Of a stretch of 64,000 nt of DNA, positions 1-64,000 are shown one piece after another. Source of the stretch: Zoogloeaceae bacterium G21618-S1 (GTDB taxonomy: Bacteria > Pseudomonadota > Gammaproteobacteria > Burkholderiales > Rhodocyclaceae); contig JAPWHF010000003.1 in NCBI GenBank assembly GCA_027214125.1, positions 248,001-312,000 of the forward strand, given 5' to 3'. Each line of letters opens with the position of its first letter. Position 1 is the stretch's first letter. The translations under genes and the position numbers were made by a program. The notes beneath the pieces are model-generated. The model saw nothing but the letters and a program-made list of their open reading frames with translations. It was not told the DNA's origin and searched no databases.

Positions 1-5
1 TGGGT

Positions 6-260
6 ATGACGCGCATCGTTCTGCACATCGACAAGCTGGTGCTTACCGGCATCGACCGGCACGACGCCGATGCCGTCGCCGCTGGCGTGCAGGCCGAGCT
101 GCAACGCCTGCTCGCCCAACCTGGTGCGGCCGGCACGCTGACGGGCGGCGGTGATCGGCGCCGCATCCATGCCGGCGCCGTGTCATTGACGCAAGACGGG
201 GGTGGCCGGGCCATGGGGCAGGCCATCGCCGGGCGCATCGTGCAGGCGGGCAAGCCATGA
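6..260 (+). CDS. small eCIS-associated protein of unknown function
   Basis: An 84-residue protein rich in Gly, Ala and Arg, with no signal peptide or membrane segment. It starts at the ATG five bases into the window, and its stop overlaps the start of the following DUF4157 gene (ATGA), so the two are translationally coupled. I do not recognise a domain. Its position, directly ahead of three DUF4157 genes in a contractile injection operon, suggests a structural accessory or payload-related role, but that is only context. Because the window begins here, an earlier in-frame start cannot be excluded. Confidence 0.6.
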   Translation: MTRIVLHIDKLVLTGIDRHDADAVAAGVQAELQRLLAQPGAAGTLTGGGDRRRIHAGAVSLTQDGGGRAMGQAIAGRIVQAGKP

Positions 261-2290
261 GCCAGAGCACCGCGCTTCGCGCTGCGCAGCCGACGCCTGC
301 TACCGATACCGGGGTGTTGCAGCGCCAGTGCGCCTGCGGCCAGGCGGCCGGCCCGCTCAGTGGCGAGTGTGAAGACTGCGCCCGCAAGCAGGCGCTCGGC
401 CTTCAGCGCAAGCTGGCCATCGGCCGCAGCGACGATCCGCTCGAAACCGAGGCGGACCGCGTGGCCGAGGCCGTCATGCGTCAGCCGGACGCTGGCGCGG
501 CACAGCGGGGCCACGGCAGGCCAAGGGCCAGCATGTCGGTGTCCCACCACATCCAGCGGCGCGCGGTCGCGTCGCCGCACGAAGGCGGGGTGCCGCCCGT
601 GGTGCACGAAGTGCTCAGCGCGCCCGGCCGCCGGCTCGACGCGTCGGCGCGGCAGTTTTTCGAGCCGCGATTTGGCCGTGACTTCGGCGACATTCGCATC
701 CACACCGGGCCGCGCGCCGACGCCTCGGCGCAGGCCGTGGGCGCGCGGGCCTACACGGTGGGCCGCGATGTCGCCTTTGCCGACGGACACTACGCGCCCG
801 ACACCGCCACGGGCCGGCAACTGCTGGCCCATGAATTGACCCATGTCGTCCAGCAGCGCGGTGGTGCGGCCATGCTGCGCCGCGCGCCGGCCCCGTCGCC
901 GGTGCCCGGTGGCGTGCCGGGCGGCGTACCGGGCGTGCCCGGCGGTGCCTTGCCGCCCGGTCGCATACCCGGCATGCCGCCCACCGCGGCCCCGACCGCG
1001 CAGCCGTCGGTGCCGGCCAGTGCCGTGTGCCCGGCCTGCGCCTGCAACGCCGATCAGGTGACCCGCATCGAGGCGGGCCGCAGCAAGGCCAAAAGCGTGT
1101 TCGACCGCGCGGCCGCTTTGCTGGTGAGTCCGGCGCCGGCCATCGCGCGGCAGTTCGAGAACACCTTCGGTTCGGGCAGCAACACCCCCAAAACCCTGGC
1201 CGAGACCGCCGACCGCTACCGCGCCGCGGCCAGCTTTCTGGGGCAGAGCACGGTGTCCGATCCGCCCGGCTCGGGCACGGTGCACTGCGACCCGACCAAC
1301 AGCACCGATCTGTGCCGCACCGGGGCTACCGCCCACTATGGCCAGGGGCATATCGTGGTGTGCACCGGCAGTCCGGCGGCCAGTCAGATGCTCAACCCAC
1401 CACGCGCGCCGACGGTCTATCGCGTCGAGGGCGAGGCGGGCAGCACCGAAGGCGTCCGCCAGGTGCCCGACGCCGCCGCCACCGACGCCGCCCAGGCCGC
1501 CTCCGACGCGGGCTTTGCCACGCGTGTCACGGCGGTGATGGCGCACGAGGCGATCCATCACGTGGTGCAGCCGGGCATCGTCGATATCTACACCAATGAA
1601 CGCCTGTTCCAGTTTCTCGGCGCGGGCTCGAAGAAGCTCGATGTCGACCTCTCTCCGCTGGCCTTGCAGAACCCCGACAGTCTGGTGCTGTTCGCATTTC
1701 GCGGCGTGGTTGCCGATGCAGGCGCCGATGCCCTGCCGGGCGCCGACGCGGCACTCGAAAGCTCCGAGAAGTTCTCCGGCAAGCTCGCCGTGCGGCCGGT
1801 GCTCGGGCGGCGCCGGGCCCGTCTGAGCGTGGCGCTGGCCGAAGAGGCGATCGCCCAGGCCGGTGAGCGGCTCGGCGTGCTGCTGACGGAAGTCCAGTCG
1901 GTGCAGGGTGGCCCGAGCCAGTGGTCGGCTTTTCCGGCGTTGTCGCAGCAGGTTGTCACTTCGCTGACCACGCTGGGCAAGGAGACCGATTTTGGCCAGC
2001 CCGACGCGGTGGCGCTGGCGCGGCTGCAAGTCCTCGTCGCTGCCTTTACACAATTGAGCGCCGGCATCCGCGACAAGAAGGTGGTGCTCGGGCGCCGCTT
2101 TGTGCTCGACAAGCCGCAAAAGCGCATCGAAGTGGCCATCCCCGACTGGCGCAGCTTCAGGAAGCAGCCGGTCGGTACGCAACTGCCCGTGGTGCTCGGC
2201 GCATTGCTCGACGAGGCGCCGGACATCGCCGGGCTCGACGCCTTCGTGCTCGATCTGGCCAGAACCCGGGGAGGCATGGGACAGCTATGA
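257..2290 (+). CDS. eCIS DUF4157 protein with a second HExxH C-terminal domain
   Basis: A 677-residue protein. Residues 25-41 carry a CxC...CxxC cysteine cluster (CAC, then CEDC), followed by a conserved stretch with SDDPLETEADR. The DUF4157 (eCIS core) domain spans roughly 118-200 and ends in the zinc-binding motif HELTH at 192-196. A Pro/Gly-rich linker follows at about 210-255. A second HExxH motif, HEAIH at 430-434, lies in an otherwise unrecognised C-terminal half. DUF4157 proteins are known companions and cargo of extracellular contractile injection systems, so a cytotoxic metalloprotease payload is a reasonable inference. It overlaps both neighbours by 4 bases. Activity and target are unknown. 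Confidence 0.85.
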   Translation: MSQSTALRAAQPTPATDTGVLQRQCACGQAAGPLSGECEDCARKQALGLQRKLAIGRSDDPLETEADRVAEAVMRQPDAGAAQRGHGRPRASMSVSHHIQRRAVASPHEGGVPPVVHEVLSAPGRRLDASARQFFEPRFGRDFGDIRIHTGPRADASAQAVGARAYTVGRDVAFADGHYAPDTATGRQLLAHELTHVVQQRGGAAMLRRAPAPSPVPGGVPGGVPGVPGGALPPGRIPGMPPTAAPTAQPSVPASAVCPACACNADQVTRIEAGRSKAKSVFDRAAALLVSPAPAIARQFENTFGSGSNTPKTLAETADRYRAAASFLGQSTVSDPPGSGTVHCDPTNSTDLCRTGATAHYGQGHIVVCTGSPAASQMLNPPRAPTVYRVEGEAGSTEGVRQVPDAAATDAAQAASDAGFATRVTAVMAHEAIHHVVQPGIVDIYTNERLFQFLGAGSKKLDVDLSPLALQNPDSLVLFAFRGVVADAGADALPGADAALESSEKFSGKLAVRPVLGRRRARLSVALAEEAIAQAGERLGVLLTEVQSVQGGPSQWSAFPALSQQVVTSLTTLGKETDFGQPDAVALARLQVLVAAFTQLSAGIRDKKVVLGRRFVLDKPQKRIEVAIPDWRSFRKQPVGTQLPVVLGALLDEAPDIAGLDAFVLDLARTRGGMGQL

Positions 2291-3858
2291 GTGCACCGGT
2301 GTCCACCATGAAGATGGCTCAGGCCGCGCCGAGGCCAACATCGGCGCCCTTCCTCCAGCGCAAGTGCGCGTGCGGCAACACCGCCAGCGCGGTGGACGGT
2401 GAGTGCGAGGCCTGCAAGCAGCGCGAAGCCCTCGGCCTGCAGGCGCGGCTGAGCATCGGCGCCAGCCACGACCCGCTGGAGCATGAGGCCGATCGCGCGG
2501 CCGACCAGGTGATGCGCATGGGCACGGTGGATGGCGCCCTCTCGCGCGCCGCCACGCCCCGGCTCACCCGGCGCGGCCACGCGGCCAGCGCCCGTACCGG
2601 TGAGGTGCCGGCCAGCGTGGATCGCACCCTCGGGCGCAGCGGTGAGGCACTGACCCCCGCGGCCCGCGCCTTCTTCGAGCCGCGCTTCGGTCATGACTTC
2701 AGCCGTGTGCGCGTGCATCACGATGCCGCGGCCGCCGCCTCCGCGCGTGATGTGTCGGCCCATGCCTATACGGTCGGCCACCATCTGGTGTTCGCGTCGG
2801 GGCGGTACGCGCCGGGCACCATGGCCGGACAGGGCTTGCTGGCTCATGAACTGGCGCACGTGGTGCAGCAAAGTGGCCACTTGCAGCGCAGCGCCGCCGC
2901 GCCGGAACCTGAAACGCGCAGCAACAGGTCAGAGGATGAAGAGCCCCGCGCTCCTGAACCGATGGACGAGGAGCCGGCCGAGGCGCATGCCGCCGGCGGT
3001 ATCGGCGGGCCGATCAGCGAACGCTTTGCCGCGCCTTTCGATAGTTCGCTCGAAGGCGCGCCGCTGCCGATGGGAATCGAACGGGACGCCGTCGAGGCCG
3101 AACGCGCCTGCCTGGCCACCGCAGCGCCCGATCCGGCCGAATGCGATCCGGCCACCGCCCTTACCTGGGCCGACTTCAGCGGGACCGCGCCACGGCGCAG
3201 CCGCTTCGGGGCCATGACCGCGTCCGGGCTGCGCGAGCGCGCCATCAACACCGCGCTGAGCCGTTGCGCCCCCTACACCCAGCCCAACACCCGCGGCGTC
3301 CAGGCCTTCTTCACGCCGGGTCGGTCGTGGGTCAAGCCGGAGTTCGCCAATGCGTCGGACCCGGCGCACAACGGCTGCAATCGCACCGTGGCCAGTTGCC
3401 AGGCCTTTTTCGACCGCGAGGCGCGGGCAGGGCGGGTTGGTGGCACCTTTGGTATGAGCAGCGCGGCCAGCCGCACGTGCCCGGCCAGCGCGCGGGCGCG
3501 CGGCGACCAGGCCACTTCGCGCGCCGAATGCGCCACCGTGGTGTCGCGCGATTGCAGCGACCGCGCCGGCGTCGAGTCGGCCCGTCTGCTGGCCCATGAG
3601 CAGGGCCACTTCAACCTCAGCTGCGCCATGGCCCGCAAGGCCAACGGCATGCTGTCCACCACGCCGAACTTCGATGCCTTGCTGCGCGCGGCGCAGACCA
3701 CGCTGTCGCGCCAGCAGCGCCTGTACGACCGCCAGACCAATCACGGCTGCAATGCGGGCCCTCAGTCGACCTGGGAGACGGCCATCGCGGCCGGCTTGCC
3801 GGCGGTGACGATCACCGTGCGCGCCGGACGGGGTCGTGGCCGAAGGAGAGGGCGATGA
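2287..3858 (+). CDS. eCIS DUF4157 protein with DUF922-like protease C-terminus
   Basis: The ATG at 2287 overlaps the previous stop (ATGA) and gives 523 residues; the frame is open further upstream but lies inside the previous gene. The N-terminus (residues 23-80) closely copies that of the preceding protein, including CAC, CEAC and SHDPLEHEADR. The DUF4157 domain covers about 115-195 with HELAH at 187-191. The C-terminal half resembles the DUF922 putative secreted zinc protease family: TWADFSGTAP near 295 and LLAHEQGHF with HEQGH at 437-441. The tail is very Arg-rich. It looks like a second payload sharing a loading module with its neighbour; proteolysis is inferred from motifs only. Confidence 0.85.
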   Translation: MSAPVSTMKMAQAAPRPTSAPFLQRKCACGNTASAVDGECEACKQREALGLQARLSIGASHDPLEHEADRAADQVMRMGTVDGALSRAATPRLTRRGHAASARTGEVPASVDRTLGRSGEALTPAARAFFEPRFGHDFSRVRVHHDAAAAASARDVSAHAYTVGHHLVFASGRYAPGTMAGQGLLAHELAHVVQQSGHLQRSAAAPEPETRSNRSEDEEPRAPEPMDEEPAEAHAAGGIGGPISERFAAPFDSSLEGAPLPMGIERDAVEAERACLATAAPDPAECDPATALTWADFSGTAPRRSRFGAMTASGLRERAINTALSRCAPYTQPNTRGVQAFFTPGRSWVKPEFANASDPAHNGCNRTVASCQAFFDREARAGRVGGTFGMSSAASRTCPASARARGDQATSRAECATVVSRDCSDRAGVESARLLAHEQGHFNLSCAMARKANGMLSTTPNFDALLRAAQTTLSRQQRLYDRQTNHGCNAGPQSTWETAIAAGLPAVTITVRAGRGRGRRRGR

Positions 3859-5225
3859 GCGAATCGACCCGAGCACTGCCTTGCCAGCGCGCCCGCCATC
3901 ACGGGGTGTCGGTGCCCGTGCTGGCCGCCGCCGTGCTGCGCAGCCCCGGCCGCGCGCTGGATGCCGGCACGCGGGCGGCCATGGAGCGCCGCTTCGGTGA
4001 GGACCTCGGTGACATCCGCTTGCACACCGATGCCGCCGCGGCGCAGTCGGCCGAAGCCTTGTCGGCGCGGGCCTACACCGTGGGGCGGCACATCGTGTTC
4101 GGGCCGGAAGGCTACGCACCGCAGGCCCCGTCCGGGCAGCAGCGGCTTGCGCATGAAGTGACCCATGCGCTCCAGCAGCGCCGGCCCGGCGGGGCGGATC
4201 TGAGCACGGCGCAGCGCGAGGGTGAGGCCCGGCAGGCGGCACACAGCGTGGCCACCGGCGCGCCGATGCCGGCGATCAGCGCGGCCAGTCCGGCGATTTC
4301 GCGCGACCCGGTACCGGGCGCGGAAGATGACGCGTCCTTCCAGGCCTCGATCGCCGAGGCGAGTTGCGATATCGGCGCCTTGTGTCGGCTCAGCCGGCGC
4401 GCGCCGGAGGTGGTCAGCCAGACGCGGCTGATGCGAATCTACCGCGCCTGCCATCCCGGCGTGAGCACGGTTGCGCTGGTGGGCGGCAACCCGTGTCTGA
4501 CGCCCAATTTTGGCGCCAGGACACCGCCTCGGTCGGGGCCGGTGGGGCCGGGTCCGCGGCGCTCGCCGGGCCCCACGCCGGCAACGGGTGGGGCGCCGGC
4601 ACCGGCCGCAGGCGGCGGGTTGTCGCTGCCCTCGACCACCATTGCCTTCAGCCTCGGCGCGGCCGCCGTCACCATCGACCTGCCGGCTTCGCTGGCGGTG
4701 CGCCTGCCGGTGCCTTTCCGTGGTGCGGAGCGCGTGGTGTTTTCGCTCAATGCCAGCCCCAGCGAGTTTTCCTTCAGCGTTACCGTCAATGCCGTGCCGC
4801 ATGTGCGCATCATCGCCCGCGCCAGCATGACGACCGAGGGGCGCGGCGCGGCCGGGCTGACGGTGCAGACCACGCGCACGGTGTGTCGGGCAGTCGATCC
4901 GGCCGCCGCACGCTCGGCGCTGCAGGCGGCGGGCACACGGCTGCGCGACGCGATCCAGGCGGTGCAGACGCCGCCGCCGCCCGACCCCGAGGCCAGCGAG
5001 CTGTCGCGCAGCGTCGCGCCGCAAGCGCGGTATGCCGAGGTGATCGCCGCCATGGCCAATGTGCATTCCGAAATCGAGCGCGTCGGCGCGCCTTGTCGTG
5101 AGGTGCCGGTGGCCGAGGTCGAATTTGGCGCGCAGGGCCAGCTGACCACGCCCGACACCCCACCCACACCGGGCAGCTTGCCGCCGGCCAGTTTCATTGG
5201 CGGCTCACTGCGGTTTCGTTTTTAG
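3855..5225 (+). CDS. third eCIS DUF4157 protein
   Basis: A 456-residue protein starting at an ATG that overlaps the previous stop. The DUF4157 domain lies near the N-terminus (about 28-108) with HEVTH at 100-104. It lacks the cysteine cluster and the DPLE-EADR segment shared by the two preceding proteins. After a Pro/Gly-rich linker (about 215-255) the C-terminal part reads as beta-rich (alternating SLPSTTIAFSLGAAAVTIDL-like strands) and ends in an aromatic residue pattern, SLRFRF. No second HExxH motif is visible, so the C-terminal function differs from its neighbours and I cannot name it. Context makes it another eCIS payload or carrier. Confidence 0.8.
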   Translation: MSESTRALPCQRARHHGVSVPVLAAAVLRSPGRALDAGTRAAMERRFGEDLGDIRLHTDAAAAQSAEALSARAYTVGRHIVFGPEGYAPQAPSGQQRLAHEVTHALQQRRPGGADLSTAQREGEARQAAHSVATGAPMPAISAASPAISRDPVPGAEDDASFQASIAEASCDIGALCRLSRRAPEVVSQTRLMRIYRACHPGVSTVALVGGNPCLTPNFGARTPPRSGPVGPGPRRSPGPTPATGGAPAPAAGGGLSLPSTTIAFSLGAAAVTIDLPASLAVRLPVPFRGAERVVFSLNASPSEFSFSVTVNAVPHVRIIARASMTTEGRGAAGLTVQTTRTVCRAVDPAAARSALQAAGTRLRDAIQAVQTPPPPDPEASELSRSVAPQARYAEVIAAMANVHSEIERVGAPCREVPVAEVEFGAQGQLTTPDTPPTPGSLPPASFIGGSLRFRF

Positions 5226-5234
5226 GACACGCTC

Positions 5235-5891
5235 ATGAGCGGTTACAGCCAGTCTCCCCGTATCGTCAAAGGCGGCATCGTGCTGATCGACCCGCAGTCC
5301 GCGCAGGTCAGGCGGGTGATCGCGCTGCAGTACAACCCCGAAAAGCTCTCGCGCAGCCTGCAGGTGCAAGGGGCCGGCGAGGGGGCGGAGCGCTCGGAGG
5401 CGCTGCGGCTCAAAGGCCCGGCGATCGAGACCTTCCGCCTGGAGGCCGATATCGATGCGGCCGACCAGCTCGAATTCCCCGACCAGCACGCCAACGTGGT
5501 GGCCGCCGGCATCGCGCCGCAGCTGGCGGTGCTCGAATCGCTGGTCAACCCGACCGCCGCCGATCTGCTTGCCGGCAAGGCGCTGGCGGCGGCCGGTACG
5601 CTGGAGATCGCGCCCATGGAGTCGGCGCTGGCGCTGTTTGTGTGGGGCGCCAACCGCATCGCGCCGGTGCGGGTGACCGAGTTTTCCATCTCCGAAGAAG
5701 CCTTCGACCCCGCGCTCAATCCGATCAACGCCAAGGTCAATCTGAGCCTGCGCGTGCTGTCCATCGACGATCTGGGCTTCGATCACAAGGGCGGCGGGCT
5801 GTTCATGGCCTATCTGCAATCGCGTGAAAAACTGGCCGGCAAGGCCGCGACCTTCGGCTTTGACGCCCTGGGTATTGGAGGACTGCCATGA
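5235..5891 (+). CDS. contractile injection system tube/baseplate adaptor protein
   Basis: A 218-residue protein. The N-terminus carries IALQYNPEKLSRSLQVQG (about residues 31-48), matching the CIS tube-associated N-terminal domain, whose hallmark is a QYNP motif. The rest is mixed alpha/beta with VTEFSISEEAFDP near 150. Proteins of this kind sit between the inner tube and the LysM/hub proteins of eCIS baseplates. The gene overlaps the following LysM gene by 4 bases, the usual order in these loci. There is no signal peptide, as expected for a particle assembled in the cytoplasm. Confidence 0.8.
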   Translation: MSGYSQSPRIVKGGIVLIDPQSAQVRRVIALQYNPEKLSRSLQVQGAGEGAERSEALRLKGPAIETFRLEADIDAADQLEFPDQHANVVAAGIAPQLAVLESLVNPTAADLLAGKALAAAGTLEIAPMESALALFVWGANRIAPVRVTEFSISEEAFDPALNPINAKVNLSLRVLSIDDLGFDHKGGGLFMAYLQSREKLAGKAATFGFDALGIGGLP

Positions 5892-6250
5892 CCGATCCGC
5901 TCAAGGCCTTCATGCAGGCCAACGCGCTGACCGCGCCGAGCTTTGCGCCCGACAGCCGCTATCACGGCCTCGACACCGCGCAGTGGACCCGGCCCGACGG
6001 CGAGGCCGTGACCTATGTGCGCCGCCGCTTCATCCCGCCGCCCGAGAATTTTTCGACGCTGCAGGAGCATCGCGTCGAGAGCGGCGACCGGCTCGACAAC
6101 CTGGCCGCCAAATACCTCGGCGATCCGCAGCAGTACTGGCGCCTATGCGACGGCAACGGCGCGGTGCGCCCGGCCGAGTTGACCGACACTGTCGGCCGGC
6201 GTCTGCGCATCACGCTGCCCGAGGGCGTACCGGGAGGCAGCGGTGAGTAG
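5888..6250 (+). CDS. LysM-domain baseplate protein
   Basis: A 120-residue protein with one LysM-like domain at about 58-105 (HRVESGDRLDNLAAKYLGD, then QYWRLCDGNG). In contractile tails this small LysM protein (gp53 or phage tail protein X-like) joins the hub to the tube. The ATG overlaps the upstream stop and the 3' end overlaps the following GTG-initiated gene by 8 bases, so adaptor, LysM protein and hub are tightly coupled. The assignment rests on the motif and on the adaptor-LysM-hub gene order. Confidence 0.85.
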   Translation: MTDPLKAFMQANALTAPSFAPDSRYHGLDTAQWTRPDGEAVTYVRRRFIPPPENFSTLQEHRVESGDRLDNLAAKYLGDPQQYWRLCDGNGAVRPAELTDTVGRRLRITLPEGVPGGSGE

Positions 6251-7385
6251 CAGCGCCATTCATCTCTCGCTGCTGATCGGCCCGGTGATTCCGATCCCGG
6301 TGCCGGCGATGATGATCGATGCGCTCGAATCGGTCACTGCCACCACTTCGGCTGGCGCGGCCAGTGGCTTTCAGCTGCGCTTCAAGATCAACAGCAAGTC
6401 GGAGCTGAACACCATCTTTCTGATCGCTGTGGGGCAGAACACCTCGGCGGGCACGCCGCCGCTGCGGGTGGTGCTGATCGTCACCCTCGGCGGGCGGCCG
6501 CAGCCGCTGTTCGACGGCGTGGTCACCAATGTGGAGGTGCAGGCCGGCAGTCAGGGCCAGCCGGGCAGCATTACCGTGACGGGCGAGGATCTGTCCAAGG
6601 TGATGGACATGATCGACTTCTCCGGTCTGCCCTATCCGGCCATGCCGCTGGAGGCACGATTTGCGCTTATCTGCGCCAAATATGCCGCCTTCGGCATCAT
6701 TCCGCTGCCGATTCCGGCCTTTTTTCCCGATGTGCCGATCCCGATCCAGCGCATCCCCGCGCAGCAGGGCACCGACCTGGCCTACATCCAGCAGATGGCC
6801 GAGGAAGTGGGCCATGTGTTCTACATCGAGCCCGGCGAGGTGCCGATGACCAACATCGCCTACTTCGGGCCCGAGATCAAAGTCGGCCCGCCGCAGCCGG
6901 CGCTCAACATCGACATGGACGCGCATACCAATGTCGAGTCGCTCAACTTCAGCTTCGACCCGACCAAGGGCGTGCTGCCGATTGTCTTCATCCAGAACCA
7001 GATGACGCGGGTACCGATCCCGATTCCCATCCCCAACCTCAACCCGCTGCAGCCGCCGCTGGGGGTGCTGAGTACGCCGCTGGCCAATATCAGGATGATG
7101 AAGGACACCGCCAGCATGAACCCCATGCAGGCGATCTCGCGCGGATTGGCCGAAGCCAAAAAGTCGCAGGACTCGGTCAGCGGCAGCGGCTCACTCGACG
7201 TGCTGCGCTACGGCCGCATGCTCAAGGCCCGCAAGTTGGTCGGCGTGCGCGGCGCAGGCGTCGCCTACGACGGGCTGTACTACGTGAGCAGCGTCACCAG
7301 CACGCTCAAGCGCGGCGAATTCAAGCAAAGCTTCAGCCTGACGCGCAACGGGCTCATTTCCATCACACCGACGGTGCCGGCATGA
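6243..7385 (+). CDS. baseplate hub protein (gp27 / VgrG N-terminal-like)
   Basis: A 380-residue protein starting at GTG 6243 inside the end of the LysM gene. It has the layout of a gp27 or phage late-control-D hub: beta-rich N-terminal half with FDGVVTNVEVQAGSQG near 90, TVTGEDLSKVMDM near 115, and a central region with AYIQQMAEEVGHVFYIEPGE near 180. The spike domain found fused to this part in VgrG or Pvc8 is absent; it is encoded by the separate gene at 7570. Three Pro-Ile-rich segments (for example RVPIPIPIPN) are unusual. Expected to form the trimeric hub at the tip of the inner tube. Confidence 0.8.
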   Translation: MSSSAIHLSLLIGPVIPIPVPAMMIDALESVTATTSAGAASGFQLRFKINSKSELNTIFLIAVGQNTSAGTPPLRVVLIVTLGGRPQPLFDGVVTNVEVQAGSQGQPGSITVTGEDLSKVMDMIDFSGLPYPAMPLEARFALICAKYAAFGIIPLPIPAFFPDVPIPIQRIPAQQGTDLAYIQQMAEEVGHVFYIEPGEVPMTNIAYFGPEIKVGPPQPALNIDMDAHTNVESLNFSFDPTKGVLPIVFIQNQMTRVPIPIPIPNLNPLQPPLGVLSTPLANIRMMKDTASMNPMQAISRGLAEAKKSQDSVSGSGSLDVLRYGRMLKARKLVGVRGAGVAYDGLYYVSSVTSTLKRGEFKQSFSLTRNGLISITPTVPA

Positions 7386-7413
7386 GATACGACCGCCGCC
7401 CGCTCTCGCGTCG

Positions 7414-7539
7414 CCCGGATGCAGGCCGCAGGCCGGAATCCGCGGTCGGTGTGGCGGTCGGGGACGGTTTTTCGATGCGGGGCGGTGTGCCTGATCGGGC
7501 CGGTGTTCCCGGATTTCGCTGCGCTGCATCCGGGCTACG
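7414..7539. repeat. inverted pair of short palindromic intergenic repeats (CCCGGAT type)
   Basis: The left arm begins CCCGGATGCAGGCCG at 7414 and the right arm, about 7508-7539, ends GCATCCGGGCTACG; the arms are inverted relative to each other around a GC-rich loop. A third related copy lies at 20464-20496. They fill the 184-base gap between hub and spike genes. A short open frame here (7382-7573) is only the repeat read through. This looks like a REP/BIME-type element. Confidence 0.7.
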
Positions 7540-7569
7540 CCAGAACGGGCGGCGTTGCGAGGAGGAACG

Positions 7570-8079
7570 ATGAGCCAGAAGTTCTACGGAAAATATCGCG
7601 GCCGCGTGGTGACCAATATCGATCCCATGCAGGAGGGGCGGCTGTTCGTCGAAGTGCTCGACGTCGGCGGTGTCATCCCGTCCGCCTGGGCCATGCCCTG
7701 CGTGCCGGTGGCCGGCACCCAGAACGGCATGTTCGCGATGCCGGAGATGAATTCGGGCGTTTGGATCGAGTTCGAGCAGGGCAACCCCGAGAAGCCGATC
7801 TGGGTCGGGTGCTTCTGGGGCAGCGCCGCCGAGGTGCCGGTGCTCGCCCGCGCGACACCGCCGCCTTTCCAGGCCATCACTTTTCAGACGCTCGCGCAGA
7901 ACGGCCTGACCATTTCCGACATGCCCGGTCCCACCGGCGGCATCATGCTCAAGAGCGCCACCGGCGCCACGCTGATCGTGAACGACACCGGCATCTACAT
8001 CCAGAACGGCAAGGGCGCGATGATCACGCTGGTCGGCCCGACCGTGACGATCAACAACGGCGCGTTGACGGTGATCTGA
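7570..8079 (+). CDS. gp5-like spike protein (baseplate assembly protein V type)
   Basis: A 169-residue protein. The ATG at 7570 is chosen because GGAGG lies just upstream and the protein then begins MSQKFYGKYRGRV, typical for gp5/gpV OB-fold spikes. The OB fold covers about 5-95 (VEVLDVGGVIPSAWAMPCVP, GVWIEFEQGNPEKPIWVGCF) and is followed by a short beta-helical spike segment (GGIMLKSATGATLIVNDTG). It would trimerise below the hub and carry the PAAR tip encoded next. The gene is separated from both neighbours by palindromic repeats although the rest of the operon overlaps. Confidence 0.85.
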   Translation: MSQKFYGKYRGRVVTNIDPMQEGRLFVEVLDVGGVIPSAWAMPCVPVAGTQNGMFAMPEMNSGVWIEFEQGNPEKPIWVGCFWGSAAEVPVLARATPPPFQAITFQTLAQNGLTISDMPGPTGGIMLKSATGATLIVNDTGIYIQNGKGAMITLVGPTVTINNGALTVI

Positions 8080-8090
8080 TGAAGATTTTG

Positions 8091-8150
8091 GCCCCCACGC
8101 CCGTTTGGCTCGTCGTCCCCCGAGGAGGTGACGCCTTCCTTGGTGCCGTT
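8091..8150. repeat. GCCCCCACGC-type intergenic repeat, copy 1
   Basis: Begins GCCCCCACGCCCGTTTGGCT and continues through TCCCCCGAGG. It is an imperfect inverted copy of the segment at 8272-8334, which ends GTGAGCGTGGGGGCC. The pair brackets the 89-base repeat at 8154-8242. Confidence 0.55.
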
Positions 8151-8153
8151 GAA

Positions 8154-8242
8154 GTAGGTTGGGTTGAGCGCAGCGCAGCCCAACAAGCAATGTGCCAGTC
8201 CGATACGCCGGATGTTGGGCTTCCTTCGTCAGCCCAACCTAC
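8154..8242. repeat. 89-base GTAGGTTGGG repeat, left copy flanking the PAAR gene
   Basis: Starts GTAGGTTGGGTTGAGCGCAG and ends GTCAGCCCAACCTAC, so its own ends are inverted repeats. The reverse complement matches the 89-base segment at 8721-8809 along most of its length, placing two oppositely oriented copies on either side of the PAAR gene. Confidence 0.85.
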
Positions 8243-8271
8243 GCTTCACAGGGGCATTCCGCCCACCCGCC

Positions 8272-8334
8272 GGGCCGCCCCAAGGGCGGGCGCGGCCCCC
8301 TCGGGGGGCAGCGAACGAAGTGAGCGTGGGGGCC
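8272..8334. repeat. GCCCCCACGC-type intergenic repeat, copy 2 (inverted)
   Basis: Contains CAGCGAACGAAGTGAGCG and ends GTGGGGGCC just before the PAAR start; inverted with respect to 8091-8150. It lies where a ribosome binding site for the PAAR gene would be expected, and no clear Shine-Dalgarno sequence is visible there. Confidence 0.55.
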
Positions 8335-8340
8335 CTTAAG

Positions 8341-8661
8341 ATGCCCGGCCCTCTCCTCCATGTCGGTGCCACGGTGCTGTGCGCCCACGGCGGTAGTGCG
8401 ACGCCGACGGCGCCGAATCCGCGGGTGCTGGTCAGCGGACAGCCGACGGTGTTGATGACCGCGCCCTATGTGGTGGCCGGCTGCCCCTTCAATGTCTCCG
8501 GCAGCCCGGTGCCCTGCGTGACGGGGCAATGGGTGGTCGCCGCCACGCGGGTGATGTCCAACGGCCAGCCCGTCGTGTTGATGGACAGCCAGGCCGTGTG
8601 CGCGCCCAACGGCACGCCGCTGTTGCCGGTGGCGGCGCAGACGCGGGTGATCGGGAGTTGA
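8341..8661 (+). CDS. PAAR-like spike tip protein
   Basis: A 106-residue PAAR-like protein. It starts MPGPLLHVGATVLCAHGG; the Pro/His/Cys-rich repeats GQPTVLMTAPYVVAGCPF and GQPVVLMDSQAVCAPNGT are typical of PAAR-like tips, and conserved His and Cys residues could bind the apical metal. The frame is open upstream through repeat DNA, so the ATG at 8341 is taken as the start; the Shine-Dalgarno sequence is weak. PAAR proteins sharpen the spike of contractile systems and can carry payload. The gene sits between two inverted 89-base repeats, an unusual arrangement for a core baseplate gene. Confidence 0.85.
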   Translation: MPGPLLHVGATVLCAHGGSATPTAPNPRVLVSGQPTVLMTAPYVVAGCPFNVSGSPVPCVTGQWVVAATRVMSNGQPVVLMDSQAVCAPNGTPLLPVAAQTRVIGS

Positions 8662-8720
8662 TGATGACGAGAGCGATCTTTTTCGACGTGGAACGCGGCA
8701 TTCAAGGTGAGCACGGTCTT

Positions 8721-8809
8721 GTCGGTTGGGCTGACGCAGGAAGCCCAACATCCGGCGTCACGGCCCGTCACAACGCGCGTTGGGCTTCGCTGCGCTCAAC
8801 CCAACCTAC
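8721..8809. repeat. 89-base GTAGGTTGGG repeat, right copy (inverted)
   Basis: Starts GTCGGTTGGGCTGACGCAGG and ends CGCTCAACCCAACCTAC. It is the reverse complement of the copy at 8154-8242 with about a dozen or more mismatches, mainly in the central spacer. It separates the PAAR gene from the gp25 gene. Confidence 0.85.
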
Positions 8810-8839
8810 GTTCGACGAACAGGCCTAGGGGGACACGCC

Positions 8840-9208
8840 ATGACCACCCGACTCCACTTCCCCTACCAGTTCGACGGCCGTGGCCGCACGCGCGAGGACG
8901 ATGAAGCTACCTGGATTCGCGGCCTGATCGAGCAGGTGGTGTTCACCGCGCCGGGCGAGCGGGTGATGCGGCCGGACTTCGGCTCCGGCCTGCGCGAGCT
9001 GGTGTTCGCGCCCAACAGCCCCGAGCTGGCGGCGACCACGCAATTCCTCGTGCAGGGCGCCTTGCAGCAGTGGCTGGCCGATCTGATCACCGTTGAGGCG
9101 GTCGAGGTCGAGGCGGTCGATTCGCGCCTGTCGGTGACGGTGCAATACCTCATCCGCCGCACGGAGACCCGCCAGCGCGAAGCCTTCGTGCAAGGAGTCT
9201 CTACATGA
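8840..9208 (+). CDS. gp25-like baseplate wedge protein
   Basis: A 122-residue GPW/gp25 family protein. The ATG at 8840 follows a GGGGGA stretch and begins MTTRLHFPYQFDGRGRT. The family core is clear: IRGLIEQVVFTAPGERVMRP then DFGSGLRELVFAPNS (about 28-62). gp25 plugs the tube-sheath initiation site at the baseplate and triggers sheath contraction. Its stop overlaps the start of the next gene by 4 bases. Confidence 0.9.
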   Translation: MTTRLHFPYQFDGRGRTREDDEATWIRGLIEQVVFTAPGERVMRPDFGSGLRELVFAPNSPELAATTQFLVQGALQQWLADLITVEAVEVEAVDSRLSVTVQYLIRRTETRQREAFVQGVST

Positions 9209-11781
9209 CGACCTATACCTGCTGCGAAGAAAACCGCCGCGCGGCGGTGGACGCGCACCCCACACTCAACGGCATCGATTACCTCGAAGTGCTCGATCTC
9301 GACGCCCCCGCCGGCAGCCCGCGCCAGCGCACGCTGATGCTGCGCCTGCTCAAGCCGGTGCCGGCCGGGCTCACTATCGAGAATGTGCGCGTCACCGGCG
9401 GCGAGCGTATCCGCCGGGTCGGCATCGAATGGATCGGCATCGCCAGCGCGCCGCCGGCCGCCGCCACGCCGGCCGAACAGGCCTACTTCACCGCGCTGCC
9501 CGAGGCGGATCATGTGCTGCTGGTGCGCACCGACACCGCCGGCGACTTCTCGACCTACCGCCTGCAACTGGTGCAAGGCCTGGGCAATGACGCGCCGCTG
9601 CCGGGCTTCGATCCGCGCCTGTCGGCGGTGGATTTCGCCTTCAAGGTCGAGTGCCCCAGCGACTTCGATTGCGCGCCGGCGCACGATTGCCCGCAAGACC
9701 CGCCGCCCGCGCCCGATATCAACTACCTCGCGCGCGACTACGCCAGCCTGCGCCGGCTGGTGATCGACCGCCTCACCCGGCAGATGCCCGGCTGGCGTGA
9801 CCGCAGCCCGGCCGACATGGCCACCACGCTGGCCGAGCTGATCGCCTATGTGGGCGACCTGCAGCACTACCAGCTCGACGCCATCGCCACCGAGGCCTAC
9901 CTGCACACCGCGCGCAAACGCAGCAGCCTGCGCCGCCACGCGCTGCTGGTGGACTACGCCATGCACGAGGGCTGCAACGCCCGCGCCTGGCTGCATGTAG
10001 AGGTCAGCGGCGCGCCCTTCGCGCTGCCCGCCGGCCTGCGCTTTACCACCCGCGTGCCCGGCGTGCCGGCGCGCATCACGCCCGACTCGCCCGACGAGCG
10101 TGCCGCGTTGCGGGCTGCGCCGCTGGTGTTCGAGCCCATGCACACCGCCACGCTGCGCATCGACCACAACGACTTCGCCTTCTACACCTGGGGCGACGCG
10201 CGCTGCTGCCTGGCCGTAGGCGCCACCGCCGCCACGCTGCGCGGCCACTGGCCCGATCTGGCCGTCGGCGATGTGCTCATCTTTCAGGAAGTGCTCGGCC
10301 CGCTCAGCGGCGTGGCCGAAGATGCCGACCCCGCCCGCCGCCATGCCGTGCGCCTCACCGCCGTGCGTGCGCTCGATGGCGGCAGCCCGCTGGCCGACCC
10401 GCTCGACGGCACCCAGATCACCGAGATTCGCTGGCATGCCGACGACGCGCTGCCCTTCCCGCTGTGCCTGTCGGCCGAAACCGACGAAGCCCACGGCAGC
10501 GTGCTGGTCGAGGATGTGAGCATCGTGCTGGGCAACAACATCCTGGTCGATCACGGCCGCAGCATTGCCGATGAAGCCCTCGGCAGCGTGCCCGCCGCCC
10601 GCCTGCAGTTCCCGCCCGCCGCCGGCAATGCCTGCGACCGCGCGGCCCCCGAGCCGCTGCCGCCGCGCTTCTCGCCCACGCTGGCCGAGGCGCCGGTGAC
10701 CCGGCAGGGCACGGTGCTCAAGACCACCGTCGAACACGGCCTGCGCCGCAGCGAACGGCTCACCTTCGACCCCGACGCCTCGGCCAGCGCCGCGCTCGCC
10801 TGGCGCACCGCCGACGCCATCCCGGCCATCACGCTGGAGAGCACCTTCGGCAGCAGCGTCGAAACCTGGACCGCCCGGCGCGACCTGCTCGCCAGCCGCG
10901 GCACCGACACCCACTTCGTGCTCGACACCGAGAACGACGGCAGCGCCCACCCGCGCTTTGGCGACGACCGCCACGGCCGCCGCCCCGACACCGGCACCGC
11001 CTTCACCGCCAGCTACCGCATCGGCAACGGGCCCGAGGGCAATGTCGGCGCCAACGCCATCGCCCATGTGGTGACGACCGAAGGGCGCATCGTGGCCGTC
11101 ACCAACCCGCTGCCGGCCTGCGGTGGCGTGGCCCCCGAGACCGCCGCCGAGCTGCGCCGCCATGCGCCGCAAGCCTTCCGCACACTTGAGCGCGCCGTCA
11201 CCCCGGCCGACTACGCCGAAGTCACCGAGCGCCTGGCCGGCGTGCAGCGCGCCGCCGCCGGCCTGCGCTGGACGGGCAGCTGGCACACCGTGTTCGTCAC
11301 CGTCGACCGCGAGGGCGGCGAGCCGGTGGATGACGCTTTCGCGATCACCGCTGTCGAGCACCTCGACCGCTACCGCATGGCCGGGCACGACCTGCGCATC
11401 ACCGACCCCATCCATGTCTCGCTCGAAATCGACCTGCTGGTGTGCGTGCAGCCCGAGGCCTTCCGCAGCAATGTGCGGCGCGCCCTGCTCGATGTGCTGG
11501 GCAGCCGGGTGCGCGCCGACGGCACGCGCGGCCTGTTCCACCCCGACAACTTCAGCTTCGGCCAGACCGTCTTCCTCAGCCCGCTGTATGCCGCCGCGCG
11601 CACCGTGGCCGGCGTGGCCTCGGTGCAGGTCACCCGCTTCCAGCGCCAGGGCCAGCCCGACCCCACGCCGCTGGCCGACGGCTTCATGCCGCTGGGCCGG
11701 CTGGAGATCGCGCGGCTCGACAACGACCCGAACTTCCCCGAGCACGGCGTGCTGCGCCTTGAACTGCACGGAGGCAAATGA
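9205..11781 (+). CDS. baseplate J-like assembly protein 1
   Basis: An 858-residue putative baseplate assembly protein of the large J-like class seen in eCIS and tailocin-like loci. The N-terminus carries CCEENRRAAVDAHPTLNG. The segment NYLARDYASLRRLVIDRLTR (about 172-191) followed by ADMATTLAELIAYVGDLQHY is characteristic, as is the C-terminal J-domain with TLERAVTPADYAEV (about 657-670) and DFSTYR-like elements earlier. It would form the wedge ring around the hub with the following paralogue. ATGA overlaps at both ends indicate coupled synthesis. There is strong third-position GC bias, and long antisense open frames here are shadows. Confidence 0.85.
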   Translation: MTTYTCCEENRRAAVDAHPTLNGIDYLEVLDLDAPAGSPRQRTLMLRLLKPVPAGLTIENVRVTGGERIRRVGIEWIGIASAPPAAATPAEQAYFTALPEADHVLLVRTDTAGDFSTYRLQLVQGLGNDAPLPGFDPRLSAVDFAFKVECPSDFDCAPAHDCPQDPPPAPDINYLARDYASLRRLVIDRLTRQMPGWRDRSPADMATTLAELIAYVGDLQHYQLDAIATEAYLHTARKRSSLRRHALLVDYAMHEGCNARAWLHVEVSGAPFALPAGLRFTTRVPGVPARITPDSPDERAALRAAPLVFEPMHTATLRIDHNDFAFYTWGDARCCLAVGATAATLRGHWPDLAVGDVLIFQEVLGPLSGVAEDADPARRHAVRLTAVRALDGGSPLADPLDGTQITEIRWHADDALPFPLCLSAETDEAHGSVLVEDVSIVLGNNILVDHGRSIADEALGSVPAARLQFPPAAGNACDRAAPEPLPPRFSPTLAEAPVTRQGTVLKTTVEHGLRRSERLTFDPDASASAALAWRTADAIPAITLESTFGSSVETWTARRDLLASRGTDTHFVLDTENDGSAHPRFGDDRHGRRPDTGTAFTASYRIGNGPEGNVGANAIAHVVTTEGRIVAVTNPLPACGGVAPETAAELRRHAPQAFRTLERAVTPADYAEVTERLAGVQRAAAGLRWTGSWHTVFVTVDREGGEPVDDAFAITAVEHLDRYRMAGHDLRITDPIHVSLEIDLLVCVQPEAFRSNVRRALLDVLGSRVRADGTRGLFHPDNFSFGQTVFLSPLYAAARTVAGVASVQVTRFQRQGQPDPTPLADGFMPLGRLEIARLDNDPNFPEHGVLRLELHGGK

Positions 11782-14591
11782 TGAGCACCGCCCGCGTCTC
11801 CCCGAGCACCGACTGCGATTGCTGCGCCGGCATCGATGCCGTCACACCGGCGCGCATCAGCAACCCGCCCGGCCTGTCGCAGATCGCCTATCGCATTGGC
11901 CGACATGGCGATTTTGTTGAATCCATGCGCGCGCGCCTGTCCAGCGCCGATAACCCCGCCCTGGCCGCGCTCACCACGCGCGAGGCCAGCGACTTCACCC
12001 TCGCCATCACCGATGCGCTGGCCGTCTCGCTCGATGTGCTCAGCTTCTACACCGAGCGCTTCGCCAACGAGCACTACCTGCGCACCGCCACCGAACGCCT
12101 GTCGGTGCGCGAGATGGCGCGGCTGATCGGCTACGAACTGGCCCCCGGCGTGGCCGCCGGCACGCATCTGGCCTTCACGCTGCAGACCATTCCCGGCGCG
12201 CCGGCCGAGCCCATCGTGATACCGGTGGGCACCCGGGTGCAGAGCGTGCCGGGGCAGGACGAACAGGCGCAGAGTTTCGAGACCGTCGCCCCCACGCCCG
12301 CCCGCGCCGAGTGGAACGCCATCCCGGTGCAGACCCGGGTGCGCTGGCTGCCCAAGTCCGGCGACACCGAGCTGTGGCTCGATGGCCTCGCCACCGGCCT
12401 GCAGCCGGGCGACGCCATCCTCATCGTCGGCAGCGAGCGCGAGTCCGACCCCGGCAGCGAGCGCTGGGATGTGCGCGTGCTCGATAGCGTCACGCCCGAC
12501 AACACCAGGGGCCGCACCCGTGTGCGCTGGGACCACCCGCTGGGCAGCGCCTTCCCGGCCATGAGCCCGACCAGCCTTGGCGTACAGGTGCATGCCCTGC
12601 GCCAGCGCACGGCCTTGTTCGGCCACAACGCGCCCGACCCCAACCTGATGGGCAATGATGACTCCAACGTGGCCGCGCTGATCGATAAAATCACCAACCC
12701 CAATAACTGGCGGTGGAACAACTTCGCCCTCGACACCTCGGCGCTCGATCTGGACACCGACAACCCCAAGATCACTGCCGGCAGCTGGATTGCGCTGGTC
12801 TCCAACGAGCCGGGTCTGGGCAGCGCGGCGCTGCCCGGCTACACCGAGCTGTATCGCGCCAGCAAGGTCATCCACCGCAGCCGCAACGCCTTTGCCATCT
12901 CCAGCAAGGTCACCCGCGTCACGCCCGACACCACCGAAAACCTCACCGCCAGCCGCTTTCCGCTGCGCCGTACGCTGGTGCTGGCGCAGAGCGAGCAGCT
13001 CGCCACGGTCGACACGCCTGTTTTTCATCCGGTGTACGGCGAGGCGATCACCCTCGGCCTGCGGGTGGCCGACCTGCAGCCCGGCCAGCCGATTGCGCTC
13101 TCCGGCCCGCGTCAGCGCATCGCCATCGCGCCGCGCGCGGCCGGGCTGTCGCTGAGTGTGGACGGTGGCGGCAGCGTGGCGCTGGCCGAGGGCGACGAGC
13201 TCTTCATGCGGGCGCCGGCCGTTCGGATGTTTGGCAGTACGCCGGTGGCGCTCAGCGCCGAAACCTTCGCCGCGCTACTGGGCAAGGCCAGCGTGGTGCT
13301 ACGCCTCGCGCTCGAAGACCGCGACGGACGCACCGGCACGCTCACCGCCAAGGGCAGCGAGCTGCGGCTGGCCGACAGCCGCAAGGACGACGCGCTGGTG
13401 AGCGAGATCGCCTTCATCGCCACCGCCAACGACCCCATCGTGGTCGACCGCGACCACACCCACCTCAAGCTCGCCGCGCCGCTGGCGCAGGTGTATGCGC
13501 GCGCCGATCTGCGCATCAACGCCAACGTCGCCCCGGCCACACATGGCGAAACGGTGGAGGCCATTCTCGGCAGTGGCGATGGTGCCGTGGCCAACCAGCG
13601 CTTTGTGCTCGGCCAGGCGCCGCTCACCTTCGTGAGCGCCAACACCACCAGCGGCCGGGCGTCTTCACTTGAACTGCGGGTCAATGAGGTGCTGTGGTCC
13701 GAGGTGCCGACGCTGCATGCCGCCGCGCCCGATGCGCGGGTGTACGAAACCACGCAGGACGACGAGGGGCGCACCACCGTGTTGTTCGGTGACGGCACCG
13801 AGGGCGCGCGCCTGCCCAGCGGCTCGACCAACCTGCGGGTGCGCTATCGCAAGGGCCTGGGCGTGGCCGGCAACCTCGCCGCCGGCAAGCTCACCACCTT
13901 GCTCAGCCGGCCGCTGGGCGTGACCGCAGCGGTCAACCCCGCGCCCGCCACCGGCGGAGAAGACGCCGAAACCCTCGCCCGCGCGCGCGACAACGCACCG
14001 CTCACGGTGCTCACGCTGGATCGCGCGGTGTCCATCGATGATTACGCCAACTTCGCCCGCGCCTTCGCCGGCATCGACAAGGCGCACGCGCTGTGGATTC
14101 CGGCCGGGCCGGCGCGCGGCGTGTTCCTGAGCATCGCCGGCATCGGCGGCGCCGTGGTGCCCGAGGACAGCGACACCTACAAAAACTTGCGCGACGCGCT
14201 GGTCACCTATGGCGACCCGCTGGTGCCGCTGCGCCTGCTCAACTACCGCGACGCGCGCTTCCGCTGCCGGCTGTCGGTCAAGATCGACAAGGCCTTCGAG
14301 ACGGACGCCGTGCTGCTGGCGGTCGAGGCCGCGCTGCGCGAGGCCTTCAGCTTTGCCCGCCGCGCCTTCGGCCAGACCGTGTCGATTGACGAAGTCGCCG
14401 CCGTGGCCCAAGGCGTGGCCGGCGTGATCGCGGTGCATGTGACCCGCCTCTACCGTGTCGGCCAGAGCCCCACCGTGGTGGTGCCGCGCCTGTTTGCCGC
14501 GCTGCCGGTGGCCTCGCTCACCGGCGTGCCGCTGGCCGCCGAGCTGCTCACCCTGGCCACCGACCCGATCGAACTGGAGGTGCTGCCATGA
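11778..14591 (+). CDS. baseplate J-like assembly protein 2
   Basis: A 937-residue second J-like protein. The start is ATG 11778 (overlapping the previous stop) or the adjacent ATG at 11781. It opens with a Cys cluster, STDCDCCAGIDAVTP, then NPPGLSQIAYRIGRHGDF, typical of the larger eCIS baseplate component. The middle is variable and beta-rich. The C-terminal J-like part contains LTLDRAVSIDDYANFARAF (about 750-768) and GQTVSIDEVAAVAQGVAGV. Having two unequal J proteins is usual for eCIS wedges. It overlaps the downstream gene by 4 bases. Confidence 0.85.
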   Translation: MMSTARVSPSTDCDCCAGIDAVTPARISNPPGLSQIAYRIGRHGDFVESMRARLSSADNPALAALTTREASDFTLAITDALAVSLDVLSFYTERFANEHYLRTATERLSVREMARLIGYELAPGVAAGTHLAFTLQTIPGAPAEPIVIPVGTRVQSVPGQDEQAQSFETVAPTPARAEWNAIPVQTRVRWLPKSGDTELWLDGLATGLQPGDAILIVGSERESDPGSERWDVRVLDSVTPDNTRGRTRVRWDHPLGSAFPAMSPTSLGVQVHALRQRTALFGHNAPDPNLMGNDDSNVAALIDKITNPNNWRWNNFALDTSALDLDTDNPKITAGSWIALVSNEPGLGSAALPGYTELYRASKVIHRSRNAFAISSKVTRVTPDTTENLTASRFPLRRTLVLAQSEQLATVDTPVFHPVYGEAITLGLRVADLQPGQPIALSGPRQRIAIAPRAAGLSLSVDGGGSVALAEGDELFMRAPAVRMFGSTPVALSAETFAALLGKASVVLRLALEDRDGRTGTLTAKGSELRLADSRKDDALVSEIAFIATANDPIVVDRDHTHLKLAAPLAQVYARADLRINANVAPATHGETVEAILGSGDGAVANQRFVLGQAPLTFVSANTTSGRASSLELRVNEVLWSEVPTLHAAAPDARVYETTQDDEGRTTVLFGDGTEGARLPSGSTNLRVRYRKGLGVAGNLAAGKLTTLLSRPLGVTAAVNPAPATGGEDAETLARARDNAPLTVLTLDRAVSIDDYANFARAFAGIDKAHALWIPAGPARGVFLSIAGIGGAVVPEDSDTYKNLRDALVTYGDPLVPLRLLNYRDARFRCRLSVKIDKAFETDAVLLAVEAALREAFSFARRAFGQTVSIDEVAAVAQGVAGVIAVHVTRLYRVGQSPTVVVPRLFAALPVASLTGVPLAAELLTLATDPIELEVLP

Positions 14592-16657
14592 GTGCCGATG
14601 CCCAGAAGCTGTTCGAGTTGCTGCCGGCCATCCACCGCATCCGCGATGCCGAACTGGCCGCCGCCGAGGGGCTGGATCGCGGCCCGCTCGAAGAACTCAT
14701 CGGTGTGCTCGCCGAGCAGCTGGCGGTGGCCGACGAGAGCCTGGAACAGCTCTACGACGACCTCTTCATCGAGACCTGCGCCGAGTGGGCGGTGCCCTAC
14801 ATCGGCGACCTGATCGGCTATCGCAGCCTGCACCAGGCCGCGCCCGAGGCGGCCAGCGCGCGCGCCGAAGTGGCGCACACCATTGCCCTGCGCCGGCGCA
14901 AGGGCACGGCGCTGGTGCTCGAACAACTGGCGCGCGATGTCACCGGCTGGGACGCCCGCGCGGTCGAATACTTCCAGCGCCTGTGCACCACGCAATACAT
15001 GAACCACCTGCGCCCGGCCAACCTGCACACCCCCGACCTGCGCCGTGCCGAACCGCTCGAATGGATCGGCACCGCCTTTGAGACCGCCAACCGCACGGTG
15101 GATGTGCGCCACATCGAGTCCGGCCGTGGCCGGCACAACATCCCCAACGTCGGCCTGCACCTGTGGCGCATCCAGGCCTATCCGCACCGCGAGTCGCCCG
15201 CCGCCCGCGCCGGCGTGCGCCGCTATCGCGCCAGCCCGCTCAACCACGACCTGCCGCTCTACAACCGCCCGCTGGCCGAAGACGACATCACCCACCTGGC
15301 CGAGCCGGACAACGTGCCCTGGCCGCTGTCGCGCCGTCGCCTCGCCACGCATCTGGCCCGCCACTACGGCGAACGCGCCAGCGCCGGCGCGCCGCTGGAC
15401 AACCCCGATCCGGCGCTGATTCTGCAGGTGGACGGCACCGTCATCGAGCGCGACCACATCCACATCTGCCACCTCGGCGACGAGGCCGGCAGCTGGGCGC
15501 ACACCCCGCCGCCGAACGGCTTTTACGCGATTGACCCGGTGCTCGGCCGCATCGCGCTGCCGGCCGACGCGCCCGACCCGGCCGACGTGCGCCTCACCTG
15601 GCGCGAGGGCTTTTCGGCCGATATCGGCGGCGGCGAATACGAGCGCGGCGCCTCGCTGCCGCTGCCGCCAGCCAGTGTCACGCTGGTGCGCGTGCCCGAC
15701 GACCACCCCACGCTGGCCGCGGCGCTTACCGCGATTGCCGGCGACGGCGTGGTTGAGATCACCGACAGCACCCGCTACAGCGAGACGCTGAACATCAATG
15801 TGATTGCCGATGGCGCGGTCGAGATCCGCGCCGCCAACGGCCGCCGGCCGGAGCTTGATCTGGGCGGGCTGAGCGTGTCTGGTGCCGCCAACGCCGCCTG
15901 CACGCTCAACGGCCTGCTCATCACCGGCGCACCGCTGGCCGTGCCCGACGCCGCCGGCAACGCACTGGCGCGGCTGAATCTGATCCACTGCACCCTGGTG
16001 CCCGGCATCGCGCTCAACCCCGACGGCAGCCCCACCCAGCCCGCCGCGCCCAGCCTGCAACTGGCCATCGCCGGGCTGGAAACCGAGATCGACCGCTGCA
16101 TCCTCGGCGGCATCCGCAGCCATGAACGCAGCAGCCTGAGCGCCACCGACAGCCTCATCGACGCCACCGCGCGCGAGGGCGTGGCCTTTGCCGCCATGGA
16201 TGGCGCCGCCCCCGGCGCCGCGTTGTCGCTGGTTGCTTGCACCGTGGTCGGCACCATCCACACCGCCGAGGTGGGGCTGATCTCCAACAGCATCCTGCTC
16301 GCCGTGGCCGCCCCCGGCGTCGCGCCAGTGCGCGCGGCGCGCAAGCAGGTCGGTTGCGTGCGTTTTTCGTGGCTGCCCTTTGCGTCCATCGTGCCGGCAC
16401 GCCATCGCTGCCAGCCCGATTCGGCCCAGGCCGCCCGCCACATCGCGCCCCGCTTTACGTCCTTGCACTACGGCACGCCGGCCTACGGCCAGCTCACCAC
16501 CGCCACGCCGGTGGAGATTCGCCGTGGCGCCGACGACGAGAGCGAAATGGGCGTGTTCCATCACCTTTACGGTGCCCAGCGCGAAACCAACCTGCGGATC
16601 CGCCTCGCGGAATACCTGCGGGTCGGCCTGCGCGCCGGCATCTTTTACGAATCTTGA
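14588..16657 (+). CDS. tail protein I-like baseplate/fibre attachment protein
   Basis: A 689-residue protein. The N-terminal 200 residues match the P2 gpI-like tail protein domain of eCIS: LFELLPAIHRIRDAE, LYDDLFIETCAEWAVPYIGD and LRRRKGTALVLEQLARDVTG. Downstream is a long region with repeated short beta strands (about 380-560) resembling a right-handed beta-helix, then a C-terminal YGQLTTATPVEIRRGADDES segment. It probably docks fibre-like appendages to the baseplate. The gene overlaps the upstream J gene by 4 bases and is followed after 13 bases by the DUF6519 gene. Confidence 0.8.
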   Translation: MSADAQKLFELLPAIHRIRDAELAAAEGLDRGPLEELIGVLAEQLAVADESLEQLYDDLFIETCAEWAVPYIGDLIGYRSLHQAAPEAASARAEVAHTIALRRRKGTALVLEQLARDVTGWDARAVEYFQRLCTTQYMNHLRPANLHTPDLRRAEPLEWIGTAFETANRTVDVRHIESGRGRHNIPNVGLHLWRIQAYPHRESPAARAGVRRYRASPLNHDLPLYNRPLAEDDITHLAEPDNVPWPLSRRRLATHLARHYGERASAGAPLDNPDPALILQVDGTVIERDHIHICHLGDEAGSWAHTPPPNGFYAIDPVLGRIALPADAPDPADVRLTWREGFSADIGGGEYERGASLPLPPASVTLVRVPDDHPTLAAALTAIAGDGVVEITDSTRYSETLNINVIADGAVEIRAANGRRPELDLGGLSVSGAANAACTLNGLLITGAPLAVPDAAGNALARLNLIHCTLVPGIALNPDGSPTQPAAPSLQLAIAGLETEIDRCILGGIRSHERSSLSATDSLIDATAREGVAFAAMDGAAPGAALSLVACTVVGTIHTAEVGLISNSILLAVAAPGVAPVRAARKQVGCVRFSWLPFASIVPARHRCQPDSAQAARHIAPRFTSLHYGTPAYGQLTTATPVEIRRGADDESEMGVFHHLYGAQRETNLRIRLAEYLRVGLRAGIFYES

Positions 16658-16670
16658 GGGAGTCCACATC

Positions 16671-19600
16671 ATGAGTTTCGATCTGAGCCGTATCCGCTTC
16701 GACGCCCGCAAGGACTTTTTCGGATTGGTCGTGCAACAGGGCCGCATCCAGCTCGATGCCGAGTGGAACGAATGGGTCGCCCAGCTCGGGCGGCGCCTGC
16801 AGGCCGGCACGCTGGATACCTTCGGCGGCAACGTGGTGCCGCGCATCACGCCCGATGGCTTCCGCATCCAGGCCAGCGGCGGGGCGCTGAGCATCGGCCC
16901 GGGGCGCATCTATGTGGACGGCCTGCTCGCCGAAAACCACGGCGGCACGCCCGACGCCTGGGACCCGCGTCTGGCCGAGCTGACCGGCACCACACCGCTG
17001 GCCTACACCGCCCAGCCCTACTACCCCAACCCACCGGCCCTGCCCGCCAGCGGCGCGGCGCTGGTGTATGTGGACGTGTGGCAGCGCGACATCAGCGCCA
17101 TCAACGATCCCGGCCTCATCGAACCCGCGGTGGGCGTGGACACCACCGGCCGGCTGCAGACCGTGTGGCAGGTGAAGGTGCTGCCCAACGTCGGCAATGC
17201 CACCTGCGCCACCGAGGATGAAGACATTGCTGGCTGGCTGGCCGCCACCGCGCCCTCGGCCGGCCGGCTGAGCACCGACACCGGCGACCCCGCCTTTGAC
17301 CCCAACCCCTGCCAGGTGCCGCCCGCCGCTGGCTATCGCGGGCTGGAGAACCAGACCTATCGTGTGGAAGTGCATACCGGCGGGCCGATTGGCACGGCGA
17401 CCTTCAAGTGGTCGCGCGACAACGCCACGGTGGCCTCGCGGGTGAGCCACATCAACCCGGCGCGCGACCGCATCACGGTCGACTCGGTCGGCCGCGACGA
17501 CGTGCTACGTTTTCATGACGGCGACTGGGTGGAAGTGACCGACGACCACCGCGAGCTGCACGGCCTGCCCGGCGAGCTGCGCCGCATCCGCGTGGCCGGC
17601 GGGGTGGACGACACCGCGCGCACGCTGAGCTTCGACGTGGCCCTGCCGGCCGGCGCCTTCCCCACCGACGCGCAGCAGGCCACGCAGGCCGCGCGCAACA
17701 CCCGCGTGCGCCGCTGGGACCAGTCCGGCCAGGTGCGGCGCGAGAACGGCACCGTGGCCACCAACCTCGACACCAGCACCACCGGCGAGATCCCCATCCC
17801 CGGCGGCACCACGCGGCTGTTTCTGGAGCACGGCATCCTGGTCGACTTCAGCCTCGACCCGGCCGGTGGTGAGTTCAAGACCGGCGACCACTGGGTGTTC
17901 GCCGCGCGCACGGTCGATGCCAGCGTCGAAATCCTCACCAACGCGCCGCCGCTGGGCATCCACCACCACTACGCGCGCCTGGCCATCGTCAATTTTCCGG
18001 ACGGCGAAACCGACTGCCGCACGCTGTGGCCGCCGATTGCCGAGGGCGAGGGCTGCGACTGCACGGTGTGCGTGAGTGCCGAGAACCACAACAACGGCAC
18101 CGCCACCATCCAGCAGGCCATCGACAGCATCAAGGACGTGGGCGGCACCATCTGCCTCGGCATCGGCAACTACAGCATCGGCACGCCGCTGGTGGTCGAT
18201 GGCGCGCGCTCGCTGCGCTTTCGCGGCCAGGGCTGGGCTACGCTGCTGGTCGGCGCCGAGCCGGGCAGCGTCTTTGACATCCGCGACAGCACCGGCGTGG
18301 CGCTCGAGAACCTGAGCGTGATCGGCTCGGCCGTCAGCTCGGGCAGCACCGCCATGATCGCCGCGCGCGGCGTGACCGACCTGCGCGCCGAGCACATTAA
18401 CGTGCTCGGCCTGGCGGTGGGCGACGGCACCAGCGTCGGCATTGGCCTGAGCGGCAACATGCTCGGCGTCAGCATCAGCGACTGCGCCATCGTCGCCGAG
18501 CGCGGCGTGGCCACGGTGGCCGGCGGCGACAGCAACTATGTGCTCACCGGCGAGCTGCGCATGGCGCGCAACCTCTTCTTCTGCAGCCAGCGTGCGGTCA
18601 GTTTCGACGCCACCAGCCTGCACTACGGCAACACCCGCATCGACGGCAACTTCATGCTGGTTGGCACCCAGGCCGCGGTGACCGCGACCGGCGCGGTGCT
18701 GGCGGGCTCGAGCTTTGCGGTGGCCGACAATGTGATCTACACCGCCAGCGACGGCGTGCGCGCCGGGGTCGATGGCCTCGCGGTCGAGCGCAACGAGATT
18801 TTCGGCTTCGGCGAGCGCAGCGGCCACGGCATCGTGCTCGAAGAAGGGCTGGACCCGGTCGCAATCGACCGCGTACGCATCCACGCCAACCGCCTGCTCG
18901 GCCTGCGCGGCAACGCGATCCTCGTCACCCAGCAGGTGGACGAGGCGATCATCACCGACAACCAGATCGACAGCATCGGCCTGGGCGCGCTGGTGATGGG
19001 CGAAGGCGCTGGCGCCGGCCTGCTGCGCTTTGCCGGCAACCAGTGTCAGCGGCTCGGTCAGGTGTTGGGCAACGACAACGCCGCCTTCGTCGCCGTGCAG
19101 CTCATCCGCGTCGAGCGCGGCGATGTGCTCGACAACGTCATCGCCCAGGTCGCCCGCTCGGCGCTCACCAGCCCGGGCATCGACGCCTTGCGCTGCGCCG
19201 CCGTGGGGCAGATGCGCATTGCCGGCAACCGCTTCTTCGGCATCGGGCCGGATCGCATCAGCGCCCCGGTCGCCGCCATCCGCGTGCTGCCGCCCTTCGA
19301 CCGCACGGCGATCGACGACAACAGCGTCGAGCGCATCGGCGAGGCCGGCCAGAACCCCGTCGTCATCGAATGGCGGGCCATCAACATCGCCCCCGAGCCG
19401 GCCGGCGCGGTGCCCGGCTTCGTGGCCGCCGGCTACTTTGCCGCCGCCGAAACCGCCTACCTGCTCACCGCCAGCCGCGCCTTTGCCGTGCTGCTGCGCC
19501 CGGCCGCGGTGTCGATCCGCGGCAACCAGCTGCGCGGCCACGCCACGGCGGCGCCGCTCAACCAGTGCGCGGCCGTCGACAGCATTCTGTTTGCCGACAA

Positions 19601-19838
19601 CCACTGCCAGAGCGTGGGCGAAGGCGGCAAGGAGCCGCTGCTCGGCGAGTTCGGCGGGCGCACGCTCAATGTCAGCAACAACCGGCTCATCGCCCTGGGC
19701 GACCTGGACACCCTGCACCTGCACCCGCAGCAGAAGCTCGCCATCGTCATGGGCAACACCAGCACCGGCAACATCCGCGTGCAAAGCGGCGCGCCCGTGC
19801 CGGCCGACATGAGCCTGACCAACATCATCGGAATGTGA
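16671..19838 (+). CDS. DUF6519 beta-helix appendage protein
   Basis: A 1055-residue protein. The ATG at 16671 follows TTGAGGGAG, a good ribosome binding site, and gives the family N-terminus MSFDLSRIRFDARKDFFGLV; the upstream open frame lies inside the previous gene. Residues 1-450 match the DUF6519 type (GRIQLDAEWNEWVAQLGRRL, YRVEVHTGG). From about 470 a long series of short repeats (for example NHNNGTATIQQAIDSIKDVG, then ADNVIYTASDGVRAGVDG) predicts a right-handed parallel beta-helix. This suggests a tail appendage or surface-contacting protein of the particle. It has no signal peptide, and binding specificity cannot be read from sequence. Confidence 0.75.
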   Translation: MSFDLSRIRFDARKDFFGLVVQQGRIQLDAEWNEWVAQLGRRLQAGTLDTFGGNVVPRITPDGFRIQASGGALSIGPGRIYVDGLLAENHGGTPDAWDPRLAELTGTTPLAYTAQPYYPNPPALPASGAALVYVDVWQRDISAINDPGLIEPAVGVDTTGRLQTVWQVKVLPNVGNATCATEDEDIAGWLAATAPSAGRLSTDTGDPAFDPNPCQVPPAAGYRGLENQTYRVEVHTGGPIGTATFKWSRDNATVASRVSHINPARDRITVDSVGRDDVLRFHDGDWVEVTDDHRELHGLPGELRRIRVAGGVDDTARTLSFDVALPAGAFPTDAQQATQAARNTRVRRWDQSGQVRRENGTVATNLDTSTTGEIPIPGGTTRLFLEHGILVDFSLDPAGGEFKTGDHWVFAARTVDASVEILTNAPPLGIHHHYARLAIVNFPDGETDCRTLWPPIAEGEGCDCTVCVSAENHNNGTATIQQAIDSIKDVGGTICLGIGNYSIGTPLVVDGARSLRFRGQGWATLLVGAEPGSVFDIRDSTGVALENLSVIGSAVSSGSTAMIAARGVTDLRAEHINVLGLAVGDGTSVGIGLSGNMLGVSISDCAIVAERGVATVAGGDSNYVLTGELRMARNLFFCSQRAVSFDATSLHYGNTRIDGNFMLVGTQAAVTATGAVLAGSSFAVADNVIYTASDGVRAGVDGLAVERNEIFGFGERSGHGIVLEEGLDPVAIDRVRIHANRLLGLRGNAILVTQQVDEAIITDNQIDSIGLGALVMGEGAGAGLLRFAGNQCQRLGQVLGNDNAAFVAVQLIRVERGDVLDNVIAQVARSALTSPGIDALRCAAVGQMRIAGNRFFGIGPDRISAPVAAIRVLPPFDRTAIDDNSVERIGEAGQNPVVIEWRAINIAPEPAGAVPGFVAAGYFAAAETAYLLTASRAFAVLLRPAAVSIRGNQLRGHATAAPLNQCAAVDSILFADNHCQSVGEGGKEPLLGEFGGRTLNVSNNRLIALGDLDTLHLHPQQKLAIVMGNTSTGNIRVQSGAPVPADMSLTNIIGM

Positions 19839-19849
19839 GGAGAGCCACC

Positions 19850-20347
19850 ATGCCCATCGCAACCTTTCGCGGCGAAAAATCCGTGGCCGCCATCGCCGAC
19901 AAACTCTTCGTCAAACTCACGCCCAAACAGCGCGAAAAGGCCGAAGCCGCGCTCATCAAGGAAAACCCCCAACTGCGCGAGCTGGCCACCGTGCGCGAAG
20001 GCGCCATCCTGCGCGTGCCCGACCTGCCCGAACTGCGCGCCAAAACCAACCGCAGTCTAGAAAACCCCGACGCCCAGATCGCCCGCAACATCGCCGACGC
20101 GGTGTCCGACTATGGCAACCGGCTCGGCGAACGCTTCAAGGCCGTGCAGAAAGACGGCAAGGAACAACTGGCCGTGCTCAAGAGCGGCGAACTGCGCAAA
20201 GCCTTGGCTGACGCCCCCGCCTACCGCGCCATCGCCGACGAAGCCGCCAAGGCCCTGGACGCGCGGGCCGCCGGCCTGAACGACCGCCAGAAAGCGGCCG
20301 ATGCGGCGATCAAGCAGGCGGTGGCGGGCTTGGGGGGGAAGCGGTGA
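19850..20347 (+). CDS. LysM-like terminal eCIS protein
   Basis: A 165-residue protein starting at ATG 19850 behind GAGGAGAG. Residues 8-62 look LysM-like (AIADKLFVKLTPKQREKAEA, ending GAILRVPDLPEL). The remainder is helical and Ala/Lys-rich. It is the last gene of the injection operon in this window. Known eCIS loci often end with small proteins of uncertain role; tube-interacting or assembly functions are possible. No transmembrane segment is seen, and no intrinsic terminator is visible after its stop. Confidence 0.65.
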   Translation: MPIATFRGEKSVAAIADKLFVKLTPKQREKAEAALIKENPQLRELATVREGAILRVPDLPELRAKTNRSLENPDAQIARNIADAVSDYGNRLGERFKAVQKDGKEQLAVLKSGELRKALADAPAYRAIADEAAKALDARAAGLNDRQKAADAAIKQAVAGLGGKR

Positions 20348-20463
20348 AGTCAGCCCGGCGCGGACGACGGCGGGCGTAGGGAGCAAAAGGCAGTGGATGG
20401 CCTGATTGATGCCGTCTGAGAGAAACCAGCGCTTGGGTCTTTTGGGACGTCGGTGTGGGATTC

Positions 20464-20496
20464 GTAGCCCGGATGGAGCGCAGCGGAATCCGGGGT
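20464..20496. repeat. CCCGGAT-type palindromic repeat, single copy
   Basis: Reads GTAGCCCGGATGGAGCGCAG and continues to CCGGGG; it matches the arms at 7414-7539. It lies in the 230-base gap after the injection operon, which holds no other recognisable feature. Confidence 0.65.
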
Positions 20497-20577
20497 CAGT
20501 GGTCGATCAAGCGATGAATCCTTGGGGCGGCCCTGCGGGCCTTGTCCAGGCTAGGCTTTCTGGGGGGAAATTAAAAT

Positions 20578-21117
20578 CTATTCGGACGCATGCTCCACAG
20601 AGCCTTCGATGTCTATTGTGCTGCCGATCCCTGCAATTGCTCTGACAAGTTCACTTCTAGACTTTTGCTTCGCATCCCCATTCAGCCCTTCACACACGCT
20701 GTTTGCCAACAGGAATCGCTGCGTTCTATCCAATCGGTTTTGAAAATCAGACAACTGGATAGATGTTTTTCCATAAAGATAGAAGTTGATGCCAGCAATT
20801 ACCTCTATTAGCGATCCACTAATCAAGCTTACGACCGCTATATTTTGATCCTGCTGAGCCACTAAAAAAATTACGGAAGTCAGGAAAAAGCCGAAGCCAC
20901 CAATGGCTGCAGCTAACGCCCAGCGAAAACTCCTTTTTGCCTGGTCCAGAACGACGTTGTGGTAGATCGTTAATAACTGAATCTGAGAGGCAACAATTTC
21001 TTGAACTTTAGATGGGTCGGTTTCAAACAAACGCTTAATAGGCTCCAACTCGATGGTTAGTAGCCCATCTGAGCTGGTGATGTATTTAGGTTCCGTTGTG
21101 TATTGACCGTTTTCCAT
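20578..21117 (-). CDS. two-TM protein of the TRADD-N-associated membrane domain type
   Basis: A 179-residue protein starting at ATG 21117 (MENGQYTTEP); an ATG 54 bases upstream lies in repeat DNA and is less likely. A helical N-terminal segment (about 30-60) precedes YHNVVLDQAKRSFRWALAAA, a first membrane segment (to about 90) and a second (about 97-120), with a charged cytoplasmic tail (SIQLSDFQNRLDRTQRFLLA). This matches, from memory, the small two-TM domain described with TRADD-N modules in cyanobacterial and other conflict systems; no TRADD-N domain is evident here. It has lower GC than the flanks, consistent with recent acquisition. Confidence 0.6.
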   Translation of the reverse strand: MENGQYTTEPKYITSSDGLLTIELEPIKRLFETDPSKVQEIVASQIQLLTIYHNVVLDQAKRSFRWALAAAIGGFGFFLTSVIFLVAQQDQNIAVVSLISGSLIEVIAGINFYLYGKTSIQLSDFQNRLDRTQRFLLANSVCEGLNGDAKQKSRSELVRAIAGIGSTIDIEGSVEHASE

Positions 21118-21136
21118 TGTATTGCCTATGGTATCC

Positions 21137-21235
21137 GGGGGCCAGGTCTTGAAGTACGATATGTGTTGCATTTCAAGACCTGACCCCTAGGTTCGTAGGT
21201 GTTGCATTTCAAGACCTGACCCCTAGGTTCGTAGG
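21137..21235. repeat. GGTCTTGAA palindrome plus 2 x 36-base tandem repeat
   Basis: Two exact 36-base units begin TGTTGCATTTCAAGACCTGA at 21164 and 21200. The segment just upstream (GGCCAGGTCTTGAA, 21141-21154) is inverted relative to their ATTTCAAGACCTGACC core, so the block can form a hairpin. Related copies occur at 23639-23675 and 42468-42500. The remaining sequence up to 21323 shows nothing else. Confidence 0.75.
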
Positions 21236-21323
21236 TTCTTAAACGGGTAGAAGCACGGTGACGCGCTGATTGCCTGAGGGGAACTTTCGTCATGAGCCGC
21301 CGCACTGACCGACACCCCCATTC

Positions 21324-22025
21324 TCAATATGGGAGGTTGTACAAACGAAATATTTCTTGCTCTGCCTCTCTCGTCAGATTTTCTATGAGATTATCGAACC
21401 CCGGCGAGGAGATACTGTCTATGTTCAACTGCAAACTTAAAGCACGCAATCCAATCGACGCATCGCCCGTAGATATGTTGTAGGCAACTGAAGCAGATGC
21501 CACGGAAGCTGGCGCTGAAAGCGAGACTCCAACAGAAGCCGCCTTCTTATCGTTGACGCCAACTGTGACCCCTAGTCCACCACCAGGAGGTATCGTCAAA
21601 GTTGCCGAGTTTTCCTCCGTTTCCAAGTTTCTAGAAGCATACGAGCCGAAAGAATCAGTAATTGACACGCTTGTATCCACTCTAAGAATAGGTTCCCCTT
21701 CCGTGTATCTCATGAAAGCTTGCCCAACAGTTTCAGAGTCTCTCGCTGCATCAGGACCTTGTTCGGGACCCCAAGGCGGCGCGTCGCTGACTCGTTCCTC
21801 GACAGCCGCCTCTTCGCTATTTCGTGTGTTTGAAGGAAAAGCAGCATCCGGAGACGGAGAAAATGATAACCTGTCCGGTTCAGGAGTCTCGCGTTCATTG
21901 TTCGTTTCTGAGTTCTGCGCCGGGGTGATGAACTCTTCTACGTTTTCGACTACCCTTTTCGCTGCGTCCAACGATTCTTGGATCAAGAACATTAGCCAGC
22001 GCGCAAATTGATCTGCAAGGCTCAT
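21324..22025 (-). CDS. hypothetical protein, last gene of the lipoyl/TolC-repeat operon
   Basis: A 233-residue protein I do not recognise. Residues 1-32 form an amphipathic or membrane-associating helix (MSLADQFARWLMFLIQESLD). Residues 35-110 are acidic and Pro/Ser-rich, probably disordered. The C-terminal 110 residues are Gly/Ala/Ser-rich with alternating hydrophobics (GGGLGVTVGVNDKK, SVGVSLSAPASVASASVAYN), suggesting beta strands, and end in a helix (FDNLIENLTREAEQEIFRL). It follows the TolC-repeat-2 gene after 48 bases on the same strand and shares its lower GC, so I treat it as part of that operon. Confidence 0.55.
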   Translation of the reverse strand: MSLADQFARWLMFLIQESLDAAKRVVENVEEFITPAQNSETNNERETPEPDRLSFSPSPDAAFPSNTRNSEEAAVEERVSDAPPWGPEQGPDAARDSETVGQAFMRYTEGEPILRVDTSVSITDSFGSYASRNLETEENSATLTIPPGGGLGVTVGVNDKKAASVGVSLSAPASVASASVAYNISTGDASIGLRALSLQLNIDSISSPGFDNLIENLTREAEQEIFRLYNLPY

Positions 22026-22073
22026 ATATCTCTCAATTGGCTGTCAGACCGAGCATCTTCTTGTTGCACACGA

Positions 22074-22652
22074 TCAGCTTCCGATCGAAAGCAAGTAATC
22101 CCCAGCCTCGACAAACGAGTGAGGGCCCACAGCAAGGTCCTCAATTACTCCTTCCTTTGGGGCCCTAACGATTAACTCACGCAATCGCGCATTTAACCGA
22201 TCGCTTTCATTTTGATTCTGAAGTTCTACTTTCGCATGCATGTTCTTGCGAAAAGTCGTCATAGTTGGGAAGGCTGCGAGGTTCTTTATAGCTCCGGCTT
22301 TGGCGCTTTCGGCTGTGCGCAATGTTTTCTTTGCTAGCAGGACGTCAACAGCTGTCCGAGTCCCCATTTCGAACCCAGCTTCTATCGCCTCCAAGGCTGA
22401 ATCTGCGGCCTGTACCTGTTGTTTAGCCAAGTCGACTGCCAAGACTAGCAATTGCTCACGCCGAGCGATTTCTCTTGGCTCAAATCGAAATTCTTTGATC
22501 TTGTGCGCTTCGGCAGCAGCGGCCACCCGAGATAACTCCCTTTTTACCATTAGGTCATCGAAGACGATTAATGCCTCCCCAATCGCGACATTTTGCCCAA
22601 GCGAAACAGAAACCTTTGAAACGAAGGAGTCGAACGGCGCATACAACTTCAT
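22074..22652 (-). CDS. lipoyl-like protein containing a TolC repeat-2-like hairpin
   Basis: A 192-residue protein. Residues 1-30 and 160-192 (YAPFDSFVSKVSVSLGQNVA; IVRAPKEGVIEDLAVGPHSF) look like the two halves of a biotinyl-lipoyl domain as in HlyD-type adaptors. Between them lies a long coiled coil whose centre, EAGFEMGTRTAVDVL at 91-105, closely matches EAGYSVGTRTIVDVL of the second structural repeat of E. coli TolC (recalled from memory). There is no signal peptide or membrane segment. Its start overlaps the stop of the upstream partner (TAATG), so the pair is translationally coupled. The function is unknown; a membrane-spanning conduit or adaptor part is an inference. Confidence 0.7.
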   Translation of the reverse strand: MKLYAPFDSFVSKVSVSLGQNVAIGEALIVFDDLMVKRELSRVAAAAEAHKIKEFRFEPREIARREQLLVLAVDLAKQQVQAADSALEAIEAGFEMGTRTAVDVLLAKKTLRTAESAKAGAIKNLAAFPTMTTFRKNMHAKVELQNQNESDRLNARLRELIVRAPKEGVIEDLAVGPHSFVEAGDYLLSIGS

Positions 22653-23224
22653 TATTTAATCACTCCGAGCACCGTCCCCTTGCTAACGGGCATCATCGGA
22701 CGCAACGCATGCGAAATAATTCCTGCAGCCGAAGCGCGTATTTTTGAAAGCTCCAAGAATTTCTCGGCGAACCCTATTTCTTTGGAATGCTGGTCACGAA
22801 ATAACTCTATTTGCTTTTTCCCGATCTCTACAGCCTTCTTAAACTCTCTCAGCGCTTCTTCGGCATTCAGTATTTTGGCACGAGCACTTAACGGCCCAAT
22901 TTTTGCTTCCAAGACATCAGTTATCGCTATCAGACCAACATCGAATCTGGCCTGCGCCTGATCCAAAAATCTTTGCGCATGAGCTTCCTCAGCCTTGGCA
23001 GCCGACAAATCCGACTCAAGCTTTTTGAGCTCTATCCCTACCATTTCGTCTGAAAACAGCACGCCATGATCATCGACAATCGCTGCCAAAGTGTGTAACT
23101 TTTTGAGAGACGCTGACTCCTCCGTTGTAGTCAGTTTGAAAAGCTCTTGCCCGATGATCACGGACTCACCGTCACCGATTAACACTTCTGAAATATACGC
23201 ATTCTTTGGACAGCGTATCTCCAT
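22652..23224 (-). CDS. lipoyl-like protein containing a TolC repeat-1-like hairpin
   Basis: A 190-residue protein. The ATG at 23224 follows GGAGGAATAGGC and is preferred over an upstream in-frame ATG. Lipoyl-like halves lie at about 1-31 (CPKNAYISEVLIGDGESVII) and 162-190 (IRASAAGIISHALRPMMPVS). The intervening coiled coil contains RFDVGLIAITDV at 93-104, nearly identical to RFNVGLVAITDV of the first structural repeat of E. coli TolC (from memory). So this gene and its downstream partner each carry a different one of TolC's two repeats. It has no export signal. It lies 34 bases after a single-TM protein gene and overlaps the next gene by 1 base. Confidence 0.7.
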   Translation of the reverse strand: MEIRCPKNAYISEVLIGDGESVIIGQELFKLTTTEESASLKKLHTLAAIVDDHGVLFSDEMVGIELKKLESDLSAAKAEEAHAQRFLDQAQARFDVGLIAITDVLEAKIGPLSARAKILNAEEALREFKKAVEIGKKQIELFRDQHSKEIGFAEKFLELSKIRASAAGIISHALRPMMPVSKGTVLGVIK

Positions 23225-23258
23225 GCCTATTCCTCCGAATTTTCGGCAGCAGACTAGA

Positions 23259-23477
23259 TTAGTTAATCGACGAACCCGTATTACCTTGGCTCTGATGTAT
23301 GCCGACAACCTCTCCGATATTTGCTTCTGAACGGACCACCCGATCGTTGGCTTTATGGATGTTCCAAGCGAGTATCGCCAATACCACCAGAGCGAAACCT
23401 ATCGCAAACTTCGATTGTGCGATCGCTTTCCAAGAAGTGAAACCTTGGCGCTGAATTTCCTTCGTTATTCGATCCAT
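23259..23477 (-). CDS. small single-pass membrane protein heading the lipoyl/TolC-repeat operon
   Basis: A 72-residue protein: a charged N-terminus (MDRITKEIQRQGFTSWKAIA), one membrane segment at about 23-40 (KFAIGFALVVLAILAWNI), then about 30 polar residues. The arrangement resembles the N-terminal anchor of an HlyD-family adaptor separated from its lipoyl part. It precedes the TolC-repeat-1/lipoyl gene by 34 bases on the same strand, so it may anchor the two soluble partners. No homologue is recognised. It is presumably the first gene of the operon. Confidence 0.6.
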   Translation of the reverse strand: MDRITKEIQRQGFTSWKAIAQSKFAIGFALVVLAILAWNIHKANDRVVRSEANIGEVVGIHQSQGNTGSSIN

Positions 23478-23638
23478 GCGTTTTTGGCGCTAACGACGCT
23501 GTAGAAAAACCCGTTTCCGGGCCGAGTCGATCTTCCCGACGTTGGCCGGTGCGGTTGAATTCGTCATCCGTTCAGTCCATTCGCTTCGGCATCGTCCTGC
23601 CTTGATTCATCGATCCGCCCAAAGGGCCAAGGAACAAT

Positions 23639-23675
23639 CGGGGTCAGGTCTTGAAATCCAACATTCTGCATCGCC
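23639..23675. repeat. GGGGTCAGGTCTTGAA repeat bounding the accessory island
   Basis: Reads GGGGTCAGGTCTTGAAATCC and then AACATTCTGCATCG, the inverted relative of the units at 21164-21235. The whole gap 23478-23946 holds this repeat, then GC-rich non-coding sequence; I see no gene in it. Confidence 0.65.
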
Positions 23676-23946
23676 AACAACTGGACATCTCCTGATCCCC
23701 GGCTGCATGAAGGTCCGACCCGGCAGAACGTAAGCATACTCCCGAAATGCATGATTTCGTAGCGGGCGCGAGGGGCTCTTGCTGCATCCGTCTCGGATGC
23801 AATCAACCGGCGCGCGTTCGCGTCGGGTCTTGGGTGCGAAGCGCCAAGGCGGTGGGGTGGGACTCTCCGGGGCACCGTTCCCGGCGTCGGGCCTGCGGTC
23901 CTCGGCCGGGCTACGCGGGGCTGCGTGGTTGCGCCCGCCGCCGGCC

Positions 23947-25740
23947 CTACAGCGGCCAGAACAACGGAATCAGCACACTCGCGGCCAGCCATGTGATGAG
24001 ATTCATCGGCACGCCCATGCGGGCGAAGTCGGCGAAGCGGTAGTTGCCGGCGGTGTAGACCAGGGTGTTGGTCTGGTAGCCGATCGGGGTGGCGAAGCTG
24101 CAGCTGGCGGCGAACATGACGCCGACAACGAAGGGGCGCGGGTCGACGCCGAGTTGCTGGGCGACGCCGATCACCACCGGGGTGAATAGCACCGCGACCG
24201 CGTTGTTGCTGAGAAACTCGGTGGCGATGGATGTGAACAGAATCACCAGCGAGAGCATGGCCCAGGGCGGGATGTCGCTGCCGAGGCCGACCAGCGCGGA
24301 GGCCATCAGGGCGGCGAGGCCGGATTCGCGCATGGCGATGCTGATGGCCAGCATGCCGAAAATCAGGATCAGGATCGGCCATTCGATGGCCTTGTAGGCT
24401 TCGTCGGCGCGAATGCAGCCGGTGATCACCACCACCACGGCGCCGATCAGTGCCAGCGCTTCGATGGGCATCACGTTGAGCGCGGCCAGCAGCATCACGC
24501 TGGCGATGGTGGCCAGGGCGATGGGGGCCTTGGTGCTGCGCGGGGTTTCGTGTTTGCCGTCGGTGAGTGCGAACAGGTCGCCGTTGTCGCAGAAGCGCTT
24601 GATCTGCGCTGGCGAGCCTTCGACCAGCAGTACGTCGCCAAACTGCAGCTGGAAGTCGTCGCCGATGTCGAGAATCGAGGCATTGCGCCGATGCACTGCG
24701 ACCAGATGGATGCCGTAGCGCGCGGCGAGGTCGAGGTCGCGGATGGGGCGCTGCACATAGCGCGAGGTCTGGCCGACGATGGTTTCGACTACCACCACGT
24801 CGCGCCGGCGCAGGGTTTCGAGGTCGTGGGGGTCGTCGTCGCGGCTGTGCAGACCGATGAGGTCGGTGCTGTGCAGGGTCATCATGTCCTGGCTGCGGCT
24901 GTGCACCACCAGCCGGTCGCCGACCACCAGACGGGTGTGGGCGGGCGGCGCCGAGAAGGCTTCGTCGCCACGAAACAGCTTGAGCACCTGGATGTCGCCC
25001 TGGGTCAGCCGCGCTTCTTTGAGTGTGCGCCCGGCCAGGCGCGAGTCTTCGGGCACGAACAGCTCGGTCATGAACAGGCGGTCGCCGGCGCCGGAGAGTT
25101 GCTGGGTCAGCGTCTCGCGCACCGGCAGCAGGCGGTGGGCAAACATGGCCATGAAGCCGCAGCCGACGAGCGCCATGATCATTGCCGGGGCGGTGATCTC
25201 GAACATGCTGAAGGGCGCGAGCCCCATCTCGCGCGCGACGCCGTCGACCAGGATGTTGGTCGAGGTGCCGACCAGGGTGATCATGCCGCCCAGAATGGTG
25301 GCGTAGGAGAGCGGAATCAGCAGCCGCGAGGGCGCCACGCCATAGCGCCCGGCCATGGCGATGACCGCCGGGATCATCACCATCACCACCGGTGTGTTGT
25401 TGATGAAGGGCGATACCAGCACGCCGACGGCCAGCATGGCCAGCAGCAGGCGGCGTTCGCTGTGGCCGGCCATGGCGCCCAGCCAGTCGCCGAGGCGATC
25501 GACGCAGCCGGTTTTGCTCAGTGCGCCGCTGATGACGAACAGGCAGGCAATGGTGATGGGCGCGCTATTGCTGAACACGCCGAGCACCTGCTTGGCGTCG
25601 AGCAGGCCGAGGACGAGCAGCAGGGCGACCGCGCTCATGGCGGCCACGTCGGGCTTGAGCCATTCGCGCACGAAACACACGAAGAGCGCGACCAGGACGA
25701 TGCCAACGGTCAAGGCATGCAGGGACTCGGGCAGGGCCAT
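23947..25740 (-). CDS. SLC13-family permease with two RCK_C domains
   Basis: A 597-residue inner-membrane transporter of the DASS/SLC13 type. About five membrane segments at the N-terminus include ISGALSKTGCVDRLGD and SPFINNTPVVMVMIPAVIAM, and the loop GTSTNILVDGVAREMG is a family hallmark. A central cytoplasmic region (about 210-395) holds two RCK_C/TrkA-C-like domains (FVPEDSRLAGRTLKEARLTQ; GDVLLVEGSPAQIKRF). The C-terminal half has further helices with TEFLSNNAVAVLFTPVVIGV and SFATPIGYQTNTLVY. It probably imports an anion such as sulfate or a dicarboxylate with sodium; the substrate cannot be assigned. It stands alone on the - strand. Confidence 0.9.
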   Translation of the reverse strand: MALPESLHALTVGIVLVALFVCFVREWLKPDVAAMSAVALLLVLGLLDAKQVLGVFSNSAPITIACLFVISGALSKTGCVDRLGDWLGAMAGHSERRLLLAMLAVGVLVSPFINNTPVVMVMIPAVIAMAGRYGVAPSRLLIPLSYATILGGMITLVGTSTNILVDGVAREMGLAPFSMFEITAPAMIMALVGCGFMAMFAHRLLPVRETLTQQLSGAGDRLFMTELFVPEDSRLAGRTLKEARLTQGDIQVLKLFRGDEAFSAPPAHTRLVVGDRLVVHSRSQDMMTLHSTDLIGLHSRDDDPHDLETLRRRDVVVVETIVGQTSRYVQRPIRDLDLAARYGIHLVAVHRRNASILDIGDDFQLQFGDVLLVEGSPAQIKRFCDNGDLFALTDGKHETPRSTKAPIALATIASVMLLAALNVMPIEALALIGAVVVVITGCIRADEAYKAIEWPILILIFGMLAISIAMRESGLAALMASALVGLGSDIPPWAMLSLVILFTSIATEFLSNNAVAVLFTPVVIGVAQQLGVDPRPFVVGVMFAASCSFATPIGYQTNTLVYTAGNYRFADFARMGVPMNLITWLAASVLIPLFWPL

Positions 25741-25930
25741 GGTGCAGCGGTCTTCTGTGAAGGACTCGGGACGGCTGCGACGATAGCCTGCGGCGCATGG
25801 ATCGGGAATGACGAAGCGGTTATCTGCTTATACCGTTTCGGTCGGTTGGGTTTGGCGCAGCGCCATCCGGGCGCCGCGACGGCTGGTACAGCTACGGCCC
25901 GACGCCTTCCGACGCCGGGCCCTTGCCGCA

Positions 25931-28132
25931 TCAGAACTTCACATTCACGCCGGCATACAGCGAGCGGCCCGCGCCCGGCACGGCGATGCCCCAGGGGATG
26001 CTGTTGATGCCCATGGTGGTGCCCTGGCCGGTGTAGGTGCCGCCGGTGGGCGAGTCGTAGTATTTGTCGAACAGGTTTTCGACACCGAAGTCGAGGCGGA
26101 CCTGCTTCCAGCTGTAGCCGCCGCGCAGGTTGACCAGACTGTAGCCGCCGGTGCTGATTTCATTGCGCGCGTCGGACACATCATCCTTCTTGCTGACCAT
26201 CACCAGTTCGATCCGGTTGTCCCAGCCGCCGAGGGTGTGGGTGAGGGTGGCGGTGGCGTTGAGCGGCATGGTGTTGTAGAGGGCGTCGCCGGTGTCGAGG
26301 TTCTTGCTCCGGGTGTAGCTCAGCAGGCCTTCAACGCCCCAGTGACCCCAGGCGTTGGTGGCCAGCGGCAGTTTGCCGGACAGCTCCAGGCCATACAGGC
26401 GGGCGGCCTGGTTGCGGTACTTGAGCACGGTGAAGGTGTCGTCGGCATTGCTGGTGGCGGCGGTGTTGGTGGCGCCGTTCCACTGTACGGCGTCGATGTA
26501 GTCGCTCACCCGGGTGTAGAAGGGGGTGGCCTTGAACTCCCAGGCGCGGTCGGCCGCGTGCCAGTCGAAGGTGGCGGAGATGGTGGTGGCCTTTTCGGGT
26601 TCAAGGTCCACGTCACCCACGTAGCCGTTGCCGTCGCCCACGGTGTTGTTCATGACGGCGGCCATGGTCCAGGTGGACCAGGTGTAGCGCTCATACACGT
26701 TGGGCGAGCGCACCTTGCGGGCGAGGCCGAGTTCGATGTCCATCTGCGCATCGACGGTGTATTTGGCCAGCGCGGTGAGGTCCCAGTTGTTGTCGGTTTT
26801 TTCGCGGTCCTGGGCGTTGAAGGCGGTGGCGTCGCGCAGCTGGTTGGTGCCCATCATGTTGGTGGGGGCGTAGCCGTTGGCCTCGCCGGCGTCCATGGTC
26901 ACGCGCTCGTAGCGCACGCCGAGCAGGGTGGTCCATTGCGGGTTGAGGCGGGCCTCCCACTCGGCGAAGGCGGCGAGGCGGTCGCGCTGGCCGTCGTTGA
27001 TGTTGACGAAGGTGCCGGGGCCCATCATGCCGGTGCCCGAGGCGGGCCACCAGTCGTCGAGCTGGTAGGCCTGATACTCGCCGCCAACGCGCAGCAGGTC
27101 TTGCGGGCTGAGGTCGATGGTGGCCTTGACGCTGGCGCCGGTGGTTTCGCCTTCGGAGTACATCGGCATGCCGTTGACGGCGGTGCCGTAGACCAGCTGC
27201 TTGTCGTCGCCGAAGTTCATGTAGTGATCGACCTTCTCGTGGTAGGCACGTGCTTCGAGCGTGCCCCAGCCGAGCTGGCCGAGATAGCGCAGGTTGATGC
27301 GCTTGGCGTCGTTCTCCAGCATGTCCATGCGCTGGTTGGGGTAGAGCTGGTAGGGCACGCCCTGCACGCCCACGGTGCCTTCAAACAGGTGGTTTTCGTT
27401 GCGGAAGGCGAGACCGAGGGACTGGTTGTAGGTTTTGTAGGCCGAGGAGCCGACCTCGTCGCGGTCCACCGTTTCGCCCGTGCGGCCGGTGGCGGTGAAG
27501 GTTTTGAAGTCGCGCGCGGCCCGGTAGTTGTTGGCGCTGGCAGTGCCGGCCTTGTAGGTGGCGCTGAAGGTGTCGGTGGCTGCGGTGGCGCCCAGATTGG
27601 CGCTGAAGGCGTCGCCGTTGCTGCGATACGAGGTGCCGATTTCGCCCTGCACCAGCGTGCCCTGCCCGGCTTCGGCAAACACCGGCGCGGCCGAGTCGGC
27701 CACGATGCTGCCGCCAATGCTGTCGCCGCCCACGCTCACCGGCGAGATGCCGCGATACACGCGCAGGCTGCCCAGCGCGGTGGGGTCGATGTAGGACAGG
27801 GCGGGGTTCATGTGGTTGGGGCAGGAGGCGATCAGGTCCATGCCGTCGACCTTGATGCGCAGGCGGTCGTCGGCCAGGCCGCGGATGGACGGCAGCCCGG
27901 ACACGCCGCCGGCGGCATTGACGCTGACGCCGGGCACGGCGCGCAGCACGCTGGCGGTGTCGCTGGTGGCGGCGGACTGGCGCTTGAGCGCGTCTGGCGA
28001 CACGGCGGTGCTGGCGCCCACGTCCTCGCGGTTGTCGGTTACTACGACCGCGGGCAACTGGGCGTCGCTTGCAAAGGCCATCATGGGTAGGGCTGCGATC
28101 GCTGATGCCAGCGCTGCACGTTTGAAGCTCAT
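25931..28132 (-). CDS. OprC/NosA-type copper TonB-dependent receptor
   Basis: A 733-residue outer-membrane receptor. The signal peptide ends near AFA-SDA (about residue 22). The plug domain contains SVLRAVPGVSVNAAGG and GLPSIRGLADDRLRIKVDGM, and is followed by CPNHMNPALSYIDP. The CxxxM pair C104/M108 corresponds to the copper ligands known from Pseudomonas OprC and the NosA family. A Met-rich, 22-strand-like barrel ends in a terminal Phe (YAGVNVKF), as for outer-membrane proteins. It probably imports copper for nitrous oxide reductase and oxidases. The divergent upstream region (28133-28326) separates it from a P-type ATPase pseudogene. Confidence 0.85.
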   Translation of the reverse strand: MSFKRAALASAIAALPMMAFASDAQLPAVVVTDNREDVGASTAVSPDALKRQSAATSDTASVLRAVPGVSVNAAGGVSGLPSIRGLADDRLRIKVDGMDLIASCPNHMNPALSYIDPTALGSLRVYRGISPVSVGGDSIGGSIVADSAAPVFAEAGQGTLVQGEIGTSYRSNGDAFSANLGATAATDTFSATYKAGTASANNYRAARDFKTFTATGRTGETVDRDEVGSSAYKTYNQSLGLAFRNENHLFEGTVGVQGVPYQLYPNQRMDMLENDAKRINLRYLGQLGWGTLEARAYHEKVDHYMNFGDDKQLVYGTAVNGMPMYSEGETTGASVKATIDLSPQDLLRVGGEYQAYQLDDWWPASGTGMMGPGTFVNINDGQRDRLAAFAEWEARLNPQWTTLLGVRYERVTMDAGEANGYAPTNMMGTNQLRDATAFNAQDREKTDNNWDLTALAKYTVDAQMDIELGLARKVRSPNVYERYTWSTWTMAAVMNNTVGDGNGYVGDVDLEPEKATTISATFDWHAADRAWEFKATPFYTRVSDYIDAVQWNGATNTAATSNADDTFTVLKYRNQAARLYGLELSGKLPLATNAWGHWGVEGLLSYTRSKNLDTGDALYNTMPLNATATLTHTLGGWDNRIELVMVSKKDDVSDARNEISTGGYSLVNLRGGYSWKQVRLDFGVENLFDKYYDSPTGGTYTGQGTTMGINSIPWGIAVPGAGRSLYAGVNVKF

Positions 28133-28326
28133 GCCGTTCTCCTGAAAAAGGGGCTTACAAATTTGGGCGGTAGACTACGGAGCCGAGGCGGAGTGGGCGT
28201 GTGACACGTTGTCGCGGTGAGCCCGCGGGGGCAATCCTGACGAGGAACAAGATCCCTGTCACAGGCTTGGGCTAGCGTTGATTCATTGGAAACGGCCCCG
28301 CCGCCGTACCGCCGCATGGAGCGGTT

Positions 28327-29861
28327 ATGACACCCGAAGCCCCTTCCGTCCCTGTCGCTATGTCGCGCTGGCATGCCGTGCCGGCCGAGCACGCGCTGCA
28401 GCAGCTTGCGGTGGACGCTGCCAGCGGCCTGAGCGATGCGCAGGCGCGCGAGCGGCTGGCACAGTACGGTGCCAATGCGCTGCCCCCGCCGCGTCGGCGC
28501 GGGCCCTGGTTGCGGCTGGCGCTGCAGTTTCACAATCCGTTGATCTATGTGCTGCTGGTGGCGGGGGCGATGACCTTTGCGCTGGACGATTACATCGACG
28601 CCGGGGTGATCCTTGGTGTGGTGCTGATCAACGCGGCCATCGGCTTCGTGCAGGAGGGCAAGGCCGAGAAGGCGCTGGAGGCGGTGCGGGCGATGCTGGC
28701 CAGCCACGCCACGGTGGTGCGGGGCGGCGCGCGGCACGAGATCGACGCCGCCGAGTTGGTGCCGGGCGACGTGGTGTTGCTGGAATCGGGTGCGCGGGTG
28801 CCGGCCGACCTGCGGTTGATCCGGGTGAAGAATCTGCGGGTGAGCGAGGCGGCGCTGACCGGGGAATCGGTGCCGGTCGATAAAAGCACCGGGGCGGTCG
28901 ATGTGGCGGCGGCGATTGGCGACCGCGCCTGCATGGCGTATTCGGGCACGGTGGTGAGCTGTGGTCAGGCGCGGGGCGTGGTGGTGGCGACGGGGCGGGC
29001 GACCGAGATCGGCCGCATCGGCACCTTGGTGGGCGAAGTGCAGACGCTGGCCACGCCGCTCACGCGCCGGCTCGACCAGTTTGCGCGCCAGATCACTGCC
29101 TTCATCCTGAGCGTGTGCGTGCTGACCTTCGCCTACGGTTGCTGGCTGCGCGAGATGCCGATGCTCGACATCTTCCTGGCCATGGTCGGCCTGGCGGTGT
29201 CGGCCATTCCCGAAGGCTTGCCGGCGATCGTGACCATTGTGCTGGCCATCGGTACCCGGGAGATGGCCCGCAATCGCGCCATCATCCGGCGCCTGCCGGC
29301 CGTTGAGACGCTGGGCTCGGTGAGCGTGATCTGCACCGACAAGACCGGCACGCTGACGCGTAATGAGATGACTGCCGTGCGCGTGATGTTGCCGGGGCAG
29401 ACCCTGCTGGTGAGTGGAGCCGGCTATACGCCCGAGGGCGGTTTTACCGGTGATGGTGGGGCGGTCGCATCGCCTATGTGACGGTGCTCATGATGGCCGC
29501 CACCTTTGCCGTGTTTGAATGGGTGCTGGCGCGCGGCGCCGGAATCGACGCGGCGCGCACGGCGGCGGTCAACATGCTGGTGGTGGGCGAGCTGGTGTAC
29601 CTTTTCAATGTGCGCCACTTCGCCGCCACGGCTTTTCACCGGCGCCTCTTCACCGGCAACCCGGTGGCTCTGTGGATGGCCGTGCTGCTGGTCGGCCTGC
29701 AACTGGCGTTTACCTATGCGCCGCCCTTGCAGCGGGTCTTCCATACTGTCGCACTCGATGCGACGACCTGGGGCATGATTGTGGCGCTGGGCGCGGCTAA
29801 GTTTGTCGCGGTGGAGCTTGAAAAAGCTGTGTTGCGTCGGCTGAACATACGGAGCATGTGA
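28327..29861 (+). pseudogene. P2-type cation ATPase with internal deletion and frameshift
   Basis: The 5' part (28327-29481, 384 codons) encodes the N-terminal region, TM1-4, the actuator motif TGES and PEGLP in TM4, then the phosphorylation motif DKTGTLT, and stops soon after in GGAVASPM. The 3' part (frame open around 29463, to 29861) encodes only the last membrane segments (RIAYVTVLMMAATFAVFEW onward). The nucleotide-binding domain, the rest of the P-domain and TM5-6, roughly 400 residues, are missing, and the two parts are in different frames. The junction lies near 29450-29470. PEGLP and overall layout indicate a PMR1-like Ca/Mn-type pump rather than a copper pump. The product cannot pump ions. 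Confidence 0.85.
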
Positions 29862-30419
29862 ATGGGGTTTTTTCGGCGCTTCCGCGCCAAGGTACCTACT
29901 CGTGAGCAGATTCAGGCCAACCGCTGGCTGGCCTGGCTGGCGCCGTGGCTGGGGCATCCGCGGCTGTGGCACTGGTCGCGGCGCGGCGTGGCCATGGGGG
30001 TCACGCTTGGGGTGTTCTTCGGTCTGCTGATTCCGATCGCGCAGATTCCGCTGTCGGTGGGCGCGGCCGTGCTGCTGCGCGCCAATGTGCCTGCGGCCGC
30101 GGCCAGTACGCTGGTGACCAACCCGATCACCTTCGGCCCGGTGTACTACGCCGCCTATCACCTTGGCGGCTGGGTCACCGGTGAGCGCGTGCCCGCCCAC
30201 GCCGCCGACCTCTCCACCGCGCAAGACATCCACGCCGACGCAGGCATCTGGCAGCGCCTGCGCGCGATGGGCAAACCGCTGATGATCGGTCTGTCCATCC
30301 TCGCCACCCTGCTTGGTGTGAGCACTTATCTCATCATTACGCTTGTCTGGCGCTGGCGGACGCTCGCTCGCCGACGCCGGGGGCGGCGCGGCGTGGGCAA
30401 CGGTCAAAACGGTCAATAG
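29862..30419 (+). CDS. DUF2062 membrane protein
   Basis: A 185-residue protein starting at the ATG directly after the ATPase remnant's stop. The DUF2062 core is clear: GVAMGVTLGVFFGLLIPIAQ, then LLRANVPAAAASTLVTNPIT (about 45-105). A C-terminal membrane segment (GLSILATLLGVSTYLIITLV) precedes an Arg-rich tail. It is probably an inner-membrane protein with two or three helices; the function of the family is not established. The tight spacing suggests it was cotranscribed with the ATPase before that gene decayed. Confidence 0.85.
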   Translation: MGFFRRFRAKVPTREQIQANRWLAWLAPWLGHPRLWHWSRRGVAMGVTLGVFFGLLIPIAQIPLSVGAAVLLRANVPAAAASTLVTNPITFGPVYYAAYHLGGWVTGERVPAHAADLSTAQDIHADAGIWQRLRAMGKPLMIGLSILATLLGVSTYLIITLVWRWRTLARRRRGRRGVGNGQNGQ

Positions 30420-30550
30420 ACAGGAAGGCGTGCGGCTGCCTGTGCATTTATGCTGGATGGCTTGCTGTCTTGTCGGGCAAAATATGCCTCGCAGCGTCGC
30501 CTCAACAATTGGCGCGACCCGAAGACGCGAGAAATGAGGAACTGAAACCC

Positions 30551-31090
30551 GTGAAAAAACGCATCGCCATTGCATCGATTGCCGTCGGCCTGTTGGCTGG
30601 CTGCGCTGATAATCCGCCCCGTGCCGACACTGACACCGAGGCGGTGCCCGGTACTGCCGCCCCCGCGGCGGCCGCCAAACGTGGTGTGCTGGTCGTGCTG
30701 CCGGCGCGCTTTGCCGATAATCTGGATATCGACCGGGTCAAGCGCGAGTGCGCCATGCTGCGCACCTTCAACGGCGCGGTGTTGCGTTACGGCGATGCCT
30801 ACGCCATGACCCTGCGCAAGCGGCAGAGCCTGGATGAGGTTCGCCCCGGCCAAAGCGTGTTGCTGGTCGAGTACGAAGAAGTGGCCGCCAATGAAATGAA
30901 CGCACTGACGCTCCGTCCCGGTTCCGAGGCGACCGTCAAGGCAAGCATCATGAAGGATGGTGAGCTTGTCAGCTCGATGACCAAGGCGATCGGCTCGCGC
31001 GTGTCTTTCGGTGCCTGCGACCGGCTCGACAAGATCGCCACCGCGGGCGCCAAGACCGTTGCAAAATGGGCTTCGCGCCAGCCCTACTGA
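30551..31090 (+). CDS. predicted lipoprotein of unknown function
   Basis: The GTG at 30551 follows ATGAGGAACTG and opens with a lipoprotein signal, VKKRIAIASIAVGLLAGC; the lipobox LLAGC puts the lipidated Cys at residue 18. The 179-residue protein then has an Ala/Pro-rich linker and a compact alpha/beta region (GVLVVLPARFADNLDIDRVK, LDEVRPGQSVLLVEYEEVAA) with one Cys near 156. I do not recognise the domain. It lies 16 bases upstream of the GNAT gene, so the two may share a transcript. Confidence 0.7.
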   Translation: MKKRIAIASIAVGLLAGCADNPPRADTDTEAVPGTAAPAAAAKRGVLVVLPARFADNLDIDRVKRECAMLRTFNGAVLRYGDAYAMTLRKRQSLDEVRPGQSVLLVEYEEVAANEMNALTLRPGSEATVKASIMKDGELVSSMTKAIGSRVSFGACDRLDKIATAGAKTVAKWASRQPY

Positions 31091-31106
31091 TCAACCCGGA
31101 AACGCC

Positions 31107-31514
31107 ATGCCACTCGATATCGCCCTCAATCGTCCGGTCAAGGGCAACGAAGTTCTGGCCTTGTATCGCGCCAACAAATGGTCGGCCGCCGACAAACCCG
31201 AGGCGCTGGTGGCGGCGCTGCGCGCCTCCCACAGCCTGGTGACCGCACGGGTCGACGGCCGCTTGGTGGGCCTCGGAAACGCGATTTCCGACGGGCACCT
31301 GGTGGTCTATTTTCCGCATCTGCTGGTGCATCCGGACTTCCAGCGCCAGGGCTTGGGCCGGCAGATGATGGCCGCGCTGCTCAAGCGCTACGCCGGCTTT
31401 CATCAACAGATGCTCACCGCCGATGGCGACGCGGTGGCCTTTTACCAGGCCATGGGCTTCGAGCGTGCCGGCAAGACCGAGCCGATGTGGATTTACGCCG
31501 GCACCGAGCATTGA
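31107..31514 (+). CDS. GNAT-family N-acetyltransferase
   Basis: A 135-residue GNAT protein starting at ATG 31107 (CCCGGAAACGCC upstream). The acetyl-CoA-binding motif A is present: PHLLVHPDFQRQGLGRQMMA (about 70-89), followed by the C-terminal VAFYQAMGFERAG. The substrate is not deducible from sequence. It is probably cotranscribed with the preceding lipoprotein gene. Confidence 0.85.
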   Translation: MPLDIALNRPVKGNEVLALYRANKWSAADKPEALVAALRASHSLVTARVDGRLVGLGNAISDGHLVVYFPHLLVHPDFQRQGLGRQMMAALLKRYAGFHQQMLTADGDAVAFYQAMGFERAGKTEPMWIYAGTEH

Positions 31515-31625
31515 AAGCCTGCGCCGGTGAGTCATCCGGCATCGTCGGCGGGGCTGGTGCAGGGCCGGATTCATCCAGCCGCCGGGCGTGATGTAGTGGT
31601 CTGCTTTGCAATTGTCGCTACCTCG

Positions 31626-31731
31626 GTAGGGCGGGTTTCAACCCGCCAGGGTCGGCTGAAGCCGACCCTGCGCGCCATGGAGACTTTGCAAGCACGACAG
31701 TCGCCAGTAGCGGGTTGAAACCTGCCCTGCA
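31626..31731. repeat. GGCGGGTTTCAACCCGCC-type hairpin repeats
   Basis: Two adjacent hairpins, GGCGGGTTTCAACCCGCC and AGGGTCGGCTGAAGCCGACC, are followed by an inverted relative containing GCGGGTTGAAACCTGCCC (about 31709-31726). A further copy lies at 50958-50980. The rest of the gap 31515-31966 shows no gene; the first hairpins could also help end transcription of the GNAT gene. Confidence 0.6.
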
Positions 31732-31966
31732 GTCAGAGCGTGCCGGCCAGCGTGTGTGCCGCCGAGCCGCAGCACGCCGACCACGTTGCCGCCGACGCGG
31801 CGGTCGGTCAAGGCGCCATGGCGAAAGCAGGGCAAGGCGCGCGTGCGAGGCGCCGGGTGGACGGCGGACTGGCCCGCGGCGGCGGCGCATATGCTAAAAC
31901 ACAGTAACGCATCCTGCCGACACGCCGCACTAGCACACCGGCTGATCAACCGGGAATGACAAAAAG

Positions 31967-33952
31967 ATGAATGCACCCCAAAACCCACCGGCGGGCAAAG
32001 CCGGCCTTCACCCGCCGGTGTTCTACCCGGCTTCTGTTCTGATCATTTCACTGCTGGCCTTCGCGACGCTGGCGCCCGACACAGCCGACCGCAGCTTCAA
32101 GGCGCTGCAGGCGACCATCGTTGCCAATGGCAGCTGGTTTTACGTGCTGACGGTGGCCATCATCCTCATCACCGTTATCTTTCTCGGTTTGTCGCGCTAC
32201 GGCGAGATCAAGCTCGGGCCGGACCACTCGACGCCCGACTACAGCAACGTCACCTGGTTTGCCATGCTGTTTTCGGCCGGCATGGGCATCGGGCTGATGT
32301 TCTTCGGCGTGGCCGAGCCGGTGATGCACTTCCTCGCTCCGCCGGTGGGCGAGGCGGGCACGGTCGAGGCGGCGCGTGCGGCGATGAAGATCACCTTTTT
32401 CCACTGGGGCCTGCATGCTTGGGCGATTTACGCCATCGTGGCGTTGATCCTCGCCTTTTTCAGCTACCGCCACGGCCTGCCGCTGACGCTGCGCTCGGCG
32501 CTGTATCCGCTGATCGGTGAGCGCATCTACGGCCCCATCGGCCATGCGGTGGACGTGTTCGCCGTGATCGGCACGGTGTTCGGCGTGGCCACCTCGCTCG
32601 GTTATGGCGTGATGCAGGTGAATGCCGGCCTCAACCATCTGTTCGGCCTGCCGGTGGGCACCACGACGCAGATCGTGCTGATCATCGCCGTCACCGGGCT
32701 GGCCATGCTGTCGGTAGCCACGGGCCTGGACAAGGGCATCCGCATCCTCTCCGAGCTCAACATGGGCTTGGCGGTGCTGCTGCTGGTGCTGATGGTGATC
32801 CTCGGGCCGACGGTGTTCCTGCTTCAGGCCTTTGTGCAGAACACCGGCGCCTATGTCGCTGACCTCGTCAGCAACACTTTCAACCTGTTTGCCTACCAGA
32901 AGACCGATTGGATCGGCGGCTGGACGATTCTCTACTGGGGCTGGTGGATGTCCTGGGCGCCCTTCGTCGGCCTGTTCATCGCCCGTGTCTCGCGCGGGCG
33001 CACCATCCGCGAGTTCGCCATGGGCGTGCTGTTTGTGCCCACCGGCTTCACGCTGATGTGGATGACGGTGTTCGGCAACTCGGCCATCGAGCTGATCCTC
33101 AACCAGGGCCAGGTGGCACTCGGCGAGGCGGTGCAGGCCGACGTGTCGTTGGCGCTGTTCGCCTTTCTCGAGAACTTCCCCTTCTCCGGCGTACTGTCGG
33201 TGCTCGCTACGGTGATGGTGGTGGTGTTTTTCGTCACCTCGTCCGATTCCGGCTCGATGGTGGTCGACATGCTGTGCTCGCGCGGGCACGACAATACCCC
33301 GCTGTGGCAGCGCATCTACTGGGCCGGCGGCGAAGGCGTGGTGGCCATCGTGCTGCTGCTGGCCGGCGGCCTGGGGGCCCTGCAAACCATGACCATCGCC
33401 AGCGCCCTGCCCTTTGCCATCGTGCTGCTGGTGGCCACCTACGGCCTCATCAAGGCGCTGCGGATCGACCTCTACAAGCGCGAAAGCCTGCAGATGAACA
33501 CCGCACCGGTCGGCCCGCCGGCCGTCAGTGGTTCGTGGAAAGACCGCCTGCACAACATCGTCGACTACCCCACGCGCGATGTGGTGCAACGCTTCATCGC
33601 CCAGATCGGCAGGCCGGCGTGTGACGAAGTCGCCGCCGAACTCAAGCTCAAGGGCATTGATGCCACGGTGAGCAGCACCGACCCCGACCACGTGGTGCTC
33701 AGCGTGGCCCATGGCGACGAGATCGACTTTCTTTATCAGGTGCGCGCGCGTGCCCACATCAAACCCGCCTTCCTCAATCCCGACGTGGCGGAGAACGACG
33801 TGGCCGAAGAGCAAAAGTACTACCGCGCCGAGATCCACCTGCGCGAAGGCGGACAGGACTACGACATCATGGGCTGGTCAAAGGAAGGCGTGATCAGCGA
33901 CATCATCGACCAGTACCACAAGCACATGCACTTCCTGCATCTGGTGCGTTAA
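31967..33952 (+). CDS. betT: BCCT-family choline/betaine transporter (BetT-like)
   Basis: A 661-residue inner-membrane carrier with about 12 helices. BCCT hallmarks are present: WFAMLFSAGMGIGLMFFGVA near 89, the Trp-rich segment YWGWWMSWAPFVGLFIARVS near 324, and VVVFFVTSSDSGSMVVDML near 420. After residue 510 comes the long cytoplasmic C-terminus typical of BetT (FLYQVRARAHIKPAFLN, DIIDQYHKHMHFLHLV), which tunes activity to osmolality. It probably imports choline by proton symport; other quaternary ammonium substrates are possible. No bet oxidation genes are adjacent. The start is the ATG at 31967; a weak AAAAAG precedes it. Confidence 0.9.
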   Translation: MNAPQNPPAGKAGLHPPVFYPASVLIISLLAFATLAPDTADRSFKALQATIVANGSWFYVLTVAIILITVIFLGLSRYGEIKLGPDHSTPDYSNVTWFAMLFSAGMGIGLMFFGVAEPVMHFLAPPVGEAGTVEAARAAMKITFFHWGLHAWAIYAIVALILAFFSYRHGLPLTLRSALYPLIGERIYGPIGHAVDVFAVIGTVFGVATSLGYGVMQVNAGLNHLFGLPVGTTTQIVLIIAVTGLAMLSVATGLDKGIRILSELNMGLAVLLLVLMVILGPTVFLLQAFVQNTGAYVADLVSNTFNLFAYQKTDWIGGWTILYWGWWMSWAPFVGLFIARVSRGRTIREFAMGVLFVPTGFTLMWMTVFGNSAIELILNQGQVALGEAVQADVSLALFAFLENFPFSGVLSVLATVMVVVFFVTSSDSGSMVVDMLCSRGHDNTPLWQRIYWAGGEGVVAIVLLLAGGLGALQTMTIASALPFAIVLLVATYGLIKALRIDLYKRESLQMNTAPVGPPAVSGSWKDRLHNIVDYPTRDVVQRFIAQIGRPACDEVAAELKLKGIDATVSSTDPDHVVLSVAHGDEIDFLYQVRARAHIKPAFLNPDVAENDVAEEQKYYRAEIHLREGGQDYDIMGWSKEGVISDIIDQYHKHMHFLHLVR

Positions 33953-33953
33953 A

Positions 33954-33972
33954 CGTCTGCTGCCGGCAGACG
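33954..33972 (+). terminator. stem-loop after the BCCT gene
   Basis: CGTCTGC and GCAGACG form a 7-base-pair stem with a 5-base loop immediately after the stop codon. There is no U-tract, so it is at best a weak or Rho-assisted terminator. Confidence 0.35.
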
Positions 33973-34499
33973 GGCCTCGCATGGCGTTCGCCGGGCGGAC
34001 AAGTTTTGCCGCGGGCAGTGCGCCGTGTCTGGTGTGCCCGCTGGGCGGCGTGTTTCCGCCATCCGTGTAGCGATCCTGGTCGCCCGGAACCCTGGCTGCG
34101 CCCTGTTGGTGTGCAGCCAGTCCGGCCCCGCATGATCGCGAACGGGCAGGATGACATTGGAAAATCGTTGCGGTCGAATGCCGGCCTCAATGGCCGTGAC
34201 AACTGCATGGGCAATGACGCTGTTGGCGAGCCCCGTATTTGCCAGATGGGGTCGCGCCCCCCTTTTTTGACTGACCTTCCCCAGATTCCGGAAAAACGCG
34301 GTCGATTTCACGCCGTCGTATTGACCCGTGACGACCAATCGGTGGCCCTCGTACTCGCGCAGAAAACGCAGAGAAGTTGATCCGAGCACTTTGAATAGTG
34401 TCGAGATGGCATCTTTGTCGGGGTATCCCCTCGGCATCGGGTGGGATGTCGGCGGCGTGTTCTAGAGGATGTGTTCCGCTGCTCGTGACGCGCAAAAAC
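33973..34499. other. intergenic region without recognisable gene
   Basis: About 500 bases between the BCCT gene's stem-loop and the FNR-type box. Open frames exist on both strands (for example 33949-34437 on the - strand, starting MPRGYPDKDAISTLFKVLGS), but none shows a recognisable domain, a good ribosome binding site or the strong third-position GC bias of the neighbours. It may be a decayed gene. Confidence 0.4.
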
Positions 34500-34513
34500 T
34501 TGATGTATATCAA
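34500..34513. promoter_or_regulatory. FNR/ANR/DNR-type binding site upstream of pqqA
   Basis: TTGATGTATATCAA is a perfect match to the FNR-family palindrome TTGAT-N4-ATCAA. Its centre lies about 165 bases before the pqqA start, and no other recognised gene starts nearby on either strand. It suggests anaerobic or nitric-oxide-responsive control of the pqq transcript with a long leader; no clear -10 element could be fixed. Confidence 0.6.
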
Positions 34514-34632
34514 ATAGTTGCTTTCGCCGAGCCGGATTTCCATGTCGATGCCCGTCAATCATGATTTTCTGTAGTGGATTGCGGCGGATGGTGGATGGCG
34601 CACCCGGCGCGCCGCTCCCAATAATGGTGTCA

Positions 34633-34653
34633 GGCGCGGCATGGGGCCGCGCC
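34633..34653 (+). promoter_or_regulatory. leader hairpin before the pqqA ribosome binding site
   Basis: GGCGCGGC and GCCGCGCC form an 8-base-pair GC stem with a 5-base loop, ending 8 bases before AGGAG (34661-34665). It may protect the leader or modulate pqqA translation. Confidence 0.45.
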
Positions 34654-34671
34654 GCCATTGAGGAGACACAC

Positions 34672-34746
34672 ATGACCTGGGAAACCCCCGCCTACTGCGA
34701 AATCCGCCTGGGCTTCGAAGTCACGGCTTACGTCTACGTCCGCTAA
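34672..34746 (+). CDS. pqqA: PQQ precursor peptide PqqA
   Basis: A 24-residue peptide with a strong AGGAG ribosome binding site 6 bases before its ATG. The C-terminal half RLGFEVTAYVYVR carries the invariant Glu16 and Tyr20 in E-x-x-x-Y spacing, which PqqE crosslinks and which become the backbone of pyrroloquinoline quinone. Its length is standard for PqqA. It is followed by a large hairpin and then pqqD and pqqE. Extra residues around the core (Cys9, Tyr22) are unusual compared with the common TxMYxxxR tail but do not affect the crosslink pair. Confidence 0.95.
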   Translation: MTWETPAYCEIRLGFEVTAYVYVR

Positions 34747-34754
34747 GCCGGTCC

Positions 34755-34784
34755 GGGGCGGTGGCGGCTTGCCGCCTTCGCCCC
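34755..34784 (+). promoter_or_regulatory. hairpin between pqqA and pqqD
   Basis: The outer stem GGGGCG/CGCCCC and inner stem GGCGGC/GCCGCC form a nearly continuous hairpin without a U-tract. Such structures after pqqA are thought to stabilise or attenuate the message so that precursor peptide is made in excess over enzymes; that role is inferred here. Confidence 0.5.
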
Positions 34785-34809
34785 CGCCATTGCCCAGAGG
34801 CTCGCCACC

Positions 34810-35094
34810 ATGACCATCACATCGACCGCCACCGACCGCCGTCCGCAGCTGTCGCCCCACTTCATGTTCCGCTGGGAAGCCAGCCAGGACGCCTACATCC
34901 TGCTCTACCCGGAAGGGCTGATCAAACTCAACCCCTCCGCCGGCGAGATCCTCAAGCGCTGCGACGGAGAACACACCGTGGCCGAGCTGATCGCCGACTT
35001 GCAGGACGCCTTCCCCGGCCCCGCCGACGACATCGACCAGGGCGTGCGCGCCTTTCTCGACGTGGCCACCGACAAGGGCTGGCTGCACGCCTGA
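34810..35094 (+). CDS. pqqD: PqqD peptide chaperone (RiPP recognition element)
   Basis: A 94-residue PqqD. The family signature is intact: RPQLSPHFMFRWEASQDAYI, LLYPEGLIKLNPSAGEILKR and CDGEHTVAELIADL. PqqD binds PqqA and presents it to the radical SAM enzyme PqqE encoded 26 bases downstream. The free-standing form is seen here, rather than the PqqC-PqqD fusion known in some bacteria. The start at ATG 34810 gives a normal length with a short N-terminal extension. Confidence 0.95.
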   Translation: MTITSTATDRRPQLSPHFMFRWEASQDAYILLYPEGLIKLNPSAGEILKRCDGEHTVAELIADLQDAFPGPADDIDQGVRAFLDVATDKGWLHA

Positions 35095-35120
35095 GCCAGA
35101 CAAGCAACAGGAGCACAACC

Positions 35121-36266
35121 ATGCCAAAAGACAGCAACGGCCTCACGCTCGACGGCCAGGGCAAGCCCCTGTGGCTGTCCCTCGAAATCACCTATCGCTG
35201 CCCGCTCAAGTGCAGCTGGTGCAACAACCCGCTGGATTTCGACGACTACGCCGCCTGCGAGCTCTCCACCGACGAATGGAAGCGCGTACTGCGCGAATCG
35301 CGTGAGCTGGGCGCCCTGCAACTGGGCTTTACCGGCGGCGAACCGCTGCAGCGGACCGACCTCGAAGAACTGGTGGCCTATGCCAACGACCTGGGCTTTT
35401 ACACCAACCTGATCACCTCCGGCATCGGCCTCACCGAAGCGCGCCTGGTGGCGCTCAAGGCAGCCGGCCTCAAGCAGATCCAGCTCTCGCTGCAGGCCAC
35501 CGAGGCCGCGGTTACCGACGCGCTGGTCGGCGCCACCGCCCACGAGCGCAAGCTCGACGCCGCCCGCCGCATCAAGGCGCACGGCTTTCCGATGGTGCTC
35601 AACATGCCGGTCTTCCGTCAGAACATCGGCATGACCGACGCGATGATCGCCTGGGCCGCCGAGCTGGGCATCGAGTACATCGAATTCGCCAACATCCAGT
35701 ACTACAACTGGGCCTTGGTGAACCGCGACGAACTCATGCCCACGCTTGAACAGGTGCGCGAAGCCGAGCAGGTGGTGCAGCGCTGGCGCGACAAGCTGGG
35801 CAAGAAGATGACGATCTACTTCGTCATCCCCGACTACTACGAAGGCCGCCCCAAGGCCTGCATGAACGGCTGGGGCGCCATCCACCTGACCATCGCCCCC
35901 GACGGCGTGGCCATGCCCTGCCAGGAAGCGCGTGTGATTCCCGGCCTCGAATTCGAATCGGTGCGTGACAAGCCGCTGGCCTGGCTGTGGCACGAGTCGC
36001 CGTTGTTCCGCAAATATCGCGGTCTCGACTGGCTGCCCGAGCCCTGTGTGTCGTGCGACGAAAAGGAAAAGGACTTCGGCGGCTGCCGTTGCCAGGCCTT
36101 TCTGCTCACCGGCGACGCCGGCAACACCGACCCCGCCTGCGGCCGCTCGCCCCATCACGCCCGGGTGCGCGAGGCCGCCGACACCGCCGCCCGCCCGCTG
36201 CGCTTCCGCAAGCCGCTGTTCAAGCGCGCCGCCGGCACCGTCACCACCGCCTTCCTGGAGGACTGA
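35121..36266 (+). CDS. pqqE: PqqA peptide cyclase PqqE (radical SAM)
   Basis: A 381-residue enzyme starting at ATG 35121 with AACAGGAG upstream. The radical SAM cluster motif CxxxCxxC is C27, C31, C34 (CPLKCSWC), followed by GFTGGEPLQRTDLEEL. The C-terminal SPASM region has IAPDGVAMPCQEARVIPG and the auxiliary cluster cysteines CVSCDEKEKDFGGCRCQAF through DPAC. PqqE joins Glu16 and Tyr20 of PqqA, the first step of PQQ synthesis. The following gene starts directly after its stop, so pqqE is probably cotranscribed with the genes below. pqqB and pqqC are absent from the window. Confidence 0.95.
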   Translation: MPKDSNGLTLDGQGKPLWLSLEITYRCPLKCSWCNNPLDFDDYAACELSTDEWKRVLRESRELGALQLGFTGGEPLQRTDLEELVAYANDLGFYTNLITSGIGLTEARLVALKAAGLKQIQLSLQATEAAVTDALVGATAHERKLDAARRIKAHGFPMVLNMPVFRQNIGMTDAMIAWAAELGIEYIEFANIQYYNWALVNRDELMPTLEQVREAEQVVQRWRDKLGKKMTIYFVIPDYYEGRPKACMNGWGAIHLTIAPDGVAMPCQEARVIPGLEFESVRDKPLAWLWHESPLFRKYRGLDWLPEPCVSCDEKEKDFGGCRCQAFLLTGDAGNTDPACGRSPHHARVREAADTAARPLRFRKPLFKRAAGTVTTAFLED

Positions 36267-36267
36267 C

Positions 36268-36363
36268 ATGCGCCACCCCTACGACACCGCGCGCGGCACC
36301 ATCGCCCTCGGCGTGCTGCTCACCCTGGCGCTGGCGGCGCTGGTGCGCCTGCTGGCCGGCTGA
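36268..36363 (+). CDS. 31-residue single-TM microprotein in the pqq operon
   Basis: ATG 36268 lies one base after the pqqE stop, with GGAGGAC just upstream as ribosome binding site. The peptide has a charged start (MRHPYDTARG) and one hydrophobic helix (TIALGVLLTLALAALVRLLA), ending AG. It ends 8 bases before the next gene. I know of no family for it; small membrane subunits or anchors of redox complexes have this form, so an accessory role for the neighbouring membrane protein is possible. Confidence 0.6.
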   Translation: MRHPYDTARGTIALGVLLTLALAALVRLLAG

Positions 36364-36371
36364 GGCGCGCC

Positions 36372-36869
36372 ATGGACATGCTGCTCGACCTCACCCTGCG
36401 CTGGGCGCACTTCATCGCCGGCATCATCTGGGTCGGCCACAACTACTCCAGCGTAGTGCAGCGCCCCAGCTGGCAGCCGCTGCGCGCCGAGGAGCTGAGC
36501 GACGACCGCAGCCCGCGCTTCCAGGCGCTGCTCAACCGTGAGCACGGCTTCTTCCGCTGGGCCTCGGTGGTCACCTGGAGCGCCGGCCTGCTGATGCTGT
36601 GGCGCCAGGGCTGGCTGAGCGACGCGCTCGCCCTGCAAGGCAGCCTGGCGCCGATCGGTGTGGGCATGTATATCGGCACGCTGATGATGCTCAACGTCTG
36701 GCTGGTGTTGTGGCCGCATCAGAAAAAGGTGCTCGGCCTGGTGCCCGCCAGCATCGACGAGCGCCTGCGCTGCTCGCGCATCACGCACCTGTCGTCGCGC
36801 ACCAACACCATGCTGTCGATCCCGCTGCTGTTCTTCATGGCCACCGGCAGCCACGGCGGCCTGCTGTGA
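36372..36869 (+). CDS. urate oxidase N-terminal-like membrane protein
   Basis: A 165-residue protein with about four membrane segments. It starts MDMLLDLTLRWAHFIAGIIW and VGHNYSSVVQRPSW, resembling the membrane domain of PuuD-type urate hydroxylases (Urate_ox_N), which have the same WxHxxxGxxWxGxxY pattern. The cytochrome c domain of full PuuD is missing, so this is the membrane part only. Conserved His residues in the first and later helices could bind haem. Its stop overlaps the GTG of the following aminotransferase gene. A role in electron transfer linked to PQQ enzymes is speculative. Confidence 0.65.
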   Translation: MDMLLDLTLRWAHFIAGIIWVGHNYSSVVQRPSWQPLRAEELSDDRSPRFQALLNREHGFFRWASVVTWSAGLLMLWRQGWLSDALALQGSLAPIGVGMYIGTLMMLNVWLVLWPHQKKVLGLVPASIDERLRCSRITHLSSRTNTMLSIPLLFFMATGSHGGLL

Positions 36870-37948
36870 CGGCCTACAGCTTTGCCGCCGGCCCCGCCCG
36901 CCTGCCCGACGCCGTGCTCGAACGCGCGCGCGACGAGTTGTTCGTCCGCGGCGTAGACGGCGCCGCCACGCTCGAGCGCCCCTTCACCGGCGACGCCTTC
37001 CGCGCCATGCTGGCCCATGCCCGCGAACGCCTCGCCGCGCTGCTCGGCCTGCCACCCGGCTACCGCATCCTGTTCCTCGCCGGCGGCGCCATGCACCAGT
37101 TCTCACTGCTGCCCATGAACCTGCTCGGCACCGCCCGCTGCGCCGCCTACGCCGACTCCGGCTACTGGTCGCAGCGCGCCATCGACGAAGCCCGGCGCTA
37201 CACCGAGGTGCTCGTCGCCGCGCGCTACATCGGCGCCACAGCGCTGGCCGCGCCCACCGCCGGCCGCTGGCACTTGCCACCGGACTGCGCTTACTGCCAC
37301 ATCACCCCCAACGAAACCGTCGACGGCCTGGCCTACCCCGAGCTGCCGCACACCGGCGCCGTACCGCTGGTGGCCGACGCCACCTCCTGCTTCCTCGCCA
37401 CGCCGCTCGACGTCAGCCGCTTCGGCCTGATCTACGCCAGCGCCCAGAAAAATCTCGGCATCGCCGGGCTCACCGTACTCGTGGTGCGCGACGCGCTGCT
37501 CGGCCGCGCCAGCCCGCAGGTGCCCGCGGCACTGAGTTACCGCATTCAGGCCCAGCAGGACAGTACCTACAACACCCCGCCCACCGCCGCCATCCATGTG
37601 GCCGCCCTGGTCTTCGACTGGATCGCCGAGTCCGGCGGCCTCACCGCGCTGGCCGCCGCCAACCGGCGCAAGGCCGAGCGGATCTACCGCGTCATCGACG
37701 GCAGCGGCGGCGTCTACACCGCCCCGGTGGTGCCCGCCCATCGTTCCGTCACCAATATCCGCTTCCACCTCGCCGACACCGCCCTCACCGAGCGCTTCGT
37801 CGCCGAGGCCGAAGCCCACGGCCTGCATCACCTGCGCGGCCACCCCCGCATCGGCGGCCTGCGCGCCAGCCTCTACAACGCCATGCCCGACGCCGGCGCC
37901 AGCGCGCTGGCCGAGTTCATGGCCGATTTTGCGCGGCGGAATGGATGA
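36866..37948 (+). CDS. SerC-like class V aminotransferase, divergent
   Basis: A 360-residue PLP enzyme starting at GTG 36866, overlapping the previous stop. SerC features are plain: FAAGPARLPDAVLERARDEL, LFLAGGAMHQFSLLPMNLL, TPNETVDGLAYPELP, the PLP lysine in SAQKNLGIAGLTVLVVRD and GGLRASLYNAMPD at the end. However, where E. coli SerC has SVMEVSHRGKEF (phosphate ligands His41, Arg42, from memory), this protein has ATLERPFTGDAF, so both residues are lost, and GHRVVGG has become GHPRIGG. It may therefore use a substrate other than phosphohydroxypyruvate. Its place in the pqq operon is notable. The fold is certain, the reaction is not. Confidence 0.75.
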   Translation: MTAYSFAAGPARLPDAVLERARDELFVRGVDGAATLERPFTGDAFRAMLAHARERLAALLGLPPGYRILFLAGGAMHQFSLLPMNLLGTARCAAYADSGYWSQRAIDEARRYTEVLVAARYIGATALAAPTAGRWHLPPDCAYCHITPNETVDGLAYPELPHTGAVPLVADATSCFLATPLDVSRFGLIYASAQKNLGIAGLTVLVVRDALLGRASPQVPAALSYRIQAQQDSTYNTPPTAAIHVAALVFDWIAESGGLTALAAANRRKAERIYRVIDGSGGVYTAPVVPAHRSVTNIRFHLADTALTERFVAEAEAHGLHHLRGHPRIGGLRASLYNAMPDAGASALAEFMADFARRNG

Positions 37949-38243
37949 GCACGCCGGCGCGGCCGCCCGACGGCAAGACGCCCGCATCCTCCGCAATGGC
38001 GGGGCGAAGCACGCGTGCCGCGCAGCGTCGCATCTGCGGTATGACTCGGCGCGGTGGAAACCGCTCATCATCGAATCGCGACAACAGCCCGGTGACGCGA
38101 GTGCAGTGCGCCAGGTCGCACGGCGCATCGCTCGCGCCCGCGTGGCGGGGCAGCGTCTCCGTGAGCGTGCTGGTCCGAACGCTGGTAACTCGCATGGACT
38201 GGCTTGCGCTGAGTGTGTCGCGCAGCAGCGGCAGATTTCCCCT

Positions 38244-38984
38244 GTGACCAGGTCCAGCCTGCCCTGGCATGATCGCCCCGGCCTCGCCGGTGGTATCGAC
38301 ACCGATGGTCGCCAGGCCGCCACCCTGTTGGAACTCGGCTTTGGCAGCGTCGAGTTCGGCACCGTCGCCGCCCATCCGCGGGCGCCCAATTCGCTCGCCC
38401 CACTGGTTGCGCGTCTTGCCGCCCTGTCATCACGCAGCGCCGATACCAGCGCCATCGGGATCAGCGTTGGCCTGTCGCCAGATGCGCCGGCCACTGCCTT
38501 GCCGGCCCAATGGCTCGACGCCTTGCACGATGCCTGGAGCGTCGCCGACTACCTGAGCTTCAACCTCAGCGCCCGCGCCCGCCGCCCCCTCCTGGCACCG
38601 GAACACCACATCATGCTGGCCGTTACCCTGCGCGCGCTGGTCCGCGAGCGCAATCGCCTGCCCCGGCATATTGCCCTGGCGCTCAAGCTGCCGCTCGGCG
38701 ACCGGCACGACCCGCTGCCCGCCCTCGCCGACACCGCGGCCCACGCCGGCTTTGACTGTCTTACCCTGGTCCTTGCCGATCCGCCCGCCCAGCGCAGCGA
38801 GCAAGTCGCCCGGCTCGCCGATCTGGCCCACCGGCTGGCTGGCGGGCCCGCCCTCGTCGCCGTCGGTGGCATCCGCAACGCCCGCGATGTCCACGTCGCG
38901 CTAGACGCAGGCGCTTCCGCGGTGCAGGTCCATCGCGCGTTCATCCACCGCGGCCCCGCTTGCTTGAAAGATCTGAGCATGTAA
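38244..38984 (+). CDS. dihydroorotate dehydrogenase-like TIM barrel, degenerate
   Basis: A 246-residue protein when started at GTG 38244; the frame is open upstream to ATG 37941 (347 residues), but those extra residues do not look like the family. The N-terminal GLAGGIDTDGRQAATLLELGFGSVEFGTV and the C-terminal ALVAVGGIRNARDVHVALDAGASAVQVHR match the FMN-binding ends of DHODH. The catalytic loop with NxSSPNTPG is replaced by NLSARARRPLL, removing the usual catalytic Ser. A Lys in ALKLPLG is kept. It may be a barrel with a different role, perhaps tied to the upstream pqq genes. The true start and the 37949-38243 gap remain unresolved. Confidence 0.55.
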   Translation: MTRSSLPWHDRPGLAGGIDTDGRQAATLLELGFGSVEFGTVAAHPRAPNSLAPLVARLAALSSRSADTSAIGISVGLSPDAPATALPAQWLDALHDAWSVADYLSFNLSARARRPLLAPEHHIMLAVTLRALVRERNRLPRHIALALKLPLGDRHDPLPALADTAAHAGFDCLTLVLADPPAQRSEQVARLADLAHRLAGGPALVAVGGIRNARDVHVALDAGASAVQVHRAFIHRGPACLKDLSM

Positions 38985-39062
38985 GGCCGCGTCATCCGGC
39001 CATTGTTGGACAATCTCGCCTCGGCGAACCGGACGCCTGGCGCACGAGACTCGCCGCCGACG

Positions 39063-39980
39063 CTAGCGGGGCGCCATCACCCGCCACACCTTGCCCACCA
39101 CATTGTGGGCCGGCACAAAGCCCCAGGCGCGGCTATCGCTGCTGTTGTCGCGGTTGTCGCCCATCACGTAGTAATGCCCCGCCGGCACCTCGCACTCGAT
39201 GCCCTCGGCGTCGATGCGGCAGTTGTCGCGCATCGGAAAATCCTGGATGACCTGAAAGCTCGGCCGCTCGGCCCGCTCGTAGATGACGCGGTACCGCGCG
39301 CCCGACAGTTGCTCTTCAAACTGGTGCATCACCGTTGCCTGCGCCGGGTCCACAAAATCCGCCACCGGCGCGCGCTTCACCACCAGGCCATTGATGCTCA
39401 ACGCCCCCCGCTGGTAGCCCACCGTGTCACCCGGCAGGCCGACCACCCGCTTCGCGTAGCGAATCAGTGGCTCGACCGGATACGCGAACACGATCACATC
39501 GCCATGCCGAATCTCGGCCGACACCGGGCGATGCGCCACCGTGATGCCGTAGCTTTCGTAATTGCCATAGCCCCACTTGCCGACGATCAGCAGCGCACCC
39601 GGCGCAATCGTCGGCTGCATCGACCGGCTAGGCATCGAGAACGGCTCCACCACGAAGGCCCGCACGCCAAACAACACCGCAACCACCACGAGCATGCAGC
39701 CCATCGCGCCATACCATCGGCTATATCCCGGCCGTACACGCCCGGCGGGCCACTGACCGGCCAGCCGGTAGGCGTGGCCCGCGGCGATGACCGACAGCAC
39801 CAAGCCGCCGAGGCCAGCAAACAGTCCAGCCGGCCCGAACCACAGAAGTCCGATCGTCACCAGCGCGAGCAGCAAATAGCCGCCCGCCCAGCGCGCGCTA
39901 CCGGCGTAGAGCAGTCCAGCGGGTGGGGCGAGGAGGCCGAGGAGTGCGGCGAGCCATTTGTTTGGAGGGCGAGGGGTCAT
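39063..39980 (-). CDS. lepB: signal peptidase I
   Basis: A 305-residue protein from ATG 39980 (MTPRPPNKWL), preceded by no strong ribosome binding site; an upstream in-frame ATG at 40052 adds 24 unlikely residues. Three hydrophobic segments (about 9-28, 33-70, 92-111) precede the catalytic part. The active-site Ser is S120 in SMPSRSMQPT and the general base is K177 in RYAKRVVGLPGD; the box MGDNRDNSSDSRAWGFVP is intact. It cleaves signal peptides of exported proteins at the outer face of the inner membrane. The multi-spanning N-terminus is longer than in E. coli LepB. It may be a second paralogue, since it lacks the usual lepA/rnc neighbours. Confidence 0.9.
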   Translation of the reverse strand: MTPRPPNKWLAALLGLLAPPAGLLYAGSARWAGGYLLLALVTIGLLWFGPAGLFAGLGGLVLSVIAAGHAYRLAGQWPAGRVRPGYSRWYGAMGCMLVVVAVLFGVRAFVVEPFSMPSRSMQPTIAPGALLIVGKWGYGNYESYGITVAHRPVSAEIRHGDVIVFAYPVEPLIRYAKRVVGLPGDTVGYQRGALSINGLVVKRAPVADFVDPAQATVMHQFEEQLSGARYRVIYERAERPSFQVIQDFPMRDNCRIDAEGIECEVPAGHYYVMGDNRDNSSDSRAWGFVPAHNVVGKVWRVMAPR

Positions 39981-40267
39981 GTCGGGACGATATCTGAAAA
40001 CAGCTGCAGCGGAGTCCGTAAGTGAACGTGAGGATCTGCGTTGGTAAGTCATCTAACCATTTCGGCTAGCTGTGCTCTGCAAAGAACTGAGATACGATGC
40101 TACAAGATGGAAAATCACAGATAGTGGCGCTACAAAAAGACCGCAGAAAGTACATTTCTGGTTCGTCGAATGAAACAACAAAAATCACTGCCGCGTGCTA
40201 TTGCACTTGAGGTGAAAAAAGCAGTTTTCGAAATCAGTATAGATATCAAACAGGTCGGAGATCGTTT

Positions 40268-42028
40268 ATGTCAGCAGAGCCAACCACTTGGCAAGCAGCA
40301 CTCGAAGCCCGCGATGATTTAGCGCAGTATGGAGACAACCGGCTCGGGCTCTTCGCGCTCGAGCTACGCTTTTCTCTGGATGATATTCATAGCGTTGCGG
40401 CAGAGTCGGTGACCGATGGAAGTGATGATAAAAAATGCGATCTCATATTCATTGATCGTGAAGAGGGGGTGGCTGTTGTTGCGCAGTGCTATTTTTGTGA
40501 CAAAGATAAGCGAAGCGCCCCCGCCAACAAGGCCTCAGATATAAATACAGCTGTCGCTTGGCTTTTACAAAGAGATGTTGCGGAGCTTCCAGAGCGCCTC
40601 CGTTCAGCTGCTACAGAATTGAGGTCGGCCATTTCTGATGGAGACATTCGACGTTTTGAAGCATGGTATGTGCACAACTTACCTGAGTCGGCCAACGTAG
40701 AAGATGAGCTTTCGACAGTAGCAGCAACAGCAAGAACAACGATTGAAGCATTGCATCCCACGTCAAAAGTGGTTGTTTCAACGTCTGAGATAGGGAGGGA
40801 TAAGATTGAATCTTGGTATCTCGAAACTCTCTCCCCTATACTTGTGAATGAAGAAATAAAAATAGACATTGAATCTGGGTTTTCGATAAAAACTGAGAAC
40901 TGGAACGCGTATGTGACTGCAATTCCCGCTCGGGTACTTCATCGTCTCTATGCCAAAAATAAAACACGCCTATTTTCTGCTAACGTTCGAGACTATCTGG
41001 GTTCTAGAAATAGTGATGTAAACATAAACAGTGGGATAAAGCGAACGGCTCAATCCTCGCCAGAGGATTTTTGGGTTTTTAATAACGGCATTACTGTTTT
41101 AACTCATCACTTCGAAGAAATTGTTGGAAAATCTCGTCGCCAGCTATTGGTTCGCGGAATATCAATTGTTAATGGTGCTCAGACCACGGGTGCAATTGGA
41201 TCTCTTCCTAAATCACCAGATTTATCGGCACTCGTCCCTGCCCGCTTTGTTCAAACAGCAAAGCCAGAGCTTATTTATGACATTATTCAATATAATAACA
41301 GCCAAAATAAGGTAACCGCGTCAGATTTTCGCAGTACAGATCGAATTCAAAAGCGGCTTCGAGACGAAGTTGCAGCTATTCCAAATGCGAAATATGAAGG
41401 TGGACGCCGAGGTGGGCATAAGGATGTGATTGAGAGAAACAAGAATCTGCTTCCTTCGTACACGGTTGGACAGGCCCTAGCTGCATATAATCAGGATCCA
41501 CTGACCGCGTACAACCTTAAAAGCGAGATCTGGATTTCCGACAAAACATATTCGCGATTTTTCAACGACGATACGACTGGAGCGCATCTTGTGCTTTGTT
41601 ATTCGTTGTTGAGATCGGTCGAGGAGGCTAAACAAACCTTAGTAGCTAAATCGAAAATAGAAACCGAACTAACGTTACAAGAGGATCAACTTCTATCGTA
41701 TTTTCGGCATAGGGGTTCGACATACCTGTTTGTCTCGGCCATTGCTGCATGCATGGAGACATTTCTCGGTAAGCGCATCGCTGTTCCTCAGCGGGTTTCG
41801 TTTGGGGTGAAAACACCGCCGAAGCAGGCCGCGCAGCATTGGGGGGATGTCGTCAAAGTGGTTTCCCCCTTCTGCCAACAACTCGTTGACGCGCTGAGCG
41901 ACGGCCTAAAGAGCAATGAGCGCGCGCAGAAGGCCATAGGGACGTTCCGAAGCCTCGTTCAAGCAACGTCAGGCGCAAATTCGGAAACATATCGGAAATT
42001 TGCTCGGTCGGTTGTCGTTTCGAAGTAA
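40268..42028 (+). CDS. AIPR-family phage defence protein
   Basis: A 586-residue protein of the AIPR (abortive infection phage resistance) family. The core motifs are RLFSANVRDYLGSRNSDVN, FWVFNNGITVLT and SIVNGAQTTGAIGSLP, followed by DIIQYNNSQNKVTASDF. The N-terminal 100 residues resemble a PD-(D/E)xK nuclease fold: D58 in KKCDLIFI, then VVAQCYF, where the usual QxK is Q73-C-Y, so the catalytic Lys appears replaced. GC content is far below that of the flanking genes, indicating transfer. It stands alone without restriction-modification partners. The 287-base AT-rich leader also holds a 50-codon open frame (40169-40321) overlapping the start, unproven. Confidence 0.85.
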   Translation: MSAEPTTWQAALEARDDLAQYGDNRLGLFALELRFSLDDIHSVAAESVTDGSDDKKCDLIFIDREEGVAVVAQCYFCDKDKRSAPANKASDINTAVAWLLQRDVAELPERLRSAATELRSAISDGDIRRFEAWYVHNLPESANVEDELSTVAATARTTIEALHPTSKVVVSTSEIGRDKIESWYLETLSPILVNEEIKIDIESGFSIKTENWNAYVTAIPARVLHRLYAKNKTRLFSANVRDYLGSRNSDVNINSGIKRTAQSSPEDFWVFNNGITVLTHHFEEIVGKSRRQLLVRGISIVNGAQTTGAIGSLPKSPDLSALVPARFVQTAKPELIYDIIQYNNSQNKVTASDFRSTDRIQKRLRDEVAAIPNAKYEGGRRGGHKDVIERNKNLLPSYTVGQALAAYNQDPLTAYNLKSEIWISDKTYSRFFNDDTTGAHLVLCYSLLRSVEEAKQTLVAKSKIETELTLQEDQLLSYFRHRGSTYLFVSAIAACMETFLGKRIAVPQRVSFGVKTPPKQAAQHWGDVVKVVSPFCQQLVDALSDGLKSNERAQKAIGTFRSLVQATSGANSETYRKFARSVVVSK

Positions 42029-42124
42029 CTCCATAAGATCTATTTGGCCAAAAACGTTTGTGGACTGTGGCTAAATGCGAGGCGGTGGAGTGTGCCTTCG
42101 GCATCATTTCCTGGATTACTCCGC

Positions 42125-42442
42125 CTACAACGGCCAAACCCACAGCAACATCGGCAAGCTGATCGTCACCACCAGGATTTCCATCGGTAGGCCGAGCCGC
42201 CAGTAGTCGCCAAAGCGGAATCCGCCCGGGCCAAGGATAAGGGTGTTGTTCTGGTGGCCGATGGGGGTGAGGAAGGCGCAGGAGCCGCCGATGGCAACGG
42301 CCATCAGGAAGGCGTCGGGGGTGGCGCCGAGCTGCTCGGCGACGCTGATGCCAATTGGGCACATGACGGCCGCGGTGGTGGCGTTGTTCAGGAAGTCGGA
42401 CAGCGTCATGGTCGCAACGAGAATCAGCGTCAGCGTGACCAC
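42125..42442 (-). pseudogene. C-terminal fragment of an SLC13 permease
   Basis: About 105 codons matching the last 105 residues of the intact permease at 45442-47253 (LILVATMTLSDFLNNATTAA, AVAIGGSCAFLTPIGHQNNT), with DNA identity around 90 percent by eye. The homology stops abruptly at about 42445, where repeat DNA begins. The remainder of the gene is missing, so no transporter can be made. It forms a direct repeat with the 3' end of the intact gene, bracketing the GGDEF-EAL gene. The stretch 42443-42782 beyond it holds a GGTCTTGAA-type repeat and no gene. Confidence 0.85.
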
Positions 42443-42467
42443 CGGACAGAGTCGCGAGTAAGAGTCG

Positions 42468-42500
42468 CGAGGGTCTGGTCTTGAATTGCGACATTCTCAA
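42468..42500. repeat. GGTCTTGAA-type intergenic repeat
   Basis: GAGGGTCTGGTCTTGAATTG followed by CGACATTCTC is a diverged copy of the repeats at 21137-21235 and 23639-23675. It sits exactly where homology between the SLC13 fragment and the intact gene ends, so it may mark the breakpoint. Confidence 0.5.
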
Positions 42501-42782
42501 CCCCGTGGCGCCCACGGCCAAGCTCTTCGAGGCGCGATGCTTGGGTTATCACGAATGACCTCCGCGCCACCGCCCGACGCACCTTTCCCCACCGCGTCGC
42601 CCACGTGGCTGCGGTCGAGTTTGGCTTGATCTTTCGCATTGATCCATCCGCTGGCGGGACTTTCCTCGCGGTGCTAAGGTGACGCGCGCTCCGATAAGGC
42701 CGAATCTGCCGAAGTCCGGGGCTTTGCGCTGCAGGCACACGATGCTGCGGCAGGTATCCGCAACGATCGCGAACGCTCCGAG

Positions 42783-45320
42783 ATGAATGACACAGACGCT
42801 TACGCCGAACCCGCCGAAGATGCCGTGCTCGGCGCGCTGATTTCGTCCGAGGTGACGGTGGGGCAGATCGTCAGAGGCAGCATTCTCGAGTGCGCGCCGG
42901 ATCTTGCCATCCATGAAGCTGCCCGGCGGATGAGCACCGCACACGTGAGCTCGATTCTTGTGGTCGAGGATGACGTACCCGTCGGTATCTGGACCGAGCG
43001 CGACGCCCTGGCCATTGACTTCGATCACCCCGATAGTTTCAACCGGCCGGTCCGCGATGTGATGAGTGCGCCGGTGCGCACCGTTACCCGCGACCTGGGC
43101 CTGCAGGCGCTGGCGATCCGTTTTCGTGACGAACACATGCGCCACTACCTGGTGGTGGATGAGGACGGTCGGCGCTGCGGCATCGTTACTCAGACCGATG
43201 TGGTGCTGAACCAGGGCATCGAGCACTACCTCAAGCTGCGCAAGCTCGATTCGATCATCAAGGGTAGCCTGAAGCCTCTGCCTGAATCGGCGCTGCTTGG
43301 CGAAGCCGTGCGGCAGATGCGCAGCGCCGCGCAGGACGCGGTGGTGGTGGCGTATGCCGACGGCAGCTACGGCATCCTCACCGAGCGCGACCTGACCCGC
43401 CTGATCGCCGAGCGTGCCGGCAGCCGCTCGGTCGGCGAACTGGCCAGCCGGCCGATGATCACGGTGAGCGAGGACGCCAGCCTTTACCATGTGCGTTGCA
43501 TGCTCACCGACCGCCGGGTGCGGCACGTGGGCGTTATGCGTCGGGATGGCAGCCTGGCTGACCTGGTGAGCTTTACCGACATTCTGTCGGGCATGGAGCT
43601 GGCTTACGTCCATGAATTGCAGCACGCACTGCGCGAGCGCGACATGGCGCTTAATGCCTCGCAGCGCAACCTGCACCTGGCCGAAAAGGTCATCGAAAGC
43701 TCGCTCGAAGGGATCCTGATCACCGACGAGAAGTCGCGCATCATCTCGGTGAACCCGGCCTTTACCCGGCTCACCGGCTATCGTCTGGAGGAAGTGGTCG
43801 GCCGCAACCCCTCGCTGCTCAACTCGGGCCGCCAGGGCCCCGACTTCTACCGTGAGATGTGGGTGAAGTTGTCGGCTGAAGGCCAATGGCAGGGCGAGAT
43901 CTGGAACCGCCGAAAGAGCGGCGAGCTCTACCCCGAGCTGCTCACCATCACCGCCATCAAGGACCGCGACGGCACCTTGACCAACTATGCGGCGGTGTTC
44001 AGCGATATCAGCCAGTTGAAGGAAAACGAGGCGCACATCCGCCATCTCGCGTACTTCGACCCGCTCACCGGCCTGCCCAACCGTCGCTTGCTCGAAGATC
44101 GGCTGCAGGTGGCGCTGGCCCACGCTCATCGCAACCGCAATCGTGCCGCGGTGCTGTTCATTGATCTGGATCGCTTCAAGCGTATCAACGACAGCCTCGG
44201 GCACGAAGTCGGCGACCAGCTACTGATGGAGATTGCCCGGCGGCTGCGCGCTTGCCTGCGCGAGGACGATACCGTGGCGCGCATGGGCGGCGACGAATTC
44301 ATCGTGGTGCTGAGCGACCTGACCGATCCGGACCACGCCGCGCACACCGCCACCCGCATCATCGAATCGCTGCGTCGCCCGGTGCAGGTGGATGCGCATG
44401 AACTCACCGTGACCACCAGCGTCGGCATCAGCATCTTCCCGGATGACAGCTGTGACCCGGTGGCGCTGATCAAGAACGCCGACACCGCCATGTATCGCGC
44501 CAAGGACGAAGGCCGTAACGCCTTTCAGCTTTACCAGCCGGCCATGAACGCCCGTTCGCTGGAGCACCTGGCGCTGGAAAGCGCTCTGCACCGGGCCCTG
44601 GCCCGCGAGGAACTGGTGCTGCACTACCAGCCGCTGGTCGATATCCGCGCTGGGCGCACAGCGGCGGCCGAAGCACTGCTGCGCTGGCGCCACCCCGAAC
44701 TGGGGCTGGTGCCGCCGGCAGACATCATCCCGCTGGCGGAGGAAACCGGCCTGATCGTGCCGATTGGCGAGTGGGTGCTGCGCACCGCCTGTCTTCAGCA
44801 CGCCCGCTGGCGCGAGGGCGGGCACGGCGAGCTGCGCATGCTGGTGAACATCTCGGCTCGCCAGTTCCAAGACAAAGGCTTCACCGCCATGGTGGCGCGG
44901 GTCATCGCTGACACCGGCATGCCCGCCACTCAGCTGACTCTGGAACTCACCGAGACCATGCTGATGGAGGGCAGCGAACGCATCATCGGCGTGTTGGAGG
45001 GGCTGCGTGCACTGGGTGTGCGCCTGGCGCTGGACGACTTCGGTACGGGCTATTCCTCGCTCGCCTACCTCAAGCGCTTCCCGATCGACGAGCTTAAGAT
45101 CGACCGCCTGTTCATTCGAGACATCGACCGCAACGAGAATGATGCGGCCATCGCCGAGGCGATCATCAAGCTCGCCCATAGCCTTGGCCTGAGCGTGGTG
45201 GCCGAAGGTGTGGAGTCGGCCGCGCAACTGGCGATCCTCGCCCGCCATGGCTGCGATCTCGCGCAGGGCTTCCACTTCAGCCAGCCGGTGGAGGCTGGGC
45301 AGTTCGCGCTGCCGTCCTGA
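42783..45320 (+). CDS. CBS-PAS-GGDEF-EAL cyclic-di-GMP protein
   Basis: An 845-residue cytoplasmic signalling protein. Four CBS motifs form two Bateman modules at about 25-275 (for example SSILVVEDDVPVGIWTERD; YGILTERDLTRLIAERAG). A PAS domain at about 300-420 (SLEGILITDEKSRIISVNPA) is followed by a GGDEF domain with intact GGDEF at about 502-506 and an EAL domain with EALLRWRHPELG at about 630 and DDFGTGYSSLAYLKRFPID. Both catalytic signatures are intact, so synthesis and hydrolysis of cyclic-di-GMP are both possible. The CBS modules suggest control by adenine nucleotides. No membrane segment is seen. Confidence 0.92.
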   Translation: MNDTDAYAEPAEDAVLGALISSEVTVGQIVRGSILECAPDLAIHEAARRMSTAHVSSILVVEDDVPVGIWTERDALAIDFDHPDSFNRPVRDVMSAPVRTVTRDLGLQALAIRFRDEHMRHYLVVDEDGRRCGIVTQTDVVLNQGIEHYLKLRKLDSIIKGSLKPLPESALLGEAVRQMRSAAQDAVVVAYADGSYGILTERDLTRLIAERAGSRSVGELASRPMITVSEDASLYHVRCMLTDRRVRHVGVMRRDGSLADLVSFTDILSGMELAYVHELQHALRERDMALNASQRNLHLAEKVIESSLEGILITDEKSRIISVNPAFTRLTGYRLEEVVGRNPSLLNSGRQGPDFYREMWVKLSAEGQWQGEIWNRRKSGELYPELLTITAIKDRDGTLTNYAAVFSDISQLKENEAHIRHLAYFDPLTGLPNRRLLEDRLQVALAHAHRNRNRAAVLFIDLDRFKRINDSLGHEVGDQLLMEIARRLRACLREDDTVARMGGDEFIVVLSDLTDPDHAAHTATRIIESLRRPVQVDAHELTVTTSVGISIFPDDSCDPVALIKNADTAMYRAKDEGRNAFQLYQPAMNARSLEHLALESALHRALAREELVLHYQPLVDIRAGRTAAAEALLRWRHPELGLVPPADIIPLAEETGLIVPIGEWVLRTACLQHARWREGGHGELRMLVNISARQFQDKGFTAMVARVIADTGMPATQLTLELTETMLMEGSERIIGVLEGLRALGVRLALDDFGTGYSSLAYLKRFPIDELKIDRLFIRDIDRNENDAAIAEAIIKLAHSLGLSVVAEGVESAAQLAILARHGCDLAQGFHFSQPVEAGQFALPS

Positions 45321-45441
45321 GTCACGGGGGGGCCGCGGCGGCAAACAAGGTGGTGTGAATTGGGTTGGCTCACCTCGATTCCCACTCGCTTGTCCGCGCG
45401 ATGGAAACTCCGGATGGCAAATCCGCGTGCACTCAGCAAAC

Positions 45442-47253
45442 CTACAACGGCCACACCCACAGCAGCATCGGCACGCTGATGGTGACCACCAGCAACTCCA
45501 TCGGCAAGCCCAGCCGCCAGTAGTCCCCAAAGCTGAATCCGCCTGGGCCGAGGATGAGGGTGTTGTTCTGGTGGCCGATGGGGGTGAGGAAGGCGCAGGA
45601 GCCGCCGATGGCAACGGCCATCAGGAAGGCGTCGGGGGTGGCGCCGAGCTGTTCGGCGACGCTGATGGCGATTGGGCACATGACGGCCGCGGTGGCGGCG
45701 TTGTTCATGAAGTCGGACAGCGTCATGGTCGCAACGAGAATCAGCGTCAGCGCGACCACCGGGTGCCCCCGGGCGATGCCGCCGAGCAGGCCCTGGGCGA
45801 GGGCATCGGCGGCGCCGGTGCTGGCCATGGCGCCGGCCACCGGAATCAAGGCGCCGAGCAGCACCACGACCGGCCAGTCGACCGCGTCGAAGAGTTTGTC
45901 AGGCGTGATGATGCGCAGCACCACGAAGGCCAGCACCGCGCAGGCGAAGGCGATGGCGGCGGGCAGCAGGCCGAAAGCGGCGCCGGCAATGGCCACTGCC
46001 ATGATGGCGACGGCGACGGTGGCCCGGCCGCGGTTGGGGATAGCGATGTCGCGCGGGGCCAGCGGCACGCCGCCGAAGCTGCCGGCGAATGCGCCGAGCG
46101 CTTCGGGGGTGCCTTGCATCAGCAGCACGTCGCCGGCGCGGATGGCGGTCGAGCGCAGGCGTTTGATGCTTTGCCGGCCCTGGCGCGAGATGGCCAGCAG
46201 GTTGAGGCCAAAGCGGGTGCCGACGTGGATGTTGCCGATGCTGCGACCGATCAGCGAGGAGGTGGGCAGGACGACCAGTTCCTGCAGTTCGGTTTCGTCA
46301 GCGTCCTTCGACTTCTTCTCGTCTTCATCGCCCTTGCGCCGCTCGGGCTTGGCGTCGTCGTCCTTCGCCGGCCCCTGCAGGCTGAGCCCGAGGTCGGCGA
46401 GTGCGGTGGTGAGCGACTCCGGATCGGCCTCGATCACCAGAATGTCGCCTTCGCGCAGCAGTCGCCAGGGATTGGGCGCGGAGACGCGGAAGGCGTTGCG
46501 CACCATGCCGACCACCTGCGCGTCGGCCGCCTCCAGCGCGCGCTCGATCTCGTGCAGATGCTTGCCCACGGCCTTGCCGTCACCCGTGACCCAAGCCTCG
46601 GTCAGGTAGTTGCCGGTGTCGAATCCGGCGGCTCCCTTGGTCTCGCGGTGGGGCACGATGCGCCAGCCGAGCACGGCCAGAAAGACGATGCCGCCCAGTG
46701 CCACGGCAAGGCCGACCGGGGTGAAGTCGAACATGCCGAAGCTGCCGGCACCGGTACTTTTGCGGAAACTGGAGACGATCAGGTTGGGTGGTGTTCCGAT
46801 GAGCGTGGTCATGCCGCCGAGCAAGGTGCCGAAGGCCAGCGGCATGAGTACCTTGCCGGGGGGTAGCTCATGCCGGCTGGCGGTCTGCACTGCGACGGGG
46901 ATCAGCAGCGCCATGGCGCCGACATTGTTCATGAACGCCGAGAGCACCGCGCCGACGGCGATCAGTACCGCGATGCTCAGCGTGGGGCCGGCCTCCGGGG
47001 CGAGAAGGCGCTGGGCCAGGGCGTTGACCGCGCCGGTGTTTTGCAGGCCACGGCTGAGCACCAGCACGGCTGCGACGGTGATCACCGCCGGGTGGCCGAA
47101 GCCGGCAAAGGCCTCGGCCGAGGGCACCAGGCCGGCCAGCACGCAGGCCAGCAGGCCGGCCAGCGCCACCACGTCGTGCCGCCAGCGCCCCCACAAAAAC
47201 AGGCCGATGGTGGCGGCGAGGATGGCGAAGAGGAGGAGCTGGTCGGTTTGCAT
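45442..47253 (-). CDS. SLC13-family permease with two RCK_C domains
   Basis: A 603-residue transporter from ATG 47253 (MQTDQLLLFAILAATIGLFL); the longer open frame upstream lies in the next gene. It has about 11 helices, with SAFMNNVGAMALLIPVAVQT and LIGTPPNLIVSSFRKSTG in the N-terminal half. A large cytoplasmic insert (about 205-380) carries two RCK_C-like domains separated by a highly charged stretch (DDDAKPERRKGDEDEKKSKD). The C-terminal repeat has MTLSDFMNNAATAAVMCPIA and CAFLTPIGHQNNTLILGPGG. It is probably a sodium-coupled anion symporter; substrate unknown. Its 3' end is duplicated at 42125-42442. It starts 5 bases from the end of the upstream hydrolase gene, suggesting one transcript. 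Confidence 0.9.
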   Translation of the reverse strand: MQTDQLLLFAILAATIGLFLWGRWRHDVVALAGLLACVLAGLVPSAEAFAGFGHPAVITVAAVLVLSRGLQNTGAVNALAQRLLAPEAGPTLSIAVLIAVGAVLSAFMNNVGAMALLIPVAVQTASRHELPPGKVLMPLAFGTLLGGMTTLIGTPPNLIVSSFRKSTGAGSFGMFDFTPVGLAVALGGIVFLAVLGWRIVPHRETKGAAGFDTGNYLTEAWVTGDGKAVGKHLHEIERALEAADAQVVGMVRNAFRVSAPNPWRLLREGDILVIEADPESLTTALADLGLSLQGPAKDDDAKPERRKGDEDEKKSKDADETELQELVVLPTSSLIGRSIGNIHVGTRFGLNLLAISRQGRQSIKRLRSTAIRAGDVLLMQGTPEALGAFAGSFGGVPLAPRDIAIPNRGRATVAVAIMAVAIAGAAFGLLPAAIAFACAVLAFVVLRIITPDKLFDAVDWPVVVLLGALIPVAGAMASTGAADALAQGLLGGIARGHPVVALTLILVATMTLSDFMNNAATAAVMCPIAISVAEQLGATPDAFLMAVAIGGSCAFLTPIGHQNNTLILGPGGFSFGDYWRLGLPMELLVVTISVPMLLWVWPL

Positions 47254-47258
47254 GGCGC

Positions 47259-48308
47259 TTACTGGCTGGGCGCGGCGGGCCGGGCGAGTTGGTCGATCAT
47301 GGCTTTGACGGCCTTGATTTGCGGGCCGTTGCGGGTGGCGTAATCGACCGACTCGTAGCCCCACCAGTCCCAGCAGGCTTTGGGGTTGAATACCCAGCGC
47401 GGCCAGTTGCCCGACCACGCCCAGCCGTAGCGCGGGGTCGTTTGCGGGTAGAGGACGACGAGGCGGTTGGCCTCGGCCCAGCGGTTGTAGCCGGCGCGGG
47501 TGGCGAAACGATCGCCGATCTGGTCGGCGCTCTGGCGGCAGCCGTGGAAGGCCACATGCACTTTGCAGCCGCCGGCGCGGCAACCGGTGGGGATGTAGGC
47601 GTAGCCGTCGCCGCCCATGCCCGCGCTGTCGGCGGTGCGGGTGAAGGGGGTCTGGTCGAAGCTGACGAGCTCGCCGCCCGCCGTGGCGGCTTTGGGCTGG
47701 AGCGGGCCGAGCAGGTGGGCAAGGAGCTGGCCGGCCGCGTCGACGCCCTCGCAGCGGTTGATGTAGGGCGGCTCGGAGGTGTTGCAGGCATTGGCTTGCG
47801 GGTCGTCGAGCGAGAGCATGGCGTGGCCGGCGTCGGGTACGGTCACATAAGCGATTTGCGTGGCGGCGACCCAGCGGCGGTAGAAGGCGTCGAGCGCGTC
47901 CATGACCGGCCGGGCGACGGTGCGATCCTGCCCGCCGGAGAGCAGCCAGACGCGGTCGGCGGCGAGGCCGGCCACCGGGTCGATGCGGCCGGCAGCGGCA
48001 TCGTCGGCCACTCGCGCGGCGCTGGTGGCGGCGTCGGGTACGGGTTTGCTGTCGCTGGGCTCCATGCAATTGGACAGTGCCTGCCACATGCTGCCCGCGG
48101 CACATTCGTACGGCCCGCCGGCGAGCACGCCGACGCCATCGACGATGGCCGAGTGAGCCACATGAAACTGCACCGCCATATAGCCGCCGGACGAGATGCC
48201 CGAGACGGTGATGTGCTCGGCCTGCACGCCGAGCGAGGGCAGCGGCGGGGTGGCGTGGGCCGCGGTGGCAAACACGGCAGCGATGAGCAATGAGGCGATG
48301 AAACGCAT
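47259..48308 (-). CDS. secreted PHB depolymerase-like esterase
   Basis: A 349-residue protein from ATG 48308, chosen because MRFIASLLIAAVFATAAHAT is a clear signal peptide (cleavage near AHA). The serine hydrolase nucleophile lies in GISSG (Ser39 in SGISSGGYMAVQ); GGQDRTV and HVAFHGCRQSADQIGDRF are also family features of poly(3-hydroxybutyrate) depolymerase-like proteins. Paired Cys residues suggest disulfides in the periplasm or outside. It probably hydrolyses polyhydroxyalkanoate or related esters; the substrate-binding domain of extracellular depolymerases is not obvious. It is followed after 5 bases by the SLC13 permease gene, so the two may share a function. Confidence 0.85.
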   Translation of the reverse strand: MRFIASLLIAAVFATAAHATPPLPSLGVQAEHITVSGISSGGYMAVQFHVAHSAIVDGVGVLAGGPYECAAGSMWQALSNCMEPSDSKPVPDAATSAARVADDAAAGRIDPVAGLAADRVWLLSGGQDRTVARPVMDALDAFYRRWVAATQIAYVTVPDAGHAMLSLDDPQANACNTSEPPYINRCEGVDAAGQLLAHLLGPLQPKAATAGGELVSFDQTPFTRTADSAGMGGDGYAYIPTGCRAGGCKVHVAFHGCRQSADQIGDRFATRAGYNRWAEANRLVVLYPQTTPRYGWAWSGNWPRWVFNPKACWDWWGYESVDYATRNGPQIKAVKAMIDQLARPAAPSQ

Positions 48309-48444
48309 GGGCGGGCCCGAAAAGAGTGACAGGGGCATGATCGATGGATCGCGGTGTCCAACGCAAGCCGGCTGTGCCAAACTGCGAATGTGCGACTTCG
48401 CGATACAGTGAAGCGCGCCCCCAATTTCAACAGGAGAAAGCTTT

Positions 48445-48945
48445 ATGACGACAGTGACTCTGCATGGCAATCCGGTAGCTGTGGCCGGCCGCCTGCCCCA
48501 AAAAGGCGATGCCGCCCCCGCTTTGATGCTGACCGGCGCCGATCTGGCCGATGTCGGCCTGGATGCCTTTGCCGGTAAGCGTAAGGTGCTGAACATTGTG
48601 CCCAGCCTGGACACCCCGACCTGCGCTACCTCCACCCGCAAGTTCAACGCCGAGGCCTCCAGCCTGGCGAACACCGTGGTGCTGGTGGTGTCGGCCGACC
48701 TGCCCTTTGCGGCCAAGCGCTTCTGCGTGGCCGAGGGCCTTGAGAACGTGGTGACCCTCTCCAACTTCCGCAGCCCGGCCTTTGCCAAGGACTGGGGGGT
48801 GGCCCTGGCCGACGGCCCGCTGACCGGCCTGACTGCCCGCGCGGTGGTGGTGCTGGATGAGGCCAACAAAGTGACCCATTCCGAGCTGGTGGGCGAAATC
48901 GGCGACGAGCCGAACTATGCGGCCGCACTGGCAGCGCTCAAGTAA
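48445..48945 (+). CDS. tpx: thiol peroxidase
   Basis: A 166-residue atypical 2-Cys peroxiredoxin, standard length. The peroxidatic Cys60 lies in [15 protein letters not shown] and the resolving Cys94 in [19 protein letters not shown]. Tpx reduces alkyl hydroperoxides and hydrogen peroxide with thioredoxin. A good ribosome binding site (CAGGAGAAAG) precedes the ATG. It is divergent from the hydrolase gene and closed by an intrinsic terminator, so it is monocistronic. Confidence 0.95.
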
Positions 48946-48966
48946 ACCGCTGGCTTGACGACACGA

Positions 48967-48992
48967 CGGCGGACTGCGGTCCGCCGTTTTTT
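48967..48992 (+). terminator. intrinsic terminator of tpx
   Basis: CGGCGGAC and GTCCGCCG form an 8-base-pair stem with a 4-base loop, followed by six T residues, 22 bases after the tpx stop. Confidence 0.9.
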
Positions 48993-49053
48993 GTTTGGAC
49001 TCGGAGTTTGCCGTGTGTATTGAATCTGCCGCTTGTCGACTGGATGTATCGCC

Positions 49054-49935
49054 ATGATCCCCGCCCGTAATTTGCTCGGGCTGGCGGTGCTGACCCTGAT
49101 GTGGGGCATCAACTGGCCGGTGATGAAGCTCTCGCTGCGCGAGTTGTCGCCGCTGTATTTTCGCGCCATTACGATGAGTGGCGGTCTGCTGCTGCTGATC
49201 TGCTGGTATCGTTCGCGCCGCGTCAGTTTGCGCATGCCCCTGTCGGCGCTGCCGCAGGTGCTGCTGCTGGCGGCGCCGAACATTCTGGGCTGGCATGCGC
49301 TGTCGATTTTTGGCGTGCAGGCGCTGGCCTCGGGCCGGGCGGCCATCGTTGGCTTCACCATGCCGATCTGGGTGGTGATCATCGGTGTGCTGTTCTTCAG
49401 CGAGAAGATGACGGCGCGCCTGTGGCTGGCCACGGCCTGCTCGGCGGGCGCGGTGGTGTTGCTGCTGTGGCACGAGCTCGACGCCCTCACCGGCCGGCCG
49501 GTTGGCGTGTTGTGGATGCTGTCGGCAGCCTTTTGCTGGGCGCTTGGAACCTTGTTGCTCAAACGCGTGTCTGTGCCGCTGTCCACCGAGGCGTTGACGG
49601 TGTGGATGATCGGCCTGATGGTGCCGGTGGTGTGGGTGCTGGCGGTGTCGCTGGAGCCGGTGCCGAGCCTGGATTTTTCGCCGACCATGTGGGTGGTGCT
49701 GGTGTATGGCTTTGCCATCAATTACGGCATCGCGCAGATTTTGTGGTTTTCGATCGCGCGTAGCGTGCCGCCGGTGGCCAGTGGTTTGTCGATCATGTTC
49801 ATTCCGGTGATCGGCCTGAGTTCGGCGATGGTGTTGACCGGCGAGCAACCGTTTGTGGAAGATTATTTTGCCGCGGCGCTGATTGTTGCGGCGCTGGCGA
49901 CGACGCTTTTGATCGGGCGTCGAAGCAAACCGTGA
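49054..49935 (+). CDS. DMT-family (EamA) exporter
   Basis: A 293-residue inner-membrane protein with ten predicted helices in two EamA repeats: GLAVLTLMWGINWPVMKLSL at the start of the first and LWMLSAAFCWALGTLLLKRV at the start of the second. ATG 49054 is chosen; a TTG at 49033 would add seven residues. Members export amino acids, nucleosides or other metabolites; the substrate is unknown. It precedes the DUF481 gene by 45 bases. Confidence 0.88.
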   Translation: MIPARNLLGLAVLTLMWGINWPVMKLSLRELSPLYFRAITMSGGLLLLICWYRSRRVSLRMPLSALPQVLLLAAPNILGWHALSIFGVQALASGRAAIVGFTMPIWVVIIGVLFFSEKMTARLWLATACSAGAVVLLLWHELDALTGRPVGVLWMLSAAFCWALGTLLLKRVSVPLSTEALTVWMIGLMVPVVWVLAVSLEPVPSLDFSPTMWVVLVYGFAINYGIAQILWFSIARSVPPVASGLSIMFIPVIGLSSAMVLTGEQPFVEDYFAAALIVAALATTLLIGRRSKP

Positions 49936-49980
49936 TCTCGCCTGCGCGGCGGCACGGACTTTTTAGTGAAAGGACACGGA

Positions 49981-50922
49981 ATGGGGCGGACGTTTCGCTC
50001 GGGGCTTGCGGTGGCGAGCCTGGTATTGACCAGCCAGGCGCTGGCGATGGTCACCATCACACTCGAAAACGGCGACCGCTTGCGCGGTGAGCTGGTGGCT
50101 GAAACGCCCACCGAATTGCGTTTGAAGCATCCGATGCTGGGCGATGTGGTGGTGGCGCGCGACAAGGTGCGTACGCTTGAAGACGGTGACACCGTGTCGC
50201 CGCCGCGCCCCAAGCCGACGATTGCCAGTGTGCCGGATGGCGGCCTGCTCGGCTCGGGCTGGCTGACCGACTGGCGCCGTCGCATGGAAGTGGGCGTGAG
50301 CGGCGCCTCGGGCAAGTCGCAGAACCAGCGCATCAACGTCGGCTTCATGGCTGATTTTGAAGATACCGAGGCGCGCTGGAATCACCGGACGCGTTTCTAT
50401 CGCCGGCAATCCGAGGGCGAGGTCACCTCACAAAGCTTGTCGGTTGCGCTCAACCGCGACGGACTGGAACCGGGCTCGCCGCGCTTTTATTTCACCGGTG
50501 GCCAGTTCGTGCGCGACGACTTCAAGGACTGGGGCAACCGGCTCAACGTGAACAGCGGCATCGGTTATCAGTTTGTGTCCACTGAGCGCTGGCGTTTGTT
50601 GGGCCGTGGCGGTGTGGGTGCGATCCAGACCTGGGGGGGCGACGAGGGCAGCCGCTTTGCGCCCGAGTTGCTGCTGGGCGTCGATCTGAACTGGCGGGTG
50701 ACCCGACAGCATTCGGTCGCCCTGACCAATGCTTACCACCCCAATATTCGTGAGCACGGCGTCTTTCGCAACATTACTTCGGTGGACTGGGTGATCGATC
50801 TGGACAAGGTGCTGGGCGCGGGGCTGCAGATTGGCGTGACCAACGAATATGACTCGGCGCGTGAGCCCGGCGTGGGTCGCAATGACTTTAACTACACGAG
50901 CTCGCTGGTGTGGCGGCTGTGA
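49981..50922 (+). CDS. DUF481-type outer-membrane beta-barrel protein
   Basis: A 313-residue protein starting at ATG 49981 behind AAAGGA. A signal peptide (FRSGLAVASLVLTSQALAMV) is followed by a short SH3-like segment (ITLENGDRLRGELVAETPTE, about 25-70). The rest (about 95-313) is a DUF481 barrel with alternating polar and hydrophobic strands, and the chain ends ...SLVWRL. The family is found in Gram-negative outer membranes; the function is not established. It may be cotranscribed with the exporter gene. Confidence 0.85.
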   Translation: MGRTFRSGLAVASLVLTSQALAMVTITLENGDRLRGELVAETPTELRLKHPMLGDVVVARDKVRTLEDGDTVSPPRPKPTIASVPDGGLLGSGWLTDWRRRMEVGVSGASGKSQNQRINVGFMADFEDTEARWNHRTRFYRRQSEGEVTSQSLSVALNRDGLEPGSPRFYFTGGQFVRDDFKDWGNRLNVNSGIGYQFVSTERWRLLGRGGVGAIQTWGGDEGSRFAPELLLGVDLNWRVTRQHSVALTNAYHPNIREHGVFRNITSVDWVIDLDKVLGAGLQIGVTNEYDSAREPGVGRNDFNYTSSLVWRL

Positions 50923-50957
50923 GGCGCTTGCCGGCAGGCTTGGCGTCGGCCGATCTG

Positions 50958-50980
50958 GCGGCTTGAAACCCGCCCTACGG
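50958..50980. repeat. GGCGG-TTGAAACCCGCC intergenic repeat
   Basis: GGCGGCTTGAAACCCGCCCT followed by ACG matches the repeats at 31626-31731 and overlaps the end of the DUF1330 gene on the other strand. It may act as a bidirectional terminator between the convergent genes. Confidence 0.55.
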
Positions 50981-51268
50981 GTCGAGGCCCTCGACGCTGA
51001 CCAGCCGTGCCGAGCTGCATTCGTCGCGGATGGTTTTGAGGCCTTGATAGATCGGGCCGTTGTAGAAGTCTTCCCAGGCCTGAATGGAGGGGAATTCGAG
51101 CAGCACAATGCGCCGTGGCGACCAGTCGCCTTCGTAGACCGTGTGGGCGCCACCACGCGCCAGATAGCGCCCGCCCGCCGCTTCGAGCGCAGGCTTTACC
51201 TTTTGAATGAATTCCTGGTAACGCGGCACATCGTGGATCTCGACATCAAAAATCACGAACGCGGTCAT
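50975..51268 (-). CDS. DUF1330 protein
   Basis: A 97-residue protein of standard DUF1330 length with the ferredoxin-like dimeric alpha/beta barrel pattern: MTAFVIFDVEIHDVPRYQEF, KPALEAAGGRYLARGG and RIVLLEFPSIQAWEDFYNGP. GAGAAGCTGCC precedes the ATG. Members are small cytoplasmic proteins of unproven function. It lies downstream of norF on the same strand, 36 bases away, and could be at the end of that transcript. Confidence 0.88.
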   Translation of the reverse strand: MTAFVIFDVEIHDVPRYQEFIQKVKPALEAAGGRYLARGGAHTVYEGDWSPRRIVLLEFPSIQAWEDFYNGPIYQGLKTIRDECSSARLVSVEGLDP

Positions 51269-51304
51269 GGGCAGCTTCTCCCGGATGGGGTCAGTGGGGC
51301 CGAC

Positions 51305-51604
51305 TCAAAGCGTGGTGAGCCAGGCGATCTGCGGGCCGAACAGGTCGGTGAGGATCAGCATAACCGGTAGCGCAACAGCGTAGAAGCGCACCAGTCGGCG
51401 GATCGATGGATGCGCGCCGCCGAGTTCAAGAAAGTGGTCGATCACCACCCGCCCTTTGAAGGCCATCATGGCCGCCACGGCGACCGTGACCCACAGCCCC
51501 GGGCTGCCGGTGTTGCCGACGACACCGCCAATCAGCGTGAGGCCGAGCAGCACCAGCCAGGCGAGAGTGAGAGAGCGTTCGTTATGCATGCCTGGTGTCC
51601 TCAT
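51305..51604 (-). CDS. norF: NorF-like cytochrome oxidase subunit IV-type protein
   Basis: A 99-residue protein from ATG 51604, which overlaps the norE stop (ATGA); an internal ATG at 51589 would give 94 residues. Three hydrophobic helices: SLTLAWLVLLGLTLIGGVVG, LWVTVAVAAMMAFKGRVVID and VRFYAVALPVMLILTDLF. The motif AFKGRVVIDHFLEL is typical of the small COX4-like subunit encoded with NorE in denitrifiers. It is needed for full nitric oxide reductase activity in Paracoccus-type systems, presumably as an assembly factor. No norCB is in the window. Confidence 0.8.
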   Translation of the reverse strand: MRTPGMHNERSLTLAWLVLLGLTLIGGVVGNTGSPGLWVTVAVAAMMAFKGRVVIDHFLELGGAHPSIRRLVRFYAVALPVMLILTDLFGPQIAWLTTL

Positions 51605-52200
51605 GGCAGCACATAAAACAGCGGGAAGATCATCAGCCAGATCAGGTCGGTGGCGTGCCAGTAGCAGGCAAAGGCTTCCAGACCGTCGTGGTCCGTGGCG
51701 TCGTAGGCGCCCATCCAGGTGCGCGCCATCACCCATAGCAGACCGAGCAGGCCCCAGCACACGTGCACCAGGTGGTTGAAGGTGAGGTAGTAATACGCCA
51801 TCTGGAAGACTTCGCCATTGCCCGACAGGCCGTGGGCGACATTCCATTGCACCTCGAAGAACTTCACCAGTGGGTAGCCAATGCCGGTAAACAGCGCCGC
51901 AGTGAGCCATTTGAGGCAGGTGCCGCGCGCGTTGCGTCGCATGGCCATCACGCCGCGGGCGACGAAGTAGCTGCTGGTGAGCATGATCACCGTGTTGGTG
52001 ACGCCGGCTACGGTGGACAGTTGTTGCGGGCCGTCGCGAAAGGCTTCGGGGTGGTGGGCGCGGGCCAGAAAGTAGACGAGAAACATCAGCGCGAACTCGG
52101 TGAGCTCGCAATAAATGCCCACCCAGATCGCCTTGTTGCCCGGAATGCGGCCAAGGACGGGCGCGGGCGGCGCCGAGAAGGTGGCTATGCCGATCGACAT
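51601..52200 (-). CDS. norE: NorE-like cytochrome oxidase subunit III-type protein
   Basis: A 199-residue protein with five membrane helices of the heme-copper oxidase subunit III family, lacking the N-terminal helices of true CoxC, as NorE does. Landmarks are GNKAIWVGIYCELTEFALMF, NTVIMLTSSYFVARGVMAMR, YYLTFNHLVHVCWGLLGL and the C-terminal CYWHATDLIWLMIFPLFYVL with its conserved His. It is linked to nitric oxide reductase maturation. It overlaps norF by 4 bases, and an FNR-type box lies 83 bases upstream of its start. Confidence 0.85.
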   Translation of the reverse strand: MSIGIATFSAPPAPVLGRIPGNKAIWVGIYCELTEFALMFLVYFLARAHHPEAFRDGPQQLSTVAGVTNTVIMLTSSYFVARGVMAMRRNARGTCLKWLTAALFTGIGYPLVKFFEVQWNVAHGLSGNGEVFQMAYYYLTFNHLVHVCWGLLGLLWVMARTWMGAYDATDHDGLEAFACYWHATDLIWLMIFPLFYVLP

Positions 52201-52282
52201 CTGTGGTGTCGTACTCTGTGGTTTGGGGTGCTTTCAGTATGGTCAGCCCGCGCTGTTGGTGCCAGTCAGACACGGTGTTTTC

Positions 52283-52296
52283 TTGATGTGGACCAA
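52283..52296. promoter_or_regulatory. FNR/DNR-type site upstream of norE
   Basis: TTGATGTGGACCAA matches TTGAT-N4-ATCAA at 9 of 10 positions. It lies between the DUF3179 stop and the norE start, its centre about 90 bases before the ATG. A CATACT sequence on the - strand around 52236-52241 could be the -10 element at class I spacing. Confidence 0.5.
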
Positions 52297-52304
52297 GTGG
52301 GTCA

Positions 52305-53246
52305 TCACGGTGCCCGATGGACGGCGGTGTCGGGGTGAAAGGCGTACCACGCGAACCAGAACAGGGTGGTGCCGGCGAGGTGTGCCCCGCGGCTGTCGAA
52401 GGCCTCGGCGCGCTCGTGGGTCTTGTCGAAACGGATGATGATCTTTTGTTCGCCCACCATGTCTTCGAACAAGGCCGGCCCTTTGTGCAATTCCATGAAG
52501 GGATAGGCCTTGTAGGCGTCGCCGACGTGCACACCCAGCACCCGCTCCTTGGGGTGAAAACCCGCGCTGCGGAAGGCGACGGGGAAGTACAGCGTCTCGT
52601 TTTCGGCATAGCCGGCGTAGGGGTCACGCTCATAGGCGCGCTGGTGGCCCGTGTTGGGTGAGAGCACGCGCGAGTCGGGGTTGAGCGTGCGCCAGTTCGC
52701 CCAGGTGGTGTGCACCAGCGGCAGGGCGGTGAGTATCGTGTCCTTCATGGGGCCGCTGATGGCGCGGCCCATCAGTTGCGACCACAACGACTGGCTGCCG
52801 CGGTCGTAGAGTAAGACATCGCTGTTGTAGAGCAGACCCGAGACACCGAAATCCAGCGTCGTGTCGCCCTGCTCGGCCACGAAGGCCACGCCGCTGCCGC
52901 ACAGTGGACAGTAGGTGATGGCCACCGCCTTGCCGCCGATGCGGTCATTGACCACTTCGTGCCAGTTCAGGATGCGTACCGGATAGGCGCGGGCCTCGCC
53001 GCGGTGGACGATGCCGAGGATGGGGTCGGACGGATCGAGAAAGTCGGCCTGCGCGGCGGCAACGAAGTGCGGCCGGTCGATGGCGGGAATGCCGTCGCGC
53101 GGCGGGCCGCCGGGGTGGATGTCTTCGACCGGCACGCTGCTGCCGGTGAGGTCGAACCCGTTCTTGGTGTCAGCCAGCGCTGGTGTCGCGGTCAGCGCTC
53201 CGGCAATGAGCACGGTGAGTGCCCAGTGAAAGCGTTGGCGCCGCAT
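52305..53246 (-). CDS. DUF3179 periplasmic protein
   Basis: A 313-residue protein from ATG 53246, preceded by TGGAGGGCAC as ribosome binding site. The signal peptide is FHWALTVLIAGALTATPALA. The DUF3179 core is plain: AYPVRILNWHEVVNDRIGGK, VAITYCPLCGSGVAF (with a CxxC pair) and YNSDVLLYDRGSQSLWSQLM. The function of the family is unknown; the invariant Cys and His residues suggest metal binding or redox chemistry. It is on the same strand as norE and norF but separated by the FNR-type site, so it may or may not share their control. Confidence 0.85.
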   Translation of the reverse strand: MRRQRFHWALTVLIAGALTATPALADTKNGFDLTGSSVPVEDIHPGGPPRDGIPAIDRPHFVAAAQADFLDPSDPILGIVHRGEARAYPVRILNWHEVVNDRIGGKAVAITYCPLCGSGVAFVAEQGDTTLDFGVSGLLYNSDVLLYDRGSQSLWSQLMGRAISGPMKDTILTALPLVHTTWANWRTLNPDSRVLSPNTGHQRAYERDPYAGYAENETLYFPVAFRSAGFHPKERVLGVHVGDAYKAYPFMELHKGPALFEDMVGEQKIIIRFDKTHERAEAFDSRGAHLAGTTLFWFAWYAFHPDTAVHRAP

Positions 53247-53471
53247 GCTTGTGCCCTCCAATGGTGTCATGAACGGTGGACACGCGAGGGGCGTGTTGAC
53301 TTACATGTTGCGCGGCTCGCCGTGTTGCCTCGCGTGTCGTGTTGTGCTTGTAACGCCATGTTTTAACGTGATAAGTCCGTGAAACATCGTACGGAGCGTC
53401 TGGCCTTGCGCGGCGCAAGCGAGTAGAATCGCGGCCTTGCCTTTTTGCTGTTTCTCCGCGCAGGACGCGTC

Positions 53472-55382
53472 ATGCTGTATCCCACTCGATTCGATGTCAT
53501 TGTTGTTGGTGGTGGCCACGCCGGCACCGAGGCCGCGCTGGCGGCGGCGCGCATGGGCGTCAATACCCTGCTGCTCACGCACAACATCGAGACCCTCGGC
53601 CAGATGAGTTGCAATCCGTCGATTGGCGGCATTGGCAAGGGCCATCTGGTGAAAGAGGTCGACGCGCTGGGCGGCGCCATGGCGGCGGCCACCGACGAGG
53701 CCGGCATCCAGTTCCGCATTCTCAACGCCTCCAAAGGCCCGGCGGTGCGCGCTACGCGTGCCCAGGCCGACCGCGTGCTGTACAAGGCGGCCATCCGTCG
53801 CCGACTCGAAAACCAGCCGAACCTTACGCTGTTCCAGCAGGCGGTGGATGACATCACCGTGGCAGGCGACCGGGTTACCGGCGTGGTCACCCAATTGGGT
53901 ATCCGCTTCGAGGCGCCGACCGTGGTGCTGACCGCCGGCACCTTCCTCAACGGGCTGATTCATGTCGGTCTGACCAGTCATTCGGGTGGGCGCGCGGGCG
54001 ATCAGCCGTCGATTTCACTGGGCCAGCGCCTCAAAGAGCTTAAATTGCCGCAGGGCCGCCTGAAAACCGGCACGCCGCCACGTATCGACGGGCGCACGGT
54101 CGACTTCTCGGTGATGACGGTGCAGCCGGGCGACGACCCGGTGCCGGTGTTCAGTTTTCTGGGCTCGGTGGCGCAGCACCCGGCGCAGCTGCCGTGCTGG
54201 ATCACACACACCAACGAGCGCACGCACGAGATCATCCGCAACAACCTCGACCGCTCGCCGATGTATTCGGGCGTGATTGAAGGCGTCGGGCCGCGCTATT
54301 GCCCGTCGATCGAAGACAAGATCCACCGCTTCGCCGACAAGAGCAGCCACAACATCTTTCTCGAGCCCGAAGGGCTGGAAACCCACGAAATCTACCCGAA
54401 CGGTATTTCCACCTCGCTGCCCTTCGATGTGCAGCTGCAAGTGGTGCGCAGCATCGCCGGCATGGAAAACGCGCACATCCTGCGCCCTGGCTATGCCATC
54501 GAGTATGACTATTTCGATCCGCGTAACCTCAAGCGCAGCTTCGAGACCAAGACTTTCAGCGGCCTGTTCTTTGCCGGCCAGATCAACGGCACAACGGGCT
54601 ATGAAGAAGCGGCCGCGCAGGGCCTGCTGGCCGGCGCCAATGCCGCGCTGCAGGTGCAGGGGCGCGAGGCATGGTGTCCGCGTCGCGACGAGGCCTATCT
54701 GGGCGTGCTGGTGGACGACTTGATCACCCGCGGTGTGGCCGAGCCCTACCGCATGTTTACCTCGCGCGCCGAGTTTCGCCTCAGCCTGCGCGAAGACAAT
54801 GCCGACCTGCGCCTGACCGAGCAAGGGCGCGCGCTGGGTCTGGTGGACGATGTGCGTTGGGCAGCCTTCTGCACCAAACGTGAGGCGATCGAGCGTGAAA
54901 CAGCCCGCCTGAAGGCGACCTGGGCGCATCCGACACGTATCCCCGCAGCCGACGCCGAGCGCGTGGTGGGCAAGGCGCTGGAGCGCGAATACACCTTTTT
55001 CGACCTGCTGCGTCGGCCCAATGTGCGCTACGCCGATCTGATGACCCTGCCGACCGCGCCCGAGACGCCGGAAACCGATGCGCAGGTGGTCGAGCAGCTC
55101 GAGATCGCCGCGCAGTATCAAGGCTATATCGACCGTCAGCTCGACGAAGTGGCGCGCACCGCGCAGGCTGAATCCACGCTGCTACCACTGACGTTGGATT
55201 ACAGCGAGGTGCGTGGCCTGTCGAAAGAGGTGCAGCAGAAGCTGGCCGAGCATCGCCCCGAAACCATTGGCCAGGCAGGCCGAATTCAGGGCGTGACGCC
55301 GGCGGCCATCTCCCTGCTGCTGGTCTATCTCAAACGCAAACGCGGCGCCGCCGCGCTGAACGACGAAGTGAAACGCGCATGA
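53472..55382 (+). CDS. mnmG: tRNA uridine-5-carboxymethylaminomethyl modification enzyme MnmG
   Basis: A 636-residue FAD protein of standard length. The start at ATG 53472 gives [20 protein letters not shown] with the dinucleotide-binding GxGxxG at the N-terminus. Further signatures are [20 protein letters not shown] and [20 protein letters not shown]. With MnmE it modifies the wobble uridine of several tRNAs. It heads the gidA-gidB-parA-parB block, and its stop overlaps the rsmG start by 4 bases. A GTGAAACA half-site in its upstream region resembles half of a parS site but is not a full one. Confidence 0.97.
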
Positions 55383-56014
55383 GCGACATCGCCACATTGG
55401 AACGCGGTCTGGCCGCGATGAGCATCGAGTTGCCTGAAGCCGCCCATGAACAACTGGTGGCCTATGCGGCGCTGCTGACCAAGTGGAACAAGGTCTACAA
55501 CCTGACCGCGATCCGCGACAGCAGCCAGATGATGACGCTCCACCTCTTTGATGCGCTGTCGGTGCTGCCGCACCTGAGCGCGGTGACACGCCTGGCGGAC
55601 GTCGGCTCCGGCGGCGGCCTGCCCGGCATTCCGCTGGCCATCGCCCGGCCGGACCTGGCGGTGACCTCGATCGAGACGGTGAACAAAAAGGCGACGTTTC
55701 AGCAGCAGGCCAGGATCGAGCTCAAGCTGGCCAACTTTGAGCCCGTCTGTGCGCGGGTCGAAGAGGTGCGTCGCGACCCGGGTTTTGACGGCATCATTTC
55801 GCGCGCCTTCTCCGAGTTGTCCGACTTCATTCGTCTGACAGCCCACCTGCTGGCGCCGGGCGGACGTTTCTACGCCATGAAAGGCGTGTACCCTCACGAA
55901 GAAATCGCGCGTCTGCCCGAGGGCTTCGGGGTGGTCGAGTCGATTGAACTAACGGTGCCGGCGCTGGACGCCCATCGCCACCTGATCATCATCGAACGAA
56001 ACGGAAACGCCTGA
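55379..56014 (+). CDS. rsmG: 16S rRNA (guanine-N7) methyltransferase RsmG
   Basis: A 211-residue SAM-dependent methyltransferase of normal length. Motif I is [20 protein letters not shown], preceded by the family segment [15 protein letters not shown] and [12 protein letters not shown]. It methylates G527 of 16S rRNA. The gene overlaps mnmG by 4 bases and its TGA shares bases with the parA ATG (TGATG), so the four genes form one coupled unit. Confidence 0.97.
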
Positions 56015-56784
56015 TGGCCCGAATCTTTTGCGTGGCAAACCAGAAAGGCGGTGTGGGCAAGACCACCACCTGTGTGAACCTGGCGGCGGCACTGGTGGCG
56101 CGCAAGCAGCGCGTGCTGCTGATCGACCTCGATCCGCAAGGCAACGCGACCGGCGGCAGTGGCATCGACAAGCGCACACTGACCCGTTCGGTATATCACC
56201 TGCTGGTGGGTCTGGCCGACCTGGCCGCGGTGCGGGTGACCTCGCCCACGGGCAAATACGACGTGTTGCCCGCCAACCGTGATCTGGCCGGCGCCGAAGT
56301 GGAGATGGTCGGCATCGACGCGCGCGAACACCGGCTCAAGGTGGCGCTCGCATCGGTGACGGATGACTACGACTTCGTGCTCATCGACTGCCCGCCTTCG
56401 CTGTCCCTGCTGACGCTCAATGGCCTGTGTGCCGCAGATGGCGTGATCATTCCGATGCAGTGCGAGTATTACGCGCTGGAGGGCTTGTCCGACCTGGTCA
56501 ATACGATCAAGAAGGTGCATGCCAACCTCAACCGCGATCTGAAGATCATCGGCTTGTTACGTGTGATGTTCGATCCGCGTATGACCTTGCAGCAGCAGGT
56601 CTCGGCACAGCTCGAATCGCATTTTGGCGACAAGGTGTTCAAGGCGGTGGTGCCGCGCAATGTGCGCCTGGCCGAAGCGCCCAGCCACGGCATGCCCGGG
56701 GTGGTCTATGATCGTGCCGCCAAAGGCGCGCAGGCGTATCTGGACTTTGCCAAAGAAATGATCAAACGGGTGCAGACCCTCTAG
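56014..56784 (+). CDS. parA: chromosome partitioning ATPase ParA
   Basis: A 256-residue Soj/ParA protein. The deviant Walker A motif KGGVGKT is at residues 11-17 of ARIFCVANQKGGVGKTTTCV, and the switch motif lies in DFVLIDCPPSLSLLTLNGL. There is no N-terminal DNA-binding extension, as expected for chromosomal ParA. It works with ParB, encoded 13 bases downstream, to segregate replication origins. Its presence together with mnmG and rsmG is typical of a region near the chromosomal origin. Confidence 0.97.
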   Translation: MARIFCVANQKGGVGKTTTCVNLAAALVARKQRVLLIDLDPQGNATGGSGIDKRTLTRSVYHLLVGLADLAAVRVTSPTGKYDVLPANRDLAGAEVEMVGIDAREHRLKVALASVTDDYDFVLIDCPPSLSLLTLNGLCAADGVIIPMQCEYYALEGLSDLVNTIKKVHANLNRDLKIIGLLRVMFDPRMTLQQQVSAQLESHFGDKVFKAVVPRNVRLAEAPSHGMPGVVYDRAAKGAQAYLDFAKEMIKRVQTL

Positions 56785-56797
56785 GACACGACAGATT

Positions 56798-57646
56798 ATG
56801 GCGCCTCCGAAACTCAAAGGTCTTGGCCGCGGGCTGGACGCCCTCCTGGCGGCGAACTCAGACGATGCTGACAAGGGCGAATTGCAGATGCTGCCGGTCG
56901 GCGCCCTGCAGCCGGGCAAATACCAGCCGCGAACCCGCATGGACCCCGGCTCGCTCGAAGAGCTGGCCGCGTCGATCAAGGCTCAGGGGGTGATGCAGCC
57001 GATCCTGGTGCGCCCGGTCGGGCCGGATCGCTACGAAATCATCGCCGGTGAGCGCCGCTGGCGGGCATCGCAGATCGCCGGGCTCGACACCGCCCCCTGC
57101 CTGGTGCGCGAGATCCTCGACGAAGCCGCGCTGGCCATGTCGCTGATCGAGAACATCCAGCGTGAAAACCTCAACCCGCTCGAAGAGGCGGCCGGCATTC
57201 AGCGCTTGATCGATGAATTCGAGATGACCCATCAGCAGGCGGCCGATGCCGTTGGCCGGTCGCGGCCCGCGGCGAGTAACCTGTTGCGCCTGTTGCAGCT
57301 GGCCTCGCCGGTGCAGGAGTTGCTGATGGCTGGCGATATCGAGATGGGTCATGCGCGCGCACTGCTGCCGCTCGATCCGGCTGGCCAGATCCAGTTTGCC
57401 AACCGGGCGGCCGGGCGTGGCTTGTCGGTGCGAGAGGTCGAGCGCCTGGTGCACCACGAGCTGAAGCCGCGAAGCTTGCGGGCCAAGGCCGAGCCAGATC
57501 GGGACCTGCTGCGTCTCGAAGAAGAGCTGTCGGACGCGCTCGGTGCGAGCGTTACGATCAAGGCCAATCGGAAGGGGGCAGGCGCGCTGTCGATCGGCTT
57601 TGGTAACCTCGATCAACTTGAAGGTCTGCTGTCGCGGCTGCGCTGA
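56798..57646 (+). CDS. parB: chromosome partitioning protein ParB
   Basis: A 282-residue ParB/Spo0J protein. The N-terminal ParA-interacting stretch is KLKGLGRGLDALLAANSDD. The ParB/Srx CTPase domain includes LQPGKYQPRTRMDPGSLEEL and the box ERRWRASQIAGL. The helix-turn-helix is in MTHQQAADAVGRSRPAASNL, and a C-terminal dimerisation domain ends the chain. No complete parS sequence was found in the window. No terminator is obvious before the atp promoter. Confidence 0.97.
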   Translation: MAPPKLKGLGRGLDALLAANSDDADKGELQMLPVGALQPGKYQPRTRMDPGSLEELAASIKAQGVMQPILVRPVGPDRYEIIAGERRWRASQIAGLDTAPCLVREILDEAALAMSLIENIQRENLNPLEEAAGIQRLIDEFEMTHQQAADAVGRSRPAASNLLRLLQLASPVQELLMAGDIEMGHARALLPLDPAGQIQFANRAAGRGLSVREVERLVHHELKPRSLRAKAEPDRDLLRLEEELSDALGASVTIKANRKGAGALSIGFGNLDQLEGLLSRLR

Positions 57647-57813
57647 GCCAGCTCATGCGTCATCACGGTGCATGGCGCACCAGCGTTGACAGCAATGTCT
57701 TATAAATAACATCAGGGCTGGATCCAAGGCCCTGCGCGGATCACGGAGCGACGGGCTGCTTTTCCAGCCGTGGCAAGGGTTTGGGCCGGGCCTTGTTGCG
57801 GTGCAAAACGGGT

Positions 57814-57842
57814 TTGACTTTACTACGGTAAACCCCTAGTAT
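57814..57842 (+). promoter_or_regulatory. sigma-70 promoter of the atp operon
   Basis: TTGACT at 57814-57819 and TAGTAT at 57837-57842 are separated by exactly 17 bases. Transcription would start near 57849, about 50 bases before the atpI ATG. The 57647-57813 stretch before it shows an A/T-rich patch (TCTTATAAATAACATC) but no gene. Confidence 0.7.
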
Positions 57843-57858
57843 TGCCGAGATTTTTTGA

Positions 57859-59076
<1,218 letters not shown>

Positions 59077-59094
59077 TAAAAAGTTTCTTTTTAA

Positions 59095-59388
<294 letters not shown>

Positions 59389-59435
59389 TCTCCGGGTCGT
59401 TTGTTTTACCCAACGAACCATAAGGACATCGCAAC

Positions 59436-59909
59436 GTGAATCTGAACGCTACCCTGATCGCTCAGCTCGTGGTGTTCTTCATTTTGGTCGTCTTCACGAT
59501 GAAATTCGTGTGGCCGCCCATTGTGAAGGCGCTCGACGAACGGGCGAAGAAGGTCGCGGACGGGCTGGCGGCTGCGGATAAAGCGAAGGCCGATCTGGCC
59601 CACGCCGAGAAGAAGGTTGTCGAGGAAATGCGCAAGGCCCGCGAGTCGGCTGGCGATGTGCGCACCTCTGCTGAAAAGCAGGCATCCACTCTGATCGACG
59701 AGGCCCGTGCCGAAGCTGGCCGCATCATCGCCGCCGCGCGTGAAGCAGCAGAAGGCGAAGCCGCCGCTGCCGCTCAACGCGCCAAGGAAGCCCTGCGTGA
59801 CCAAATTGCCATCCTGGCGCTCGCTGGCGCAGAGAAGATCCTGCGCAAGGAAGTCGACGCCAAGGCCCACGCCGAACTGCTGGCAAACCTGAAACAGGAA
59901 CTGCAATAA
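59436..59909 (+). CDS. atpF: ATP synthase F0 subunit b
   Basis: A 157-residue protein starting at GTG 59436 with TAAGGACATC upstream. One N-terminal membrane helix (ATLIAQLVVFFILVVFTMKF) is followed by a long charged coiled coil (KKVADGLAAADKAKADLAHA onward), the peripheral stalk. The length matches the family. It lies 3 bases before atpH. Confidence 0.95.
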   Translation: MNLNATLIAQLVVFFILVVFTMKFVWPPIVKALDERAKKVADGLAAADKAKADLAHAEKKVVEEMRKARESAGDVRTSAEKQASTLIDEARAEAGRIIAAAREAAEGEAAAAAQRAKEALRDQIAILALAGAEKILRKEVDAKAHAELLANLKQELQ

Positions 59910-59912
59910 GTC

Positions 59913-60449
59913 ATGGCCGAGAACGTCACCATCGCGCGCCCCTACGCCGAAGCCGCTTTCATGCTGGCACAAGGGGCTGGTGCGCTGGGGCCCTGGTCGG
60001 AAGCCCTGGATCGGATGGCCTTTGCCGCCTCCGATGAACGGATGAAAACATGTATCAACGATCCCAAGCTCGGCGCTGACAAGCTGGCCGAGTTGTTTAT
60101 CGGGATTGTTGGTGGTTCCTTCGACGATGCACAGAAGAACTTTGTGCACGTGTTGATCGAGAATGAACGTCTGCAGGTGCTTCCCGAGATCCGTGACCTG
60201 TTCGTTGTACGTAAAAACGAACACGAAGGCGTGCTGGATGCGGAAATTGTTTCCGCTTTCCCGCTCGACGACGCAGCGCTGAAGACGCTGACCGAACAGC
60301 TCGAGGGCCGCTTCAAGGCCAAGCTGAACGTGTCGGTGTCGGTGAATCCCGATCTGATCGGTGGGGTCACCATCACTATCGGCGATGACGTTATCGACGC
60401 CTCGGTCCGCGGCAAGCTCGCGAACATGGCCGCTGCGCTTAAGAACTAG
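59913..60449 (+). CDS. atpH: ATP synthase F1 subunit delta
   Basis: A 178-residue protein with the OSCP/delta fold: helical N-terminal domain starting [18 protein letters not shown] and the C-terminal family signature [20 protein letters not shown]. It joins the peripheral stalk to the top of F1. It stands between atpF and atpA as usual, with 10 bases to atpA. Confidence 0.95.
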
Positions 60450-60459
60450 GAGCATTGGA

Positions 60460-61998
60460 ATGCAACTTAACCCCTCTGAAATCAGTGACCTGATTAAGAG
60501 CCGGATCCAGGACCTGCAGCTTGCCGCTACGTCGCGCAACGAAGGTACCGTCGTTTCCGTTACGGACGGTATCTGTCGTGTTCACGGTCTCGCCGACGTG
60601 ATGCAAGGCGAAATGCTGGAGTTCCCCGGCAATACGTTTGGTTTGGCGCTCAACCTCGAGCGCGATTCGGTTGGCGCGGTGGTGCTCGGTGAATACGAGC
60701 ACATCATCGAAGGCGACACCGTCAAGGCCACTGGCCGCATTCTCGAAGTCCCGGTCGGCCCCGAGCTGATTGGGCGCGTCGTCAATGCGCTGGGTCAGCC
60801 GATCGACGGCAAGGGCCCGATCAACGCCAAGCTGACCGACAAGATCGAAAAAGTCGCCCCGGGTGTGATCGATCGTCAATCCGTTTCGCAGCCGGTTCAG
60901 ACCGGTCTGAAGGCGGTCGATGCGATGGTGCCGGTTGGCCGTGGTCAGCGCGAGCTGATCATTGGTGACCGTCAGACGGGCAAGACCGCCGTCGCCGTTG
61001 ATGCGATCATCAACCAGAAAGGCCAGAACATGTTCTGCGTCTATGTTGCCATCGGTCAGAAAGCTTCTACCGTTGCCAATGTGGTGCGCAAGCTGGAAGA
61101 GAACGGCGCGATGGAATACACCATCGTCGTCGCCGCAACCGCTTCCGAATCGGCCGCCATGCAATACCTGTCAGCCTACTCGGGCTGCACCATGGGCGAG
61201 TATTTCCGCGACCGTGGTCAAGATGCACTGATCGTTTATGACGATCTGACCAAGCAAGCCTGGGCCTATCGTCAGGTGTCCTTGCTGCTGCGCCGTCCGC
61301 CGGGCCGTGAAGCTTACCCGGGTGACGTGTTTTATCTGCACTCCCGCCTGCTCGAACGCGCTGCGCGCGTGAATGCGGATTACGTCGAGAAATTCACCAA
61401 CGGTGAAGTCAAAGGCAAAACCGGTTCTTTGACCGCGCTGCCCGTGATTGAAACCCAGGCTGGTGACGTGTCTGCCTTTGTGCCGACCAACGTGATTTCG
61501 ATTACCGACGGCCAGATCTTCCTCGAGACCGACCTGTTCAACGCCGGTATCCGTCCCGCCATCAACGCCGGTATCTCGGTGTCGCGCGTCGGTGGTGCAG
61601 CTCAGACCAAAGTCATCAAGAAGCTTGGTGGCGGTGTGCGTCTGGCGCTGGCCCAGTACCGTGAGCTGGCTGCGTTTGCGCAGTTCGCGTCCGATCTGGA
61701 CGAAGCCACCCGCAAGCAGCTTGAGCGTGGTCGCCTGGTGACCGAGCTGATGAAGCAGCCGCAGTACGCGCCGATGTCGGTCGCGGACATGGCGGTGACC
61801 CTGTATGCCTCCAACAACGGTTATTTCGACGGTGTCGATGTAAGCCGCGTGCTGGCATTCGAGGCCGCGCTGCATCAGTTCGTCAAGACCAAGTATTCGG
61901 CTTTGCTTGAGAAGATTGCCAGCACCCTGAATCTCGACGGTGACGACGAGAAGACCTTGGCTGCTGCGGTCGACGAGTTCAAGAAGAGCTGGGCTTAA
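60460..61998 (+). CDS. atpA: ATP synthase F1 subunit alpha
   Basis: A 512-residue subunit from ATG 60460 ([19 protein letters not shown]), preceded by AGGAGCATTGGA; the open frame continues upstream only as a shadow in atpH. The Walker A motif is GDRQTGKT, and the signature [19 protein letters not shown] is complete. It binds regulatory nucleotides and alternates with beta in the hexamer. Confidence 0.97.
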
Positions 61999-62019
61999 AC
62001 CTGCGTACGGAGACGGAAT

Positions 62020-62889
62020 ATGGCAAGCGGTAAGGAAATCCGTACGAAGATCAAGAGTGTTCAAAACACTCGAAAGATCACGAAGGCCATGGAAATGGTG
62101 GCCGCATCGAAAATGCGCAAGGCGCAGGAACGCATGCGTGCCGCCCGTCCGTACGCCGAGAAGATCCGCCGACTCGCCGCGAACCTGTCTCAGGCAAATA
62201 TCACCGAGTATCAGCACCCGTTTCTGGCCAAGAAAGATGACGTCAAGCGTGTTGGCGTCATCGTGGTCACCACGGACAAAGGGCTGTGCGGCGGCTTGAA
62301 CACCAACATCCTGCGCCAGGTTACGGCCGAGATGAAGGGGTGGCAAGCACAGGGGGCGACGGAAATTCGCGCCACGTGTATCGGGAACAAGGGCTATGGC
62401 TTCATGCAACGCGTCGGCGTCAAGGTCGCCTCGCATGTCACACAGCTCGGTGATACACCGCACCTCGAAAAGCTGATTGGTCCGGTCAAGGTCATTCTGG
62501 ACGCGTTCCAGAATGGCGAGCTTGACGCGGTCTATCTGGCCTATACCCGCTTCATCAACACGATGAAGCAGGAAGGTCAGGTCGAGCAGCTGCTGCCGCT
62601 GACCGGCGAGCGACTGGGTGCGCCTGAAGGGTCGTGGGACTACCTGTACGAGCCCGATCCCCAGGTGGTGATTGATGAAATGCTGGTGCGTTACGTCGAA
62701 GCCCTGGTGTATCAGGCTGTGGCCGAGAACATGGCTTCCGAACAGAGCGCGCGGATGGTGGCAATGAAGGCTGCTTCCGACAATGCGAAGACCGTCATTG
62801 GTGATCTGCAACTGGTCTACAACAAGACCCGTCAGGCGGCCATTACGAAAGAGCTCTCGGAAATCGTCGCTGGTGCCGCTGCGGTCTAA
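62020..62889 (+). CDS. atpG: ATP synthase F1 subunit gamma
   Basis: A 289-residue central stalk subunit. The N-terminal helix [20 protein letters not shown] and the C-terminal [20 protein letters not shown] form the rotating coiled coil; [14 protein letters not shown] is a family signature. ACGGAGACGGA precedes the ATG. It lies 21 bases after atpA and 25 bases before atpD. Confidence 0.97.
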
Positions 62890-62905
62890 CGGATTATTGA
62901 TTTAA

Positions 62906-64000
<1,095 letters not shown>

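Follow-up and report, generated by a model that had tools for sequence, protein, structure and literature searches.

The locus analyzed here raises the question of how the tip hairpins of a TolC channel come to sit on two small adaptor-like proteins, and of what such proteins might do. Within the window, by which we mean the whole stretch of 64,000 nucleotides from Zoogloeaceae bacterium G21618-S1 that was analyzed, a first-pass annotation singled out two adjacent genes and claimed that each encodes one of the two non-identical repeats of TolC, grafted at the position where an HlyD-type adaptor has its hairpin. Gene A (22652..23224, minus strand; 190 aa) encodes a lipoyl-like N half, a coiled-coil hairpin with a TolC repeat-1 tip, and a C end that is perhaps lipoyl-like. 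Gene B (22074..22652, minus strand; 192 aa) encodes HlyD/lipoyl adaptor halves at both ends and, between them, a coiled-coil hairpin with a TolC repeat-2 tip. Judged by sequence comparison, this architecture is real and unusual, and A and B are a tandem of small adaptor-like (HlyD/lipoyl) proteins with gammaproteobacterial TolC tips, repeat 1 in A and repeat 2 in B.

A and B form part of a unit of minus-strand genes. Its first gene encodes a 72-aa protein (23259..23477, minus strand) with one predicted transmembrane (TM) segment at about residues 18-40, and its last gene a 233-aa protein (21324..22025, minus strand) with no known relative. The first-pass annotation had described two small adjacent proteins of 190 and 192 residues, free of a signal peptide and preceded by a 72-residue protein with a single TM segment. 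Both frames and their motifs lie at the residues it gave, on the minus strand, and hydropathy bears out the rest: the 72-aa protein has a single hydrophobic segment (peak 2.07 over 19 residues), and A and B have no N-terminal export signal or TM segment. The 72-aa protein has no Pfam or NCBIfam match, and phmmer against the fetched loci lends no support to the idea that it is an adaptor N-terminus. The 233-aa protein went unmatched on plasmids and, at the limits applied, in Pfam, NCBIfam, PADLOC, and PHROG; the PDB offered no hit with an E below 0.4, and hydropathy shows no hydrophobic export signal. Nor did PADLOC find a defence system among the five proteins encoded in the low-GC stretch.

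The frames of A and B are both intact. Gene A is preceded by a Shine-Dalgarno-like GGAGGA (23231..23236, minus strand), the stop of A and the start of B overlap as TAATG, and GAGAG precedes the ATG of the 233-aa gene, all as read from the sequence. The overlap suggests that A and B are coupled and made in matched amounts. The codon GC of both genes follows a coding-like pattern, GC1 > GC3 > GC2, in a count for which A was extended to an upstream TTG (218 aa).

A carries a TolC-like segment of about 65 residues from repeat 1, and B one of about 50 residues from repeat 2. In A, the segment spans residues 66-132 (22829..23029, minus strand), as placed by a Pfam OEP match at 66-127 and by alignment to the TolC of locus L123, and it includes the tip motif RFDVGLIAITDV (residues 93-104; 22913..22948, minus strand), in which TolC T152 and D153 correspond to T102 and D103. 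In B, it spans residues 72-121 (22290..22439, minus strand), as placed by OEP at 73-125 and by alignment to the TolC of locus L112, and it includes the tip motif EAGFEMGTRTAVDVL (residues 91-105; 22338..22382, minus strand), where R99 aligns with TolC R367 and D103 with D371. The numbering of TolC sites is taken from the phmmer alignments to PDB chains. The tip loops also follow TolC (GLIAITDV, GTRTAVDVL). The position of TolC Y362 is occupied by F94 in B, and F is found there in 37 of the 79 fetched TolCs; sites that differ are TolC Q136, which is F86 in A, and D374, which is L106 in B. The docking motif RxxxLxxxxxx[ST] (RLS/RLT) is absent from A and B and is present somewhere in 13 of the 30 adaptor frames from relatives that we used for comparison.

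The first-pass reading would have been refuted by a similarity to TolC/OEP no greater than chance, and several lines of evidence place this similarity far beyond that. Pfam OEP (PF02321) scores 27.8 bits on A (residues 66-127) and 26.2 bits on B (residues 73-125) at a gathering cut-off of 22, a match that covers only about 53-62 of the 187 model positions; among NCBIfam models those of TolC rank first for both proteins, far under their full-length cut-offs. By phmmer against the PDB, B matches residues 338-392 of TolC (E 5e-6, E. coli chain), and A matches residues 123-186 with a whole-sequence E of about 1e-6 that sums two stretches, whose values on one TolC chain are 0.0075 (repeat 1) and 1.8 (repeat 2). 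On profiles of the single repeats built from 79 TolCs, A scores 51.4 bits on repeat 1 and 11.8 on repeat 2, and B scores 56.0 on repeat 2. The best of the 30 adaptor frames (29 of which match HlyD_3) reach 7.2 and 2.6 bits on the repeat-1 and repeat-2 profiles, and the best of 2000 shuffles 7.0 and 6.4. The repeat-2 profile may favour B-like tips because B and TolC repeat 2 had supplied the pattern by which the 79 TolCs were fetched, and about 8 of its 79 segments are out of register; the repeat-1 profile is free of this bias. A convergent or chance origin of the tip motif was rejected, since on the repeat profiles A and B stand clear of all 30 adaptor frames and of the 2000 shuffles; OEP itself is found at E up to 1 in 6 of the 30 frames (best 0.0031). 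In pairwise comparison, A is nearer to repeat 1 and B nearer to repeat 2 in 118 of the 118 TolC rows that have both repeats, two genes being counted twice among these rows. Profiles and pairwise preferences thus agree with the claimed division of the repeats between the two genes.

Compared with six-row sets of TolC segments, the tips show 39-51% identity. Among the TolCs whose summed scores are highest are records that bear the labels Rhodanobacteraceae and Lysobacteraceae (L123, L116), and the TolC-like channel of the same genome as A and B (contig C8) is clearly less similar, with scores of 73 and 65 versus 130 and 117 for L123. Across TolCs, the similarity of A to repeat 1 and that of B to repeat 2 are uncorrelated (rho -0.15, p 0.11), and a single donor gene for both tips is therefore not shown.

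The scaffold that carries the tips is most clearly adaptor-like in B. HlyD_3 scores 30.5 bits on B (cut-off 22.2) in two stretches, the better of which is the C-terminal lipoyl-like half (residues 162-190; 22083..22169, minus strand). On half-lipoyl profiles built from 30 adaptor rows, the N-terminal half of B (residues 1-33; 22554..22652, minus strand) reaches 12.8 bits, with its match at residues 11-33, where the highest of 2000 shuffles reaches 5.1; the C half scores 4.6 bits, under the best shuffle at 6.9, so that the lipoyl call on the C half of B rests on Pfam. In A there is no HlyD_3 match in Pfam, and the half-lipoyl profiles give 3.1 bits on the N half and -0.7 on the C half at the expected place, neither of which is significant. 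A type I HlyD model matches residues 6-168 of A with 30.9 bits, far below the model cut-off of 208.65. A and B are nevertheless paralogous end to end (37 bits, 23% identity). Taken by part, the score between the two proteins is reached by 0 of 5000 shuffles for the N halves, by 26 of 5000 for the middles, and by 593 of 5000 for the C ends. The C ends alone thus show no significant relation, so that the lipoyl nature of the A C-terminus is plausible, not shown, and its place in the adaptor scaffold is judged by position only. Of the lipoyl-like halves that the first-pass annotation had assigned to both ends of both proteins, those of B therefore stand, that at the N-terminus of A is supported by its relation to B, and that at the C-terminus of A is weaker than claimed.

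The coiled coil that the annotation had placed between these ends is seen in models of both proteins. AlphaFold2, with only two rows as input, predicts a hairpin in A and in B with its turn at residues 96-100, that is, at the TolC tip, and with ten-residue mean confidences of about 86-96 around the tip and low confidence at the ends. The leading Foldseek matches are EmrA and HlyD for the A model (best E 6.5e-4, with a large rmsd) and TolC for the B model, the latter without significance (E 0.036 and up); TolC 9tg4_A overlays the B model over 70 columns at 0.9 Å with 37% identity. VIA-align of A gave generic coiled-coil matches only. Neither protein continues past its C-terminal lipoyl-like stretch (putative in A) into beta-barrel and membrane-proximal domains.

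The unit from the 72-aa gene to the 233-aa gene has a GC content of 49.5%, versus 65.7% for the window outside 20401-23940. A 24-base repeat lies on both sides of it, with two tandem copies on the left (21164..21187 and 21200..21223, plus strand) and one inverted copy on the right (23640..23663, minus strand; 95.8% identical over 24 bases). Its 17-base core has five exact copies genome-wide, three of them at the unit, and the repeat is also found in two related loci (L104, L105); it is possibly a cassette boundary or a REP-like element. To the left of the repeat, a 197-aa protein with two TM segments (20578-21171) carries a CyanoTRADDas_TM domain (E 2.2e-15), a domain that stems from work on bacterial conflict systems; we did not count its gene in the unit because it is also present in L105 at 91%. 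Elsewhere in the window, a low-GC frame at 40268-42028 (586 aa, GC3 0.42) has an AIPR domain at 107.1 bits (cut-off 25), AIPR being an abortive-infection phage-resistance family.

A gene cluster for an extracellular contractile injection system (eCIS) precedes the site of the unit, which is bordered on one side by the last gene after this cluster and on the other by a transporter of the CitMHS/Na-sulphate-symporter type. The cluster (window 257-20347) has matches to eCIS_core (two), Phage_base_V, gp25, Baseplate_J (two), and DUF6519, and also a tube-like protein match below the cut-off. The site itself (window 20350-23940) is variable: five of the six same-genus genomes that we read carry other genes there, at 41-53% GC. 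The contents include TerB with a zinc ribbon in L102, other genes in L103, L104, and L105, and a coiled-coil frame at the contig end in L108; in L106, the sixth genome, the site comprises only 379 bases at 70% GC. In two further stretches, L109 and L110, different GC-rich genes lie beyond the eCIS end. One frame of L105 (1947-2630) looks PEP-CTERM-like by eye, without Pfam support, and several of the site genes are without any match.

We looked for a second A/B pair, a check that the first-pass annotation had proposed, and by non-exhaustive searches none was found in the plasmids and viral contigs covered or in the genome samples, which overlap and comprise a few hundred species each. A search of genome contigs with B gave 90 stretches, none of them a relative; a search with B and TolC repeat 2 gave at least 594 stretches and at least 554 relatives, the best 80 of which were all TolC frames, one of them cut. 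Viral contigs yielded no confirmed pair. Two plasmid searches returned 9 records (8 annotated tolC, one without annotation, from Aeromonas) and 10 records (8 annotated tolC, two without annotation, from Aeromonas and Proteus), and in neither does a matched place cover 80% of the query. Among 297 genomes of the same family, B has matches at E 0.001 or better in 9 others (frames of 394-620 aa) and A in 2 others (354 and 305 aa); among the matches listed these look like adaptors or TolC, the 305-aa frame being a partial match. At the level of the order (399 genomes), B at E 1e-6 is found in its own genome only. At the level of the class (369 genomes), at least 283 genomes match a profile of A and B at E 0.001, and the best other match among those listed has 41.6 bits versus 340.8 for B and 335.6 for A. 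At the level of the phylum (398 genomes), A at E 1e-6 matches 19 others, in frames of 458-642 aa. One 367-aa frame (L055) that matches the A and B profile nearly end to end at 37 bits was considered as an intermediate, an adaptor with a TolC tip, and was rejected, as it scores 6.6 and 2.4 bits on the TolC tip profiles and looks like an ordinary adaptor.

With regard to function, we tentatively favor the idea, which we hold at somewhat less than an even chance, that A and B form a mixed ring that would mimic the closed entrance of TolC and dock adaptors. In the available text of the review PMC8277102, the bonds that close TolC are described as D153-Y362 within a protomer and as D153-R367 and T152-R367 between protomers. 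Of these lock residues, A has the counterparts of T152 and D153 (T102 and D103) and B has that of R367 (R99). A and B could alternate in one ring, most simply as A3B3, because the locking residues divide suitably, with T152 and D153 in A and R367 in B, and an alternating ring would restore the TolC locks across two chains. These residues in any case belong to the tip that TolCs conserve, and the ring is what we infer from them. Such a ring would reproduce the closed TolC entrance on a lipoyl base, and its tips would meet the hairpin tips of ordinary efflux-pump or type I secretion adaptors end on, in the manner of the laboratory MacA-TolC-alpha hybrid-dimer; the ring would likely cap, compete for, or tune these adaptors. 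The 72-aa membrane protein may anchor the complex or help it to reach the membrane. The absence of an export signal from A and B is a real difficulty for any periplasmic role and the main argument against a mimic of the TolC entrance. The fuller proposal that the unit encodes a natural TolC mimic, a heteromeric two-gene ring that blocks or retunes efflux or type I adaptors and is carried as a mobile cassette, is a doubtful one on our own assessment.

Other explanations have to be weighed against a docking ring. If A and B are expressed, their tips may be paired coiled coils that hold together a heteromeric cytosolic or inner-membrane scaffold with the 72-aa protein and that never meet adaptors, a reading we regard as rather improbable. 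It would fit proteins that, like A, B, and the 233-aa protein, are without a hydrophobic export signal and share a unit with a small TM protein, and the tips of repeats 1 and 2 pair in TolC according to the available text of PMC8277102, so that they might act as a module that brings two different chains together. Oligomerization, however, needs no match to TolC beyond the helix-packing positions, and in A and B the tip loop follows TolC too. It is also unlikely that the pair is a recent functionless chimera, in which pieces of tolC and of an adaptor gene were recombined within an accessory cassette and have persisted by chance. Such an origin is consistent with the presence of the pair in one genome only, in the searches made, and with its low-GC cassette and variable site, but two independent grafts, each at the hairpin position and each with a different repeat, would be hard to obtain by chance. 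The intact frames, ribosome-binding sites, TAATG coupling, and coding GC pattern likewise speak against it, and the 23% identity between A and B argues for a long divergence during which the architecture was kept.

The position of the unit behind the last genes of the eCIS cluster, at a site with differing low-GC genes in relatives, gives some support to the view that A and B are cargo of the adjoining eCIS and block the efflux or type I adaptors of rival cells. eCIS cargo needs no Sec signal, which we count in favor of this view; the other genes seen at the site, among them those for TerB with a zinc ribbon, CyanoTRADDas_TM, and a coiled coil, are without a toxin-like match, and we consider this view, drawn from position, quite improbable. 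Least probable of all is that assembly or frameshift error has broken a single ordinary adaptor or TolC gene, an error that the first-pass annotation had named as one that would refute its reading. The order of a 72-aa TM anchor, a lipoyl-hairpin protein (A), and a second lipoyl-hairpin protein (B) could be read in this way, but the genes have separate ribosome-binding sites and starts, GGAGGA for A and the TAATG start for B, and the assembled sequence shows no sign of such an error. Furthermore, an ordinary TolC or adaptor would lack lipoyl halves around the tips of repeats 1 and 2, and the TolC-type channels of this genome are encoded elsewhere, for example on contig C8.

Laboratory chimeras with TolC tips placed on an adaptor have been used to study how adaptors and TolC dock tip to tip, and the genome described here carries the same design with the repeats on two adaptor-like chains. 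If A and B do bind adaptors, they would be natural proteins that inhibit or regulate tripartite pumps, and genetics could then be used to ask which residues of the tip are enough for docking. A pair without function would still be a rare exchange of modules between the two partners of one interface.

A partial search of the literature found no natural adaptor with TolC tips. Like the adaptor genes TriA and TriB of TriABC, A and B lie together in one operon, but their unit is without a transporter gene, and TolC tips are unmentioned for TriA and TriB in the available text of PMC8277102. With TolC and the outer membrane factors (OMF) A and B share the tip hairpins, repeat 1 in A and repeat 2 in B; unlike these channels they are without an outer-membrane beta-barrel segment and, by hydropathy, without a signal peptide, their repeats are on two chains, and lipoyl-like ends replace the rest of the channel. 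A TolC chain, of about 430-500 residues or more, contains both repeats in tandem, whereas A and B have one segment each. Both tips lie in one frame of 446-627 aa in 79 of the 80 fetched TolC frames; the remaining one, of 246 aa, begins at the locus edge and contains a single tip. As in HlyD/EmrA adaptors, lipoyl halves flank a coiled-coil hairpin, an arrangement found in B. Unlike these adaptors, A and B have no TM segment or signal, the TM segment being in the separate 72-aa protein; their length of about 190 aa leaves no space for beta-barrel and membrane-proximal domains, and they carry TolC tips instead of the RxxxLxxxxxx[ST] docking motif. A further parallel is the MacA-TolC-alpha hybrid-dimer, reportedly constructed by Xu et al. 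in 2011, in which the "dimer" is said to join both TolC repeats. This laboratory-made protein is based on the MacA of Actinobacillus and, like A and B, bears a TolC alpha-barrel tip, of 24 residues, on an adaptor scaffold; as described in the available text of Lee et al. (2012; PMC3391258), it binds MacA and AcrA, which is said to reflect functional TolC binding. A and B resemble a naturally occurring form of this hybrid, known from sequence, split over two genes, and with about 50-65 TolC-like residues in each.
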